A stretch of DNA of 64,000 bases, taken from the NCBI GenBank assembly GCA_017794945.1, contig CP051239.1:1054001-1118000 (forward strand), read 5' to 3'. The translations under genes and the position numbers were made by a program. This stretch comes from Alcanivorax sp. GTDB lineage: Bacteria > Pseudomonadota > Gammaproteobacteria > Pseudomonadales > Alcanivoracaceae. The notes under the pieces are model-generated. The model searched no databases. It was not told the DNA's origin and saw only the letters and a program-made list of their open reading frames with translations. Below, in pieces: positions 1 to 64,000 of this stretch (position 1 is its first letter; each line of letters begins with the position of its first letter).

Positions 1-525
1 CAGGAAATCGAGGCCCCGCCGGACCCAGCTTTTTACCGTCCCCAGGGGCTTGCCCAGGGTGCGCGCCATCTGTCCGTGGCTCAGCCCGTGGAAGTAGGCC
101 ATCTGAATACTGGCCCGGTGCGGATCGCTGAGCTCCCCCAGGCACCGATCCAGACTTTCCTTGTCGGCGCTGGCAAGCGCCGCTTGCTGAGGCTCTACCC
201 CGGCGCTGCGCAACGACTCCTTGAGATCGTCCACGTCCTGATGACCGCGCCGCTGGCGCAACACATCCATACACGCATAGCGACCGATGGAAACAATCCA
301 GGTGACCGGCGAGCCGCGTTCGGGATGGTACTCACCGGCGTGGTGCCAGACTTTTATGTAGACGTCTTGTAACACGTCCTGGGCCTCGTCCCGATTGCCC
401 AGCATACGCAGGCAAAGCCCATACAAACGCGGGGACGTGGCACTGTAGAGCTTCTCGAACGAAGCCAGATCCCCCCTGGATGTATGCGCCATTAGTTTCA
501 CCATTTCCGAAAGTTTTTCGCTCAT
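1..525 (-). CDS. ECF-type RNA polymerase sigma factor (partial, cut by left edge)
   Basis: Sigma-70 family ECF factor that should direct RNA polymerase to a small envelope or stress regulon. Reading the minus strand from ATG at 525 (preceded by GGAGTAG) gives 175 codons open to the window edge. A sigma region 2 is visible (LYGLCLRMLGNRDEAQDVLQ, then WIVSIGRYACMDVLRQR), followed by a region 4 helix-turn-helix (LSHGQMARTLGKPLGTVKSW). The 3' end and any anti-sigma gene lie outside the window. The gene diverges from the DUF4331 operon and carries upstream the same GCATCC-N16-CGTATC motif as that operon, which suggests autoregulation. The SigK/RskA-like or ChrR-like class is my guess from the promoter and layout; the family assignment itself is firm. 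Confidence 0.9.
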   Translation of the reverse strand, partial: MSEKLSEMVKLMAHTSRGDLASFEKLYSATSPRLYGLCLRMLGNRDEAQDVLQDVYIKVWHHAGEYHPERGSPVTWIVSIGRYACMDVLRQRRGHQDVDDLKESLRSAGVEPQQAALASADKESLDRCLGELSDPHRASIQMAYFHGLSHGQMARTLGKPLGTVKSWVRRGLDFL

Positions 526-602
526 GGCGCGTTCTACTCCTTTCTCTACACGCCGCGCTCACATTAGAGAGCCGATTTTCCATCTTAGTCGGTCTCCCCT
601 CT

Positions 603-630
603 GATACGCGGATTACCGCCGATCGGATGC
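603..630 (-). promoter_or_regulatory. Putative ECF promoter of the sigma factor gene
   Basis: On the minus strand, GCATCC (625-630) is followed by 16 nt and CGTATC (603-608), about 80 nt upstream of the sigma factor start. The same two hexamers with the same spacing occur on the plus strand at 655-682. This is the expected arrangement for an autoregulated ECF factor and a divergent target. The motif is read directly; the promoter function is inferred. Confidence 0.7.
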
Positions 631-654
631 AATAAAAAATTATTTTTCTTAAAC

Positions 655-682
655 GCATCCAAACGACTCCCCGGTTCGTATC
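655..682 (+). promoter_or_regulatory. Putative ECF promoter of the DUF4331 operon
   Basis: GCATCC (655-660), 16 nt, then CGTATC (677-682) on the plus strand, 38 nt before the DUF4331 start codon. It is identical in both hexamers and spacing to the minus-strand copy at 603-630. It fits an ECF -35/-10 pair and recalls the published CATCC-type SigK promoters. The transcription start would fall near 690, leaving a leader of about 30 nt that includes the ribosome site GGAGG. Confidence 0.7.
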
Positions 683-719
683 ACGTGTTGATCGCTACCC
701 GAAATACTGGAGGTTCAAA

Positions 720-2270
720 ATGCACAAGATACTTGCCAAGACGCCGCTGGCCCTGGCGATGGCGTCACTGGTTCTGACCGCGCCGTCGGCGCTGGCGTCA
801 AGCCACCGTGAAGCCCCGTTTATCGCCGGCAGTCCGAAAGTGGATGGCACGGACTTTTATATGTTCCGAAGCTACGAGACAAACCGCTCGGACTTCGTAA
901 CTCTGATCGCCAACTACCAGCCGTTGCAAGACGCCTACGGCGGCCCTAATTATTTTCTTCTCGACGATAACGCCATCTACGAAATTCATATCGATAATGA
1001 CGGTGACGCGGTCGAGGATCTGACATTCCAGTTCCAGTTCAATAACGAATACAAAAACCTGGCTGTACCGGCCGGCGCGGACAGCGACACTCCGGTACCT
1101 TTGAGCAACATCGGCCAGATCTCCGCGGGCAACACCGGTGCGTTGAACGTGGAACAAACCTATACCGTGACCATGATCAGCGGCGACCGTCGGACCGGGC
1201 AAGCTCAGGCAATCACCAACGCCAACAGCAGCTCCGAGACCTTCGTCAAACCAATGGATAACATTGGTAATAAATCGATCCCCGATTATCCCGCCTACGC
1301 CAACGACGCCATCTACCCGATCGCCATCCCGGGTTGCGCCACTGACGGCAAGGTATTCGTCGGCCAGCGCAAGGAAGGCTTCGTGGTGAATCTTGGCGAA
1401 GTCTTCGACCTGGTGAACACCAACCCTGTCGGTCCTCGTGACGGCGAACGCAACGTCGTCGGCGATAAGAACGTCACCAGTTTGGCACTGGAGATTCCCA
1501 GAAGCTGCCTGACCGCCGGTGAGAGTCCCGTGATTGGTGGCTGGACCACCGCCAGCGTGCCTCAGGCGCGTGTCATCAACCCGGCCCCGCAGGGTTCATC
1601 GCTCACCGGCTCCGCCGGCGCCAAACCGGCCAGCGTGGAAGGCGGTGCCTTCACCCAGGTTTCCCGTCTCGGCTCTCCCCTGGTGAACGAGGTGGTCATC
1701 GGTCTGCCGGATAAAAACCGCTTTAACGCCAGCGAACCGAAAAACGACGGCCAGTTCGCCCAGTACGTGACCAACCCCAGCTTGCCGGTGCTGCTCAATG
1801 TGCTGTTCGGCGACGCCGCGGTACCGCCGGAGACCCCGCGTAACGATCTGGTCACTGCCTTCCTGACCGGCTTCCCGGGCGTCAACCAGCTGCCCACCGT
1901 GACGCCCAGCGAAATGCTGCGTCTCAACACCGACATCGCACCGACCGCTCCGGCGGATCAGAACGACCTGGGTGTCGTGGGTGGCGATAACGCCGGCTTC
2001 CCGAACGGCCGTCGCCCCTATGACGACGTGGTGGACATCGCCTTGAACGCCGCCATGGGTAAACTCTGTGGCCAGCTTGGCGCCGGTAACTGCGGCTCCC
2101 AGTCCATGCCGCAAAACGGTGCCAACTTCTACACCGACGGCACCCGCGCGGCCGGGCCCACCGCCGCCACTTCGGTGTTGAGCGGTCAGATCGACGGTGA
2201 CGACACCTACTTGCCCGTGTTCCCGTACCTGGCGAATCCGATCCCCGGCTCCCCCAGCGATGCACTCTGA
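720..2270 (+). CDS. Secreted DUF4331 family protein
   Basis: 516-residue exported protein. A signal peptide runs to about residue 26 (cleavage PSALA|SSHREAP); the SSHREAP start of the mature chain and the following TDFYMF are typical of DUF4331. Residues 91-100 contain an acidic loop (IDNDGDAVED) that looks like a calcium site. The molecular function of the family is unknown to me. It is the first gene of an operon with a small lipoprotein, a TPR protein and a HupE/UreJ protein, and sits behind a probable ECF promoter. ATG 720 has a good ribosome site (TGGAGG). Family confidence is high; role unknown. Confidence 0.9.
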   Translation: MHKILAKTPLALAMASLVLTAPSALASSHREAPFIAGSPKVDGTDFYMFRSYETNRSDFVTLIANYQPLQDAYGGPNYFLLDDNAIYEIHIDNDGDAVEDLTFQFQFNNEYKNLAVPAGADSDTPVPLSNIGQISAGNTGALNVEQTYTVTMISGDRRTGQAQAITNANSSSETFVKPMDNIGNKSIPDYPAYANDAIYPIAIPGCATDGKVFVGQRKEGFVVNLGEVFDLVNTNPVGPRDGERNVVGDKNVTSLALEIPRSCLTAGESPVIGGWTTASVPQARVINPAPQGSSLTGSAGAKPASVEGGAFTQVSRLGSPLVNEVVIGLPDKNRFNASEPKNDGQFAQYVTNPSLPVLLNVLFGDAAVPPETPRNDLVTAFLTGFPGVNQLPTVTPSEMLRLNTDIAPTAPADQNDLGVVGGDNAGFPNGRRPYDDVVDIALNAAMGKLCGQLGAGNCGSQSMPQNGANFYTDGTRAAGPTAATSVLSGQIDGDDTYLPVFPYLANPIPGSPSDAL

Positions 2271-2284
2271 TAAGGAGCAAACCG

Positions 2285-2524
2285 ATGCGAGCAATCAGCC
2301 ATAGTGTTCTGCTGCTGGGTCTGGTGGTCGGACTGGCCGCCTGCGGCGGCGACAGCAACGACGACCCGGTGGTGCGGAACGACACCAACTTTACTGCCTT
2401 CGTGAAGAATCAGTTGGCGGCGGACCCGAACGGCGAGCCGGTCAACATCAACAACCGAAACTTCCGTTTCACCAACCAGGAAAACCCGGATGCCTATGAC
2501 GACGTCCTCTCGAGCAACAATTAA
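2285..2524 (+). CDS. Small lipoprotein, function unknown
   Basis: 79-residue protein with a lipobox (GLAAC, lipidated Cys20) followed by GGDSNDD, so probably anchored in the outer membrane. The mature part of about 60 residues is polar and rich in Asn and Asp, with no domain I recognise. It starts 14 nt after the DUF4331 gene behind AAGGAG, and its last 35 nt overlap the start of the TPR gene, so it is translated as part of the operon. It may be an accessory partner of the DUF4331 protein; this is inferred from position only. Confidence 0.75.
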   Translation: MRAISHSVLLLGLVVGLAACGGDSNDDPVVRNDTNFTAFVKNQLAADPNGEPVNINNRNFRFTNQENPDAYDDVLSSNN

Positions 2525-3725
2525 AGGACGGGGTATCCTGCAACGGCTCCGGCGGCTCACGCTGCCGGGGCTGTTCCTTTTTCTGGGCGGCGCCTGCGGC
2601 GGTCTTGCCGTGGCGGCGCCCTACACCCCCGAATCCGATGATCAAGTCCTGCAACGGCTGCCCAAGCCGGAGGTACTGGCGGGCGCCGGCGCGCTGCAAA
2701 CGCAACTGGCCGCGTCCCCCGGGGACCTGGCCACCGCCGAGCGGCTGGCGCGCCTCTACATTCAAGCGGCGCAGCGCGAGGGCGATCCCCGTTATCTGGG
2801 TTACGCCAGCGCCACACTGGCGCCCTGGATGGAACGCGCCGACCCGCCAGCGACCGTCCAGGTGCTGGCCGCCACCATCGCGCAGGGGGAACACCGCTTC
2901 ACCCAGGCTCGGCATCTCTTGGCCCAGGCGCTGAAGGAAAACCCACGCCTCGGTCAAGGCTGGCTGACCCTGGCCGTGGTGACGCAGGTCCAGGGGCAAT
3001 ACGCGGCCAGCCTGGACGCCTGCCGCAACGCCGCCAACCTGGTGCCCACCGGCGCCGCACTGACCTGCCAGGCGAGCGTGCTGGCCCTGAGCGGCCAACT
3101 GACGCCGGCCTATACCAAGCTGCAACGCTATGCCTCCGCCGCCACCGACACGCCCGATGACGTGGCGGTATGGATGCAAACCCGGTTGGCGGAAATGGCC
3201 TGGCAACAGGGCGACCGACAAGCCGCCCTGGCCCATATCGAGGCCGGTCGCGACATCGATAGCGACGATCGCTATCTTCGCAACCTCTACGCGGACTGGC
3301 TGATCACCGAGTCACGTCCGCAAGCCGCCATCACCTTGCTCCAGCCCCACGCTGACCAGGACGGCGCCCTGCTGCGCCTGGCGATCGCCGGCATCGAGGC
3401 CGAGGACCGGCGCGCGGATCTTTGGGCGCAACAGTTCCGGGACCGGATGGCGGCGGCGCAACGCAGCGCCGAATTCGCGCATCTCCGCGAGCTGGCGCGT
3501 TTCCATCTGATCGTGGAGCAGGACCCGGAGGCCGCCCTCACCCTGGCGAGCGACAACTGGCGTACCCAGAAGGAACCCGCCGACATGCACATCTATCTGG
3601 CGGCGGCGCAAGCCGCCGGTGATCCGGCGGCGGCGCAGGCGGTACGCGTCTTTATCGCCGAACACGGTCTTCAGGACGCCCGCCTGGCGCCGTTCCTGGA
3701 GCCCGGCAAGGAGGCTGGTTCATGA
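2490..3725 (+). CDS. Exported TPR-repeat protein
   Basis: 411-residue protein with a hydrophobic export signal (LPGLFLFLGGACGGLAVAA, ending about residue 43) and then helical repeats that read as TPR-like units (for example WLTLAVVTQVQGQYAASLDA and ALAHIEAGRDIDSDDRYLRN). TPR arrays mediate protein-protein contacts, so this may be a periplasmic scaffold for the operon products. The start at 2490 is preceded by CAGGAAA and lies inside the end of the lipoprotein gene; no better in-frame start is visible. Its stop overlaps the HupE start (ATGA). The specific partner is unknown. Confidence 0.8.
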   Translation: MPMTTSSRATIKGRGILQRLRRLTLPGLFLFLGGACGGLAVAAPYTPESDDQVLQRLPKPEVLAGAGALQTQLAASPGDLATAERLARLYIQAAQREGDPRYLGYASATLAPWMERADPPATVQVLAATIAQGEHRFTQARHLLAQALKENPRLGQGWLTLAVVTQVQGQYAASLDACRNAANLVPTGAALTCQASVLALSGQLTPAYTKLQRYASAATDTPDDVAVWMQTRLAEMAWQQGDRQAALAHIEAGRDIDSDDRYLRNLYADWLITESRPQAAITLLQPHADQDGALLRLAIAGIEAEDRRADLWAQQFRDRMAAAQRSAEFAHLRELARFHLIVEQDPEAALTLASDNWRTQKEPADMHIYLAAAQAAGDPAAAQAVRVFIAEHGLQDARLAPFLEPGKEAGS

Positions 3726-4849
3726 GCCGACTCGTCCTGTTACTGCTGCTGCTCATCCCCACCTTGGCGTTGGCCCACAAGCCCAGCGACAGCTACCTGA
3801 GCCTCACCGTGGAGGATGGCGGCACCCTCTCCGGGCAGTGGGACATCGCCCTGCGCGACCTGGAGCGCGCGGTGGGGGTGGACCGTAATCGCGACGCCGC
3901 CATTACCTGGGGGGAACTCAAGGCAAGCCGTGATGAGCTGCGCGACCACATTCTCAGCCGCCTCACCGTCACCGCCCGCAACGAAGACCGTGAACGCGTC
4001 TGCGTGCTGGACAACGTCGACCTCAAAGTGGACGACCACGTGGACGGCGCCTACGCGGTGTTTTTATTGAACGGCGACTGCGGTATGTCACCGTTGGCGC
4101 TGACCCTGAACTACCGGTTTCTGTTTGACCGCGACGCCAGCCACCAGGGTTTGGTGGACGTTCGCTTCGGCGACGGCTCCAGCCAGGCGGTAGCGCTCAG
4201 CAACGCGCACCGCGAGCAAACCCTGCGTCGCGATGGCGGTAACGGTCTAACGGCGCTGGCCACATTCTTCCGTCAGGGCGTGCACCATATCCTGATCGGC
4301 TACGACCACATCCTGTTTCTGCTGACCCTGCTGTTCCCGGCGGTGCTGGTGTGGCGCCAGGGCGCCTGGCAGCCCAAGGAGTCCATGCGCGAGTCCCTGC
4401 TGACCACTCTGGGCATCGTCACCGCCTTCACCGTGACCCACTCGCTGACGCTGGCGCTGGCCTCGCTGGGACTGGTCAATCTGCCGTCCTGGCTGGTGGA
4501 ATCGGCGATCGCGATCACCGTGGGTCTGGGAGCGGCCAGTAACCTGGCGCCCCAGTACTTCCCTCGTCGCTGGGTGATGGCTCTGGTGTTCGGTCTGATC
4601 CACGGATTGGGCTTCGCCGCCGTGCTCAGCGACCTGGGGCTGGAGGGAGGCAGTCTGGTGCTGACCCTGCTGGGCTTTAACCTCGGGGTGGAAGCCGGCC
4701 AGGCACTGATCGTGCTGGTCTTCGTGCCGGCGGCGTTCCTGGTACGCCGCACCGCCGCCTACCGGCGCTGGTTCGTGCCGATCGGTTCGGTGGCGATTAT
4801 CGCCATCGCCAGCGTCTGGGCGGTGGAGCGGCTAAGCGGGGCTCTGTGA
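3722..4849 (+). CDS. HupE/UreJ family membrane protein
   Basis: 375-residue integral membrane protein. A signal sequence (to about Ala18) is followed by a periplasmic domain of about 160 residues, then about six membrane helices with the family's His motif (HHILIGYDHILFLLTLL) and VFGLIHGLGFA. HupE/UreJ members are linked to nickel or cobalt uptake, but long versions with an N-terminal domain like this one occur away from hydrogenase and urease genes, and none are seen here. The N-terminal domain holds a canonical EF-hand loop at residues 54-65 (DRNRDAAITWGE). It is translationally coupled to the TPR gene by a 4-nt overlap. Substrate unknown. Confidence 0.85.
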   Translation: MSRLVLLLLLLIPTLALAHKPSDSYLSLTVEDGGTLSGQWDIALRDLERAVGVDRNRDAAITWGELKASRDELRDHILSRLTVTARNEDRERVCVLDNVDLKVDDHVDGAYAVFLLNGDCGMSPLALTLNYRFLFDRDASHQGLVDVRFGDGSSQAVALSNAHREQTLRRDGGNGLTALATFFRQGVHHILIGYDHILFLLTLLFPAVLVWRQGAWQPKESMRESLLTTLGIVTAFTVTHSLTLALASLGLVNLPSWLVESAIAITVGLGAASNLAPQYFPRRWVMALVFGLIHGLGFAAVLSDLGLEGGSLVLTLLGFNLGVEAGQALIVLVFVPAAFLVRRTAAYRRWFVPIGSVAIIAIASVWAVERLSGAL

Positions 4850-4850
4850 A

Positions 4851-4882
4851 GCGGGAACGGACGGTTTCCCGTCCGTTCCCGC
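4851..4882. terminator. Hairpin between convergent HupE and acylase genes
   Basis: A perfect 14-bp stem (4851-4864 with 4869-4882) with loop TTTC lies 1 nt after the HupE stop and 10 nt before the end of the acylase gene. There is no long T-run, so it may act as a bidirectional terminator or an mRNA 3'-end stabiliser. Confidence 0.6.
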
Positions 4883-4892
4883 CCGCTTGCGT

Positions 4893-7223
4893 TTACTCAC
4901 TGATCTCAGTGATGGAGAGACGAGCGTTCTTGATTTGCTCACGGGTAAACGGCACCCGGTGCCACTGCTTGCGCGAGTAGGCTTCGGTGTAATCCGAATA
5001 GTGGGGGCTGGTGGGATCGGTCGACACGCCGTGGCTTAACATGGTGTAGGCGCGCACCGGCTCGCCCTCCGGGAAATCCACCACGTGCATATAGGTGTTC
5101 CTCAGCACGGTGAAATAGCCTTCGTAGCCCTCGCCACCGTATTGCGGGATGTCGGTGCCGGCCTTGGCGTAGGTCTGCACCTCACCCAAGGGCGCGTCCA
5201 GAGCCTGGCCGCTGTCCACCACATCGGCGACGCCGTCGTTAAAGCCCTGCTGCACGGCGCCGATCACGGCGCTGTCGCCCGTGTTCAAACCGGACGGGGT
5301 ATGCACCGGGTCGTTGGCGTCGAAGGGCACGGCGTACAGGTTTTCGATGTCGTAGAGATGGAGCCAGATCGCGGACCAGAGGTGAGCGCCCACGGCATTC
5401 AGATTGCCGGTGTTGTCCCAGTTCTGGAGCACCTGGCAGGCCAGCTGTTGGTCGGCGCTCAGGGTGCCGCCGCACACCGCCGCGAGCACCGGCTCCTTGA
5501 GCAACTCGGCACTGAGTACCCGGCTGTTGAGAACAATGTCCCGCAGCCGCACGCTGTTGATCTGGGAACCGGCGAAGCCGTCGCGGCTGTTGAAGCGGTC
5601 CTCCACCAGGGTATGGCCCATACGACTGCGCAGGCTCTGGGCGTAATCTTCCTGGCCCATGATCGCGGCGAAACCGGTGAGCGGCGCGTCCGGGTTGGTC
5701 AACCAATAGCTGTCGTTCATGTTGGCGACGTAGTCACGCCGGAACAGGTGCGGCAGATTGGACGGCCCGAAGGCGCCGGGCAGCACCGCATCCGGGTCCT
5801 GCCGCCAATCGCAGGCGGAACTGGCGCCGTTGAGCAGCGGCAGGCCCGCGCCCAGCGCCGCGACCTGACAGCCGCCGAGCAGGCTGTCCGGCACATTGGG
5901 CACGGCGGTGATGTCGGAGTACAGGGCGCGGTCATCGCCCCGGCCGATGGCGGTGGTGTTCACCCAGGGAATGCCCACATGCTCGTTGATGGCGGCAAAG
6001 AAATCGTCCAGGGATTCCGCCTTATCGAAGGCCAGGAAGTTTTGGAACGAGCGCGTGTTTTCCAGGTTGACGTCACGCAGGGTGATCGCCGTGGTGTCGC
6101 TCCATGCCGGCAGACCCGGATTGCCGAAATCGATCATGGGGCCGTACTCGGAGCGGTACAGGGTTTTGGTCTTGGGAGTCAGGGAACCGTCCGGTTGCTT
6201 GATCTGGATGGTAATGTCCACCGCTTCCAGGGCCTTCTGCTGGCCATCCTTGATGTAATGGGTCTCGTCGGCCATTTGCAAAAGATACGGCGTGAAACGA
6301 CGCGCCGTGGACACGGTGTGTGTCCAGGCAATGTCGTTATTGAAACCGAGCAGCACCATGGGCGCGCCCATGATCGATACGCCGGACACGTTCAGTTCGC
6401 CGGGAATCGTCATCTGCAGTTGATAGAAGCGGTCCACGCCTTCCAGATACCAGTGCGGGTTACCGAACAGCAGGCCACCGCCTGACTCCGTGGCATCGCC
6501 GCCGAACGCCAGGGTATTGCTGCCGATCCCTTCCTCGCCGCCAACCCAGAAGCGGTGATCATCCTGGGCTTCGCTCACCAGGCGTCTGGCGCTTGCGGAG
6601 GGCGGTTGAGCGCTGACGATCTCTTCCAGCAGATTGGCGCTGCTGGCGGCCAGGTTCAGGGCCACCAGGCGCCGGAACACGTCCTGCTCGGTGACCGGCG
6701 CCAGCCAGGGCTCGCCCCGACAGTCGAGGTGGCGGCCGGCGTGGTCGCCGCCTTTCACTTCCCGGACATAACGGCTGAAACCGGCGGCGAAGCCGCGCGA
6801 CAGTTGGCGTACGTCCGCCGGTTGAGCATCGCGGAACATGGCCACCTGGTCGTCGTTGACGACGAAGCGGAAGAAGAAATCGGCGTCCTCGTTCCTGGGG
6901 GCGCCAAAGGTGCCCATCGGCGCGGCCTCGGCGTCCGGCCCGAAGTATTGGGAACGCTCGCCGCGGAAAGTGACGAAGGCGGAGGCCAGCACGCACAGGT
7001 TGTCCTCGGCGATGGCGTAGCCATGCCCATAGCCGGCGCCGCCGTAGCTGTTCGAGGTGATGTGGGGAACACCGTAGGTGGTGCGTTCGATGGTGGCTTG
7101 ATAGCCGGCGCCGGTGTCCAAGGCGGCGCGGTCACTGCTGTCGCCGCCGCAGGCGGACAACGCCAGGGTGCCGGCGATCAGGCACCAGGGCGCCCACACC
7201 GACGGTCGGATAAATGCGTTCAT
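4893..7223 (-). CDS. Lipoprotein penicillin/AHL acylase family (Ntn hydrolase)
   Basis: 776-residue Ntn-hydrolase related to penicillin G acylase, aculeacin acylase and acyl-homoserine-lactone acylases. These are made as a precursor that cleaves itself before a Ser that becomes the catalytic N-terminus of the beta subunit. The expected site is visible as GIGSNTLAFGG with Ser235. TTYGVPHI near residue 50 and GHGYAIAEDN near 67 are typical of the alpha subunit. A lipobox (ALSAC, Cys25, then GGDSS) indicates an outer-membrane lipoprotein, unlike the usual soluble periplasmic acylases. An AraC regulator lies just upstream on the same strand. The amide substrate (lactone signal, lipopeptide or other) cannot be told from sequence. 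Confidence 0.88.
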   Translation of the reverse strand: MNAFIRPSVWAPWCLIAGTLALSACGGDSSDRAALDTGAGYQATIERTTYGVPHITSNSYGGAGYGHGYAIAEDNLCVLASAFVTFRGERSQYFGPDAEAAPMGTFGAPRNEDADFFFRFVVNDDQVAMFRDAQPADVRQLSRGFAAGFSRYVREVKGGDHAGRHLDCRGEPWLAPVTEQDVFRRLVALNLAASSANLLEEIVSAQPPSASARRLVSEAQDDHRFWVGGEEGIGSNTLAFGGDATESGGGLLFGNPHWYLEGVDRFYQLQMTIPGELNVSGVSIMGAPMVLLGFNNDIAWTHTVSTARRFTPYLLQMADETHYIKDGQQKALEAVDITIQIKQPDGSLTPKTKTLYRSEYGPMIDFGNPGLPAWSDTTAITLRDVNLENTRSFQNFLAFDKAESLDDFFAAINEHVGIPWVNTTAIGRGDDRALYSDITAVPNVPDSLLGGCQVAALGAGLPLLNGASSACDWRQDPDAVLPGAFGPSNLPHLFRRDYVANMNDSYWLTNPDAPLTGFAAIMGQEDYAQSLRSRMGHTLVEDRFNSRDGFAGSQINSVRLRDIVLNSRVLSAELLKEPVLAAVCGGTLSADQQLACQVLQNWDNTGNLNAVGAHLWSAIWLHLYDIENLYAVPFDANDPVHTPSGLNTGDSAVIGAVQQGFNDGVADVVDSGQALDAPLGEVQTYAKAGTDIPQYGGEGYEGYFTVLRNTYMHVVDFPEGEPVRAYTMLSHGVSTDPTSPHYSDYTEAYSRKQWHRVPFTREQIKNARLSITEISE

Positions 7224-7342
7224 TGTACTCTCCCGATTATTGTTATTCCGGTCCAGCGGGCGGACCGGATGCTGGGAGAGTACGTGAAGGCTGGGGGGAA
7301 AAATTGAACGCAGCGGCTGTTAGGGAGCCTCTGAACCCCTCC

Positions 7343-8110
7343 CTAAAGCATGTGCACCTTCATCCCCTTGGCGACATAGGACGGGGTCAAACCGAAGAAA
7401 TGCTTCAAGGTGCGCGCCAGATGGGCGCCGTCGGAAAAGCCCACGTCGTAGGCGATGTCGGACAGCGATTCCCCCCGCGCGATCAGTTCCACCGCGCGAC
7501 GCATGCGCGCCCATAGCGTATAGCTCTTGATGGAGATGCCCAGCTTGTCGGAAAACACATGGGTGAGCCGGTGGGCGGACAGCCCCACCTCGGCGCCGAG
7601 CTCTTCCAGGGTGCTGGCCAGCGGCAGCTCTTTCTTGATCTTCTGCGCGATATGGATCACCCGCATGTCCATGGGCATGCGGATCGGTCGGTAATCACTC
7701 AGGGCCCTGGGCAGCGAGGTGGTCAGGCGAAACAGTGACGCGTTGTCCAGCTCACCACGACCGGCGGCGGCAATCGACTGCCGGCTCAAAGCCCCCTGCC
7801 GGAGAATCACCGGGCGCACCGCGTGGCGACCCAGCATCGCCGCCAGGCTGTGGTACTCGTAGCTTTGCGGATCGAAGTTCAACGACAGCAGCGGCGCGCG
7901 GCGCGCGTCCAGCGAGCGCGGCACGTCGTGACCCACCAGCGCGGCCTGGTAGCTCCGCTGCTTGCCCTGTGCGTCACCGAGCGTAAAGCCTTCGTCCCCC
8001 AGGGAGACCAACAGAGTGACCGTATAGCGGCGGGTGATACCGGCGACGATCGCCCCGGTTAAATACAGAAAGCGGTCGTCCCAGACGTAGAGATGATTTT
8101 CACCAACCAT
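7343..8110 (-). CDS. AraC family transcriptional regulator
   Basis: 255-residue regulator. The N-terminal part (1-150) is an effector-binding domain I cannot assign. The C-terminal 100 residues hold the two AraC helix-turn-helix motifs (LEELGAEVGLSAHRLTHVFS and LSDIAYDVGFSDGAHLARTL). It lies 119 nt upstream of the acylase gene on the same strand and 35 nt after the CvfB-like gene, so it may be co-transcribed with the latter and control the acylase. A 7-bp inverted repeat (CCGGTCC/GGACCGG) sits in the gap before the acylase. The target is inferred from proximity. Confidence 0.88.
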   Translation of the reverse strand: MVGENHLYVWDDRFLYLTGAIVAGITRRYTVTLLVSLGDEGFTLGDAQGKQRSYQAALVGHDVPRSLDARRAPLLSLNFDPQSYEYHSLAAMLGRHAVRPVILRQGALSRQSIAAAGRGELDNASLFRLTTSLPRALSDYRPIRMPMDMRVIHIAQKIKKELPLASTLEELGAEVGLSAHRLTHVFSDKLGISIKSYTLWARMRRAVELIARGESLSDIAYDVGFSDGAHLARTLKHFFGLTPSYVAKGMKVHML

Positions 8111-8145
8111 GACGACATGTCCCGAACCTTATTATTGGTATGTTT

Positions 8146-8985
8146 TTAGCGGCGACGGATACCGTCGTCGCGGATCTCGATACGCCCCGCTTTGTAGAGC
8201 TTGCCGATGGCCTGCTTGAAGGCGTTCTTGCTGCAACCGAAGGCGGCGCGAATCGCCTCGGGACTGCTTTTGTCGCCCAGGGCCAGGAAACCGTCCGTTC
8301 TCTCCAGCCGCGCCAGGATGCGCTCGCCGAGCTGGTCGCTCTTGGCGGCGCCGGGCGGGTCCAGCGTCAGGCTGAGACGGCCGTCGGCGCGCAGGCGCTG
8401 CACATAGCCGGTGAAACGCTGCCCGGGGCGCGGTGGCGCCACGCCGGGCGGGGCCTGCAGCAGCCCCCAGTAGCGGTTGTCCACCACCACCTTGTAGCCC
8501 AGGTCGGTGCTTTGCACCACCATCAGCGGCACCGCGTCGCCCTGGCGGTAGGCGTCGCAGGTGTCCTCCAGGTGTCGGTCCAGCAAGGCGCTGGCGAACG
8601 GCCGGCCGTCGCGGTCGCGCACCACCTTGACCAGCTGCCAACGGCCCACTTCCGGGCGGTTGCCCTGCTCGGCGAACGGCAGCAGCAGGTCCTTGGGCAG
8701 GCCCCAGTCCAGGAATGCGCCCACGCGGCTGGTGTCCACCACGCGCAGGCGCGCCACTTCACCGGGCATCGCCTTGGGGCGGCCCAGGGTGGCGCGGGGG
8801 CGGCCATCGCCGTCTTCATAGAGGAACACTTCCAGCGCCTCGACGTCGGTGGCGTCGTCGGCCAGTTCGCGGGCGGGCAGCAGCACCTCACCCAGGTCTT
8901 CGCCGTCCAGCAACAAACCCGCGGGTATGCGTTTAAGCACCGTCAGGGTGCGGAGGGTGCCGAGGAGCGTGCCGGGGTCGGTCAT
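8146..8985 (-). CDS. CvfB/YitL-like S1 RNA-binding protein
   Basis: 279-residue protein of the CvfB family: several S1-type RNA-binding modules (for example RVGAFLDWGLPKDLLLPFAEQ around residues 85-105 and GYKVVVDNRYWGLL further on) followed by a C-terminal winged helix (AIRAAFGCSKNAFKQAIGKL). CvfB proteins are cytoplasmic RNA-binding regulators; in Staphylococcus CvfB affects virulence factor expression. Its start lies 4 nt after the DUF2058 gene, indicating one operon. The direct RNA targets are unknown. Confidence 0.82.
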   Translation of the reverse strand: MTDPGTLLGTLRTLTVLKRIPAGLLLDGEDLGEVLLPARELADDATDVEALEVFLYEDGDGRPRATLGRPKAMPGEVARLRVVDTSRVGAFLDWGLPKDLLLPFAEQGNRPEVGRWQLVKVVRDRDGRPFASALLDRHLEDTCDAYRQGDAVPLMVVQSTDLGYKVVVDNRYWGLLQAPPGVAPPRPGQRFTGYVQRLRADGRLSLTLDPPGAAKSDQLGERILARLERTDGFLALGDKSSPEAIRAAFGCSKNAFKQAIGKLYKAGRIEIRDDGIRRR

Positions 8986-8989
8986 CGCG

Positions 8990-9523
8990 TTACCACATCA
9001 GGTCGTCGGGGATCGGATAATCCGCGTAGGGGTCGTCTTCGTCCTGCACGTTGCGGTCGTTGAGCAACACCACGGCGGCCTCGTCGCGCTGGCGGATCTT
9101 TTCCGCCACCGTGGTGGGCACCAGCTCGTGGCCCTCGCCCAGGGCCACAATGGCGATCTGGCCGCGTGCCAGCTGGTCGCGCTGTGGCTCGGTGACGTGC
9201 AGCTTCTTGATCTTTTTGTCCTGCACGAACTGATAAGCCACCTCGCCCCGGGCGCGATCGAGACGGTGAGTCTCGATCAGCTGGCGGATCTGCGCGACGA
9301 TTTCACGCTCGCGCTGCTGCCGGTGACGCTCCGCTTCCAACTGGCGGTCTTTTTCCGCCTGTTCGGCGCGCTGACGGCGGGCCCGCTCGGCCGGGTCCTC
9401 CAGCTCGATCTCGCCACGCTTGGCGCGGTTGGCGTCTTCCTTCTTCTGCTGCTTGGCGCGGCGCGCCTTCTTTTTGTCCGCCAGCCCCGATTTAAGGAGC
9501 TGATCCTGCAACGAATTAGCCAT
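8990..9523 (-). CDS. yaiL: DUF2058 family protein (YaiL-like)
   Basis: 177-residue nucleoprotein-type DUF2058 member. The N-terminal half is a very basic, highly charged helix (KKARRAKQQKKEDANRAK, then long Arg/Glu/Gln-rich stretches to about residue 90) that probably forms a coiled coil or binds nucleic acid. The C-terminal half is a compact domain (AYQFVQDKKIKKLHVTE...). Function is not established for the family. It is first in a probable operon with the CvfB-like gene. Confidence 0.85.
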   Translation of the reverse strand: MANSLQDQLLKSGLADKKKARRAKQQKKEDANRAKRGEIELEDPAERARRQRAEQAEKDRQLEAERHRQQREREIVAQIRQLIETHRLDRARGEVAYQFVQDKKIKKLHVTEPQRDQLARGQIAIVALGEGHELVPTTVAEKIRQRDEAAVVLLNDRNVQDEDDPYADYPIPDDLMW

Positions 9524-9597
9524 GGGGGTTCCAATAACGAAAATTCAGGTACGAGGATAACGGAGCCGGGGGCCGCCTGCCTATTCCACGGCGCGCG

Positions 9598-10119
9598 CTA
9601 CTGCAGCGGCGGCCCCTCGGGCGCCTCGCCGAGCAGCGGCTGGGCGCGGCGGAAGCGGGCATCATACCCGGGTTGCCAGGGGAACACCCCGTTCGGGTCC
9701 GGCCACACCATTTGCAGCGCCGGATACGGCGCGGGCAGGTCGGCGTAGAACCAGTTGGCGTAGCCCAGATATTCGTTGTAGGCCGGCAGGGCCACGGGCA
9801 GGAACACCACCTCCAGGCCGTCGGCGATGTCGCCGTAGACCTGGAACGGCCGCAGACGGCGCCCCAGGCCGGTGATGCCCACGGCGGCGCTGTCCAGCAG
9901 GCGGCTGGCCAGGGTGTCCTTGAGGCCCACCACGATCAGCTCCGGGTGGTCCCGCTTGAGGAAGTGCCCCAGCGTGAAGGCATAGCCCGGCTCGCCGGCG
10001 GCGCCGTCGACGCTGAGGTGATGCCAGCCCTGGCGTTCGATGCGGGCCAGCAGCTGTTTGTCCTGTTCGTCTTCCGGCCGCGGGTAGCGGAAGCCCTCGG
10101 GCATTTCATCGAGAAACAT
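9598..10119 (-). CDS. DUF4262 domain protein
   Basis: 173-residue cytosolic protein. Residues about 25-100 match the DUF4262 pattern (YAFTLGHFLKRDHPELIVVGL), a family of unknown function. I place the start at ATG 10119 (preceded by GAGAG); the reading frame stays open further upstream, but that part overlaps the outer-membrane protein gene on the other strand and does not look coded. It ends in an acidic, proline-rich tail. It lies 74 nt upstream of the DUF2058 gene and may be part of the same transcription unit. Confidence 0.75.
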   Translation of the reverse strand: MFLDEMPEGFRYPRPEDEQDKQLLARIERQGWHHLSVDGAAGEPGYAFTLGHFLKRDHPELIVVGLKDTLASRLLDSAAVGITGLGRRLRPFQVYGDIADGLEVVFLPVALPAYNEYLGYANWFYADLPAPYPALQMVWPDPNGVFPWQPGYDARFRRAQPLLGEAPEGPPLQ

Positions 10120-10202
10120 GGCTGCTCTCTTTCTTGAAGCGGCCGCGCCGTAAGGCGGGCGCTTGATGTTGGCAGCGGCGCAGCTTACCAGAATCGCTCC
10201 AC

Positions 10203-10231
10203 TTGGTATGCGGCGGGGTGGATGCAATACT
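10203..10231 (+). promoter_or_regulatory. Candidate sigma70 promoter for the outer-membrane protein
   Basis: TTGGTA (10203-10208) and AATACT (10226-10231) with a 17-nt spacer, each matching 4 of 6 consensus bases, 51 nt upstream of the outer-membrane protein start. Prediction by eye only. Confidence 0.4.
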
Positions 10232-10281
10232 GGACCGGTGCGCTTTGATGCTTTCTTTGTAGAACCAGAGGACCACGAACC

Positions 10282-11034
10282 ATGAAAAAAATGACCCTGA
10301 TGGCCGGGCTGGCCGCGCTCTCCGCCGCGCCGTTCGCCCAGGCGGCGCCGCTTGTCGACGTCTACGCCGGCGGCTACGCCTGGAGCCCGGACACTTCCGG
10401 CAGCATCGCCTCCGGCAGCAACGACATCGACATGGAAGACGATCTGGGCTTCGACGACTCCGATCAGACCGTGCTCTACGTGGGCGTGGAACACGCGGTG
10501 CCGGTACTGCCCAATGTGCGCCTGCGCTACATGGATCTCTCCGACGACGCCAGCAACCGCCTCAACCAAACCATTACGTTTAATGGCGAGGCGTTCCCGG
10601 TCGCCACCACGGTAGTCTCCGAGTACGACATGGAAATGCTGGACGGCACTTTCTATTGGAGCCCGCTGGACAACGTGGTGAAGCTGAATCTGGGTCTCAC
10701 CGTGCGCCAGATGGACGCGGACTTCACCATCCGCTCGCAGACCGTCGGCAACGTGGCGTCGGAAAGCGCCAGCGAAACCTTCCCGCTGGCCCATGGCGCG
10801 GTGCGCGCCAACCTGCCGCTGACCGGCGTGTACGTGGGTGGGGAAATCAACGCCATCGAGTACGACGGCAGCGGCATGCGTGATTTCGACGCGCACATCG
10901 GCTGGCAGTCGGACTTCCTGCTGGGCGTGAAAGCGGGCTACTCCCGCCTGGAAGTGGAACTGGACGACGTCAGCGGCCTGGACTCCGACCTGGAGATCGG
11001 CGGCCCCTACCTGGCGGCCACCTTCCGCTTCTGA
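10282..11034 (+). CDS. Outer-membrane beta-barrel protein (TIGR04219-like)
   Basis: 250-residue protein with a signal peptide (cleavage after about Ala21, AQA|APLVDVYAGGYAW) and alternating beta-strand pattern throughout, ending in the aromatic C-terminal signature TFRF needed for barrel assembly. Length and start resemble the TIGR04219 outer-membrane family, commonly found as single-copy barrels of unknown role. Its transcript probably ends at a hairpin with a T-run located inside the convergent acyltransferase gene. Substrate or pore function is not known. Confidence 0.82.
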   Translation: MKKMTLMAGLAALSAAPFAQAAPLVDVYAGGYAWSPDTSGSIASGSNDIDMEDDLGFDDSDQTVLYVGVEHAVPVLPNVRLRYMDLSDDASNRLNQTITFNGEAFPVATTVVSEYDMEMLDGTFYWSPLDNVVKLNLGLTVRQMDADFTIRSQTVGNVASESASETFPLAHGAVRANLPLTGVYVGGEINAIEYDGSGMRDFDAHIGWQSDFLLGVKAGYSRLEVELDDVSGLDSDLEIGGPYLAATFRF

Positions 11035-11039
11035 GCCGC

Positions 11040-11063
11040 ATCGCCGGGCCGGCGCCCGGCGAT
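11040..11063. terminator. GC-rich hairpin between convergent genes
   Basis: Perfect 10-bp stem (11040-11049 with 11054-11063, loop CGGC) directly after the outer-membrane protein stop and touching the acyltransferase stop codon. No T-run on either side. Confidence 0.5.
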
Positions 11064-11950
11064 CACCACTCCTTCTGAAGACGCTCGATACGAGCGTCTT
11101 TTTGTTCCCAGAGATCGCTCACCCAGCGCTGCACGGTAGCGCGGAATGCCGCATCCTCCTGGTAATCGCCGGCCCACAGCGCCGGGTCCAGGTTGTGCGT
11201 GCGCACGTCGATAATGACCCGGTCCAGTTGGCCGCTGAGCAGCGCCCAGAAGCCGGGCGGTTTGCCCTGCGGATAGGCGATGGTCACGTCCAGCAGCGCA
11301 TCCAGATCGTCACCCAGCGCCGCCATCACGAACGCCACGCCGCCGGCCTTGGGCCGCAGCAGATGCTTGTAGGGGGATTGCTGCCGGGCCTGCTTCTCCG
11401 GCGTGCAGCGAGTGCCCTCGAGAAAATTAACCACGGTGACGGGCATGTCCGCGAATTTTTCGCAGGCCGCCTTGGTGATCTCCAGATCCTTGCCCTTCAG
11501 TTCCGGGCGCTTTTCCAGCAGCTCCTTGGGGTAGCGCTTCATGAACGGATAGTCCAAGGCCCAGAACGCCAGCCCTAGAAACGGCACCCAGATCAGTTCT
11601 TTTTTGAGGAAAAACTTAAAGTACGGGGTTTTGCGGTTGAAGGTCTGCACCAGAGCGGCGATGTCCACCCAGGACTGATGGTTGCAGACCACCAGGTAGG
11701 AAGTATCGCCGCGCAGGTTCTGATCGCCGCGGATATCCCAACGGGTGGGCGTCATCAGCGCGAAGATCGCCTTGCAGATTTCCGCCCAGGTCTCGGCGAT
11801 CCACATCACGCCCCGCGAGCAGGCTGCCTTGGCCTTCCGGCCGGGCAGCACCACTTTCAACAAGGCGATCAGCATCATCGGGCCGATCAACGTCAGCGTG
11901 TTGAGCAGCAACAACAAAAAGGTGATGGCGCCGGTCAGCAAGGCCCGCAT
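11063..11950 (-). CDS. PlsC-like acyltransferase (YihG type)
   Basis: 295-residue inner-membrane 1-acylglycerol-3-phosphate acyltransferase family member. An N-terminal membrane helix (about 8-37) is followed by the catalytic NHxxxxD block (NHQSWVD, His91/Asp96) and the acyl-acceptor motif FLEGTR (178-181). Its size and N-terminus resemble E. coli YihG rather than the shorter PlsC. It follows parC in the same direction, as plsC does in E. coli, so it probably acts in phospholipid synthesis or remodelling. ATG 11950 is preceded by GGGAG. Confidence 0.82.
   Translation of the reverse strand: MRALLTGAITFLLLLLNTLTLIGPMMLIALLKVVLPGRKAKAACSRGVMWIAETWAEICKAIFALMTPTRWDIRGDQNLRGDTSYLVVCNHQSWVDIAALVQTFNRKTPYFKFFLKKELIWVPFLGLAFWALDYPFMKRYPKELLEKRPELKGKDLEITKAACEKFADMPVTVVNFLEGTRCTPEKQARQQSPYKHLLRPKAGGVAFVMAALGDDLDALLDVTIAYPQGKPPGFWALLSGQLDRVIIDVRTHNLDPALWAGDYQEDAAFRATVQRWVSDLWEQKDARIERLQKEW
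11078..11103 (+). terminator. Rho-independent terminator inside the acyltransferase 3' end
   Basis: A 9-bp stem (AAGACGCTC/GAGCGTCTT, loop GATAC) at 11078-11100 is followed by TTT, giving five T in a row. On the plus strand it is a textbook terminator for the outer-membrane protein gene, yet it lies within the coding end of the convergent gene. Confidence 0.65.
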
Positions 11951-12042
11951 CAGGTGAACTCCCTATCCCCAAAACGAACTCGGATCATAGCCAAACCGGC
12001 GAACACGCCCAAGACCGTCCTTGTATTGAATTGTTGATCGCC

Positions 12043-14277
12043 CTAGCGGGCCTCCACCGTCATCACGTCCACGTTCTGGAAGCCGCGCGGCAGTTTGGCG
12101 CCACGCCGGCCACGCTCACCATGGTAGTGCTCCAGATCGCTGGCCTTGAGGCTCAGATGGCGTTTACCAGCGTGGATCACCAGAGTGTCGGCGGCCCCCA
12201 GAACCTGCACATCCTGAACGAACTCCACGCGCTCGGCGACGCGCGCGGAGGGGATCGCCATCATTTTATTGCCTTTACCACGGGCCATCTCGGGGAGGTC
12301 GCGCACCGGGAACACCAGCAGGCGGCCCTCGTTGGAGACCAGCGCGATCAGGTCACTGTCCGGATCGCTGACCGGCCGCGGCGGTTGCACCCTGGCGCCC
12401 TTGGGCACGTTCAGCACGCTTTTGCCGGCTTTCTTGTTGGCCATCAGGTCCGCGTAACGCACCACGAAACCGTAGCCGGCGTCCGTGCTCATCAGATAGG
12501 TGTCTTTTTCCTGGCCCATGATGGCGGCCACGAAGCCGGCACCGGAGGGCGGACTGACCCGACCGGACAGGGGTTCACCCTGGCCGCGTGCGCTGGGCAG
12601 GGTGTGCGCCAGGAGCGAATAACTGCGCCCGGTGGTGTCCAGGAAGCACACCGGCTGGTTGGACTTGCCGCGCGCGGACGCCAGGTATTTGTCACCGGCT
12701 TTATAACTCAGGCCCACCGCATCCACATCGTGGCCCTTGGCGGAACGCACCCAGCCTTTCTCCGACAGCACCACGGTGACCGGATCGGCGCCCACCAGGT
12801 CCGCTTCGTCCAGAGCCTTGGCGTCGCTGCGTTCCACCAGCGGTGAGCGGCGGTCGTCGCCAAAGTTGTCGGCGTCTTCCTTGAGTTCCTTGGCGATCAG
12901 CTTCTTCATCTTCGCCGGCGACCCCAGGGTCTCTTCCAGCTTGTCCCGTTCCTCGGCGAGCTCGTCCTGCTCGCCCTTGATTTTCATTTCCTCAAGCTTG
13001 GCCAGATGGCGCAGCTTCAGTTCCAGAATCGCTTCCGCCTGGCGGTCGCTGAGCCCGAACCGCTCCATCAGCACCGGCTTGGGCGCGTCCTCCCGGCGGA
13101 TGATTTCGATCACCTCATCGATGTTCAGATAGGCGATCAGCAAACCTTCCAGCAGGTGCAGGCGGTCCAGCACTTTGTCCAGACGGTGCTGCAGCCGCCG
13201 GCGCACGGTGACCATGCGGAACTGAAGCCACTCGTTGAGAATCATGTCCAGGCTTTTCACCTGGGGACGCTCATCGATGCCGATCATGTTCAGATTGACC
13301 CGGTAATTCTTCTCCAGGTCGGTGGTGGCGAACAGGTGGCCCATCAGTTGCGTCACATCCACCCGGTTGGAGCGCGGTGTAATGATCAGACGGGTGGGGT
13401 TTTCATGGTCGGATTCGTCGCGCAGGTCGCTGACCATGGGCAGCTTTTTCTTCTGCATCTGGTCGGCGATCTGCTCCAGCACCTTGGCGCCGGACACCTG
13501 GTAGGGCAGCGCCGTGATCACGATGTCGTTGTCCTCACGCTCGTAGACGGCGCGCTGCTTGAGGCTGCCCTTGCCTTCCGCGTACATGCGAATGATGTCG
13601 TTGCGCGGCGTGATGATTTCCGCCTCGGTGGGGAAGTCCGGCCCTTTGATGTATTCGAGCAGATCGTCCAGGGACGCGCCCGGGTCCTTAAGCAGGTGGA
13701 TGCAGGCCTGGGCCACCTCGCGCAGATTGTGCGGCGGAATATCGGTGCTCATGCCCACGGCGATGCCGGTGGTGCCGTTAAGAAGCACATTGGGCAACCG
13801 CGCCGGCAGCAGCTTGGGCTCGTCCATGGTGCCGTCGAAGTTGGGCACCCATTCCACCGTGCCCTGGCCCAGCTCGGCGAGCAGCACTTCCGCGTACGGC
13901 GCCAGCTTGGATTCGGTGTAACGCATGGCGGCGAAGGACTTCGGGTCGTCCGGGCTGCCCCAGTTGCCCTGGCCGTCGACCAGCGGGTAGCGGTAACTGA
14001 ACGGCTGCGCCATCAGCACCATGGCCTCGTAACAGGCGGAGTCGCCGTGGGGGTGGAACTTACCCAGCACGTCGCCCACGGTACGGGCGGACTTTTTGTA
14101 CTTGGCGGTGTTCTTCAGGCCCAGCTCGCTCATCGCGTACACGATGCGCCGCTGCACCGGCTTCAGGCCGTCACCGATTTTCGGCAGGGCCCGGTCCATG
14201 ATCACGTACATGGAATAGTCCAGGTACGCCTTCTCCGTGTAATCGCGGAGGGAAAGATCTTCGAAATCGTCTGCCAT
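12043..14277 (-). CDS. parC: DNA topoisomerase IV subunit A (ParC)
   Basis: 744-residue breakage-reunion subunit of topoisomerase IV, which decatenates replicated chromosomes together with ParE. The catalytic Tyr is Tyr120 in AAMRYTES, at the same number as in E. coli. The quinolone-resistance region reads [10 protein letters not shown], with Ser80 and Glu84 both in the sensitive form. The C-terminal domain beyond about residue 490 carries the DNA-wrapping propeller. The gene starts 2 nt after parE, so the two subunits are co-translated. Length is normal for the family. Confidence 0.98.
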
Positions 14278-14279
14278 CT

Positions 14280-16172
<1,893 letters not shown>

Positions 16173-16187
16173 CTAATCGGTATGAAT

Positions 16188-16778
16188 TCAGGTATCCGGC
16201 GTCAGGCGAATGCCGCAAAAGCGCAACACTAGCGGAATAAAGGCGTCGAAGTCATCAAAACCGTGGCTGCCGCCCAGCCCCCGGAAAAGGTGGCAGTCGG
16301 CGTAATATTCCCAACCCTCGCGCCAGTCCAGGGATTCGTCGCCGGTCTGGGTCAGCAGCAGCATCTGCTCGGGCTTGCTGATCGACTCGACCTGGTAATG
16401 GCGCAGTTCGTCCAGCCAGGCCGGATCGAACTGGTAGGCCTCGCCGCTGTGATAGTTATGATTGATACCTGTGTATTTGTCCAGTAGTCGCCAGGGACGG
16501 ACCGCCGGATTGACCACCGCGGTGACCAGATCGTGGTGCTCGGCCAGCCAGGTCGCGTAGAAGCCGCCCAGCGACGAGCCCAGCAGCGCCACCGGACCGG
16601 CGCCGGCGATGGTGGCTTCCAGGGTGGCCATGGCTTTTTTGGGCTGTGGATCCAGCGCCGGCACATGCAACCGGTGGCCGGCGCCGTGGCGCTCGAAATA
16701 GTCGCGCAGCACTCCGGCCTTCCAGGACTGCGGCGAGCTGTTGAACCCGTGGATGTAAATCAGGGATATGTCGGACAT
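16188..16778 (-). CDS. yqiA: YqiA-like esterase
   Basis: Small alpha/beta hydrolase of about 196 residues, of the YqiA/YcfP family. The N-terminus MSDISLIYIHGFNSSPQSWK, the nucleophile elbow GSSLGG, and the acid (GDESLD) and His (GGSHGF) regions are all visible. E. coli YqiA is an esterase acting on short-chain esters and lies between cpdA and parE, exactly as here. I use ATG 16778; a GTG 9 nt upstream is an alternative. The physiological substrate is unknown. Confidence 0.9.
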   Translation of the reverse strand: MSDISLIYIHGFNSSPQSWKAGVLRDYFERHGAGHRLHVPALDPQPKKAMATLEATIAGAGPVALLGSSLGGFYATWLAEHHDLVTAVVNPAVRPWRLLDKYTGINHNYHSGEAYQFDPAWLDELRHYQVESISKPEQMLLLTQTGDESLDWREGWEYYADCHLFRGLGGSHGFDDFDAFIPLVLRFCGIRLTPDT

Positions 16779-16848
16779 GAGGCGCACCCGGTCGCGTAAA
16801 CGGCCTCACTGTTCCTTATCAGCTGTTAACTATCAACTGTTAACTGCC

Positions 16849-17655
16849 TCAGTAGCCTTTTACCGACATATCGACTTCGAAGTGGATGCCTTCCACACGG
16901 CTGACGGCCGTATCAATGGCGCCATCGGCGTGCAGATCCAGCCAGCGGTAACCGGGGCTGGTGTCGTCCACGGCGAAATCCACGCTGCCGGGTTTGAACT
17001 GCACGCAGGTGCTGGGCACCGCCAGCAGCCGCACGCCGTTGCGGGTGTCGTCGTATTCCTGGTGCACATGGCCCCAGAGGATGCCGCGCACCCGGGGGTG
17101 GGCGTCGATCACCTCGAAGAAGCGTTCCGCGCTGCCCACCAGCTGGGTGTCCAGCCATTCGCTGCCCATCGGCACCGGGTGGTGGTGCAGGCACACCAGC
17201 AGATGCTCGCCGGCGGCGTCGCGCAGAGCCTCGTCCAGGAATTTGAGGTCCTCGTCAAACAGATCGCCGGGTACTTCGCCGGGAATAGTGGAATCCAGCA
17301 GCACCAGGGTCCAGTTGCCGATGTCCGCCACGCAGGGGCTGACCCGGTTATCCTGGCCGCGCAGGGCGCGCAGCATGGGCGCCGGTTTATCGTGGTTGCC
17401 TTCCAGCCAGTAGATCGGCGCGCGAAACCCGGACAGGGTTTTCGCCAGCCGCTGGTAGGATTCATAGGAGCCGTCCTGCGACAGATCGCCGGTGGCGAGT
17501 ATCAGGTCCATATCAGGCTGTTCACGGCGCACCCGGTCCAGGACCGCCTCGAGACTGAACTGCGTGTTCAGGCCCAAAAGCTCGCCGTCGGTATCCGCGA
17601 AAAGGTGAAAATCGGACAGCTGCACTACCCGCAGCGGCTGAACCGGATGCGTCAA
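16849..17655 (-). CDS. cpdA: 3',5'-cyclic-nucleotide phosphodiesterase (CpdA)
   Basis: Metallophosphoesterase that would hydrolyse cAMP in the cytosol. Metal-binding motifs are present in order: SDFHL, GDLSQDG, GNHDKP, LHHHPVP and GHVHQEYDD. I choose TTG 17655 as start, giving 268 residues (E. coli CpdA is 275); it follows GGGAGCGGGG and begins just before the family's first strand. The frame stays open to ATG 17727, but the extra 24 residues look uncoded. It sits between yqiB and yqiA as in E. coli. The 180 nt upstream may contain its own promoter. Confidence 0.93.
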   Translation of the reverse strand: MTHPVQPLRVVQLSDFHLFADTDGELLGLNTQFSLEAVLDRVRREQPDMDLILATGDLSQDGSYESYQRLAKTLSGFRAPIYWLEGNHDKPAPMLRALRGQDNRVSPCVADIGNWTLVLLDSTIPGEVPGDLFDEDLKFLDEALRDAAGEHLLVCLHHHPVPMGSEWLDTQLVGSAERFFEVIDAHPRVRGILWGHVHQEYDDTRNGVRLLAVPSTCVQFKPGSVDFAVDDTSPGYRWLDLHADGAIDTAVSRVEGIHFEVDMSVKGY

Positions 17656-17835
17656 AATCCCCGCTCCCGTTGTTATCGTGATCCCGATACCCGCGTGTCC
17701 CAAGCACGCCGGCCCCGCCTCGGCCAAACATCGACCCGCCCTTTTCCCCCAGGAAAATAAGACGTTAGTCGGTTATATCGAAGATGATGGCGGTTGGCCA
17801 GGAAGGCGGTTCCGAATTCGGAACCATTGCTCGTT

Positions 17836-18284
17836 TTATTCGGTGCCGGAACGCCGCCAGGGCTCGCCGGAAGCACGTCCAAAATCATGCACATGGGCCA
17901 GCCATTCGCCCAGGAAACGGTTCCATTGGGCTTTTTCGTCGCGCTGGTGCATGTGGCTGTTGGGGTACGGATAGCGGGCCTGCACTCTTCGGAACGGCGT
18001 CGCCTCGGTGACTTCCGCCACCCGCGCATCGTGGTACAAACGCACCGTCAGCCGGGGGGCCGGCATGGCGTCGTGCAGAGCCTGGTCCTCGAAGCGCAGG
18101 GTGGTGGTGTACGGCGCCCGCTCCAGAACCCGGATACTGACCGTGCGTGGACGCTCTTCGCCAAGCGATACGTCCAGGCTGTCGTGGTCGCCGAGCGCGC
18201 GCATCAGCGGCAGCAGGCGGGCGTAGTTCCACTCGCACTGCGCCATCAGGTCGCGGAAGTCGAGGCGGTAGCGGCGCGGCCGGC

Positions 18285-18288
<4 letters not shown>
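17836..18288 (-). CDS. yqiB: DUF1249 protein (YqiB-like)
   Basis: 150-residue cytosolic protein matching DUF1249, with the typical start RYRLDFRDLMAQCEWNYARL and the C-terminal block YPNSHMHQRDEKAQWNRFL. Its function is unknown; it is almost always found between nudF and cpdA in gammaproteobacteria, as here. Its ATG overlaps the nudF stop codon (ATGA), so the two are translationally coupled. Confidence 0.92.
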
Positions 18289-20900
<2,612 letters not shown>

Positions 20901-21004
20901 CCGCACCCGTGTGACCGGAACCGGTAGGCAACAGGAGTGTCAATCCCTTTTACTTGCCATTACCATACTGGCCAGTTCACCTTTAAAAAAAACCGTTACC
21001 AACC

Positions 21005-22444
21005 ATGGACAATGCAATGAAGCGGAGCCCGATAACGCCCCTGAGTCTGCTGCTGGCCACCCTGGCCGCGGGCGGCGCCCAGGCCGCGGACCTCACCAAT
21101 GTCGCCAACGCCGCCTGGGATTACGACGGTACCTGGCGCGCCGACCGCCAGACCTGGGAAGCGGATCAGGAAACGCTGGTACAGGGGCGGGCCGCGCTGC
21201 TGCCGACCATCGATGCCAGCCACCGCCATTCGGAAATCAACCAAACCTACGAATCGACGGGTGACCTGGAGATAGACGGTAGATCCCGTTCCACCTCGGT
21301 GACGCTAACGCAACCGCTGTTCCGCCTGGATGCCTTCTACGGCTACAAGGAAGCCAAGTCGCTGACCTCCGTAGCCCAGGCCGAGTTCTACCAGTCCCGC
21401 CAGGATTTCGTGCTGCGCGTGGCGCAGGGCTACTTCGGCGTGCTGCGCGCCTGGGACACCCTGGTGTCCGCCCAGGCCGAGGAGAAGGCGATCAGCCGGC
21501 AGCTGGAGCAGTCCCAGGAACGTTTCGATGTGGGCCTGGTGGCCAGCACCGATGTGGAAGAAGCGCGCGCCGCCTACGACCTGGCCCGGGTGAACCTGAT
21601 CGTCGCCGAGCAGGAATTCGATATCGCCCGCGACCAGTTAGAAACACTCACTGGTCGTAAATGGGAGACGCTGGCGGAGTTGCGCGACGATCTGCCGATG
21701 GAGGGGCCGCAACCGTCAAAAATGAACGCCTGGATCGATAAGGCCGCGTACCAGAATCCGCAGATTCTCGCCGCCCGCTACAGCGCCAAAGCAGCGGGTT
21801 TTACGGCCGACCGACAACTGGGGGCCATGCTTCCAAAGGTTCAGTTGTTCGCTGAGTATCAACACAACCACAATACCGATCCAAGCGTCTCGGGGGGCGA
21901 CCCCGGCAATCAACTCACGCAATTCTACTCGACGCAACCGGACACTAATTCAAAGACTATCGGCATTGAAGTAACCGTGCCGCTGTTCCGCGGTGGCGGC
22001 CTCAACAGCCAGCGCAAGCAGGCGGCCCTGCTCGCCGACGCCGCCGGCCAGCGGTACCAGCAGACGATTCGCGACATCAGCCAGCAGGCGCGCACCTTCT
22101 ACCGCACCGTGGAAGCCGACGCCCTGCGCGTGGAAGCCCGCCGCCAGGCGATCCGCTCCACCCGTTCCGCTCTGGAAGCCACCCAGTCCGGCTACGAAGT
22201 GGGCACCCGTAACGTGGTCGACGTGCTCAACGCCCAGCAGGCGCTGTACGCCGCCCAGCGGGACTACGCCAACGCCCGCTACGACTACATCCTCGACACC
22301 CTGACCCTGAAATCAGCGGCCGGCGAGCTGGATGTGGAAGATCTGGTGGCGGTGAACGAATGGCTGTCCGACCAGGAAACCCTGGATCTCTACAATCCGG
22401 ACCTGGAAGGCCAGAGCGAAGAGCAGATGGTCACGCCGCGCTGA
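21005..22444 (+). CDS. tolC: TolC family outer-membrane channel
   Basis: 479-residue outer-membrane efflux duct. A signal peptide ends about residue 27 (GGAQA|ADLTN), followed by two repeated OEP halves with long coiled helices (VAQGYFGVLRAWDTLVSAQA; ARTFYRTVEADALRVEARRQ) and the typical SGYEVGTRNVVDVLNAQQ motif. TolC works with inner-membrane pumps for drug efflux and type I secretion. It diverges from thiC/nudF as tolC does from nudF in E. coli, and its last 55 nt overlap the convergent waaA gene. It ends in an acidic tail. Confidence 0.94.
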   Translation: MDNAMKRSPITPLSLLLATLAAGGAQAADLTNVANAAWDYDGTWRADRQTWEADQETLVQGRAALLPTIDASHRHSEINQTYESTGDLEIDGRSRSTSVTLTQPLFRLDAFYGYKEAKSLTSVAQAEFYQSRQDFVLRVAQGYFGVLRAWDTLVSAQAEEKAISRQLEQSQERFDVGLVASTDVEEARAAYDLARVNLIVAEQEFDIARDQLETLTGRKWETLAELRDDLPMEGPQPSKMNAWIDKAAYQNPQILAARYSAKAAGFTADRQLGAMLPKVQLFAEYQHNHNTDPSVSGGDPGNQLTQFYSTQPDTNSKTIGIEVTVPLFRGGGLNSQRKQAALLADAAGQRYQQTIRDISQQARTFYRTVEADALRVEARRQAIRSTRSALEATQSGYEVGTRNVVDVLNAQQALYAAQRDYANARYDYILDTLTLKSAAGELDVEDLVAVNEWLSDQETLDLYNPDLEGQSEEQMVTPR

Positions 22445-23667
22445 AGCGCGCCCCGGTTGGCGGCCACCACGGCCGCCGCCGCCTCGCCCAGACGCCGGCG
22501 CTCGCCGGCGTCGTCCAGCAGGGCGCCGACCCGCGACGCCAGAACGTCCTCATCGGTCACCCGTGACAAGGCCCCGGCCCGGTCCAGCAGATCCGCGATG
22601 GCGGTGAAATTATGCAGCCGTGGTCCGGTCAGCACCGGCACCCCCCAGGCCGCCGGCTCAAGCAGATTGTGGCCGCCCACCGGCACCAGCGAACCGCCCA
22701 CGAAGGCCACGTCGGCGGCACCGAACAGCATCAGCAACTCGCCCATGGTGTCCGCCAGATAGAGATTCACCGCCGCGTCCACCTGGTCGCCCCGGCTGCG
22801 CCGGGCCACGGTCATGCCGTGCCGGGCGGCCAGCCCGGCCACTTCGTCGAAACGCTCCGGGTGGCGGGGCACCAGCATCAGCAGCGCGTCGGGGTGCCGC
22901 TCAAGCACCCGGCGGTGGGCCGCCAGCACCGGCTCGTCCTCGCCGGGGTGGGTGCTGGCCGCGATCCACACCGGCCGCGCCGCGAAGCGCTGGCGCAGCG
23001 ACGCCGCCTGGTCGCGCAGCGACTCGTCGAGGGTGAGATCGAATTTAACGCTGCCGTTAACGCGAATGCGCTCCGGGTCGGCGCCCAGCGCCTGGAAGCG
23101 GTCCGCTTCCGCCCGGGTCTGCACCGCCAGCAGGTCGAAGCGCGCCAGCATCGGCCGCACCAGCTTAGGCAGGCGCCGGTAACCGCGGTAGCTGTTCTCC
23201 GACAGGCGCCCGTTCATCAGCAACAGTCGCGCCCCGTGGGCCTTGGCGGCGGCGCACAGGTTGGGCCACAGCTCGGTTTCCAGAATCACCACCAAGCGCG
23301 GATCAAAGGCGCGCCAGAAACGCCGGTAGGCGGCGGGCAGCTCCCAGGGGCAATAGACGTGGGTGACCCGGTCGCCGAACAGCGCCTGGACCCGTTCCGA
23401 GCCGGTGGGCGTGGTGGTGGTCACCACCAGCGGCGTGTCCGGGTGGCGCGCCAGCAACGCCTCGATCAGCGGCGCCGCCGCCAGGGTCTCCCCCACGGAC
23501 ACGGCGTGAATCCAGACGCTGCCGCGCAGCCGGCCGCGCCCCAGCCCCAGGGCCAGACGCTCCCGCCAGCGGCGCCGGTACGCCGGCGCGCGGCGGCCGC
23601 GCCACCAAAGACGCGCGAACAGGAGCGGCAACAAAGCGTACCAAAGCAACGAATAGAGCAAGCGCAT
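22390..23667 (-). CDS. waaA: Kdo transferase (WaaA/KdtA)
   Basis: 425-residue inner-membrane glycosyltransferase (GT30) that adds Kdo to lipid IVA in LPS synthesis. The N-terminal membrane anchor (LLYSLLWYALLPLLFARLWW) is followed by HAVSVGE, TTTTPTGSERV and, later, FVGGSLVPVGGHNLLEPAAW, all typical of KdtA. I start at ATG 23667 (GGAA upstream) and not at the upstream 23742, giving the usual length. The last residues are coded opposite the end of tolC. Confidence 0.96.
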   Translation of the reverse strand: MRLLYSLLWYALLPLLFARLWWRGRRAPAYRRRWRERLALGLGRGRLRGSVWIHAVSVGETLAAAPLIEALLARHPDTPLVVTTTTPTGSERVQALFGDRVTHVYCPWELPAAYRRFWRAFDPRLVVILETELWPNLCAAAKAHGARLLLMNGRLSENSYRGYRRLPKLVRPMLARFDLLAVQTRAEADRFQALGADPERIRVNGSVKFDLTLDESLRDQAASLRQRFAARPVWIAASTHPGEDEPVLAAHRRVLERHPDALLMLVPRHPERFDEVAGLAARHGMTVARRSRGDQVDAAVNLYLADTMGELLMLFGAADVAFVGGSLVPVGGHNLLEPAAWGVPVLTGPRLHNFTAIADLLDRAGALSRVTDEDVLASRVGALLDDAGERRRLGEAAAAVVAANRGALQRGVTICSSLWPSRSGL

Positions 23668-23717
23668 GGGCGATTCCGTCGGATCTCGGGTGCCGGACAC
23701 CTGACGTCCGACCCGGC

Positions 23718-23737
23718 CGGCTATGCTAGCATAGCCG
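23718..23737. promoter_or_regulatory. 20-bp perfect palindrome between waaA and FAD oxidoreductase genes
   Basis: CGGCTATGCTAGCATAGCCG lies between the two divergent genes, 51 nt from waaA and 23 nt from the oxidoreductase start. Each arm contains a possible -10 (TAGCAT / TATGCT), so it may be a shared core promoter, an operator, or both. Confidence 0.5.
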
Positions 23738-23759
23738 CGCATTTCATCGATGGTGATCC

Positions 23760-24980
23760 ATGACCGTGAGCGTGACTTCCCCGGTGTTGAAACCGGACAT
23801 CCTGATCTTCGGCGGCGGCATCGCCGGCCTGTGGCTGATCAACCACCTGCAACGGCGCGGCTATCAATGCCTGCTGCTGGAAACCGGCACCCTGGGCGGC
23901 GCCCAGACTCTGGCCAGCCAGGGCATCATCCACGGCGGCCTGAAATACGCCCTGGGCGGCACCCTGTCCAGCGAGTCGGAGGCCATCGCCGGCATGCCGG
24001 ACCGCTGGCGCCAGGCCATCGACGGCCAGGGCCCGGTGGACCTGAGCGGCCTGCGGGTGCTCAGCGACACCCAGCACCTCTGGTCCGCCGGTTCGGTGGC
24101 CAGCCGCATGACCACCTTCTTCGCCAGCCGCATGCTGCGCGGGCGCATCGAAAAGCTGAAGCGCCCGGACTTCCCCTCCGCCTTGGCGGACCGCCGCTTC
24201 AAGGGTCAGGTCTACCGCCTGGACGATCTGGTGGTGGACACCGAAAGCCTGCTCGAGGTGCTCACCGCGCCGGTGCGCGACCGGTTGCTGCACTTCGACC
24301 CGGCGCGCCACCCGCTGAGCTGGAACCAACACGGCCTGGAAGCGGTGGCCCTGGATGGCGTGCGCATCGAACCGAAACTGACCGTGCTGGCCGCCGGCGA
24401 AGGCAACGCCGGCCTGCTCCAGGACGCTCAGAAAGCCGAACTGTTTCCCAGTGAGGCGGCGCAGAGCCGGCCGCTGAAAATGGTGTTGCTCAAGCACCGT
24501 CTCGGGCACCGCCTCTATGCCCACTGCGTGGGCACCAGCAACAAACCCCGGCTCACCGTGACCACCCACGACATGAAGGACGGCAGCCTGGTGTGGTACC
24601 TGGGCGGCGATCTGGCGGAAAAAGGCGTGGAGCGCAGCGACGCCCAGCAGCTGGCCGCGGCGCGCCGGGAACTGGACGAACTGTTTCCCTGGCTGGACTT
24701 TTCCGACGCCGGGCTGGCGCTGATGGACGTGGCCCGCGCCGAACCGCGCCAGCAGGGCCTGGCAAAGCCGGACAACGCCTACGCCCGGCGCGACCGGGAT
24801 CTGGTGATCACCTGGCCCACCAAACTGACGCTGGCGCCGGACCTGGGCGACCGGGTGGAAGCCCTGATCCAGGAACGCGGCCTGGAAGCCGGCGCGCCGC
24901 TGCCGCCGATCCCGGGGGAGCTGCGACGGGCCGACATCGGCCGGCCACAGTGGCACCGCCTGTTCGAGGAGCAAGACTGA
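23760..24980 (+). CDS. FAD-dependent oxidoreductase (DAO family)
   Basis: 406-residue flavoprotein with a Rossmann FAD motif at the N-terminus (ILIFGGGIAGLWLINHLQRR) and the DAO-type SQGIIHGGLKYALGG patch that resembles the glycerol-3-phosphate dehydrogenase and hydroxyglutarate oxidase group. The substrate is not predictable. Its stop codon overlaps the start of the aldo/keto reductase (TGATG), so the two form a coupled pair, possibly acting on consecutive steps. It diverges from waaA. Confidence 0.85.
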   Translation: MTVSVTSPVLKPDILIFGGGIAGLWLINHLQRRGYQCLLLETGTLGGAQTLASQGIIHGGLKYALGGTLSSESEAIAGMPDRWRQAIDGQGPVDLSGLRVLSDTQHLWSAGSVASRMTTFFASRMLRGRIEKLKRPDFPSALADRRFKGQVYRLDDLVVDTESLLEVLTAPVRDRLLHFDPARHPLSWNQHGLEAVALDGVRIEPKLTVLAAGEGNAGLLQDAQKAELFPSEAAQSRPLKMVLLKHRLGHRLYAHCVGTSNKPRLTVTTHDMKDGSLVWYLGGDLAEKGVERSDAQQLAAARRELDELFPWLDFSDAGLALMDVARAEPRQQGLAKPDNAYARRDRDLVITWPTKLTLAPDLGDRVEALIQERGLEAGAPLPPIPGELRRADIGRPQWHRLFEEQD

Positions 24981-25762
24981 TGGCCTTTCTGCGTCCACTC
25001 GGAGACACCGGTCTCACGGTCAGCGCTCTGGGCCTGGGCACGGTCAAGATCGGCCGCGACCAGGGGGTGAAGTACCCCACCGCGTTTTCGATCCCCGACG
25101 ACGACGCGGTACGGAACCTGCTGGCCCGTGCCCGCGAGCTGGGCATCAACCTGATCGACACCGCGCCCGCCTACGGGCGTAGCGAAGAGCGGCTCGGCCA
25201 ATTGCTGCCGAACCGCCAGGACTGGGTGATCGTGTCCAAGGTGGGCGAGGAATTCAGCGACGGCGAAAGCCATTTTGATTTCTCTCCGGCGCACACCCGG
25301 GCGTCGGTGGAACGCAGCCTGCGGCGGCTGAACACCGACTACCTGGACTGCGTGCTGATTCATTCCGACGGCAACGATCTGGACGTGCTGCGCGGCGGCG
25401 CTCTGGACGTGTTGGCGGACATGAAACAGGCCGGCCTGATCCGCGCCATCGGCATGTCCACCAAAACCGTGGCCGGCGGCATCGAAGCGCTCAAACGCGG
25501 CGACGTGGCGATGGTCACCTACAACCTGAAGCAGGACGACGAGCGACCGGTGATCGACCACGCCGCCGCCCACCACAAGGGCATCCTGATCAAGAAAGCT
25601 TTCGCCAGCGGCCACCTGGCCGGCGATCACCCCGATCCGGTACAGGCCAGCCTCGACAAGGTGCTGGGCACCGCCGGCGTGAGCGCGGTGATCGCGGGCA
25701 CCGTCAATCCCCTCCACCTGGAAGAAAACGTGCGCAAGGCCCGCCTCGCCTGCGGCGAGTAG
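24980..25762 (+). CDS. Aldo/keto reductase
   Basis: 260-residue NADPH-type reductase with an AKR TIM barrel. Visible catalytic tetrad parts are D in NLIDTAPAYGRSEERLG with Tyr in the same segment, Lys in VIVSKVGEE, and His in DCVLIHSDG; the C-terminal cofactor region reads AVIAGTVNPLHLEENVR. Its start overlaps the FAD oxidoreductase stop (TGATG). Substrate unknown. A MITE-like repeat begins 19 nt after its stop. Confidence 0.87.
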   Translation: MAFLRPLGDTGLTVSALGLGTVKIGRDQGVKYPTAFSIPDDDAVRNLLARARELGINLIDTAPAYGRSEERLGQLLPNRQDWVIVSKVGEEFSDGESHFDFSPAHTRASVERSLRRLNTDYLDCVLIHSDGNDLDVLRGGALDVLADMKQAGLIRAIGMSTKTVAGGIEALKRGDVAMVTYNLKQDDERPVIDHAAAHHKGILIKKAFASGHLAGDHPDPVQASLDKVLGTAGVSAVIAGTVNPLHLEENVRKARLACGE

Positions 25763-25781
25763 GCCCACGCCCACAAAAAAA

Positions 25782-26046
25782 GGTTCATCGCGTTTTAGCG
25801 GGAAGAGGTACTTTGATCGTCGCTGGATCCCTCCATTGGGGACGTGGGACAAGGGTGGGCGCCAGCTATGACCCGGGGCGGTAACTCTTCCTGCGGAGCG
25901 TGTCTGTGTTATGCCCTTCCGGGACCCTGGAGAACAGGACGTTCGACAGGGAGTCTACAGGGATGTATTCACGACGTTCCCGGAAGGGCATAACACAGAC
26001 ACGCGACCCCGGCTGGAGAGACCTTCCCGCTAAAGCGCGATGAACC
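25782..26046. repeat. MITE-like inverted-repeat element (non-coding)
   Basis: 265-bp element between the aldo/keto reductase and DUF6351 genes. Terminal inverted repeats 25782-25805 and 26023-26046 match at 23 of 24 bases (ends GGTTCATCGCG). A second, perfect 27-bp inverted repeat pairs 25898-25924 with 25978-26004 around a 53-nt loop. Exactly seven A flank each end (25775-25781 and 26047-26053), as expected for a 7-bp target duplication. No coding sequence of note is inside. This fills most of the 362-nt gene-free stretch 25763-26124. Confidence 0.7.
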
Positions 26047-26072
26047 AAAAAAAGCCCCCGGTTAAGGGGGCT
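26047..26072 (-). terminator. Rho-independent terminator of the DUF6351 gene
   Basis: On the minus strand AGCCCCC (26066-26072) pairs with GGGGGCT (26053-26059), followed by seven T. It lies 53 nt after the DUF6351 stop. Its T-run is the apparent insertion target of the adjacent inverted-repeat element. Confidence 0.8.
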
Positions 26073-26124
26073 GGCGAGGCCGACTCTCATCAGCTAAAAA
26101 CACTCTCCCAAGGCACGCTAAACA

Positions 26125-28461
26125 CTAGAGGTTATCGGGACGCCCCTGATCCGGCTGGCTGTAATCGCAGACCCCGTCCGGGAAGATCGCGTTGAGCCGT
26201 GCGATCTGATCGCCGTCCGGCTCCCAGTCACCGTAAGTACCGTCGCTCAAGGCGGTGGCCACGGGCTTCAAGCCACACTTGAAGACATCGCCCTCGGTGG
26301 GCGCGCCCGCCACGATCCGCGAGGTGGTGTAGATCGGGAATTCGCGGGTGCAGGCCCCCGCCGGGGCGTCGTCCAGCGCACCATCCCAGACGTCGTCACC
26401 ACGGGCGATCAGGGTGCCGTCGGTGGCGAAGCAGCTGTCCCGCGCCAGGGCAGGCCGGTTGGCGGCCACGCTCTGATCCGGGTTGGCGCGGATGTTGGCC
26501 ATCCAGTCTTCGATCACTTCCAGCGCCATGGGCACATGGCTGAAGTCTTCCTCGGGACGGGCGTCGGTGAACCAGATCACCTGATTGTCCGCGTGGCCGG
26601 CGAAATCCTCCATCCGCTGACGCACCACGAAGGACTGGTGCACGTTGTGCATGTCCAGTTCGTGCTCCAGGTAGGGGCGCCAGTCGATGATGGGAATGCC
26701 GCCGGATTCACCATGGAACACCATGCCGGAGGTGTAGGCGCCGTTCATGGCCGCCAGGCTCCCCTCGGTACGCGGGGCCGGCACGGCGGGATCCTCGCTA
26801 AGCGTCATATTGCGGCGGCTCCATGGGTCGAACAGCGACGGGTCGCCCATCACGTCCTCTTCGCTGTACAGGAACGGGAAGCCCTCCTGGACCATGTCTT
26901 TCTGGTCCTTCCAGCCACCGACCTGTTCGTTGAGCGCCAGGAATTCCTCTTCGGTGATGTTGCCGTCCAGCAGTGCTTGCAGGCCGTACTGCACGCCCAC
27001 GTTATCGAACAGGGTGTTGGGGTAGCCGTCGCCATCGACGCCATAGATATTGCGCAGGTCGTCGTAATGGCTCCAGTTCACCGTGGCCATCAGACCCGGG
27101 GGCTGCATTTGATCCTGGTTGTCCGCCTGGCCGTAGTACGGGTTCATGGTCAGAGGAGTGAGGCCGCGCCAGGATTCCACGCATTCCGTGGAGCCCGGGG
27201 CACCGCCGTAGCCGAGCAGTTGCTTGGCGTCGTAGAGCGGGTCCGGCACGGCATCGGTGGCGTTAAGGCCCACCAGCCAGGTGCGGTTGGTGGTGGTCTG
27301 CCACTTTTCGTTGCCCTGGTCGGTGACGTCCATGTAATGCTCGAGCAGTTCGCAGTCGCCGATGTGGATGGTCTGGGTGACCATATCCGGGTAACTCTGC
27401 ACCGGAATCGCCGCGTCGATCAGACCCGGGTGGTTCTGCGCGTAAACGTACTGCTGGATGGCACCGCCGGAGGCGCCCAGGCCCACGGTGTAGAGCGGCT
27501 CGCCGTACTCTTCGACAAAGCGCTCCTTGACCATCAGCGCGGTTTCGCCGCCCACCTGCATATTGTAGTGCTCGCTCATGCGGGTGCCGGTGGAATAGAT
27601 GATCGCGTAACCCTGGCCGAGCACGTCCGGCTGCAGGGCGCGGCGGTTGTAGTCCATGCTGCCCTGGGTGTGGCCGATGCCGACGCCGCCCTGGAAACGG
27701 TACATCAGGCGGCCGTTCCACAGACCGGTGTCCAGGGAGCCCTCTTCCTCGCCGGCTTCCGCCAGCATGGCGATGGAGTAGATAAAGCGGTTGATGGTGC
27801 CGCGCTCCCAGCGCACCACGAAGTCCACTTCGCGGCCGTCCATCAACGTGGTGGTGGCCATGTCCGCGGGCCGGGAGGCCCCTTCGGGCAGCGGCTTGTA
27901 CTCATCACCGGTGGTGCGGTACCAGTACTCGGTGTAGGGCTCGATGCCACAATCGCGGCTCAGGCCGATTTGCTGATCGTTGTCGTCGTAGACCGGGAAA
28001 CCCTCGTCACCGTCGGTATCCACCAGCGGCTGCTTGCCCAGCTCGGAGACCGTGGTGCACACGAATGGATACTGATGCGGCCCGGAAAACATCGGGCCTT
28101 CCACCGGGTGGTTGGTCAGGGTCAGGCGCGCCAGGGTGCCGTGGTCCGGGTGGCGCACCAGCAAGGTGTTGTCGCCCTCCTCCAGACCGTCGATCACGCC
28201 TTCCAGCGCGCCATCACGCAGTTCGAACCCGGACAGATCCACCGTCTCGCCGTTGAGTCGCAGTTGCGCTTCCCCGAGCAGGCTGCTGGACCCGCTCACC
28301 GCCACCCGGGCGTCACCGCCACTGACCCACTCAGGCGCGCTGGACACCACCCGCAACCCCGCCGATGGGGCCTCATTATTGGAACTGGAATCACCGCCGC
28401 AGGCGGCGAGCAGACAGGCGACCGCCAAGGCGAGGACGCCGCCGGATACTGGTACTGACAT
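26125..28461 (-). CDS. DUF6351 family lipoprotein, probable alpha/beta hydrolase
   Basis: 778-residue exported protein with a lipobox (CLLAAC, Cys21, then GGDSSS), hence probably outer-membrane anchored. Residues about 35-115 form a small beta domain, then the large catalytic region contains a nucleophile-elbow-like YTVGLGASGGAIQQYVYA with Ser331. Residues like these and the overall length fit DUF6351, a family of uncharacterised hydrolases. It diverges from another lipoprotein hydrolase (28687), sharing a symmetric control region. The terminator is at 26047-26072. The substrate, perhaps a steroid, ester or polymer, is unknown. Confidence 0.82.
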   Translation of the reverse strand: MSVPVSGGVLALAVACLLAACGGDSSSNNEAPSAGLRVVSSAPEWVSGGDARVAVSGSSSLLGEAQLRLNGETVDLSGFELRDGALEGVIDGLEEGDNTLLVRHPDHGTLARLTLTNHPVEGPMFSGPHQYPFVCTTVSELGKQPLVDTDGDEGFPVYDDNDQQIGLSRDCGIEPYTEYWYRTTGDEYKPLPEGASRPADMATTTLMDGREVDFVVRWERGTINRFIYSIAMLAEAGEEEGSLDTGLWNGRLMYRFQGGVGIGHTQGSMDYNRRALQPDVLGQGYAIIYSTGTRMSEHYNMQVGGETALMVKERFVEEYGEPLYTVGLGASGGAIQQYVYAQNHPGLIDAAIPVQSYPDMVTQTIHIGDCELLEHYMDVTDQGNEKWQTTTNRTWLVGLNATDAVPDPLYDAKQLLGYGGAPGSTECVESWRGLTPLTMNPYYGQADNQDQMQPPGLMATVNWSHYDDLRNIYGVDGDGYPNTLFDNVGVQYGLQALLDGNITEEEFLALNEQVGGWKDQKDMVQEGFPFLYSEEDVMGDPSLFDPWSRRNMTLSEDPAVPAPRTEGSLAAMNGAYTSGMVFHGESGGIPIIDWRPYLEHELDMHNVHQSFVVRQRMEDFAGHADNQVIWFTDARPEEDFSHVPMALEVIEDWMANIRANPDQSVAANRPALARDSCFATDGTLIARGDDVWDGALDDAPAGACTREFPIYTTSRIVAGAPTEGDVFKCGLKPVATALSDGTYGDWEPDGDQIARLNAIFPDGVCDYSQPDQGRPDNL

Positions 28462-28541
28462 GTTGCTCTCCTGGGTATTGTTGTTATCGCTACCGCCTGA
28501 GCGGCATGCGCTTTCACGTTAAGAGCGGGTGAACAGGCAAA

Positions 28542-28621
28542 ACAGATACAGTTTCCGGTAAGTGGCTGACACAGTGACGCCGTGTCCACTGTTGCAGTCA
28601 AACAGCGCCAACTGTATCTGT
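28542..28621. promoter_or_regulatory. Symmetric control region between divergent lipoprotein hydrolases
   Basis: AACTGTATCTGT occurs twice, once facing each gene: plus strand 28610-28621 and minus strand 28542-28553 (perfect 12-bp inverted repeat, 56 nt apart). Nested between them is ACAGTG (28571-28576) with CACTGT (28587-28592), and GACAC/GTGTC around the same centre. This is a likely operator for one regulator controlling both genes. Confidence 0.6.
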
Positions 28622-28686
28622 CGCCACCGGTCCGTCGATGGCTAGATGGACCCGCATAACAACAAACAAAGCCCGGGAGAATCACC

Positions 28687-30891
28687 ATGCTTTCTATTCG
28701 TTCTGGCGCCGTGCTTACCGGCGCCGCCTGCGCCCTCGCCCTGCTGTCCGCCTGTGGCGGGGGCTCCAGCTCATCCAGCGATGCTCCGCCGACATCGGCC
28801 CAGGTGGACCTGTCCGGCCTGGACCTGAGTACCGCGGCGTACTGCGATCTGACCGTCAATGCCCGCTGCCTGTACCCCTTCCCCAACGACTATTTCACCC
28901 GCGCCGACGACGGTACGCCCACCGGACGACGGGTCAACTTCCAGGTGGCGGCGATGCCGGTGGCCCAACCGTTGTCAATCGCCCCCAATCCGCTGGCGCC
29001 GGCGGGCGTGGAAACCACCGAAACCACCCCCATCGACACCGGCCCCTGGAACCGCAATGACGGCTTCTCGCCGGGCGCCATGATTCAAACCTGGGTGCCG
29101 GACGTGGACCTGGGTGCCAGTGGCGCGGTGGCCATCGGCGATCTGTCGGCGGCCATGGACGCCGACGCACCGATCCTGGTGCTGGACGCGGAAACCGGGG
29201 AACGGCAATTGATCTGGACGGAGCTGGATGCCAACGCCACCAGCGACGCAGGCCGCGCGCTGATCATCCGCCCGGCCAGGAACCTGCTGGAGGGCCGCTC
29301 CTATATCGTGGTGCTGCGTGATCTGGTGAACAGCGAGGGAGAGAGCATTGAACCGACCCCCTTGTTCCGTGCCTACCGCGACGGTTTAAGGACCGGCGAG
29401 CCGGTGCTCGAAGCCCGGCGCGACAACATGAACGCCCTGTTCGACACCCTGGAAACGCACGGCGTGGAACGGGACGGCCTGGTGCAGGCCTGGTCGTTCA
29501 CGGTGGCCAGCCAGAAGAGCCTCACCGAACGCATGTTGCACATCCGTGACCAGGCGTTCGCCGGCCTGGGCGGTGGCGCTCCGGCCTTCACCATCGACCA
29601 GGTGGGCGAGGCCATTCAGGGCGAGCCCCGCGACGGCCTGAGCCGGGGCATCAGCGGCACCTTCGAAGTGCCCAATTTCCTCAATCAGCCCGGCGGCGTG
29701 CCCGGTTCCAGCTTCAATTACAACGGCAGCGACGATCCCGACGCGCTGCCGGCACAGCTGAATGGCGACGATACCGTCACCGCGCGCTTCCGCTGCCAGG
29801 TACCGGATACCGCGGTGGCCGACTTCAGCGATCCGGCCAGCCCGGTGACCCCGGCGCGGGCGGCGCTCTACGGCCACGGCTTGTTCGGCGAAGGCCCGGG
29901 GGGCGAATTCCGCGCCGGCAATGTGCGCGCCATGCAGACCGAGCACAACATTATGTTCTGCGCCACGGACTGGATCGGCATGGCCCAGGAGGACTTCGTC
30001 GCCGGGGTGATTCATCGCATCCTGGCGGATGTGTCGCGCCTGCCACGCCAACTGGACCGCAGCCAGCAAGGCATTCTTAACGCCATGTTCCTGGCGGAAT
30101 TGCTGCGCCACCCGGACGGCTTCGCCAGCCACCCGGCATTCCGGCATGGCCCGCAGGACACGCTGGTCTACGATCCCTCGGACGTGTTCTACGACGGCAA
30201 CAGCCAGGGCGGCATCCTCGGCGGCGCCCTGGTGGCCACCGCGCCCAATATCCATCGCGGCGTACTGGGCGTGCCCGGCAGTAATTACAGCCTGTTGCTG
30301 CGACGCTACGGCCCGTTCGCCCAGCGTTTCGGCGTGGTGCTGTACCAGGCCTATCCGAATGAGCTGGACCGCAGCCTGGTATTGGGCCTGATGCAAATGC
30401 TTTGGGACCGGGCGGAGAACAACGGTTATCTGAGCCACCTGGACGGTCGCTACCTGCCGGGTACGCCGACCGGCAAGGCGGTGCTGCTGCACGTTGCGCT
30501 GGGCGATCATCAGGTCACCCACTGGAGCGCGGAAATCACCGCCCGCAGCATCGGCGCGGCGATCCACGAGCCCACCGCCCGCCTGGGCGAGCACCCGGAC
30601 AGCAACCCCTACGTGGGCATCCCGCGCATTGAGCAGTACCCCTACCACGGCAACGCCATCATGGTGTGGGATTCCGGCGATTTCGACCCTGTCAGCGGCA
30701 AGGGCACCCCCTTCCCGCCGTCCAACAATACCGGCCCGAGCGCCGGCGACGACCCGCACGAATCACCGCGCAACACGGTCAGCGCCCGGCAACAGAAGTC
30801 GGCGTTCATGAAACCGTTCGGCGCGGTCATCGACGTGTGCGGCAACGACCCCTGCCGCAGCGACGACTACACCGGCCTGAGCCGGGAATAA
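28687..30891 (+). CDS. Lipoprotein alpha/beta hydrolase, function unknown
   Basis: 734-residue exported protein with a lipobox (LLSAC, Cys23, then GGGSSSSS). The N-terminal 300 residues look like a beta-rich domain (CLYPFPNDYFTRADDGTPTG near residue 58 is typical of bacterial lipase-like lipoproteins). The C-terminal part carries a nucleophile elbow GNSQGG with Ser506 and a late His-containing segment (LGDHQVTHWSAE). A lipase or esterase activity is likely, the substrate unknown. It diverges from the DUF6351 gene behind a shared symmetric region, and a MocR regulator follows convergently. Confidence 0.8.
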   Translation: MLSIRSGAVLTGAACALALLSACGGGSSSSSDAPPTSAQVDLSGLDLSTAAYCDLTVNARCLYPFPNDYFTRADDGTPTGRRVNFQVAAMPVAQPLSIAPNPLAPAGVETTETTPIDTGPWNRNDGFSPGAMIQTWVPDVDLGASGAVAIGDLSAAMDADAPILVLDAETGERQLIWTELDANATSDAGRALIIRPARNLLEGRSYIVVLRDLVNSEGESIEPTPLFRAYRDGLRTGEPVLEARRDNMNALFDTLETHGVERDGLVQAWSFTVASQKSLTERMLHIRDQAFAGLGGGAPAFTIDQVGEAIQGEPRDGLSRGISGTFEVPNFLNQPGGVPGSSFNYNGSDDPDALPAQLNGDDTVTARFRCQVPDTAVADFSDPASPVTPARAALYGHGLFGEGPGGEFRAGNVRAMQTEHNIMFCATDWIGMAQEDFVAGVIHRILADVSRLPRQLDRSQQGILNAMFLAELLRHPDGFASHPAFRHGPQDTLVYDPSDVFYDGNSQGGILGGALVATAPNIHRGVLGVPGSNYSLLLRRYGPFAQRFGVVLYQAYPNELDRSLVLGLMQMLWDRAENNGYLSHLDGRYLPGTPTGKAVLLHVALGDHQVTHWSAEITARSIGAAIHEPTARLGEHPDSNPYVGIPRIEQYPYHGNAIMVWDSGDFDPVSGKGTPFPPSNNTGPSAGDDPHESPRNTVSARQQKSAFMKPFGAVIDVCGNDPCRSDDYTGLSRE

Positions 30892-30908
30892 TCTTCTCCC
30901 GGTGCCAT

Positions 30909-32336
30909 CTATCCGGCCGCCAGCCCGGCGGCCGTCTCCCCCAACCAGCGCAAGGCCCGGCGCACCGGCGCGGTGACCGCGCTGCCGGCGTTGAGACGAA
31001 TATAGTCGGCGTGCTTGTTCTCCAGCGAGAACACACCACCGGGGAACACATGGATGCCCTGGGCGGCGGCACGCTGGAACAGGGTTACGGTGTCGACTTT
31101 CCCGGGCAACCGCACCCACAGCACACAGCCCCCCGTGGGCCGGGTCAGGCGGGTGCCTTCCGGGAACCAGCGGCGCACTTCCGTGGCCATGGCTTCCACC
31201 TGCTGGCTGAGATGCCCACGCAGATCGCGCTGGTGCTGGGCGTAGAAACCACTCTCCAGTAGCCGGCCCATGACGATCTGCGAAATCGAGGTGGAGGTAA
31301 TGGTGCTCAATTGCTTGAGCTCGCGGAAGCGCTTCTGGAAACGTCCCGCCGCGGCCCAACCAATGCGCAGCCCGGGCATCAGGGTCTTGGAAAAGCTGTT
31401 GCAATAAAGCACCAGGCCTTCCTTGTCGAAGGCCTTGGCCGGTAGCGCGCCGTCCTGGTAGACGGTGTCACCCCAGACGTCGTTCTCGATCAGCGGCACC
31501 TGGTAACGGGCCGACAACGCCACCAGGGCCTGCTTGCGTTCCTCGCTCATGGTGAAACCGAGCGGATTCTGAGCATTGGGGGACACCATGCAGGCGGCCA
31601 CGCCACCGCGCTGAAAGACCTTTTCCAAAGCGGTGAGGCTGATGCCGTAACGCGGATGCGTGGGTACCTCCACCACCTTGCGCTGGTGGGTCTCCAGCAG
31701 TAACAACGAGCCGTAGTAGGTGGGTGATTCCACCGCCACCGTGTCACCGGGCCGGCTGACGCTGCGCAACGCCAGCGACAAGGCTTCCATGGTGCCGCTG
31801 GTGACAATAATGTCGTCGGCGGTGACCGGCACCTGATAGGAGAGGCTGCGGCGGGCCAGGTGGTGGGTGAACAGGGTATGGCCGTTGGGATGCATATAGT
31901 CCCAGACTTCCAGCCCGTGATGGCGGGTCACGTCGCGCAGCGTCGCCATTACCCGGTCCACCGGCAGCACCTCCGGTCCCGGCAGGGCAATCCCCAGACG
32001 GGTCATGTCCGGGTCGGCATGCAACTCCATGTAATGGAGCACTTGCTCGCTGAGCGACACCTCCACCGGCAGTAGCGGGTAGCGGGAGCCGTCCGGCTCC
32101 GGTATGTCGTGAATATCGGAGCGGCGCACATAAACGCCGGACTGCGGGCGGATGTCCAGATACCCCTCCGCCTCCAACTGCCGGTAGCTCTGCATCACCG
32201 TATTGACGCTGACTTTGAACAGCTCGCTCATGCGCCGCACGGAAGGCAGTTTCTGGCCCACCGTGAAGGTGCCGGCGCCGATTTGTTCCAGCAATCGCTG
32301 GCTAATGCGTTCGTATAAGAACCGGTCGTCCATCAC
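30909..32336 (-). CDS. MocR-type GntR regulator with aminotransferase domain
   Basis: 475-residue regulator with an N-terminal GntR winged helix (residues about 1-70; LPSVRRMSELFKVSVNTVMQ) joined to a fold-type I aminotransferase domain that binds PLP. The Lys is in NSFSKTLMPGLRIGW, and the substrate-binding SPNAQNPLGF is present. MocR proteins sense PLP or amino compounds and control nearby genes. It lies 17 nt from the end of the lipoprotein hydrolase gene, convergent, so it is a candidate regulator of the divergent hydrolase pair. The gap upstream has an ACCAC/GTGGT dyad that may be its own operator. Confidence 0.88.
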   Translation of the reverse strand: MMDDRFLYERISQRLLEQIGAGTFTVGQKLPSVRRMSELFKVSVNTVMQSYRQLEAEGYLDIRPQSGVYVRRSDIHDIPEPDGSRYPLLPVEVSLSEQVLHYMELHADPDMTRLGIALPGPEVLPVDRVMATLRDVTRHHGLEVWDYMHPNGHTLFTHHLARRSLSYQVPVTADDIIVTSGTMEALSLALRSVSRPGDTVAVESPTYYGSLLLLETHQRKVVEVPTHPRYGISLTALEKVFQRGGVAACMVSPNAQNPLGFTMSEERKQALVALSARYQVPLIENDVWGDTVYQDGALPAKAFDKEGLVLYCNSFSKTLMPGLRIGWAAAGRFQKRFRELKQLSTITSTSISQIVMGRLLESGFYAQHQRDLRGHLSQQVEAMATEVRRWFPEGTRLTRPTGGCVLWVRLPGKVDTVTLFQRAAAQGIHVFPGGVFSLENKHADYIRLNAGSAVTAPVRRALRWLGETAAGLAAG

Positions 32337-32503
32337 GGGACCACCCTGTTGTGTTGTTATAAGAAGTGGTTCACAGGCTGTTTACCATTCTGCCTCACCG
32401 GCGCCTTTTTGTAAGGGTGGCCTGGGCGGGCCTTTGTATTTCGGCTGGCGGCCCGATATTGCATACTGTGCGATCGCTGAACAGGGCTGAAGCAGGCGGG
32501 TAA

Positions 32504-33157
32504 ATGATCGACTGGGACAATATCGACACGGTGCTGCTGGACATGGACGGCACCCTGCTGGATCTGGCCTTCGACAACTGGTTCTGGCAGCGCCACGTGC
32601 CCGAGCAGTACGCGCTCAGCCGCGGCCTGGACTACGCCGAGGCGGAGCGGATTCTGCACGACTGGATCGAGAGCCATCTGGGCACCCTGAACTGGTACTG
32701 CCTGGATTTCTGGACCCGGGAGCTGGGGCTGAACATCAGCGCGCTGAAGCGCGCGGCGGCGGACCGCATCGCCGTGCGGCCGGGCGCCGAGGCGTTCCTG
32801 GCCGCCCTCGCGGACGGCCCCAAGCGGGTGATCATGGTGACCAACGCGCACCGCGACGCCCTGGACCTGAAGCTGGAACGCACCGGCATAGACCGCTATT
32901 TTGATGCGCTGGTGTCCAGCCACGATTACGGCCACGCCAAGGAGGCCCAGGCGTTCTGGCGGCAGCTGAGCCACAGCCACCCGTTCGACCCGGCCCGGGC
33001 CCTGTTGGTGGACGACTCCCTGCCGGTGCTGCATTCCGGCCGCCTGTTCGGCCTCGGCCATCTGGCCAGCATCCGCCAGCCGGATTCCAGCCTGCCGGCC
33101 CGGGAACACACCGACCCCTTCCCGGCCATCGACGATTTCCTGCGGGTGCTGCCGTGA
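32504..33157 (+). CDS. yrfG: GMP/IMP nucleotidase YrfG (HAD superfamily)
   Basis: 217-residue HAD phosphatase with motif I DMDGTLLDL (nucleophile Asp near residue 13), motif II TNAH and motif IV LLVDDSLPVL. E. coli YrfG removes phosphate from GMP and IMP. The order yrfG-hslR-hslO-pckA is the same as in E. coli. Its stop overlaps the hslR GTG start (GTGA). Full length. Confidence 0.93.
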   Translation: MIDWDNIDTVLLDMDGTLLDLAFDNWFWQRHVPEQYALSRGLDYAEAERILHDWIESHLGTLNWYCLDFWTRELGLNISALKRAAADRIAVRPGAEAFLAALADGPKRVIMVTNAHRDALDLKLERTGIDRYFDALVSSHDYGHAKEAQAFWRQLSHSHPFDPARALLVDDSLPVLHSGRLFGLGHLASIRQPDSSLPAREHTDPFPAIDDFLRVLP

Positions 33158-33549
33158 GCGAGGCGGCGCGCATCGATTCCTGGCTGTGGGCGGCCCGCTT
33201 CTTTAAAACCCGCAGCCTGGCCAAGCAGGCCATCGAGGGTGGCAAGGTCCAGGTCGACGGCGCCAAGGCCAAGCCCAGCAAGGCGGTGCAACCCGGCAAC
33301 GTGCTCGACATCCGCAAAGGCGACCAGCGCTGGACCGTGGTGGTGGAAGCCGTGGCCAACAAGCGCGGGCCGGCCAAAGTCGCCGAGAGCCTGTACCGGG
33401 AAACCGAGGAGAGCCTGGCCGCCCGACAGCAGTCCGCCGAGCAGAAACGCCTGGCCCGCATGGCCGCGCCGGTGCCCGACCACAAACCCAGTAAAAAGGA
33501 GCGCCGCGACCTGCAGCGTTTCCGCCGCAACCACGAAGGTGAGCTTTGA
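33154..33549 (+). CDS. hslR: Ribosome-associated heat shock protein 15 (Hsp15)
   Basis: 131-residue RNA-binding protein with an S4 domain over about residues 5-70 ([20 protein letters not shown]) and a basic C-terminal tail ([16 protein letters not shown]). Hsp15 binds stalled 50S subunits carrying nascent chains. GTG start, overlapping yrfG by 4 nt; its TGA overlaps the TTG of hslO. Second gene of the yrfG-hslR-hslO chain. Confidence 0.95.
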
Positions 33550-34400
33550 ACAACGCTGATTTCAAACAACGTTTCCTGTTTCCCGAGACCGATATCCGCG
33601 GCGAACTGGTGCGCCTGGACGAGAGCCTGGAAGCGATTCTCGGCAGCCACGACTACCCGCTGGCGGTACAGGGCCTGGTCGGCGAGGCGGTGGCCGCCGT
33701 GGCGCTGCTCGCCGGCACCCTCAAGTTCAGCGGCCGGCTGAGCCTGCAAGCGCAGGGCCGCGGCCCGGTGTCGCTGCTGCTGGCGGAATGCACCCACGAC
33801 GGTCAGTTGCGCGCCCTGGCCCGCCATGACGGCGAGCCGGACACCGCCGCCAATATCGGCGCGCTGATCGGTGACGGCACCATGGTGATCACCATCACCC
33901 CGGACCAGGGCCGCCAGTACCAGGGCATCGTGCCCCTCGAAGGCGACACCCTGGCGCAATGCCTGGAAGGCTACTTTCAGCAGTCCGAGCAACTGCCCAC
34001 CCGCCTGTGGCTGGCTTCCGGCAACGGCCGCGCCGCCGGCCTGATGCTGCAGCGCCTGCCCGACCAGGTGGCGAGCCGCGAAAGCAACCAGCTGCAATGG
34101 GAGCATCTCGAGGCGCTGGCCGGCACCCTGAAAATGGAAGAGCTGCTCGATCTGCCGGCGGAAACGGTTCTGCGCCGGCTGTTCCACGAAACCCCGCCGC
34201 GCCTGCCCGAGCCGCAGCCGTTGCGGTTCGGCTGCACCTGCTCGCGGGAGCGCACCGAGAACGCCCTGCTGTCGCTCGGCGCCGACGAGCTGAAAACCCT
34301 GCTGGACGAAGACGGCGAGGCCACCCTCACCTGCGACTTCTGCCTGTCCCAGCAGCACTTCGACGCGGTGGACCTGACCGAGCTGATCCGCCGCCTTTGA
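33546..34400 (+). CDS. hslO: Redox-regulated chaperone Hsp33
   Basis: 284-residue holdase chaperone activated by oxidation. The four zinc cysteines are in place: CTC (Cys230, Cys232) and CDFC (Cys263, Cys266). The N-terminal core ([20 protein letters not shown]) matches Hsp33. It starts with TTG within TTGA, overlapping the end of hslR, so initiation probably depends on coupling. Length is normal. Confidence 0.96.
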
Positions 34401-34531
34401 GGCTCGCCCCGGCGCCACCAAGAGGTAACAGAAGATGACTGGCGGGTCGCCCTGGCATCGCCACTGCGCGCCTTTTCTGTCATAATCGCGCGCCTGTCAG
34501 GAGCCCGGCCACATAAGCCCAGGAAGAACCG

Positions 34532-36076
34532 ATGAGCAACCCCATGACCTACAACGACCTCAGCCCGGCCCAGCTTGTGGAGCTGGCCGTTCAGCGTAAC
34601 GAAGGCCACCTCGCCGCCAATGGCGCGCTGGTGGTGGAAACCGGCCACCGCACCGGCCGGTCCCCGATGGACCGCTACGTGGTGGACGAGCCCAGCACCA
34701 CCGAGCACATTCACTGGGGTGCCATTAATCGTCCCTTCCCGTCGGACAAGTTCGATGCGCTCTGGGATCGCGTGGCCGCGTTCGTGACCGAGGACGACAC
34801 CTTCGTCTCGCACCTGCATGTGGGCGCCGACACCGACCACTACCTGCCGGTGAAAGTCACCGCGCAGACCGCCTGGCACAACCTGTTCGCCAACACCCTG
34901 TTCATCCGCCCGGAACGCTTCAACCCGCGCGACAAGCAGGAATGGCAGATTCTCCACGCGGTGAACTTCCAGTGCGACCCGCAGCGCGACGGCACCAACT
35001 CGGACGGCTGTGTGATCCTCAATTTCGCCCAGCGCAAAGTGTTGATCGCCGGCATGCGCTACGCCGGCGAAATGAAAAAAGCGATGTTCTCGGTACAGAA
35101 TTTCCTGCTGCCCGAGAAAGACGTGCTGCCCATGCACTGCTCCGCCAACGTCGGCGAGAACGGCGATGTGGCGCTGTTCTTCGGCCTGTCCGGCACCGGC
35201 AAGACCACCCTGTCCGCCGACCCGGACCGTTATCTGATCGGTGACGACGAGCACGGCTGGGGCAAGGATGTGGTGTTCAATATCGAAGGCGGTTGCTACG
35301 CCAAGTGCATCGACCTGAGCCAGAAGAACGAGCCGGTGATCTGGGACGCGATCCGTTTCGGCGCGGTGCTGGAGAACGTGATCCTCAACGAGGAAAGCCG
35401 CGAGCCGGACTACACCGACGTATCCTTGACCCAGAACACCCGCGCCGCCTACCCGCTGGAAAACATCGACAAGCGGGTGCTGGAAAACCGCAGCGGCGAG
35501 CCCAAGCACATCATCTTCCTGACCTGCGACCTGACCGGCGTGCTGCCGCCGGTGTCCAAGCTCAGCCGTGAAGCCGCCGCCTACCACTTCCTGAGCGGCT
35601 ACACCGCGCTGGTCGGCTCCACCGAGATGGGTTCCGGCGACGGCATCAAGAGCACCTTCTCCACCTGCTTCGGCGCGCCCTTCTTCCCGCGCCGCGCCGG
35701 CGAGTACGCCGAGCTGCTGATGAAGCGCGTGGACGAGTTCGGCTCCAAGGTCTATCTCGTCAACACCGGCTGGACCGGTGGCCCCTACGGCGAAGGCGAG
35801 CGCTTCAGCATCCCCACCACCCGAGGCGTGGTCAACGCCATCCTCAGTGGGGCGCTGGACGACGCCGAAACCGAGCACCTGGACATCATCAACCTGGACG
35901 TGCCCAAGTCCGTGCCCGGTGTCGACGACAAGCTGCTCAAGCCCAAGAACACCTGGGCCGAGCCGGAGAACTACGAGGCCCGCGCCCGCGACCTGGCCGA
36001 GCAGTTCCAGAACAACTTCGCCGAGAAATACGCCGACGTGGCGGACGAGATCCGCGCCGCCGGTCCGAAGGCCTGA
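34532..36076 (+). CDS. pckA: Phosphoenolpyruvate carboxykinase (ATP)
   Basis: 514-residue gluconeogenic enzyme converting oxaloacetate and ATP to phosphoenolpyruvate and CO2. The kinase-1a loop [11 protein letters not shown] is at about residues 218-228, followed by the metal-binding GDDEHGW. It has the usual length and the conserved place after hslO. A CATAAT box at 34481-34486 may be the -10 of its promoter. A strong hairpin terminator follows at 36099-36126. Such an enzyme fits growth on fatty acids or alkanes through acetyl-CoA. Confidence 0.97.
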
Positions 36077-36098
36077 GCGGCTTTCCACGCCGCTAAAC

Positions 36099-36126
36099 AA
36101 AAAACCCGCCGCCCGGCGGGTTTTTT
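36099..36126. terminator. Bidirectional hairpin terminator after pckA
   Basis: A perfect 13-bp stem (36099-36111 with 36114-36126) with six A before and six T after the GC core, 23 nt after the pckA stop. Confidence 0.9.
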
Positions 36127-36138
36127 GTTGGTGGGTTT

Positions 36139-36210
36139 GTGGGAGCTTGCCCTGCAAGCGAAAGGCCGGCTTAAGCCGGCCGGCAAAGGTTGCCCCGCAG
36201 GATCCCAGAG
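36139..36210. repeat. REP-like repeat (single unit)
   Basis: GTGGGAGCTTGCCCTGCAAG begins at 36139 and runs on into the palindrome GCCGGCTTAAGCCGGC and then the string GGATCCCAGAG (36200-36210). The same blocks recur at 61258-61315, differing by a few bases and a small insertion. It resembles Pseudomonas-type REP sequences (GTGGGAGC with a hairpin). Confidence 0.75.
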
Positions 36211-36275
36211 AGCGAGCATTTCACGCCATGCGCACGCAGCGTTAGACTAGCGCCCTTAATGCAAGGAGCCCCTGA

Positions 36276-37568
36276 ATGAGCAAACCGAAGATCGTGGTGG
36301 TCGGCGGCGGTGCCGGCGGCCTGCCCCTGGTCACCCAGCTGGGACGCAAACTGGGCAAGTTCGGGCACGCCGACATCACCCTGGTGGACGCCAGCAGCGT
36401 GCACGTCTGGAAGCCGCGCTTCCATGAAGTCGCCACCGGCGCCATCGACGCCGACCTGGACGCGGTGGACTACCGCGCCCACGCCCGGCTGAACCACTAC
36501 CGCTTCGAACCCGGCAACATGACCTGGGTGGATAAGGACAAGCGCGCCATCACCCTGGCGCCGATCACCGATGCCCAGGGCGAGGAAGTGCTGCCCGAGC
36601 GCAATCTCTACTACGACTACCTGGTGGTCGCCGTGGGCAGCCAGAGCAACGATTTTGGCACCCCCGGGGTGCGCGACCACTGTTTGTTCATGGATACCCG
36701 CGCCCAGGCGGAACGCTTCCGCGAGCGCTTTATGAACACCTGCCTGCACGCCAACTACCGCGACGAGCCGGTGTCCGTGGCGATCGTCGGCGGCGGCGCC
36801 ACCGGCGTCGAGCTGGCGGCGGAAATCCACCATGCGGTGGCCATGCTCAAGCTGTACGGCCACGAACACCTGGACCGCAAGCAACTCAAGGTGACGGTGG
36901 TGGAAGCGCTGCCGCGCATTCTGCCGGGCCTCTCCGAGCGGGTGTCCGCGGCCGCCCAGGAACGCCTGGAAGCCCTGGGCGTGTCGGTGCGCACCGGCGT
37001 GATGGTGGCGCGCGCCACCGAGGACGCGCTGATCACCAAGGACGACGAAACCATCAACGCCGACCTGATGGTATGGGCCGCCGGCGTCAAAGCACCGGAT
37101 TTCGTCGGCAAGCTGGAGGGCTTCGCGCTCAACAGGATCAACCAGATCGAAGTGGCCCCGACCCTGCAGGCCAAGGGCAACGACCGGGTATTCGTGGTCG
37201 GCGACTGCGCCTTTCTCAAGCCCGACGGCGACGACAAACCGATCCCACCGCGCGCCCAGGCCGCCCAGCAGATGGCCGGCCACACCGCCAAGAACCTGCA
37301 ACGCCTGATCATGAATCGGGACCCCAAGCCGTTCCGCTACCGCGACCACGGCTCGCTGGTGTCGCTGTCCAACTACAGCTCCGTGGGCATGCTCATGGGC
37401 AACCTGAAAGGCGGCAACTTCTTCGTCGAAGGCTGGCTGGCCCGGCTGATGTACGTGGGCCTGTACCGCATGCACCAGGCGGCGCTGTACGGCTGGCCGC
37501 GCACCATCATGCTGCTGGCGGCGGGCCGCTTCAGCAAACTGGTCCGGCCGCGCATGAAATTGCACTGA
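36276..37568 (+). CDS. ndh: Type II NADH:quinone oxidoreductase (NDH-2)
   Basis: 430-residue FAD protein, non-proton-pumping, which passes electrons from NADH to the quinone pool at the inner membrane. FAD motif GGGAGGLPLVTQLG at residues about 9-22 and NADH motif VAIVGGGATGVELAAEI around 170, then VFVVGDCAFL. The C-terminus has an amphipathic stretch for membrane binding. ATG 36276 follows AAGGAG. The membrane PQQ dehydrogenase, which also reduces quinone, starts 21 nt downstream, so they may share a transcript. Confidence 0.93.
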   Translation: MSKPKIVVVGGGAGGLPLVTQLGRKLGKFGHADITLVDASSVHVWKPRFHEVATGAIDADLDAVDYRAHARLNHYRFEPGNMTWVDKDKRAITLAPITDAQGEEVLPERNLYYDYLVVAVGSQSNDFGTPGVRDHCLFMDTRAQAERFRERFMNTCLHANYRDEPVSVAIVGGGATGVELAAEIHHAVAMLKLYGHEHLDRKQLKVTVVEALPRILPGLSERVSAAAQERLEALGVSVRTGVMVARATEDALITKDDETINADLMVWAAGVKAPDFVGKLEGFALNRINQIEVAPTLQAKGNDRVFVVGDCAFLKPDGDDKPIPPRAQAAQQMAGHTAKNLQRLIMNRDPKPFRYRDHGSLVSLSNYSSVGMLMGNLKGGNFFVEGWLARLMYVGLYRMHQAALYGWPRTIMLLAAGRFSKLVRPRMKLH

Positions 37569-37589
37569 TTCGCACCCAGGGAGAGGACC

Positions 37590-39980
37590 ATGGCGGTGTT
37601 CACGGGATGGATTCTGATTTTGATCGGCCTGGCGCTGGCCGGCGGCGGGGGCTGGCTGGTGGTACTTGGCGGCAGCGCCTACTACCTGCTGGCGGCACTG
37701 GGTTTTCTGGCCACCGGCACATTGATGATCCTGCGCCGCCCCGGCGCGCTCTGGATCTACGCGCTGCTGATCCTCGGCACCGGCCTGTGGTCGGTGTGGG
37801 AGGTGGGGCTGGACTGGTGGGCGCTGATGCCCCGTGGCGCGGTGATCGTGGCCATCGGCCTGTGGCTGATGGCGCCGTGGGTAACGCGCGGCCTGAACGC
37901 CAGCGGCCGTCAGCCCTGGAGGCTGGCCGCAGGGCCGCTGGCGGTGATGGTGGTCGCCGCCGGGGCCCTGGCGCTCGCGGCGGTGCTCGGCCAGGACCCC
38001 AACGGCGTGCGCGGCGAACTGCCCACCGCCCGCGCCCCGCAGCCGGCACAGAGCTCGCAAAGCAATATCCCGGACGGCGACTGGCACGCCTATGGCCGCA
38101 CCGGTTTCGGCCAGCGTTATTCGCCCCTGGATCAAATCACCCCGGAAAACGCCGGCCGGCTGGAACCGGTGTGGACCTACCACACCGGCGACCTGCGCGG
38201 TGAGGGTGACCCGGTGGAAACCACCTACGAAGTGACCCCGCTCAAGATCGACAACACCCTTTACCTGTGCACGCCACATCACTGGGTGATCGCCCTGGAC
38301 GCGGACAGCGGTGAGGAAATCTGGAAGTTCGACCCCGGAATCGACAAAGACATCAGCCGCCAGCACCAGACCTGCCGCGGCCTCTCCTATTTTGACGGCC
38401 ACCAGCGGAACGGGCTCCCGGGCTCCGGCGAGGACAGCGCGTTGGCGGCGTCCGGCGACCGGGACAACGGCGCCGACCCGACCTGCCAACGCCGCCTGTT
38501 CCTGCCCACGGGGGACGCCCGCCTGATCGCCCTCGACCCGGAAACCGGCGAGCGCTGCGCCGGCTTCGGCGACCAAGGCTCCGTGGACCTGTGGGCCAAC
38601 ATGCCGCACAAAAAAGAGGGCTTCTACTACGCCACCTCACCGCCGGTGGTCACCGACGACTACGTCATCATCGGCGGCGCGGTGAACGACAACGTCTCCA
38701 CCCGCGAGCCCTCCGGAGTGATCCGCGCTTACCACGTCGATACCGGCGAGCTGGTGTGGAACTGGGACCCCGGCAACCCGGAACAGACCGCTCCCATCGC
38801 CGCCGGCGACACCTACAGCGCCAGCACGCCGAACTCCTGGTCGGTGTCCAGCGTCGATGAAGAGCTCGGCCTGGTCTACGTACCGATGGGCAATCAGGTC
38901 CCCGACCAGTGGGGCAAGGGCCGCGCCCCGGAAGCCGCCCCGTTCTCATCATCGATCGTCGCCCTCGACATCGACACCGGCGAGCTGCGCTGGGTGTTCC
39001 AGACCGTGCGCAACGATCTCTGGGACATGGACGTGCCGGCCCAGCCGAGCCTGCTGGACCTGGATACCGGCGACGGATCCGTGCCGGTACTGGTGGCGCC
39101 CACCAAGCAGGGCGACGTGTACGTGCTCGACCGCCGCGACGGCAAGCCGGTGCTGCCGGTGCGCGAGGAAAAGGCGCCCGAGAGCCTCGGCTATCAGCCG
39201 GTGGCCGAGACTCAGCCCGCCTCGTCCCTGAGCCTCAACCCGCCGCCGCTGGAAGGCCGCGACATGTGGGGCGCCACTCTGTTCGACCAGCTGATCTGTC
39301 GTATCCGGTTCCAACAGCTCCACTACGAAGGCCGCTATACGCCGCCCTCGGAACAGGGCAGCCTGATCTACCCGGGTAACTTCGGCGTGTTCAACTGGGG
39401 CGGTCTGGCGGTGGACCCGGAACGTCAGGTGGCGTTCACCACACCGAGCTATCTGGCGTTCGTGTCCACGCTGATCCCGCGCCAGGACGACACCAGCAAC
39501 TATGTCTCCGACGGCAAACCGGGACTGAACGAAAACTACGGCGCGCCCTACGCGGTCTCCCTGAAACCGTTTCTGTCGCCGCTGGGCCTGCCCTGCCAGC
39601 AACCGCCATGGGGTTATGTGGCCGGCCTGGATCTGCGCAGCGGCAAGGTGGCGTGGAAACACCGCAACGGCACGGTGCGTGACCTGGCGCCGCTGCCGCT
39701 GCCCTTCAAAATGGGGGTTCCGGACCTGGGCGGCCCGATCGTCACGGCTGGCGGCGTGGCGTTCATGAGCGGCACCCTCGACAACTCTGTGCGCGCCTAC
39801 CACGTGACCAGCGGCGAGCTGCTCTGGGAACACCGGCTACCGGCCGGTGGTCAGGCCACGCCGATGACTTATCTGGACTCACAGGGCCGCCAGCGCCTGC
39901 TGGTGGTGGCCGGCGGCCACGGCTCCCTGGGCACCAAGGCCGGCGATGCCATCATCGCCTACGGTCTGCAAGAGGACTGA
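37590..39980 (+). CDS. gcd: Membrane-bound PQQ dehydrogenase (glucose/quinate type)
   Basis: 796-residue quinoprotein. The first about 130 residues contain four to five membrane helices, then a PQQ-binding eight-bladed propeller with typical tryptophan-docking repeats (LDADSGEEIWKFDPG; LDPETGERCAGFGD; LDIDTGELRWVFQT; TSGELLWEHRLP). It would oxidise a sugar or polyol in the periplasm and pass electrons to ubiquinone. Substrate choice (glucose, quinate, other) is uncertain; the gene name is used for the family. No PQQ synthesis genes lie in the window. Confidence 0.87.
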   Translation: MAVFTGWILILIGLALAGGGGWLVVLGGSAYYLLAALGFLATGTLMILRRPGALWIYALLILGTGLWSVWEVGLDWWALMPRGAVIVAIGLWLMAPWVTRGLNASGRQPWRLAAGPLAVMVVAAGALALAAVLGQDPNGVRGELPTARAPQPAQSSQSNIPDGDWHAYGRTGFGQRYSPLDQITPENAGRLEPVWTYHTGDLRGEGDPVETTYEVTPLKIDNTLYLCTPHHWVIALDADSGEEIWKFDPGIDKDISRQHQTCRGLSYFDGHQRNGLPGSGEDSALAASGDRDNGADPTCQRRLFLPTGDARLIALDPETGERCAGFGDQGSVDLWANMPHKKEGFYYATSPPVVTDDYVIIGGAVNDNVSTREPSGVIRAYHVDTGELVWNWDPGNPEQTAPIAAGDTYSASTPNSWSVSSVDEELGLVYVPMGNQVPDQWGKGRAPEAAPFSSSIVALDIDTGELRWVFQTVRNDLWDMDVPAQPSLLDLDTGDGSVPVLVAPTKQGDVYVLDRRDGKPVLPVREEKAPESLGYQPVAETQPASSLSLNPPPLEGRDMWGATLFDQLICRIRFQQLHYEGRYTPPSEQGSLIYPGNFGVFNWGGLAVDPERQVAFTTPSYLAFVSTLIPRQDDTSNYVSDGKPGLNENYGAPYAVSLKPFLSPLGLPCQQPPWGYVAGLDLRSGKVAWKHRNGTVRDLAPLPLPFKMGVPDLGGPIVTAGGVAFMSGTLDNSVRAYHVTSGELLWEHRLPAGGQATPMTYLDSQGRQRLLVVAGGHGSLGTKAGDAIIAYGLQED

Positions 39981-40055
39981 ACGCGCCTCGCCGCTCTTCA
40001 CGACAGCGGCGCCGGAGGCCGCTACACTGCCGGGATGATCCGGGGAATGGCAACC

Positions 40056-40970
40056 ATGAAAGCAGCGGCGGACTACGTGTTCCGTGTCATCAAGGACGCG
40101 GTGGGCTTCTGGCTTGAGGCCAATGCGGTGAGCTACGCCGGGGCGCTGGCCTTTTTCACCCTGTTTTCCATCGCCCCGGTGGTGATCCTGGCGGTGCAGG
40201 TCATCGGCCTGGTGATGAGCACCGACGCGGCCATGGCTCGCATTATGACCCAGCTGCAGGAAACCATCGGCCCCGACGCCGCCGAGACGGTGCGCACCGC
40301 CGTGGCCGCCAACCAGATCGACCAGGGCGGCATCCTGCCCACGCTGATCGGGCTGGGCGCCATGGTGGTCGGCGCCACCACCGTGTTCGCGCAGATGCAG
40401 CGTTCCCTGAATAATGTCTGGGACATCGCCCCACGCCCTTCCCGCAACACCATCCTGGCATTGCTGAAAAGCCGGCTGATGTCGCTTACCGTGGTGCTTT
40501 CCATCGGCTTCGTGCTGATGGTGTCGCTGTTCCTGAGCGTGGTGCTGCAAGCCATCATGGTGTTCGCCCGGGACTGGCTGCCGATACCGGCGGGCCTGGT
40601 GGTGGGCCTGGAAACGGTGATCTCGGTGGCCGTGGTGACGCTGCTGTTCGCCACCATTTTCAAGGTACTCCCGGACGCGGTGCTGCGCTGGAAAGACGTA
40701 ATCTCCGGCGCCCTGGTCACCGCCCTGCTGTTTATTCTCGGGCGCTTTCTGATCGCCTTCTATCTGTCCCACACCGCCACCGCCTCCACCTACGGCGCCG
40801 CCGGCTCGCTGGTATTGCTGCTGCTGTGGGTTTACTACTCGTCCCTGATTCTGTTGTTCGGCGCCGCCATCACCCGGGCCCACACCGAGGCGCGCGGCAT
40901 CACCATCCGCCCCAGCCGGGCAGCGGTCCGGGTTCACCGTCAGATGCTTGAGGATCCCGCCGGCCATTAG
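40056..40970 (+). CDS. YihY/BrkB family inner-membrane protein
   Basis: About 304 residues with six membrane helices and the family start (FWLEANAVSYAGALAFFTLFSIAPVVIL). Function is unknown despite the older name of virulence factor BrkB or RNase BN. I prefer ATG 40056, with GGGGAA 8 nt upstream; ATG 40035 lies only 6 nt after a possible -10 (TACACT 40023-40028). The C-terminus is cytosolic and basic. Confidence 0.88.
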   Translation: MKAAADYVFRVIKDAVGFWLEANAVSYAGALAFFTLFSIAPVVILAVQVIGLVMSTDAAMARIMTQLQETIGPDAAETVRTAVAANQIDQGGILPTLIGLGAMVVGATTVFAQMQRSLNNVWDIAPRPSRNTILALLKSRLMSLTVVLSIGFVLMVSLFLSVVLQAIMVFARDWLPIPAGLVVGLETVISVAVVTLLFATIFKVLPDAVLRWKDVISGALVTALLFILGRFLIAFYLSHTATASTYGAAGSLVLLLLWVYYSSLILLFGAAITRAHTEARGITIRPSRAAVRVHRQMLEDPAGH

Positions 40971-41047
40971 CCGGCTTGATGCCTCTTTCACCCAAGTCTT
41001 GTCACACTAGAATTGTAAAATCATCTAGACGACAACGGGGGAACGAC

Positions 41048-41455
41048 ATGACCTTCCATCGCAACCCGTCGTGCCTGGCGCTTTTCGCCACGGCATTGAG
41101 CCTGCCCCTGGTGGCCTGTGACTCCATGGAGACCCGCACCGCGGACGTCACCGCCACCGCCTACACCCTGTCCGAGGCGGAAACCAAGAAAGGCAACGTG
41201 GGCCTGGCCGCATGGGGCGATCAGCTGGAGCCCGGCATGAAAGCCATCGCGGTCTCCCGGGACCTCATTCCCCAAGGCCTGGGCCACGAAACCGTGGTGC
41301 GGATCGAAGGCCTGGACGGTGAGTATGTGGTGCGCGACAAAATGAACCGGCGCTGGACCGACAAGATCGACATCCTGATGGCGGATCGGGCGGCGGCCAG
41401 GGAATGGGGCAAGCAAACCGTCACCATAAGCTGGCAGGTACCCGAGACCGAGTAA
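41048..41455 (+). CDS. 3D-domain lipoprotein
   Basis: 135-residue lipoprotein (lipobox LPLVAC, Cys24). The mature part is a small double-psi beta-barrel with the 3D signature seen in MltA and RlpA-type proteins (TADVTATAYTLSEAETKKGN, GLAAWGDQLEPGMKAIAVSRDL, and VVRDKMNRRWTDKIDI). In MltA this fold is part of a lytic transglycosylase; here it stands alone, so it may bind peptidoglycan or act as a small murein enzyme. ATG 41048 has GGGGGAA upstream. Confidence 0.82.
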   Translation: MTFHRNPSCLALFATALSLPLVACDSMETRTADVTATAYTLSEAETKKGNVGLAAWGDQLEPGMKAIAVSRDLIPQGLGHETVVRIEGLDGEYVVRDKMNRRWTDKIDILMADRAAAREWGKQTVTISWQVPETE

Positions 41456-41549
41456 CGGCAAGCGCCTCTCACCAACCCCGTACAGCGCTCGGCGCCCTCC
41501 GCCGGCTGCGGTATGCTCTCCTATTTCGTTTGCAATCTCGGGAGGGTAC

Positions 41550-42338
41550 ATGGGCGACAATTCCTTGCAGGATAAGGTGGTGCTGATCACCGGCGCGGGT
41601 GGCGGCATCGGCCGCGCCACCGCGGAGAAGCTGGGCCGCCTGGGCGCGCGCTTGATGGTGTCCGACATCGACGCCGACGCCGGCGAGGCCACCGCCGAAG
41701 CGATCCGCCGGGCCGGCGGTGACGCCCGCGCCCGCGCCGCTGACGTGAGCCGCGACGACCAGGTGGCGGCGCTGGTGGCGGCCACCGTGGACGCGTTCGG
41801 TCAGCTCGACGGCGCCTTCAACAACGCCGGCATCGAGGAAGAAAACGACAAGGTCGCCGAGGTGGACGAAGCGCTGTTCGACCGGGTCATGGCGATCAAC
41901 GTTAAGGGCGTGTGGCTGTGCATGAAGCACCAGACCGCCGTCATGGCGCCGCGCAAAACCGGCAGCATCGTCAACACCGCCTCGGTGGCCGGCCTGGTGG
42001 GCGCCCCGCGCCGCGCCGCCTATGCCGGCAGCAAGCACGCGGTGGTGGGCATGACCAAAAGTGTCGCCGCCGAGTACGCCCTGCAGGGCCTGCGCGTCAA
42101 CACCGTCTGCCCCGGCATCATCCGCACCGCGATGATGGAACGGGCCATTGAGCAGGCGGCGAAGGCCGGCTACGCCAGCGAAGAAAAACAACGCCAGTTC
42201 CACCGCGCCATGCACCCGCTGGGCCGTGTCGGCGAAGCGGACGAAGTAGCAGAGGCGGTGATCTGGCTGCTGTCCGGGGCGTCATCGTTCGTCACCGGCC
42301 ACCAACTGGCGGTGGACGGCGGTCTCACCGCCCTCTGA
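41550..42338 (+). CDS. Short-chain dehydrogenase/reductase
   Basis: 262-residue SDR of the classical type. NAD(P) motif TGAGGGIGR at residues about 11-19 with an acidic residue after strand 2 (VSDIDAD) suggesting NAD preference, NNAG, catalytic Ser in NTASVAGL and YAGSK. The C-terminal FVTGHQLAVDGGLT is typical. Substrate unknown. GGGAGG precedes the ATG. It may be part of a run with the GST gene 39 nt further on. Confidence 0.92.
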   Translation: MGDNSLQDKVVLITGAGGGIGRATAEKLGRLGARLMVSDIDADAGEATAEAIRRAGGDARARAADVSRDDQVAALVAATVDAFGQLDGAFNNAGIEEENDKVAEVDEALFDRVMAINVKGVWLCMKHQTAVMAPRKTGSIVNTASVAGLVGAPRRAAYAGSKHAVVGMTKSVAAEYALQGLRVNTVCPGIIRTAMMERAIEQAAKAGYASEEKQRQFHRAMHPLGRVGEADEVAEAVIWLLSGASSFVTGHQLAVDGGLTAL

Positions 42339-42377
42339 ACACACCGGCTTACCCATGAATCGTTCGGGAGAACAACA

Positions 42378-43037
42378 ATGCTGACATTGCACGGCTTCGA
42401 CGCCAGCAACTACGTGAACATGGTCAAATTCGCGCTGCGTGAAAAAGGTCTCGAGTTCGAGCAGGCCACCCTCTACCCCAGCCAGGAAGAGGCGGTGCTG
42501 AGCCTGAGCCCCATGGGCAAGGTGCCGGTACTGGAAACCGGCGGCGTGTTCCTGTCGGAAACCAACGTGATCCTGGAATACCTGGACGAGACCACGGAAG
42601 GCCCGGCGCTGTACCCGGGCGACCCGCTGGAGAAGGCCCAGGTGAAACAGCTCGTCAAACACATCGAGCTGTACCTGGAGCTGCCCGCCCGGCGCTGCTA
42701 TCCGGAGGTCTTTTTCGGTGGCCAGGTCAGTGACGAAACCAAGGCGCAGACCCGCGAAGCCTTGCTGAAAGGCATCCGTGCCCTGGCGCGCAAGGCGCGC
42801 TGGCAGCCGTTCCTGGCCGGTGATCAACTGACCGCCGCGGACGTGTTCTTCCTGTACAGCGCGGACCTGGCCAAGGCGGTGGCCGGCAAGCTGTTCGGCA
42901 TGGATCTGCTGGCGGAGGCGCCGGGTAGCGCTGAGCTTCTGGCGCGCCTTAACGAGCGCGACAGTGCCAAAAGCGTGGCCGCCGAACGGGAACGGGCCAT
43001 GGAGAAGTTCCTCAAGTACGCCCGCGGCGGCAAATAA
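42378..43037 (+). CDS. Glutathione S-transferase family protein
   Basis: 219-residue cytosolic protein with an N-terminal thioredoxin-like domain (LTLHGFDASNYVNMVKFALR; SPMGKVPVLETGGVFLSETN gives the cis-Pro and glutathione contact region) and an all-helical C-terminal domain (FLAGDQLTAADVFFLYSADL). It would conjugate or reduce with glutathione; the same window codes for gshA. Substrate unknown. It lies downstream of the SDR gene in the same direction. Confidence 0.9.
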   Translation: MLTLHGFDASNYVNMVKFALREKGLEFEQATLYPSQEEAVLSLSPMGKVPVLETGGVFLSETNVILEYLDETTEGPALYPGDPLEKAQVKQLVKHIELYLELPARRCYPEVFFGGQVSDETKAQTREALLKGIRALARKARWQPFLAGDQLTAADVFFLYSADLAKAVAGKLFGMDLLAEAPGSAELLARLNERDSAKSVAAERERAMEKFLKYARGGK

Positions 43038-43127
43038 CCCCGGTCGGCGGGCCAGGTTCCTTCACGGTCCGATGTCGTCATGGCATGCTCACTGGTGCTA
43101 TTCATTCGCCGGTGAGACCCAAAGACC

Positions 43128-44273
43128 ATGATGCGACCCACGCCCGCCTCCGTTTTGTCCCGCTGTTTGCCGTTGTTCGGCGCGCTGCTGGTGTCCGCCT
43201 GCGCGAACGCCAAAAGCCCGATCGAGCCGGACGACGACCCTTCCGTCAGCGCCACCACCCTGGTGACAGGCCTGAACCATCCCTGGTCGCTGGCCTTCGT
43301 ACCCGGAACCGACGGGGAATGGCTGATCAGCGAGCGTAGCGGCGACCTGCGCCGCCTGGTCGACGGCGAGTTGCAGGACGCCCCGGTGACCGGGGTGCCC
43401 GAGGTGGTGGCCAAGGGCCAGGGCGGTCTGTTCGATGTGGTCCCCCACCCCCACTTCGCTGATAACCGGCGCCTCTATATCAGCTACGCCAAAGCCTGCG
43501 ACGGCGGCGCCACCACCGCCGTGGGCCATGGCCTTTACGCCGACGGTGAGCTGAAGCAGTTCCAGGACGTCTTCATCGCGGACGCCTGCACCGACACCGC
43601 CAAGCACTTCGGCGGCCGCATCCTGTTCGACAACGACGGCTATCTGTTCATCACGGTGGGTGACCGGGGCCAGCGCGAGCGTGCCCAGGACACCGGCGGC
43701 CACGGCGGCAGCGTGATCCGCGTCAACGACGACGGCAGCGTGCCCGCCGACAACCCGCTGGTGGGGCAGGACGGCGCCAAAAGCGCGATCTGGAGCTGGG
43801 GCCACCGCAACCCCCAGGGAATGGCCCTGCACCCGGAGACCGGCAAGCCCTGGCTCAACGAGCACGGCCCGCGCGGCGGCGATGAAATCAACGTGGTGGA
43901 AGCCGGCGTCAACTACGGCTGGCCGGTGATCACCTACGGCAACGAATACTACGGCCCGGACATCGGGCAGGAAAAGAAAGAAGGCTATGCCCAGCCCCTG
44001 CATTACTGGGTGCCGTCCATCGCGCCGTCCGGCATGGTGTTCGTGACCAGCGACCGCTACCCCGAATGGCGGGGCGACGTGCTGTCCGGCGCCTTGAAGC
44101 TCACCCATCTCAACCGGGTGGCGTTCGACGGCACCACCCCCACCGGCGAAACCCGCTACCTGCAAGCGCGCGGCGAGCGCATCCGCGACGTGCGCCAGGG
44201 GCCGGACGGCTATCTCTACCTGCTCACCGACGCCCCGGACGGCAAGCTGCTGCGCGTGGAGCCCCCGTCATGA
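43128..44273 (+). CDS. PQQ-dependent aldose sugar dehydrogenase lipoprotein
   Basis: 381-residue periplasmic dehydrogenase of the soluble GSDH/YliI type, a six-bladed propeller binding PQQ and calcium. Typical motifs: LNHPWSLAFVPG near the start of the mature chain, GDRGQRERAQDT, NPQGMALHPETG and EHGPRGGDEINVVEAGVNYG. A lipobox-like LVSAC (Cys25) suggests anchoring to the membrane, whereas many relatives are soluble. Two possible ATG codons are adjacent (43128, 43131). Its stop overlaps the next small gene (ATGA). Confidence 0.88.
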   Translation: MMRPTPASVLSRCLPLFGALLVSACANAKSPIEPDDDPSVSATTLVTGLNHPWSLAFVPGTDGEWLISERSGDLRRLVDGELQDAPVTGVPEVVAKGQGGLFDVVPHPHFADNRRLYISYAKACDGGATTAVGHGLYADGELKQFQDVFIADACTDTAKHFGGRILFDNDGYLFITVGDRGQRERAQDTGGHGGSVIRVNDDGSVPADNPLVGQDGAKSAIWSWGHRNPQGMALHPETGKPWLNEHGPRGGDEINVVEAGVNYGWPVITYGNEYYGPDIGQEKKEGYAQPLHYWVPSIAPSGMVFVTSDRYPEWRGDVLSGALKLTHLNRVAFDGTTPTGETRYLQARGERIRDVRQGPDGYLYLLTDAPDGKLLRVEPPS

Positions 44274-44503
44274 AGAAACTGAAGAACGAGAAAGAACTGG
44301 TCAAGAAAGCCATCTCCATGGGTATGGAATACGGCGAAAAGCGCGGCGTGGTGGAGTTCGAGCCCACCGATTCCGCCGCCGAGAAAGTCGAGTACATCTA
44401 CCGTCTGCTGGTGCACGACAATCTGATCCAACCGTTACCGGAAGATCAGGTGTCGCAGCAATCCATGCAGCACAAGCTGGCTATCTGGGCCTCCAAGCAA
44501 TAG
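44270..44503 (+). CDS. Small cytosolic protein, DUF5062-like
   Basis: 77-residue highly charged helical protein (start KKLKNEKELVKKAISMGMEY). It resembles the DUF5062 family by start and length, but I am not certain. Its ATG overlaps the PQQ sugar dehydrogenase stop by 4 nt, so the two are translationally coupled. No catalytic motif is visible. Confidence 0.7.
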   Translation: MKKLKNEKELVKKAISMGMEYGEKRGVVEFEPTDSAAEKVEYIYRLLVHDNLIQPLPEDQVSQQSMQHKLAIWASKQ

Positions 44504-44514
44504 ACCAAAGGCAC

Positions 44515-45915
44515 TCAGCGCCTGACCGCCTCGGCCAGGGCAGCGATGCCCCGGTCGATGGCCTCGCCGTCGATCACACCAAACCCCAACAACACCCCGT
44601 TCAGGGAGGGCTCGCCGGCGTAGAACGCTGCCAATGGATTGGCGCGGATGTCAGCGGCCGCCAGCCGTGCCGGCAGGTCCGCCACCGGCGGCTTCAGACG
44701 CAGCGCCACATGGATACCCGCCACCTGCGGTAGCGGTGTCCACAGCGAGGAGTGCGCCGCCAGGGCATCGCCCAGCCGTGTGCGCCGGGTCGTGTACAGC
44801 CGCTGCATGCGTCGCAGGTGCCGGGCGAAATCGCCGTCGATCATCAGCCTGGCCAGCGCCCGCTGGGTCACCAGCGGCGGATAGCCATCAGTGAAGGAGC
44901 GCGCCTGCAACAACGCCGTGGTCAGCCCCGGTGGCATCACCAGATAGCCCAGCCGCAGATCCGCGTGCAGCACCTTGGAGAACGATCCCAGGTAGGCCAC
45001 CCGCCCCTCCCGGTCCAGGCTTTTCAGCGCCTCCAGAGGCCGCCCCTCGAAGCGGAATTCACCGTCGTAGTCGTCCTCCACCACCAAGACGTCATGGCGC
45101 CGGGCGAACGCCAACAGCGCCAACCGGCGCTCCAGGCTCATGGGCATGCCCAGGGGAAACTGGTGGGAGGGCGTGACGTAGACCACGCTGGCGTCGGGCG
45201 GCAGAGCGTCCACGCACAGCCCCTGCTCGTCCACCGGTACCGGCACCACCCGGGCGCCACGGGCCTCGAACACCGCCCGCGCCGGCGGGTAGCCCGGTTC
45301 TTCCACGGCCACCGTGTCGCCGGGGGCTACCCGCACCCGCGCCAGCAAATCCAGCCCCTGCTGGGCGCCCTGGGTGATCAACACGCTGTCACTGTCACAG
45401 GCCAGCCCCCGGCTGTAGCCCAGATAACGGACGATGGCCAGGCGTAGTGGCGCCTCGCCGCGCGGGTCGCCGTACAGCCCGATATCCCGGGACGCTTCGC
45501 GCAGGGCCGCCATCATCGCCCGGCGCCAGGCCGCCCAGGGCAGCAGCGCCCGGTCCGTGGCGCCGCCGGGAAAGTTATGCCGGCCCGGCGCCAGCCGCCC
45601 GCCCCAATCCGGCAACGGGCGCCAGTGGGCACCGGGGCCCGGGCCGGGCTGGTCGGCTTCCCGTAGCGGCGGCGGGGGCACCCGCAACACGAAGGTGCCC
45701 CGGCCGGGCGCACCGCCCAGAAAGCCTTCCGCCACCAGCCGCTCGTAGGCCTCCACCACCAGCCGCCGCGAGATGCCCAGTTCCTTGGCCAGCACCCGGC
45801 TGGCGGGCAGCCGTTCGCCGGTCGGCACCTGGCCGTCGATCAGCGCCTGACGCAGGCTCTCGTAGAGCCGCTGGCCGAGGCCGCCGGCCCCGTCCAGGGA
45901 AAGGTGAATTTGCAC
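44515..45915 (-). CDS. PdxR-like MocR family regulator
   Basis: 466-residue GntR winged helix (residues about 1-75; LPASRVLAKELGISRRLVVE) fused to an aminotransferase-like domain with the PLP Lys in YLGSFSKVLHADLRLGYL. The shape and motifs (YVTPSHQFPLGMPMS; VEDDYDGEFRF) are those of PdxR, the activator of PLP synthesis genes, though its target here seems to be the divergent CMD gene. I use GTG 45915 with GAGGG upstream; the frame is open to 45972. The intergenic region has nested dyads. Confidence 0.88.
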   Translation of the reverse strand: MQIHLSLDGAGGLGQRLYESLRQALIDGQVPTGERLPASRVLAKELGISRRLVVEAYERLVAEGFLGGAPGRGTFVLRVPPPPLREADQPGPGPGAHWRPLPDWGGRLAPGRHNFPGGATDRALLPWAAWRRAMMAALREASRDIGLYGDPRGEAPLRLAIVRYLGYSRGLACDSDSVLITQGAQQGLDLLARVRVAPGDTVAVEEPGYPPARAVFEARGARVVPVPVDEQGLCVDALPPDASVVYVTPSHQFPLGMPMSLERRLALLAFARRHDVLVVEDDYDGEFRFEGRPLEALKSLDREGRVAYLGSFSKVLHADLRLGYLVMPPGLTTALLQARSFTDGYPPLVTQRALARLMIDGDFARHLRRMQRLYTTRRTRLGDALAAHSSLWTPLPQVAGIHVALRLKPPVADLPARLAAADIRANPLAAFYAGEPSLNGVLLGFGVIDGEAIDRGIAALAEAVRR

Positions 45916-45930
45916 GGACCGGCCCTCGCT

Positions 45931-45979
45931 GATTGGTCCCGTGAAATAAGAAAAATTGGATCTTATTCGCAAACCAATC
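45931..45979. promoter_or_regulatory. Nested dyads between MocR and CMD genes
   Basis: GATTGGT (45931-45937) pairs with ACCAATC (45973-45979), and inside it AATAAG (45945-45950) pairs with CTTATT (45962-45967). ATTGG at 45955 also pairs with CCAAT at 45974. Probable operator for the MocR regulator at the divergent promoter; exact promoter boxes are not clear. Confidence 0.55.
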
Positions 45980-46029
45980 GGATTCTAACCTGAGCCTGTT
46001 CCTTCCTCGACCCCAACAAGGAGTTCGTT

Positions 46030-46467
46030 ATGAAAGCGCGATTCGACTTCTACAAAGCGTCACCGGATACCATGAAGCACCTGTTCGGCTGCCAGAAGGT
46101 GTACGACGCCAGCGGCCTGGAACCCCGTCTGCTGCACCTGGTGCAGCAGCGCGCGTCGCAGATCAACGGCTGCGCGTTTTGCATGCACATGCATGCCGGC
46201 GACGCCCGCAAGGCCGGGGTGCCGGACGAGGTTCTGGATACCGTGGCAGGCTGGCGCGAGGCGCCCTGGTTCAGCGAGCGCGAGCGCGCCGCTCTGGCCT
46301 GGACGGAACGGCTCACGCGCCTCAGCGAGCCCATGGACGACAGCCGCGAATACGACCGGCTCGCCACCCACTTCACCGAGAAGGAGCGCACCGACCTGAC
46401 CTACGTGATCGCGATGATCAACGTCTGGAACCGTTTCAGCGTGGGCTTCCGGCGCGAGCCGGAATAA
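46030..46467 (+). CDS. AhpD-like carboxymuconolactone decarboxylase family protein
   Basis: 145-residue CMD/AhpD member with the redox CxxC and following His (NGCAFCMHMHAGDARKAG), the signature of AhpD-type peroxidase partners. It may protect against peroxides or carry out a disulfide-linked reaction. It diverges from the PdxR-like MocR regulator, an arrangement seen often in proteobacteria, and is its likely target. ATG follows AAGGAG. Confidence 0.92.
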   Translation: MKARFDFYKASPDTMKHLFGCQKVYDASGLEPRLLHLVQQRASQINGCAFCMHMHAGDARKAGVPDEVLDTVAGWREAPWFSERERAALAWTERLTRLSEPMDDSREYDRLATHFTEKERTDLTYVIAMINVWNRFSVGFRREPE

Positions 46468-46492
46468 CCCGCGCCGCCCGGCGGCGGCGAGA

Positions 46493-48181
46493 TCAGTCGC
46501 CGTCGGTGATCGCCCCCAGGGAAGCGGAGCTGACGGTTTTCGCGTACTTGGCCAGCACGCCCCGGGTGTAGCGCGGCGGTGGCGCGGTCCAGGCGGCGCG
46601 GCGGCGTTCCAGTTCGGCGTCGTCGATGTTCAGGGTGATGGTGTTGGCCTCGGCGTCGATGATGATCTCGTCGCCGGTTTCCACCAGGGCGATGGGGCCG
46701 CCCTCCTGGGCTTCCGGGGTCAGGTGGCCGACCACGAAGCCGTGGCTGCCACCGGAGAAGCGGCCGTCGGTGATCAGCGCCACGTCCTGGCCCAGGCCCC
46801 GGCCCATGATCGCCGAGGTGGGGGTGAGCATTTCGCGCATGCCGGGGCCGCCCTTGGGGCCCTCGTAGCGGATCACCAGCACGTCGCCGGCGGTGACGGT
46901 GCCGTCCATGATGCGGTCGGTGGCTTCCTCCTCGGAGTGGAACACCCGGGCGGTGCCCTTGAAGTAGGTGCCTTCCTTGCCGGTGATCTTGGCCACCGCG
47001 CCGGTGGGCGCCAGGTTGCCGTAGAGGATGCGCAGGTGGCTGTCCTTTTTGATCGGCTTGTCCAGAGCGTGGATGATGTCCTGCTCTTCCGGGTAGGGCG
47101 CCACGTTCTCCAGGTTTTCCGCCAGGGTCTTGCCGGTGACGGTGAGGCAGTCGCCGTGCAGCAGGCCGGCCTCGAGCAGGATTTTCATCAGCGGCTGGAT
47201 GCCGCCGATGGCGACCAGTTCGCTCATCATGTAGTGGCCGCTGGGGCGCAGATCCGCCAGCACCGGGACTTGTTTGCCGATGCGGGTGAAGTCCTCCAGG
47301 GACAGCTTCACGTCCACGGTATGGGCCATGGCGATCAGGTGCAGCACCGCGTTGGTGGAGCCGCCCAGCGCGATCACCACGGTGATGGCGTTCTCGAACG
47401 CCTCGCGGGTGAGGATGTCGCGGGGTTTGATGTCCCGATCGAGCAGTTTGAGCACCGCTTCGCCGGCGGCGCGGCAGTCTTGCAGTTTGTCGTTGTCCTC
47501 CGCGTTCTGGGCGGAGCTGCCGGGCAGGCTCATGCCCAGGGCCTCGATGGCGCTGGCCATGGTGTTGGCGGTGTACATGCCGCCGCAGGAGCCGGCGCCG
47601 GGGATCGCCTCTTCCTCCACCTGCTTCACTTCGATCAGCGACTTGTCGCCCTTGGCGTGGGCGCCCACCGCCTCGAACACGGAGATCAGATCGGTGTGGT
47701 TCTTGCCCGGTTTGATGGTGCCGCCGTAGACGAACACCGAGGGCCGGTTGAGCCGTGCCAGCCCCATCAGGCAGCCGGGCATGTTCTTGTCGCAGCCGCC
47801 GATGGCCACCAGGCCGTCGAAGCCCTCGCAGCCGGCCACGGTTTCGATGGAGTCGGCGATCACTTCCCGGGACACCAGTGAGTACTTCATGCCCTCGGTG
47901 CCGTTGGCGATGCCGTCGGACACGGTGATGGTGTTGAAGATCACGCTCTTGCCGCCGGCGGCGTCGGCGCCCCGTCCCGCTTCGTCCGCCAGCGTATTGA
48001 TGTGCATGTTGCAGGGCGTCACCCGGCTCCAGGTGGACGCGATACCCACCTGCGGTTTGGTGAAATCCTCGTCGGTGAAGCCGGTGGCGCGCAGCATCGA
48101 ACGGCTGGGCGCCTTGCCCACGCCGTCCACGACCGGGGCGGAATAACGGCGGCGGGGATCGGAAGCGTGGTCATCGGTCAT
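46493..48181 (-). CDS. ilvD: Dihydroxy-acid dehydratase (IlvD)
   Basis: 562-residue Fe-S enzyme of branched-chain amino acid synthesis, converting dihydroxy-isovalerate and the methylvalerate analogue to keto acids. Cluster cysteines are seen in [16 protein letters not shown] and [13 protein letters not shown] set the start at ATG 48181 with AGGAGA upstream; the open frame runs to 48259 but the added residues do not belong. It ends with the family's usual tail. No other ilv gene is near. Confidence 0.97.
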
Positions 48182-48401
48182 CGGAGTTCTCCTGTTGAAC
48201 GGGCTGCAAAGCGTGGCGAAGCAGCATACCAGTGATGCCCCTGTTACACAGCGCCACATAAACGCGGGGGTTTGTCACCGATCCGCACCACCGTGCCAAC
48301 AGTGCCCGATGACGCAACTGGTTAGCCTTGCATAAACAAAGAACTGATTATCGCCGGCCAGTCGGCTTCCCCATTAATCCAATAATGCCAGGGGTTTCAG
48401 C

Positions 48402-50372
48402 ATGCCTCTATTCCCCCATGCGGCGCGCCGCGCCACTCTGTTCATTCTGCTTCTGTTCAGCGCGCTGTCGCTCGCCGGCTGTGGCGGCGGCAGCGGCAGC
48501 GACAATACCGCCACCGGTCCGCAAACACCCAACACCGGTGGCCCGGCCGACCCCACACCGACCACGCCACCGCCGGAACCGGAGCCGGAACCCCAGCCCG
48601 TCAATCTGACCTGGGACGCGCCCTATGATCGCGCCGAGGAATACCCCGGTACCGTCGACCTGCCCCAACAGTTGATCACCCTGCGCGACGGCATCCGCCT
48701 GTCGGCCACGGTGACCCTGCCCGCCGACGAAAACGGCGAGCCGGCGGACGGCCCCTTCCCGGTGGTCGCCACCTTCACCGGCTATAACCAGTTTCTGGGC
48801 GCCATCGGCGCCGCCGACCCTTACCTGGTGAAGCGCGGCTACGCCTACATCATTGTCGACATGCGCGGCACCGGTGCCTCCGAAGGCACCTGGCAGGCGT
48901 TCAGCGAGGTGGACCACCAGGACATCGGCGAGCTGCTCGACTACATCGACGAACAGCCCTGGAGCAATGGCACCATTGGCATGAACGGGGCATCCTATAT
49001 GGGCATCACCGGGCTGCTCGCCGGCGCCCAGCGCCCCGAGGGTGTGGACGCCGTCTTCGCCATCGTGCCGATGGGCGACGCCTACCGGGACATCGTATTC
49101 AGCGGCGGCCAGATCAACGCCGGCTTTATTCCCCTGTGGGTGGCGCTGGTCACCGGTCTGGGCATTATTCCCACGCCCGTGGGGCTGGAAAACGACGAGC
49201 CCGCCTATTACCTCAGTACCCTGTTGGATCACCTCACCGGCACCCTCACCGAGTTCCCGGTGCCGGTGGTCGGCGGCGCGCTGATCGGCGACGACAACAA
49301 ATACGACAACGATTTCTGGCGCCAGCGCTCACCGCTGGAACAGATCGACAAGATCACCGCGCCCACCTTCGTGGTCGGCGGCCTGCGCGATATCTTCCAG
49401 CGCGGCGAACCGCTGATCTATGAAGGGCTGAAGAACAACGGCACCACCAGCAAGCTGCTGATCGGCCCCTGGGAGCATCTGGACGGCTCCTCCGGCGCCG
49501 GCTTGCCCGCCGACGGCGTGCCCGCTCTGGCCAATATCCGCCTGGCCTGGTTCGACCAGTACCTGAAAGGCATGGAGACCGGCGCCGGCGATTACCCGCC
49601 GGTGACCCAGTACTACACCGGCGCGGAGCGCTACATCACCGCCGAAGACTGGCCGCATCCCCAGGCGCGCGCCGAAGTGTTCTATCTGCACGGCAAGCCC
49701 GGCCTGCCGCTGTTCGGCGAGATCCGCCGCGAGGCGCCCACCGGCGACAGCCGCACCTCGCTGCTGCAAACGCCGGTGAACGGCCTGTGTTCCGCCAGTG
49801 CCAGCCAGTGGACCGCCGGCGTGCTGGGCCTGATCACGCCGCCGTGCCAGGGACAGAACAACGTCACCGAGCTGCTGGAAGCGGTCTACACCAGCGAGCC
49901 CATGGAGCAGGACATGGCCATCAACGGGCCCATCGGCGGTCAGATCTGGGCCTCCACCACGGCGCTGGACAGCAATGTGGTGGTGCGGGTCAGCGTGGTG
50001 GATCCCAACGGCCTGTCCCGGGAACTGAGCAACGGCATCCAGATGGCCTCGATGAGCGATTTCGACGCCACCCGCTCGCGCTTTATGAACGGCAAGCTGG
50101 TACAGCCCTGGCACCCCTACACCGCCGAGTCGCAACGCCCGGTGGGACCGCTGCAACCGTTCCGCGCCGACGTGGAGGTGTTCCCCACCAGCGCGGTGAT
50201 CCCCGCCGGCCACCGGCTGCGCATCAGTGTCGGCGCCAGCGACCTGCCCCACGGCCTGAGCCCGCTGCCGGACCTGCTGCAGGGGCTGCTCGGGCTGCTC
50301 ACCGTCTACAGCACCCCGGCGATGCCGTCGCGGGTGAACATCCCGCTGGTGCCCCTGGAGGCGCTCAACTAA
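48402..50372 (+). CDS. CocE/NonD hydrolase family lipoprotein
   Basis: 656-residue exported hydrolase with a lipobox (SLAGC, Cys27) followed by a Ser/Thr/Pro/Glu-rich linker to about residue 65. The catalytic domain has DMRGTGASEGTW and the nucleophile segment GMNGASYMGITG (Ser198); the C-terminal 200 residues form the beta-sandwich typical of X-Pro dipeptidyl peptidase/CocE enzymes (PIGGQIWASTTALDSNVVVR). It would cleave an ester or amide at the cell surface or in the periplasm. The substrate is unknown. A 220-nt gap precedes it, without clear promoter. Confidence 0.87.
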   Translation: MPLFPHAARRATLFILLLFSALSLAGCGGGSGSDNTATGPQTPNTGGPADPTPTTPPPEPEPEPQPVNLTWDAPYDRAEEYPGTVDLPQQLITLRDGIRLSATVTLPADENGEPADGPFPVVATFTGYNQFLGAIGAADPYLVKRGYAYIIVDMRGTGASEGTWQAFSEVDHQDIGELLDYIDEQPWSNGTIGMNGASYMGITGLLAGAQRPEGVDAVFAIVPMGDAYRDIVFSGGQINAGFIPLWVALVTGLGIIPTPVGLENDEPAYYLSTLLDHLTGTLTEFPVPVVGGALIGDDNKYDNDFWRQRSPLEQIDKITAPTFVVGGLRDIFQRGEPLIYEGLKNNGTTSKLLIGPWEHLDGSSGAGLPADGVPALANIRLAWFDQYLKGMETGAGDYPPVTQYYTGAERYITAEDWPHPQARAEVFYLHGKPGLPLFGEIRREAPTGDSRTSLLQTPVNGLCSASASQWTAGVLGLITPPCQGQNNVTELLEAVYTSEPMEQDMAINGPIGGQIWASTTALDSNVVVRVSVVDPNGLSRELSNGIQMASMSDFDATRSRFMNGKLVQPWHPYTAESQRPVGPLQPFRADVEVFPTSAVIPAGHRLRISVGASDLPHGLSPLPDLLQGLLGLLTVYSTPAMPSRVNIPLVPLEALN

Positions 50373-50511
50373 CGCCGCCGGGGCGCGGCGGCGGACCTAC
50401 CGCCACGCGCTCCGGCCTCTCTCCGCGATAGACAAAATCGACTTCGTTTGTTCACCCTGCTCTGACACAATGCGCGCCCTTGGACTTACCCGCCTATTCG
50501 GAGTGACGCGC

Positions 50512-51714
50512 ATGTCGACACCCCCCGGCGCGGCGCCCTCCACCCGCGCCAGCCACCCTCGTCTCGCCGAGCTGGCTCTCGCTCTCGGCGGCTTCGCCAT
50601 CGGCACCACCGAATTCGTGATCATGGGGCTGATGAACCGCATCGCCGGCGACCTGTCGGTGTCGCCGCAGCAGGTCGGCTACGCGATCAGCAGCTACGCC
50701 CTGGGCGTGGTGGTGGGCGCGCCGCTGATTTCCGCACTGGCGGCGAAAGTGCCCAAACGGCAACTGCTGATCGGCCTGATGGTGGTGTTCGCGCTGGGCA
50801 ATCTGGCCAGTGCGCTGGCGCCCGGATTCTGGTCGTTCGTGGGTCTGCGCTTCATCGCCGGGCTGCCGCACGGCGCCTATTTCGGCGTGGCCGCGCTGGT
50901 GGCCGCGGCGGCGGTGCCCGTCGATCAACGCGCCCGGGCTGTGGCGCGGGTGATGATGGGCCTGACCGTGGCGATTTTGCTGGGCGCGCCGCTGGGCACC
51001 TGGGCCGGCAACCAATTCGGCTGGCCGGTGGCGTTCGCCGCCGTGGGCGGCATCGCCCTGGCCACCGCCTTGATGGTGCGCCTGTTCGTGCCCTTCGTGC
51101 CCCGCGACCCGGACGCCAGCCCGCTGCGCGAGCTGGGCGCGCTGGTCAACCAGCAGGTGCTGTTCACCCTGGGCATCGCCAGCATCGGCTTCGGCGGCAT
51201 GTTCGCGGTGTTCAGCTATGTGATGCCGACGCTCACCCAGCAGGCCGGCATGGCGGAGTCCCTGGGCCCGGTGGTGCTGGCGATCTTCGGGGTGGGCACC
51301 ATCATCGGCACCCTGGTGGGCGCCCGGGTGGCGGACTGGAACCTGCTCAAGGCGATTCCGCTGATTCTGATCTGGTGCCTGGTGGTGCAGGCGCTGTTCT
51401 TCGTGGCCGCCAACCAGGTGTGGGCCGGCCTGCTGTTCGTCGCCCTGGTGGGCACCAGCATGGCGCTGGGCCCGACCATTCAGACCCGGCTGATGGACGT
51501 GGCCGGCAACGCCCAGACCATGGCCGCGTCACTGAACCACGCCGCTTTCAATATGGCCAATGCGCTGGGCGCCTGGCTGGCCGGCGTAGTGATCGCCCAG
51601 GGCGTGCCCTGGTCCAGCAGTGGCCTGGTGGGGGCGGCGCTGGCCGCCGGCGGTCTGCTGATCTTCTTCGCCGGCCGCGCCCTGGAACCGGCGCCGGCGC
51701 AATGCCCGGACTGA
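50512..51714 (+). CDS. MFS exporter (AraJ/DHA1 type)
   Basis: About 400 residues with 12 membrane helices and the DHA1 motifs (GFAIGTTEFVIMGLMNRIA; RFIAGLPHGAYFGVAALVAA). Such proteins export sugars, drugs or arabinose-like compounds; the substrate is unknown. I use ATG 50512, with GGAGTGACGCGC upstream; the earlier ATG 50470 overlaps a -10-like CACAAT, so it is probably in the promoter. Its stop is 1 nt from the end of the convergent envZ gene. Confidence 0.86.
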   Translation: MSTPPGAAPSTRASHPRLAELALALGGFAIGTTEFVIMGLMNRIAGDLSVSPQQVGYAISSYALGVVVGAPLISALAAKVPKRQLLIGLMVVFALGNLASALAPGFWSFVGLRFIAGLPHGAYFGVAALVAAAAVPVDQRARAVARVMMGLTVAILLGAPLGTWAGNQFGWPVAFAAVGGIALATALMVRLFVPFVPRDPDASPLRELGALVNQQVLFTLGIASIGFGGMFAVFSYVMPTLTQQAGMAESLGPVVLAIFGVGTIIGTLVGARVADWNLLKAIPLILIWCLVVQALFFVAANQVWAGLLFVALVGTSMALGPTIQTRLMDVAGNAQTMAASLNHAAFNMANALGAWLAGVVIAQGVPWSSSGLVGAALAAGGLLIFFAGRALEPAPAQCPD

Positions 51715-51715
51715 G

Positions 51716-53032
51716 CTAGCGCACGCCCGCGGACAGCGTCTCCGGCTGCACCAGCTGCCCGGTGAGCGGGAAGCGGATGCTCACCCGCAAACCGCCGTGG
51801 GGGTGGTTGTCCAGCGCCATCTCGCCGTGGTGCATGTCGACGATGCGCTTGACGATGGCCAGTCCCAGACCGCTGCCACTCAGGGTGCGTGCTTTTTCGC
51901 CCCGGGAGAACGGCTGCAGCAACAAGGGAATGTCTTCCTGGCGCACGCCCTTGCCATGGTCGCGCACCACCAGCACCAGGGCGTTGTCGTCCAGGGCGGT
52001 GTCGATCTCCACCGGCGCGGCGCCGTACTTGAGCGCGTTGGTGATCAGGTTCGAAAGCATGCGCTTAACGGTGAGCCGCTTGAGCATCAGCCGGGGCAGG
52101 TCCTTTTGCCGGATGCGCAGCTGCTCCCCGGGATACTTGGCGGCCACCTCGTCGATCAGATCATTGAGGTTTTCGTAGTCGGGCTGCTCGTCGGCGCCGT
52201 CGCGGATAAACGAAATGAACTGATCGAGAATGGCGTCCATGTCCTCGATGTCGGCGATGATGCCCTGGGACATTTCCTCGTCGTTGAGGAATTCCGCCGA
52301 CAGCCGCAGCCGGGTCAGCGGCGTGCGCAGATCGTGGGAGACCCCGGCCAGCAGCAGGGCGCGGTCGCGCTGGGACTGCTGAAGCTGGCTGGTCATGCGG
52401 TTGAAGGCCCGGTTCACCGCCTGGATTTCGGTGGGGCCGAGGCTGTCGTCGAGCACCGGCACCGCTTCACCGCGCCCCACCTTGAGCGCCACCCGCGCCA
52501 GCCGCCGCAGCGGCCGGTTGAGACTGCGCGCGATCAGCAGGCCGCCGATCACCGCCAGCAGCGGCACCGTCACGCCCCAGCCCAGCAGCAGATAGCGGTC
52601 GTAGTCGCGGAAGAACGCCATCGGCACCCGCAGCCAGCGGTCACCGAACGAGGGCGCGGTGACCCACAGCACCGGCTGGCGCTCGTCTTCCAGGCGCACG
52701 GTGGCGGCCTCGCCGAGCAGCTCGGACACTTCGTCGCGGAACCGTTCCACCACCGGCCGCGACAGAATCAGGCTCTCCGGCCGTCGCAGCGCCGGCGGCG
52801 TGCCCGGTGTAATGCCGGTGGTTTCACCAAGCCGCCGGTAAAGACTGGCGTCCCCTTCGTTCTGAAACACCAGTTCCGCCTGCAGGGCGGTCAGGCGGGC
52901 GTACTCCCGGATGCCCGGCAGATAGGCGTTGCGGGCGAAGAACCACAGGGTGATGCCCTGGCTGAGGCCGATCACCAGACCGATGATCAGCGCCGAGCGG
53001 GCGAACGAGCTTTTGGGCAGGAAATTGGGCAT
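51716..53032 (-). CDS. envZ: Osmosensor histidine kinase (EnvZ)
   Basis: 438-residue inner-membrane kinase. Membrane segments at about 13-33 and 149-170 frame a periplasmic domain; HAMP follows, then the EnvZ-type phosphoacceptor SHDLRTPLTRLRLS (His233), the N box NLITNALKYG and the G boxes (RDHGKGV; LSGSGLGLAIVKRI). It phosphorylates OmpR in response to osmolarity. The gene follows ompR by 23 nt on the same strand. Confidence 0.95.
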   Translation of the reverse strand: MPNFLPKSSFARSALIIGLVIGLSQGITLWFFARNAYLPGIREYARLTALQAELVFQNEGDASLYRRLGETTGITPGTPPALRRPESLILSRPVVERFRDEVSELLGEAATVRLEDERQPVLWVTAPSFGDRWLRVPMAFFRDYDRYLLLGWGVTVPLLAVIGGLLIARSLNRPLRRLARVALKVGRGEAVPVLDDSLGPTEIQAVNRAFNRMTSQLQQSQRDRALLLAGVSHDLRTPLTRLRLSAEFLNDEEMSQGIIADIEDMDAILDQFISFIRDGADEQPDYENLNDLIDEVAAKYPGEQLRIRQKDLPRLMLKRLTVKRMLSNLITNALKYGAAPVEIDTALDDNALVLVVRDHGKGVRQEDIPLLLQPFSRGEKARTLSGSGLGLAIVKRIVDMHHGEMALDNHPHGGLRVSIRFPLTGQLVQPETLSAGVR

Positions 53033-53055
53033 GGACGGATTCTACCCGCCGGCGT

Positions 53056-53766
53056 TCAGTCCGGCACGAACACATAGCCCACGCCCCAGACGGTCTGGAT
53101 ATAGCGCGGTTTGGACGGGTCGTCCTCGAGCAGGCGGCGCAGACGCGACACCTGCACGTCGATGGAGCGTTCCATGGCGGACCACTCCCGGCCCCGGGCC
53201 AGGCTCATCAGCTTGTCGCGGGTGAGCGGTTCCCGCTCGTTCTGCACCAGCGCCTTGAGCACCGCGAACTCGCCGGTGGTAAGCGGCTGCGGCGCGCCCT
53301 CTCGAGCCAGGGTACGGTTGCCCAGGTCCAGACTCCAGGGCCCGAAACGCACCACGGATTCGTCCTTGCTGGGGGCGCCGGGCACTTCCCGCACGTGGCG
53401 CCGCAGGACGGCGCGGATGCGGGCGCTCAGTTCCTTGGGGTTGAACGGCTTGGGCAGATAATCGTCGGCGCCGGCGTCCAGACCCTCGATGCGTTCCGCG
53501 TCGTCGCCCTTGGCGGTCAGCATGATGATCGGCAGGCGGTTGTCGTCATCGCGCAGGCGGCGGCAGATCGACAGGCCGTCCTCGCCGGGCAGCATCAGAT
53601 CCAACACCATCAGCGAATAGATCTCGCGGGACAGGGCCCGGTCCATCTGGTCGGCGTCGGCCACCGCCTTGACGGCGTAGCCCTGCTCTTCGAGAAACCG
53701 TTGCAGCAGACCGCGCAGGCGGGCGTCGTCGTCCACCACCAGAATCTTTTCCAATTGTTCGCTCAT
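53056..53766 (-). CDS. ompR: Response regulator OmpR
   Basis: 236-residue regulator: receiver domain (1-120) with the phosphoacceptor Asp56 in SLMVLDLMLPGEDG and the DNA-binding winged helix (about 140-235; LMSLARGREWSAMERSIDVQ, ending RYIQTVWGVGYVFV). With EnvZ it controls porin-type genes. ompR-envZ near tex and gshA is a conserved order. Confidence 0.96.
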   Translation of the reverse strand: MSEQLEKILVVDDDARLRGLLQRFLEEQGYAVKAVADADQMDRALSREIYSLMVLDLMLPGEDGLSICRRLRDDDNRLPIIMLTAKGDDAERIEGLDAGADDYLPKPFNPKELSARIRAVLRRHVREVPGAPSKDESVVRFGPWSLDLGNRTLAREGAPQPLTTGEFAVLKALVQNEREPLTRDKLMSLARGREWSAMERSIDVQVSRLRRLLEDDPSKPRYIQTVWGVGYVFVPD

Positions 53767-53978
53767 GCTGCTCCTCGCCGACAGGACCGCGGGAATGAAA
53801 CCCGGAGGCCCGGTGTACCCGCCGTGGGCCCGGCAGGCAAATCTGGATTGTATAGAAAGATTACCGGTGGTCGCGAACCGGTGACGAAACGCGGCACCCG
53901 GTGCCGGAACGGATCAGCTTACCTTTGCTCCCGGGCCTGCTATCATGCGCCCGCCGATGGGTTCCGAAGGAGACAAAG

Positions 53979-54341
53979 ATGGCCAAGATTCTCGTGGTGG
54001 ACGACTCACCCACGCAACTGACCAACCTGGTCAAGATGGTGGAAAACCAGGGGCACGAGGCAATCACCGCCAGCAACGGCATGGAAGGCATAGAAAAGGC
54101 CCGTGCGCAGAAGCCGGACCTGATTCTCATGGACGTGGTGATGCCGGAATTGAATGGCTTTCAGGCCACCCGCAAGATCACCAAGGACGCCGAGCTGGGC
54201 GCGATTCCGGTCATCCTGGTGACCACCAAGGACCAGGAAACCGACAAAGTCTGGGGCGAGCGCCAGGGCGCCGCCGGCTACATCGTCAAACCGGCCCAGG
54301 AGCCGGAACTGGCGGCGATGATCAAGCGCGTGCTGGGCTGA
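53979..54341 (+). CDS. PilH-like single-domain response regulator
   Basis: 120-residue receiver domain only. Acidic pocket VVDDS (Asp8/9), phosphoacceptor Asp52 in ILMDVVMPELNG, Thr in LVTTKDQETDKVWGERQGA and Lys in IVKPAQE. It is closest by eye to PilH of twitching motility, which sits in a pil-chp cluster in Pseudomonas; here it stands alone between ompR and tex, so its partner kinase is elsewhere. ATG 53979 follows AAGGAGACAAAG. Confidence 0.85.
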   Translation: MAKILVVDDSPTQLTNLVKMVENQGHEAITASNGMEGIEKARAQKPDLILMDVVMPELNGFQATRKITKDAELGAIPVILVTTKDQETDKVWGERQGAAGYIVKPAQEPELAAMIKRVLG

Positions 54342-54482
54342 AGCCCGGCGCTCTCCACAGCAACCACAGCCCGCCCCGTCACGTCAATCTATGAACGGCC
54401 GGAGTCATTCCCTATGATTCCGGTCGTTTCGTTATAAAGCGGCCCCCTCCGGGCGCGCCGCCGTGCAAGCCAGGACTCTTCC

Positions 54483-56825
54483 ATGCAAAGCATCGAACAA
54501 CTGATCGCCCAGGAAATCAACGCCCAGCCCCGGCAGGTCGCGGCCACCGTGGCCCTGCTGGACGAAGGCGCCACCGTGCCCTTCATCGCCCGCTACCGTA
54601 AGGAGGTCACCGGCGGCCTGGACGACACCCAGTTGCGCACGCTGGAAGAGCGGCTGCGCTACCTGCGCGAGTTGGAGGAGCGCCGCGACACCATCCTCAA
54701 AAGCATCGCCGAGCAGGAAAAACTGACCCCGGAACTGGAGAAGGCGATCAAGGAGGCGGACACCAAAACCCGCCTGGAAGATCTCTACCTGCCGTACAAA
54801 CCCAAGCGCCGCACCCGGGCGCAGATCGCCCGCGAGGCCGGCCTGGAACCGCTCGCCGACGCGCTGCTGGACGACCCTACCCAGGACCCGGAAGCGGCCG
54901 CCGCCGGCTACCTGAACGAAGACCACAAGATCGCCACCGCCAAGGACGCCCTGGACGGTGCCAAGCAAATTCTGATGGAGCGTTTCGCGGAGAACGCCGA
55001 GCTGCTCACCCGGCTGCGCACCTTTCTTTGGGAAAAGGCGCACGTGCAGGCGAAGCTGGCCGACGGTAAAGAAGAGGAAGGCGCCAAGTTCCGCGACTAC
55101 TTCGAACACCAGGAAGCGCTCAAGAACATTCCCAGCCACCGCGCCCTGGCCCTGTTCCGTGGTCGCAACGAGGGCGTGCTGCACGTTTCCATGGTGTTGC
55201 CCGAGGAACTGGAAAGCGCGCAGCCGCACCCCTGCGAAGCCATGGTCACCGAAGTGGCCGGCTGGCGTCATGACGGGCGCGCGGCCGACGACTGGCTCGG
55301 CGAGGTGATGCGCTGGACCTGGAAGATCAAACTCAACACCCACCTGGAAACCGAACTGCTGGGCCGCGTGCGCGAAATGGCCGAGGAAGAAGCCATCCAG
55401 GTGTTCGCGCGCAACCTGAAGAGCCTGCTGATGGCCTCGCCCGCCGGCCCCAAGGCCACCATGGGCCTGGACCCGGGCCTGCGCACCGGCGTCAAGGTGG
55501 TGGTGGTGGACCCCACCGGCAAGCTGCTCGAGCACACCACGATTTTCCCGCACCAGCCGAAGAAGCAGTGGGACCAGTCCCTGGCCACGCTGGCCAAGCT
55601 CAGCGCCAAGCACGACGTGTCGCTGATCGCCATCGGCAACGGCACCGCCAGCCGCGAAACCGACAAGCTGGCCGGCGAGGTGGTCAAGCAACTCAGCGAC
55701 CGCAACATCCAGAAGATCATGGTTTCCGAAGCGGGTGCCTCGGTGTACTCCGCGTCGGAAATGGCGGCGCGGGAATTCCCCGATCTGGACGTGTCGTTCC
55801 GGGGCGCGGTGTCCATCGCCCGGCGTCTGCAGGACCCGCTGGCGGAACTGGTGAAGATTGACCCGAAGTCGATCGGCGTGGGCCAATACCAGCACGACGT
55901 CAGCCAGGTCAAAATGTCGCGCTCCCTTGACGCGGTGGTGGAGGACTGCGTGAACGCCGTGGGCGTGGACGTGAACACCGCCAGCGCGCCGCTGCTGGCG
56001 CGCATCGCCGGTCTCAACACCACCATCGCCGGCAACATCGTCACCTTCCGTGAGAAAAACGGCGCCTTCAGTGACCGCGGCGCGCTCAAGCAGGTGCCGC
56101 GCCTGGGCGAGAAAACCTTCGAGCAGGCCGCCGGCTTCCTGCGCATCATGGACGGCGCCAACCCGCTGGACGCCTCCTCGGTGCACCCGGAAGCCTACCC
56201 GCTGGTGGAGCGCATCGCGGAAAAACACGGCCGCCCGCTCAAGGACCTGATCGGCGACGCGCCCTTCCTCAAGAAAGTGAACGCCGGGGACTTCACCGAC
56301 GACGTGTTCGGCCTGCCCACCGTCACCGATATTCTCAGCGAGCTGGAAAAGCCCGGCCGCGACCCGCGCCCGGAATTCAAGGCGGCGGAGTTCAAGGAAG
56401 GCGTCGAGACGCTGAACGACCTGAAGCCCGGCATGCTGCTGGAAGGGTCGGTGACCAACGTCACCAACTTCGGCGCCTTCGTGGACGTGGGCGTGCACCA
56501 GGACGGCCTGGTCCACGTTTCCGCCCTGGCCGACAAGTTCGTGGAAGACCCCCACGATGTGGTCAAGCCCGGCGACATCGTCAAGGTCAAAGTGATGGAG
56601 GTGGACCTGCCCCGCAAGCGCATCAGCCTGACCATGCGTCTGGACGAGCGCCACCAGGACCAGCCGAAAGGCGCCGACGCCCCCGCCGGCCGCTCCCGTG
56701 GCCGGGGCGGCAAACCCAAGGGCGGCGGCCGCGGTCAGCAAGGCGGCGGCCAGCAGCCGGCGGCGCAGGGCGCCCTGGGGGCGGCCTTCGCGAAAGCGTT
56801 CGAAGACAAGAACAAGCGCGGCTGA
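54483..56825 (+). CDS. tex: Transcription accessory protein Tex
   Basis: 780-residue nucleic-acid-binding protein with an N-terminal helical part, a YqgF/RNase-H-like domain ([18 protein letters not shown] near residue 330), a helix-hairpin-helix region ([20 protein letters not shown]) and a C-terminal S1 domain ([20 protein letters not shown]), ending in a Gly/Arg-rich tail ([18 protein letters not shown]) likely to add RNA affinity. Tex acts in transcription and stress fitness. It lies between the two-component genes and gshA. Confidence 0.95.
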
Positions 56826-56897
56826 CCCTGATGTTAACCGGCCCCGGGCCTGCCATACTGGCAGGCCGCGCGATCAACCCTCCTGTCGGATAGGCCC

Positions 56898-58481
56898 ATG
56901 ACCGATACGCTCAGCCAGCGAATCCAGGCACTGCTGGATTCCGAAGCCGCCGCCACCCTGGCCCACATCCGCCGTGGCATCGAAAAGGAAAGCCTGCGGA
57001 TCACCGACCAGGGCCTGCTGGCGCATACCCCGCACCCCCGCGAACTGGGCTCGGCACTGACCCACCCCTACATCACCACGGACTATTCCGAATCGCTGCT
57101 GGAATTCATCACCCCGCCCAGCACCGACCTGCAGCAACCGATCGAGTTTCTTGAGAACCTGCACCGCTACGCCTACCGGCACATCGACGACGAGTTGCTG
57201 TGGGTGAACTCCATGCCCTGCATGATCGCCAACGACAACGACGTGCCGGTGGCGGAGTACGGCAACTCCAACGTGGGCCGCATGAAGCACATCTACCGCA
57301 TCGGGCTGGGCCACCGGTACGGGCGCAAGATGCAGACCATCGCCGGCATCCACTACAACTTCTCGTTCCCGGATGAGTTCTGGCGCATCAACCGCGAGCT
57401 GGAAGGCAGCCAGGCCCCGCTACAGGACTACATCTCGCAGCGCTATTTCGACCTGACCCGTAACTTCCAGCGTTATTCCTGGTTGCTGGTGTACCTGTTC
57501 GGTGCCTCGCCGGCGTTGTGCTCCTCGTTTCTGGCCGGCCGCGAGCACCAGTTGCTGGAGCGCTTCGACCACAGCCTGTACCGGCCCAACGCCACCAGCC
57601 TGCGGATGAGCGACCTGGGCTACCAGAACAACGCCCAGTCGTCGCTGGCGATCAGCTACAACAATCTCGACGACTATGTCCGCACACTGACCCACGCCAT
57701 GAAAACACCGGACCCGGTGTACCAGAAACTGGGCGTGCGCGACGCGGCAGGCCACTACCAGCAGCTCAACGCCAACATCCTGCAGATCGAGAACGAGTAC
57801 TACTCGTCGATCCGGCCGAAACGCACCATCAACAGCGGCGAACGGCCGACCCTGGCCCTGCAGCGGCGCGGCGTGGAATACATCGAAATCCGCGCCCTGG
57901 ACCTCAACCCGTTCGAACCGGTGGGCATCAATCAGCAGGAAATCCGTTTCCTGGATCTGTTCGCCACCTACTGCCTGCTGCGCGAATCGCCGCGCCTGGA
58001 ACACTGCGACCTGGACGCCAGCAAGGAAAACCTGCGTCGGGTGGTCTACGACGGCCGCAACACCGGCGTGCAGCTCAACAACTGGGGTAAGTCGGTCTCG
58101 CTGCGTAACTGGGGGCTGGAAAAGCTCGACCAGATGCTGCCCATCGCCGAGCTGTTCGACCGCTGCCATGGCCATGACGGCCAGCACGGCCGGCTCTACC
58201 GGGATGCCCTGGAGCTGCAACGGGAAAAACTCCTGGAACCCGACGCCACTCCGTCCGGGCGCATCCTCGACAAGCTGGAAAGCCGCCAGCAAAGCTTCTT
58301 CGCCTTCGCCATGAATCAGGCGCTGGCGCACCGGGACCACTTCCGTTCGCGGCCGCTGGACACCAGCCTGGAAACCGAATGGCGGCGCCTGGCCGAAGAC
58401 AGCCTGGCGCAGCAACAAGCGGTGGAGGCGGAAGCGGAAATACCGTTCGAGGCGTACCTGGAAGCCTATTTTCGAGACTAA
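56898..58481 (+). CDS. gshA: Glutamate-cysteine ligase (GshA)
   Basis: 527-residue ATP-dependent ligase making gamma-glutamylcysteine, the first step of glutathione synthesis. Family motifs such as RRGIEKESLRI near residue 29, TDYSESLLEFITPP near 60 and QTIAGIHYNFSFPDEFW near 145 are clear. Length matches the enterobacterial and pseudomonad enzyme. It follows tex after 72 nt, and several glutathione-linked genes (GST) are in the same window. Confidence 0.96.
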   Translation: MTDTLSQRIQALLDSEAAATLAHIRRGIEKESLRITDQGLLAHTPHPRELGSALTHPYITTDYSESLLEFITPPSTDLQQPIEFLENLHRYAYRHIDDELLWVNSMPCMIANDNDVPVAEYGNSNVGRMKHIYRIGLGHRYGRKMQTIAGIHYNFSFPDEFWRINRELEGSQAPLQDYISQRYFDLTRNFQRYSWLLVYLFGASPALCSSFLAGREHQLLERFDHSLYRPNATSLRMSDLGYQNNAQSSLAISYNNLDDYVRTLTHAMKTPDPVYQKLGVRDAAGHYQQLNANILQIENEYYSSIRPKRTINSGERPTLALQRRGVEYIEIRALDLNPFEPVGINQQEIRFLDLFATYCLLRESPRLEHCDLDASKENLRRVVYDGRNTGVQLNNWGKSVSLRNWGLEKLDQMLPIAELFDRCHGHDGQHGRLYRDALELQREKLLEPDATPSGRILDKLESRQQSFFAFAMNQALAHRDHFRSRPLDTSLETEWRRLAEDSLAQQQAVEAEAEIPFEAYLEAYFRD

Positions 58482-58577
58482 GCCTATATTCTGACGAATG
58501 GTCGTTTTCTGTACATCAATGGTACTAGCGACTATCCCCGGCGGTGCTAGTCTGCCCCCGTTGAAGGAGGGATAGTT

Positions 58578-58769
58578 ATGTTTGATCCGTCATCCGACCC
58601 GTTCGAAAAAGCCTACAACCGCGGCTGCATGTGGGGCATGGCCGGCGGTCGCGTGGACCAGTGTCCTTACCAGGACGAAGCGCTGGAGGAATGGTGGGTG
58701 CAAGGCTGGGACGCGGGCGCCGCCGCCTGGCATCATCACCGGGAACCCGCCGCCTCGCGCAGCGTCTGA
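58578..58769 (+). CDS. rmf: Ribosome modulation factor-like protein
   Basis: 63-residue protein with the RMF pattern: AYNRGCMWGMAGGR, then CPYQDE, then WWVQGWDAGAAAW, matching the order RG-G-CPYQ-W-GW of E. coli RMF, which pairs 70S ribosomes into inactive 100S dimers in stationary phase. It has an acidic rather than basic N-terminus, unlike E. coli RMF, so an RMF-related but distinct role (as for the RMF-family CrpP group) is possible. GGAGGGATAGTT precedes the ATG. A terminator follows at 58787-58825. Confidence 0.78.
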   Translation: MFDPSSDPFEKAYNRGCMWGMAGGRVDQCPYQDEALEEWWVQGWDAGAAAWHHHREPAASRSV

Positions 58770-58786
58770 AGTCAGAAGCGCCCCGC

Positions 58787-58825
58787 AACCCCGCCACCGG
58801 GCCGCTTGTCCGGCGGCGGGGTTTT
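58787..58825 (+). terminator. Rho-independent terminator after the RMF-like gene
   Basis: AACCCCGCC (58787-58795) pairs with GGCGGGGTT (58815-58823), a 9-bp stem with an inner CCGG/CCGG pairing and TTTT at the end. Confidence 0.8.
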
Positions 58826-58873
58826 GCTTAGGGTCTGCTGACGCTTGCCGGATTCAAACAAGGAAAAACAACC

Positions 58874-59377
58874 ATGTCGTCCCTTCTTCCCAACCCCCGT
58901 GCGCTTAACGGACTGACCCTGCTTGGCTGCCTGGCGGCGTTGGCCGGCGCGCTTTACATGCAGCATGTCGAAGGCCTGGAACCCTGCCCCCTGTGTATCT
59001 TCCAGCGCGTCGCGCTGATGGCGGTGGCCGCGGTGCTGCTGGTGGCCACCCTGCACGGTCCGCGCGGCATCGGCGTGCGTCTCTATGCGTTGCTGACCGC
59101 CCTGGCGACGCTCGCCGGCGCCAGCATCGCCCTGCGCCATCTGTGGTTGCAGAGCCTGCCCGCCGACCAGGTCCCGACTTGCGGCCCAAGCCTGGACTAC
59201 ATGCTCGACGCCTTCCCGCTCACCGATGTGCTGAGCACGGTGCTGAGCGGCTCCGGTGAGTGCGCCGAGATCAGCTGGCGCTTCCTCGGCCTGACCATCC
59301 CCGGTTGGTCGCTGGTGGTGTTCGGGGGCGTGCTGGTGGTGGCTCTGATACAATTGCTGCGCCCGCGCCGGGGCTGA
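58874..59377 (+). CDS. dsbB: Disulfide bond formation protein DsbB
   Basis: 167-residue inner-membrane protein with four helices that reoxidises DsbA and passes electrons to quinone. Both cysteine pairs are present: Cys38/Cys41 in EPCPLC and Cys103/Cys130 in the second periplasmic loop, closely matching E. coli numbering. In Pseudomonas a dsbB-type gene also lies beside algQ, FKBP and yheS homologues. Confidence 0.95.
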
Positions 59378-59434
59378 GCAAGCCGCTGTCTCCGCCCCTT
59401 CGGCGCGGGTCTTTGCGTTTGGGAGATCCGCCCG

Positions 59435-59809
59435 ATGGTCGACGGCCTGCTGATTCTGCTTCTGTTTCAATTTCTCGGTGAGCTGGTGATTCATTTCACC
59501 GGCCTGCCGCTGCCCGCCCCGGTGGTCGGCATGGTGCTGTTACTGCTGGCGCTGATGTTCAGCGTCCCCTACAGCGACCGGGTGGCGGACGCCTCCGGCG
59601 CCCTGATCCGTCATATCAGCCTGCTCATCTTTCCGCTCGGCGTGGGCATCGTGCTGCAATGGGAGCGCTACAGCGACTACGCGCTGGCGCTCACCGTGGC
59701 GGTGATCCTGGGTACCATCGTGGCGCTGGTGCTGGTCACGCTGCTGCTCAAGCTGCTGCTGCGCGAGCGCGGTAAAGCCGGCGAGCGAGGAGGCCGTGCC
59801 GATGGCTGA
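59435..59809 (+). CDS. CidA/LrgA family holin-like protein
   Basis: 124-residue membrane protein with four predicted helices (LLILLLFQFLGELVIHFTGL; PAPVVGMVLLLLALMF) and a basic C-terminus. CidA/LrgA proteins are holin-like and influence autolysis, or in recent work pyruvate transport together with the LrgB partner. Its end overlaps the partner gene by 8 nt. The exact role here is open. Confidence 0.88.
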   Translation: MVDGLLILLLFQFLGELVIHFTGLPLPAPVVGMVLLLLALMFSVPYSDRVADASGALIRHISLLIFPLGVGIVLQWERYSDYALALTVAVILGTIVALVLVTLLLKLLLRERGKAGERGGRADG

Positions 59810-60515
59810 GCTGGTTCACTCGCCGCTGTTCGGGCTGCTGCTCACCCTGGCCAGTTACCGCATGGCCACCTGGCTGTACGGCAAGGTGCACAGCCTGCCG
59901 CTGTTTCATCCCTTTATCGTCGCCTCGATCCCGGTGATCGTGGTGCTGCCCCTGGTGGGCGTGTCCTACACCGAATATCGCGACCAGACCCAGGTGCTTT
60001 CCTTCCTGCTCGGCCCCGCCACCGTGGCGCTGGCCTGGCCGCTCTATCGCCAGCTGCACACGGTGCGCAGCGTGTGGCGTCCGATTCTGATCACCACCTT
60101 TATCGGCGCGGCGCTGGCCGCCGGCATCTCCATTTATCTGGCCTGGATGCTGGGCGCGCCGGAGGCGGTGGTCGGCTCGCTGGCGCCGAAGTCGATCACC
60201 ACGCCGATCGCCGTGGAAGTGGTGAAAAGCACCGGCGGCTATGTGTCCCTGGCCGCCGGCGCGGTGGCCATCACCGGGATCGTCGGTGCTTTGGTGGCCG
60301 GCCTGGTGTTTCGTATGCTGAGGGTGAAGGATGATCGCATTCGCGGCTTCGCGCTGGGCCTGGTGGCCCACGCCATCGGCACCGCCCGGGCATTTGAGTT
60401 CAGCGAAAAGGCCGGCGCCTTCGCCGGCCTGGCGCTGGGCCTGACCGGTCTGGTCACGGCGCTGGCGCTGCCCTGGCTGTGGCCGCTGATCAGCCCCTGG
60501 CTGTTCCCCGGCTAA
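59802..60515 (+). CDS. CidB/LrgB family membrane protein
   Basis: About 237 residues, multi-helix membrane protein with LrgB hallmarks (PVIVVLPLVGVSYTEYRDQT; GSLAPKSITTPIAVEV; ALGLVAHAIGTARAFEFSE). It pairs with the CidA/LrgA gene just upstream. I use ATG 59802 with GGAGG 8 nt upstream; GTG 59796 is too close to that site. A hairpin overlaps its stop codon. Confidence 0.9.
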   Translation: MAELVHSPLFGLLLTLASYRMATWLYGKVHSLPLFHPFIVASIPVIVVLPLVGVSYTEYRDQTQVLSFLLGPATVALAWPLYRQLHTVRSVWRPILITTFIGAALAAGISIYLAWMLGAPEAVVGSLAPKSITTPIAVEVVKSTGGYVSLAAGAVAITGIVGALVAGLVFRMLRVKDDRIRGFALGLVAHAIGTARAFEFSEKAGAFAGLALGLTGLVTALALPWLWPLISPWLFPG

Positions 60516-60535
60516 ACGCCGCCGACGGCGGCGTT
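60515..60535 (+). terminator. Hairpin after cidB-like gene
   Basis: AACGCCGCC (60515-60523) pairs with GGCGGCGTT (60527-60535), loop GAC, touching the cidB stop codon. The following T-run is weak (TTATTC overlap). Confidence 0.55.
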
Positions 60536-60736
60536 ATTCGCCCGCTCTCCTAAAGCCCCGCCTCTAATGAAGAAACGGTCTTTCACGGTAAGCCCCTGAT
60601 CGAAAAGCCGTTTTTCCCCCACCGCGCCGGCCGGCCCCGCCGGCACCGGGAGATCGCCATTGCCTCGCCGCGAACAGCGGCGCTAGCCTCAATACCCCTT
60701 CAATGAAAAGTGCGCGATACCGCAAGGAGCGACCCC

Positions 60737-61252
60737 ATGGCCACGCCCCACTCCCCGGCTCTGCACCCTTCCGCCGCCCTGAACCGTTGGCGGCGCATCG
60801 AAGCCCTACTGCACGCCTGGCTGGAGCAACGCCGGCGCCTGCTGGTTCTGCTCTGCTCGATCCAGGGATTGGAGGGCTTTCAGCGGCCCGGCTCGATTGA
60901 GAACCAGGTGCGCGAATTCTGCCAGTTGCTGATGGACTACATCAGCGCCGGCCACTTCGAGATCTACCAGGAACTGGTCCGCGAGGCGCGCCTGGGCGCC
61001 GCCCACCGCGGCGGCACGGTCAATCTGGCGTCGCGAATCCTGCATCAGCTGGACCCCTCCACGGAGGAGGCGCTGGCCTTCAATGAGGACTTCGACACCG
61101 ACGACCACTGCCTGAGCCAGCTGGAGGTGCTGCCCGAGCGGCTGACCCGGCTCACCGAAATGCTCGAGGAGCGCTTCGCCCTGGAAGATCAGCTGATCCT
61201 CAGCGTGCACAGCCGCGACACCGCCGAGCGCGCCCGCGTCCTTAACTTCTAA
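60737..61252 (+). CDS. rsd: Rsd/AlgQ family anti-sigma 70 factor
   Basis: 171-residue helical protein with the Rsd/AlgQ core (VREFCQLLMDYISAGHFEIY and LVREARLG). Rsd binds the housekeeping sigma factor and frees core polymerase for alternative sigmas; AlgQ plays this part in Pseudomonas. ATG 60737 has AAGGAG at 8 nt; the frame is open from 60710 but without a ribosome site. Its neighbours dsbB and FKBP match the Pseudomonas order. Confidence 0.9.
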   Translation: MATPHSPALHPSAALNRWRRIEALLHAWLEQRRRLLVLLCSIQGLEGFQRPGSIENQVREFCQLLMDYISAGHFEIYQELVREARLGAAHRGGTVNLASRILHQLDPSTEEALAFNEDFDTDDHCLSQLEVLPERLTRLTEMLEERFALEDQLILSVHSRDTAERARVLNF

Positions 61253-61257
61253 TCCCA

Positions 61258-61413
61258 GTGCGAGCTTGCCCTGCAAGCGAAAGGCCGGCTTTAGCCGGCC
61301 GGCAGGATCCCAGAGGCGTTGTTGGTGCCGGTGTTAGAGATGTCTCTGGAATCCTGCCGGGAGCTTCGCTCCCTTTCGCGGGCAAGGCCCGCTCCCACAG
61401 GCCCGCTCCCACA
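61258..61413. repeat. Paired REP-like repeats (BIME-like)
   Basis: A unit starting at 61258 (GAGCTTGCCCTGCAAGCGAA with palindrome GCCGGCTTTAGCCGGC, then GGATCCCAGAG) is followed by an inverted unit ending TTTCGCGGGCAAGGCCCGCT at 61374-61393 and CCCAC; a second GCCCGCTCCCAC follows to 61412. The first half matches the repeat at 36139. It lies between convergent rsd and FKBP genes. Confidence 0.75.
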
Positions 61414-61445
61414 AAATTTCTCGCCCTAAGCCATCGGCCAGGCAC

Positions 61446-61483
61446 AAAAAAGCCACGCTCCTTTGCGGGAGCGTGGCTTTTTT
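61446..61483. terminator. Bidirectional terminator between rsd and FKBP genes
   Basis: A perfect 16-bp stem (61446-61461 with 61468-61483) that includes six A on the left and six T on the right, loop TTTGCG. Strong terminator in both directions. Confidence 0.92.
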
Positions 61484-61503
61484 TCGGGTCGGGCTAGCGC
61501 GGA

Positions 61504-62262
61504 TTATTCAGCCGCGTCGGCGCCTTCCTCGGCTTGCTTCTCTTTGTCGCCCTGGTCTTTCACGTCCAGCAGCTCGACTTCGAAGATCAGCACCTCGTTG
61601 GGGCCGATGTCGCCGCCGGCGCCTTGTTCGCCGTAGCCCAGCTCGGGCGGCAGGAACAGCTTCCACTTATCGCCGACCTTCATCATCGGCAGTGCTTCCT
61701 GCCAGCCGGGGATAATGTGCTTCAGACCGAACACCGCCGGCTTGTCACGCTCGATGGAGCTGTCGAACACGGTGCCGTCGCGCAGCATGCCCTTGTAGTG
61801 CACTTCCACGGTGTCTTCCAGAGTGGGTGACTGGGCACCCTCGTCGCCGGATTCCAGCACCTGGTACTGCAGACCGCTGTCGGTGACCTCGACGCCGTCT
61901 TTGTCGGCGTTCTCATCGAGGAAGGCCTGGCCTTCTTCCATATTCGCCTGGGCCTGCTCTTCCATCTTCTTCTGGCGGGCTTCCATCATGCGGGTCTGGT
62001 AATCACGGATCAGCTGGTCCATGTCCGCGTCTTCGCCGAGGCGGGATTCCGGCTCGTCACCGAAACCGTCACGCAGACCGGCGACCATCGCGTCCAGGTC
62101 CAGATTTTCCATGGCGCTCATTTGCTCAGCGCTGCGGAAGCCCAGCGCGTAGGACGCTTTCTGGTCTTCACTCTTGAGCTCCACGTCGGCGCTCTTGTCC
62201 TTTTCTCCACCACAAGCCGCCAGCATCACGGTACCGGCGAGCACGATTGCGAACTTTTTCAT
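61504..62262 (-). CDS. FKBP-type peptidyl-prolyl isomerase lipoprotein
   Basis: 252-residue FkpA/Mip-type isomerase and chaperone of the periplasm. Lipobox LAAC (Cys17) at the N-terminus, a helical dimerisation domain (residues about 30-125) with SYALGFRSAEQM, and a C-terminal FKBP domain (VHYKGMLRDGTVFDSS; VIPGW-type IIPGWQEALPMMKVGDKWKL; LGYGEQGAGGDIGPNEVLIF). It ends in an acidic tail. A Pseudomonas gene of the same kind lies beside algQ. Confidence 0.94.
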   Translation of the reverse strand: MKKFAIVLAGTVMLAACGGEKDKSADVELKSEDQKASYALGFRSAEQMSAMENLDLDAMVAGLRDGFGDEPESRLGEDADMDQLIRDYQTRMMEARQKKMEEQAQANMEEGQAFLDENADKDGVEVTDSGLQYQVLESGDEGAQSPTLEDTVEVHYKGMLRDGTVFDSSIERDKPAVFGLKHIIPGWQEALPMMKVGDKWKLFLPPELGYGEQGAGGDIGPNEVLIFEVELLDVKDQGDKEKQAEEGADAAE

Positions 62263-62629
62263 TATGCCTCCATTGGCTTACGTTTATTTTTTCTGCGCCG
62301 GCGGTCCTTCCCCACGCATTTCCTTCGCGGTCATTACGGTCGGCGCTACTGCATGAACGGACTGCACCTCCACACCCGGCGGCGGAATCTGGCCATACTG
62401 CCAGCTTCGCGTAGCGTCGCGCCAGCCAAAACAATGAAAGGTGCTCAGATAACGCCTGACCGCGTTTCACCGCGATTGGTTCCCTCGCCGGCCATCGGAT
62501 ATCCCGGCCGGGCCTCCGATTCCCCGTCGAAGAGGGCTTCATTGTGCCTGTACGGAGGTTTCTGTCAAAAGCGGGATTCACGAAAACGTCCATCAGCGGG
62601 TTATAGTGTTGGATAGGGGGCAAACCACT
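62263..62629. other. Gene-free stretch between FKBP and ParA genes
   Basis: 367 nt. It holds the FKBP ribosome site (GGAGG just upstream of 62262), a 6-bp dyad CCGGCC/GGCCGG in 62489-62515, and a likely -10 (TATAGT 62602-62607) for the ParA gene. Open frames crossing it do not resemble proteins. I see no RNA gene. Confidence 0.6.
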
Positions 62630-63376
62630 ATGCCAAATAACAGTATCGACCCTACTCTGGCTCCAGCTTCCGCGCGTCGCGTGGCGCGTCAGGACGACCG
62701 GCGCCTGGTGATCCTGGTCGCCAACAGCAAGGGCGGGTGCGGCAAGACCACGCTGGCCACCAACCTGGCCGCGTATTTCGCTCACTCCGGGCAGGCCGTG
62801 ACGTTGCTGGATCTGGATCCGCAGCAGTCCGCCACCCAGTGGGTGCGGCTGCGCGAGGACCCGCGCGTGGAAGCGCTGGGCTGGCCGGCGGACGAGCCGG
62901 TGTCGCTGGGCCGGCTGCAGGACCAGATGCAGAAGGCCCGCGACGTGGTGGTGATCGACTCCCCGGCGGGCATGGACCGCCATACCCTGGACCATGTGCT
63001 GCGCGTGTCGCAGATCGTGCTGATCCCGGTGCTGCCCAGCCCCATCGACATCCGCGCCACCACCCGCTTCGTGCAGAACGTGATGCTGGCGCCCAGCTAT
63101 CAGCGCCGCCCCCGACGCTTGGCGGTGATTGCCAACCGGGCGCGTACCCGCACGCGCACCTACGAAACCCTGCGCCAGTTTCTCGCCAGCCTGAAGATTC
63201 CCTACCTGATCACGCTGCGCGACGCCCAGCAGTACGTGCAGTCAATGAGCCACGGGGAAAGCATGCTTGATCAGAAAGACCCGCGGCATCAGGTGGACCA
63301 GCGGCACTGGCGGCTGATCGGCGAATGGCTGGAGGTGCAGCGGCACCTTATTCAGACACTGCCAGGCTTTCGCTGA
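62630..63376 (+). CDS. Orphan ParA family ATPase
   Basis: 248-residue P-loop ATPase of the ParA/MinD type. Deviant Walker A at residues about 33-41 (SKGGCGKTT, signature Lys34), Walker A' [11 protein letters not shown], and Walker [10 protein letters not shown]. There is no parB or parS-like element nearby; orphan ParA proteins often position other cargo such as chemoreceptors, flagella or carboxysomes. I use ATG 62630 (AGGGGG upstream), since the earlier TTG 62606 falls in the -10 box. Its last 29 nt overlap the convergent TIGR02444 gene. Confidence 0.86.
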
Positions 63377-63824
63377 GCGCCGCCAGCTCTTCCAGCCCGG
63401 CCTGCAGGCTCTCGCACTGCCCGGCTTCCGGCACCACCACGAACAACCAGCTCAGCGCCGACACCGACTGCCCGCCGGGCTGCGCCTGGGCCTGGCGGCT
63501 GAGTTGCTCCAGCAACAGACGCTCGCCTTCCAGTTCCGCTTCCTGAATCTGGCGTTTCAGCTCCACCGTGCCCTGCCCGTCCGCCGCGCGGCGGCGCACC
63601 GCGCGCAGCGGCCGCAGATAGTCGGCCTCGAACTGTTCCGCGTAGGCCAGCAGTCGACGGCCCAGGGCCGGGTCCGGCCGGCGCCCGGCGTCGCTGAGCC
63701 AGAGCGCGGTGAGCAGCACCGCCACCGGCACGCCGTGCTCGTCCTGCAGGCGCAGACACACCCGCTCGATACGCTTGTCGCGCCACAGCCGTAACGCGAA
63801 ACGCCACAATGGCGCCTCTTTCAT
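63348..63824 (-). CDS. TIGR02444 family protein
   Basis: 158-residue helical protein matching TIGR02444 ([20 protein letters not shown], then [21 protein letters not shown]). Function unknown; it is typically found beside the ABC-F gene yheS, as here. I use ATG 63824 with GGAGG; the open frame to 63914 is not supported. Its end overlaps the ParA gene by 29 nt on the opposite strand. Confidence 0.85.
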
Positions 63825-63927
63825 GGTGTCCTCCCGGGCGATCTCCGCCGCCGGCCCTTCTGTTATTCCGGCGCTTGCCATACACTGCGCCGGTCCGGAA
63901 TTCGCCGATCCCAAGGCCCCTTATACC

Positions 63928-64000
63928 ATGCTGTCCCTGGAACACATCAATTTGCGCCGCGGCCCGGAGCTGCTGCTCGAAGACGCCAGTTTCGTGCTGC
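63928..64000 (+). CDS. yheS: ABC-F family ATPase YheS (N-terminus only)
   Basis: Only 24 codons are visible before the window ends (MLSLEHINLRRGPELLLEDA then SFVL), the start of the first ABC domain of an ABC-F ribosome-associated ATPase. Position next to TIGR02444 matches Pseudomonas. The Walker motifs lie beyond the window, so the call rests on the start and synteny. Confidence 0.75.
   Translation, partial: MLSLEHINLRRGPELLLEDASFVL

Follow-up and report, generated by a model that had tools for sequence, protein, structure and literature searches.

The DNA between a SigK-like ECF sigma factor gene and a divergent DUF4331 operon very probably carries two promoters of that one sigma factor, one serving its own gene (autoregulation) and the other the operon. 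In the window, i.e. the whole stretch of 64,000 nucleotides (64 kb) that was analysed, GCATCC-N16-CGTATC is found at 655-682 on the plus strand and at 603-630 on the minus strand, exactly where the initial annotation had placed it. Each copy consists of a -35 element GCATCC, a spacer of 16 nt and a -10 element CGTATC, and both copies face outward. Judged from sequence and conservation, the minus-strand site is the putative promoter of the sigma and anti-sigma genes, and the plus-strand site that of the DUF4331 operon. The arrangement is well known in kind; the new element is the target.

The sigma factor and the anti-sigma factor

The sigma factor gene is cut by the window start (1-525, minus strand, ATG end at 525); the complete gene (L051:5980-6525) encodes 181 amino acids. 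The protein has the ECF composition of regions 2 and 4 only (Pfam Sigma70_r2, 63.3 bits; r4_2, 43.6 bits), and it scores 90.6 bits against 42.9 with the NCBIfam superfamily TIGR02937. The closest PDB sequence is M. tuberculosis SigK (E 2.5e-24), followed by R. sphaeroides RpoE (E 2.6e-21). We call the protein SigK-like rather than SigK because its score with the NCBIfam SigK subfamily PRK09646, 127.9 bits, is below the curated cut-off of 226.

The anti-sigma gene of the window's genome overlaps the sigma gene, and its product matches Pfam RskA_C (70.7 bits against 29.4); no cupin match was found in it, so it is not classed as ChrR. In all 37 loci described below, the sigma gene is followed by an ORF of 228-265 aa that overlaps it; the RskA_C identity of this ORF is a Pfam result for the window's genome alone. 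The SigK cysteines are numbered 133 and 183 in PMC7509140; residues 128 and 178 of the window's sigma factor align with them, the SigK chain numbering being inferred, and both cysteines are invariant in 37/37 sigma factors. With its RskA_C neighbour and the two cysteines, the pair is classified from sequence as a SigK-RskA-type system (ECF18/ECF19 in the broad sense).

The DUF4331 operon

The first gene on the plus strand (720-2270) encodes a DUF4331 protein of 516 aa (Pfam PF14224, 486 bits, cut-off 27) whose N terminus looks like a signal peptide by eye. A small ORF follows at 2285-2524 on the same strand (79 aa, lipoprotein-like by eye); Pfam gives no match for it, and tblastn detects it in 28 of the 36 syntenic loci. 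The next product is a TPR-repeat protein (2490-3725, plus strand, start codon uncertain; Pfam TPR_2 27.7 bits, cut-off 27), and its gene overlaps by 4 nt that of a HupE/UreJ_2 membrane protein (3722-4849, plus strand; Pfam PF13795, 151 bits). Both of these genes come after DUF4331 in 35/36 syntenic loci, the remaining stretch (L029) ending too early.

In PDB, the best match to DUF4331 by sequence had an E value of only 0.036. The predicted structure (mean pLDDT 78.5, pTM 0.84) gave no PDB match with Foldseek at E ≤0.001, and with VIA-align a Z of 5.6 at most, mainly with antibody chains. As neither search gave a convincing match, we make no claim on the fold or function of DUF4331. A literature search in one collection for DUF4331, alone or with a sigma factor, found no paper, and the operon seems little studied.

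Some further features were seen by eye. DUF4331 has an acidic loop, DNDGDAVED, that resembles an EF-hand calcium site (window 993-1019), and the N-terminal part of the HupE-like protein has an acidic EF-hand-like loop, DRNRDAAITWGE (window 3881-3916). The operon is neighboured by a penicillin-acylase-like lipoprotein ORF (4893-7223) and an AraC-type regulator ORF (7343-8110), both on the minus strand. No Rfam match to an RNA element was found in window 1-6000, and no sigma-70-type promoter was found in 500-5000 (0.6 in shuffles).

Conservation of the locus and of the sites

Relatives of the sigma factor were fetched from genome contigs (46 in all). The divergent arrangement with DUF4331 was found in 36 of them (L005-L040), most of them from Alcanivorax or Alloalcanivorax and Marinobacter and a few from other Gammaproteobacteria; the other 10 showed no match to the proteins of the operon. 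The intergenic regions of these 36 loci and of the window (37 regions) were scored by the number of matches to the 11 core bases GCATCC/CGTAT.

The sigma-side site scored at least 10/11 in 31 of 37 regions and at least 9/11 in 34, the DUF4331-side site at least 9/11 in 27, and both promoters reached at least 9/11 in 27/37. Conservation in orthologous intergenic regions, which the initial annotation had named as a check, is thus borne out on both sides. L011 is a further case, with a site at 6850-6876 that is parted from the gene by an insertion. The insertion (L011:6578-6840), between the DUF4331 promoter and its gene, is an element with 23-nt inverted ends that appears MITE-like by eye. In L027, L028 and L032 both sides have at most 8/11 against the consensus, and in L038 and L040 the two -35 elements of the same locus are unlike each other.

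Nearly all of the 37 regions have a 16-nt spacer. The conserved core is approximately GCATC(C/T)-N16-CGTA on the sigma side, with a -10 element of CGTA or CGTT on the DUF4331 side; CGTT replaces CGTA there in many Marinobacter loci. The twelve fixed bases of the initial annotation therefore hold for the identical pair in the window, but the twelfth (the final C of CGTATC) is not conserved in relatives. An unguided count of 4-mer dyads found CATC-N17-CGTA in 19 of 21 non-redundant sigma-side regions, compared to at most 4 in mononucleotide shuffles.

Control genes were searched for a site within 250 nt upstream: 22/396 had at least 9/11 and 6/396 at least 10/11. These six include the sigma promoter of L092 and three instances of one Marinobacter peroxiredoxin-like gene. 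We note that this gene, with (T/C)CATCC-N15-CGTAT upstream, is a possible further target (L022:12623-13276, L030:12567-13295, L037:12602-13309 (-)).

A survey of 274 genomes of the class detected DUF4331 in 25, RskA_C in 45 and both in 18, an association with an odds ratio of 21 (p 6e-11) that is uncorrected for descent. Loci were fetched for 21 of the 25 DUF4331 genomes; the window's own was left out, as were G013, G186 and G270 (partial or weak matches). Of the 21 loci, 5 have a divergent sigma gene and 6 have one upstream in the same orientation as DUF4331; in the other 10, some of them near contig ends, none was seen in the stretch. The DUF4331-side site has at least 10/11 in 10 loci, 9/11 in 5 and less in 6; in the 11 loci with a sigma gene, the corresponding sigma-side numbers are 4, 4 and 3. 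The sigma-side copy thus varies more once one leaves the close relatives. Only 5 of 29 RskA-linked sigma genes (30 loci) have a 10/11 site, hence the motif is a feature of only some members of this sigma family.

The sigma factor that probably reads the promoters

The promoters might be read by another ECF sigma factor of the genome, e.g. a SigK-like paralog at G000:C1 ~744 kb, whose gene forms a second pair with RskA_C on the minus strand (L176:4676-5907; G000:C1, ~743.7-744.9 kb). The existence of this pair speaks for such a reading, and ECF promoter cores are short, which makes cross-talk possible. However, the paralog has no such site upstream of its own gene (7/11). The distribution in the genus also points to the linked sigma factor: among 13 genomes, 10 have SigK-like homologs (33-39% identity), whereas the close divergent promoter pair is found only in 3, the same 3 that have DUF4331 and an ortholog of the sigma factor (86-100% identity). 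Some match to the 11-base core is seen in 10/13. On balance we regard recognition by another sigma factor as improbable, and infer that the linked one reads both promoters.

In several genomes the two promoters share unusual features. GCAACT (L032), ACATCC (L105) and TGATCC (L093) are each common to both promoters of one genome, and L031/L097, very probably the same genome, have a spacer of 17 with TG(T/A)AT at both; the L093 sites are individually not significant (p 0.135 and 0.075). G221 has its sigma gene and DUF4331 on separate contigs, and each comes with its own GCATCC..CGTAT site, with spacers of 15 and 16 nt. G097 has a site at the sigma gene but none at the fetched copy of DUF4331 (8/11). 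No region-4 residue that would account for the -35 changes was obvious by eye.

The similarity of the two promoters was assessed over 24 lineages and compared to permutations. The observed value is 255, compared to a permutation mean of 240 and a maximum of 253, i.e. none of 20,000 permutations reached it; the figure is uncorrected for descent. Of 25 lineages entered by hand, L027 was dropped (no credible DUF4331-side site), and L032 represents its clade. Close relatives of entered rows were left out, including L096, a relative of L097, as were L029 and L112 (a doubtful and a missing DUF4331-side site, respectively) and L094, L095, L099 and L102 (no good sigma-side site).

Distance between the two -35 elements

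The two -35 elements are separated in the window by 24 nt (631-654). The gap measures 15-25 nt for the remaining Alcanivorax-type loci, L018, L019 and L031 (15 nt in L007; 22 nt in L011, measured by hand), 27-48 nt in most Marinobacter loci and 237 nt in L021. In L033, L036 and L037 it amounts to ~1.29 kb, and both sites are retained; an insert of ~1.25 kb that looks coding parts the two promoters there. The gap is rich in A+T in the window (92%) and in Alcanivorax-type loci (83-100%), whereas most Marinobacter loci have just 44-66% A+T there. For the Alcanivorax lineage we read the gap as probable UP-like DNA common to both promoters.

The arms GGATGC...GCATCC form an inverted repeat, 22-25 nt apart in most Alcanivorax-type loci, and could in principle be a dyad operator for a transcription factor, the -10-like parts being incidental. 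Yet CGTA is conserved along with the arms at a fixed spacing of 16 nt, while the distance between the arms is not fixed: it ranges from the 15 nt of L007 to the ~1.29 kb of L033, L036 and L037, with both sites kept. Moreover, several class loci (L095, L099) have a single site before DUF4331 without a mirror copy. A dyad operator is thus very unlikely, and the sites are better described as two promoters.

Frequency of the motif in the genome

With spacers of 14-19, the 12-base pattern has 2 matches in the window compared to a mean of 0.03 in dinucleotide shuffles, and 0/100 shuffles reach 2, which upholds the view that chance hardly explains the pair. In the whole genome (3.14 Mb) it has 4 matches with spacers 15-17, and the reversed pattern has 0. 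The shorter core GCATCC-N15-17-CGTA shows no genome-wide excess (6 sites vs 11 for the reversed control). What is distinctive is the close divergent pair plus its conservation, not the genome-wide frequency. That two 12-base matches arose by chance within an A+T-rich intergenic stretch, a reading with which the frequency of the short core would agree, is effectively excluded, since the sites keep their place, spacing and direction in different genera.

Besides the pair there are four core sites, three of them within long ORFs; the remaining one overlaps the 3' end of a peptidase-like ORF, ~235 nt ahead of a pyrD-like ORF (names by eye). No convincing extra promoter was found among the short-core sites of the window's genome, so the motif search that was to reveal the regulon failed to do so. 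The claim that a sigma factor, its promoter and its target operon lie in one place is supported by conservation, with no regulon defined beyond the locus in this genome.

ChrR-type partners

At five class loci (L092, L093, L094, L105 and L112) the sigma factor beside DUF4331 is of another lineage. These five proteins group in one clade (support 0.98) with the second sigma factor that L018 and L019 each have. The partner of this lineage is a ChrR-like cupin, identified by Pfam Cupin_7 in L092, L093, L105 and L018 and read by eye in L094, L112 and L019. RskA_C is missing from 7 of the 25 DUF4331 genomes, and these five belong to that group. Four of them have GCATCC, TGATCC or ACATCC with N16-CGTAT before DUF4331, and L112 has none. 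In L018 (8423-9452), and at the same place in L019, the sigma-ChrR-cupin pair comes directly after the sigma-RskA pair.

We consider it an evenly balanced question whether the DUF4331 operon and its (GC/TG/AC)ATCC-N16-CGTA promoter are a fixed output module, to which SigK-like/RskA or RpoE-type/ChrR sensors are attached in different bacteria, and both in tandem in L018/L019.

Proposed mechanism and known systems

The preferred reading is that of two divergent promoters of one SigK-like sigma factor. By analogy with SigK-RskA (as described in PMC7509140), the RskA-type and apparently membrane-anchored anti-sigma factor would keep the sigma factor inactive until a signal at the cell envelope frees it. 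Our best guess for this signal is redox, because the SigK cysteines are invariant in 37/37 and ChrR-type systems elsewhere respond to singlet oxygen or peroxide (PMC5507510, PMC4336711). The free sigma factor would bring RNA polymerase to GCATC(C/T)-N16-CGT promoters. The minus promoter would then raise sigma and anti-sigma, as in ECF autoregulation (PMC3817407), and the plus promoter would make the DUF4331 - lipoprotein-like - TPR - HupE/UreJ products of what may be an envelope operon.

Several promoters of related systems are available for comparison. The mycobacterial SigK promoter consensus is CCATCC-N16/17-CGAAT. Among SigK-RskA systems, the mpt83-sigK-rskA cassette of mycobacteria and Yersinia includes a SigK site (PMC7509140). 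The window agrees with SigK-RskA in its nearest sigma factor of solved structure, its RskA_C anti-sigma factor, the two aligned cysteines and a target that adjoins the pair with its own site; unlike in that cassette, the target is the DUF4331 operon instead of mpt83 and is divergently transcribed.

For RpoE-ChrR (ECF11), PMC4336711 gives the Shewanella rpoE2-chrR promoter as TGATCC-N16-CGTATT, with a mapped start, and PMC5507510 that of P. syringae PSPTO_1043, an RpoE-ChrR homolog, as TGATCC-N16-CGTA. The window's promoters have the same 16-nt spacing and the CGTA of the -10, and TGATCC-N16-CGTAT on both sides of L093 resembles this promoter. On the other hand, the partner of the window's sigma factor is RskA, and its -35 begins with GC, not TG. 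Autoregulation, in which the sigma factor reads a promoter upstream of its own gene, is described as usual for ECF sigma factors (PMC3817407); the window adds a second copy that faces a conserved divergent target over a short A+T-rich gap.

DUF4331, a Pfam family of no known function, thus gains a candidate regulator, a candidate promoter and a probable stress context, and the paired promoters could readily serve as a two-sided reporter in the search for the signal. The switching between RskA and ChrR partners offers a natural example for studying how a single target may exchange its sensor. If the output module is real, it would link redox or singlet-oxygen stress to an unstudied envelope operon and would be an instance of regulator replacement at a conserved promoter.
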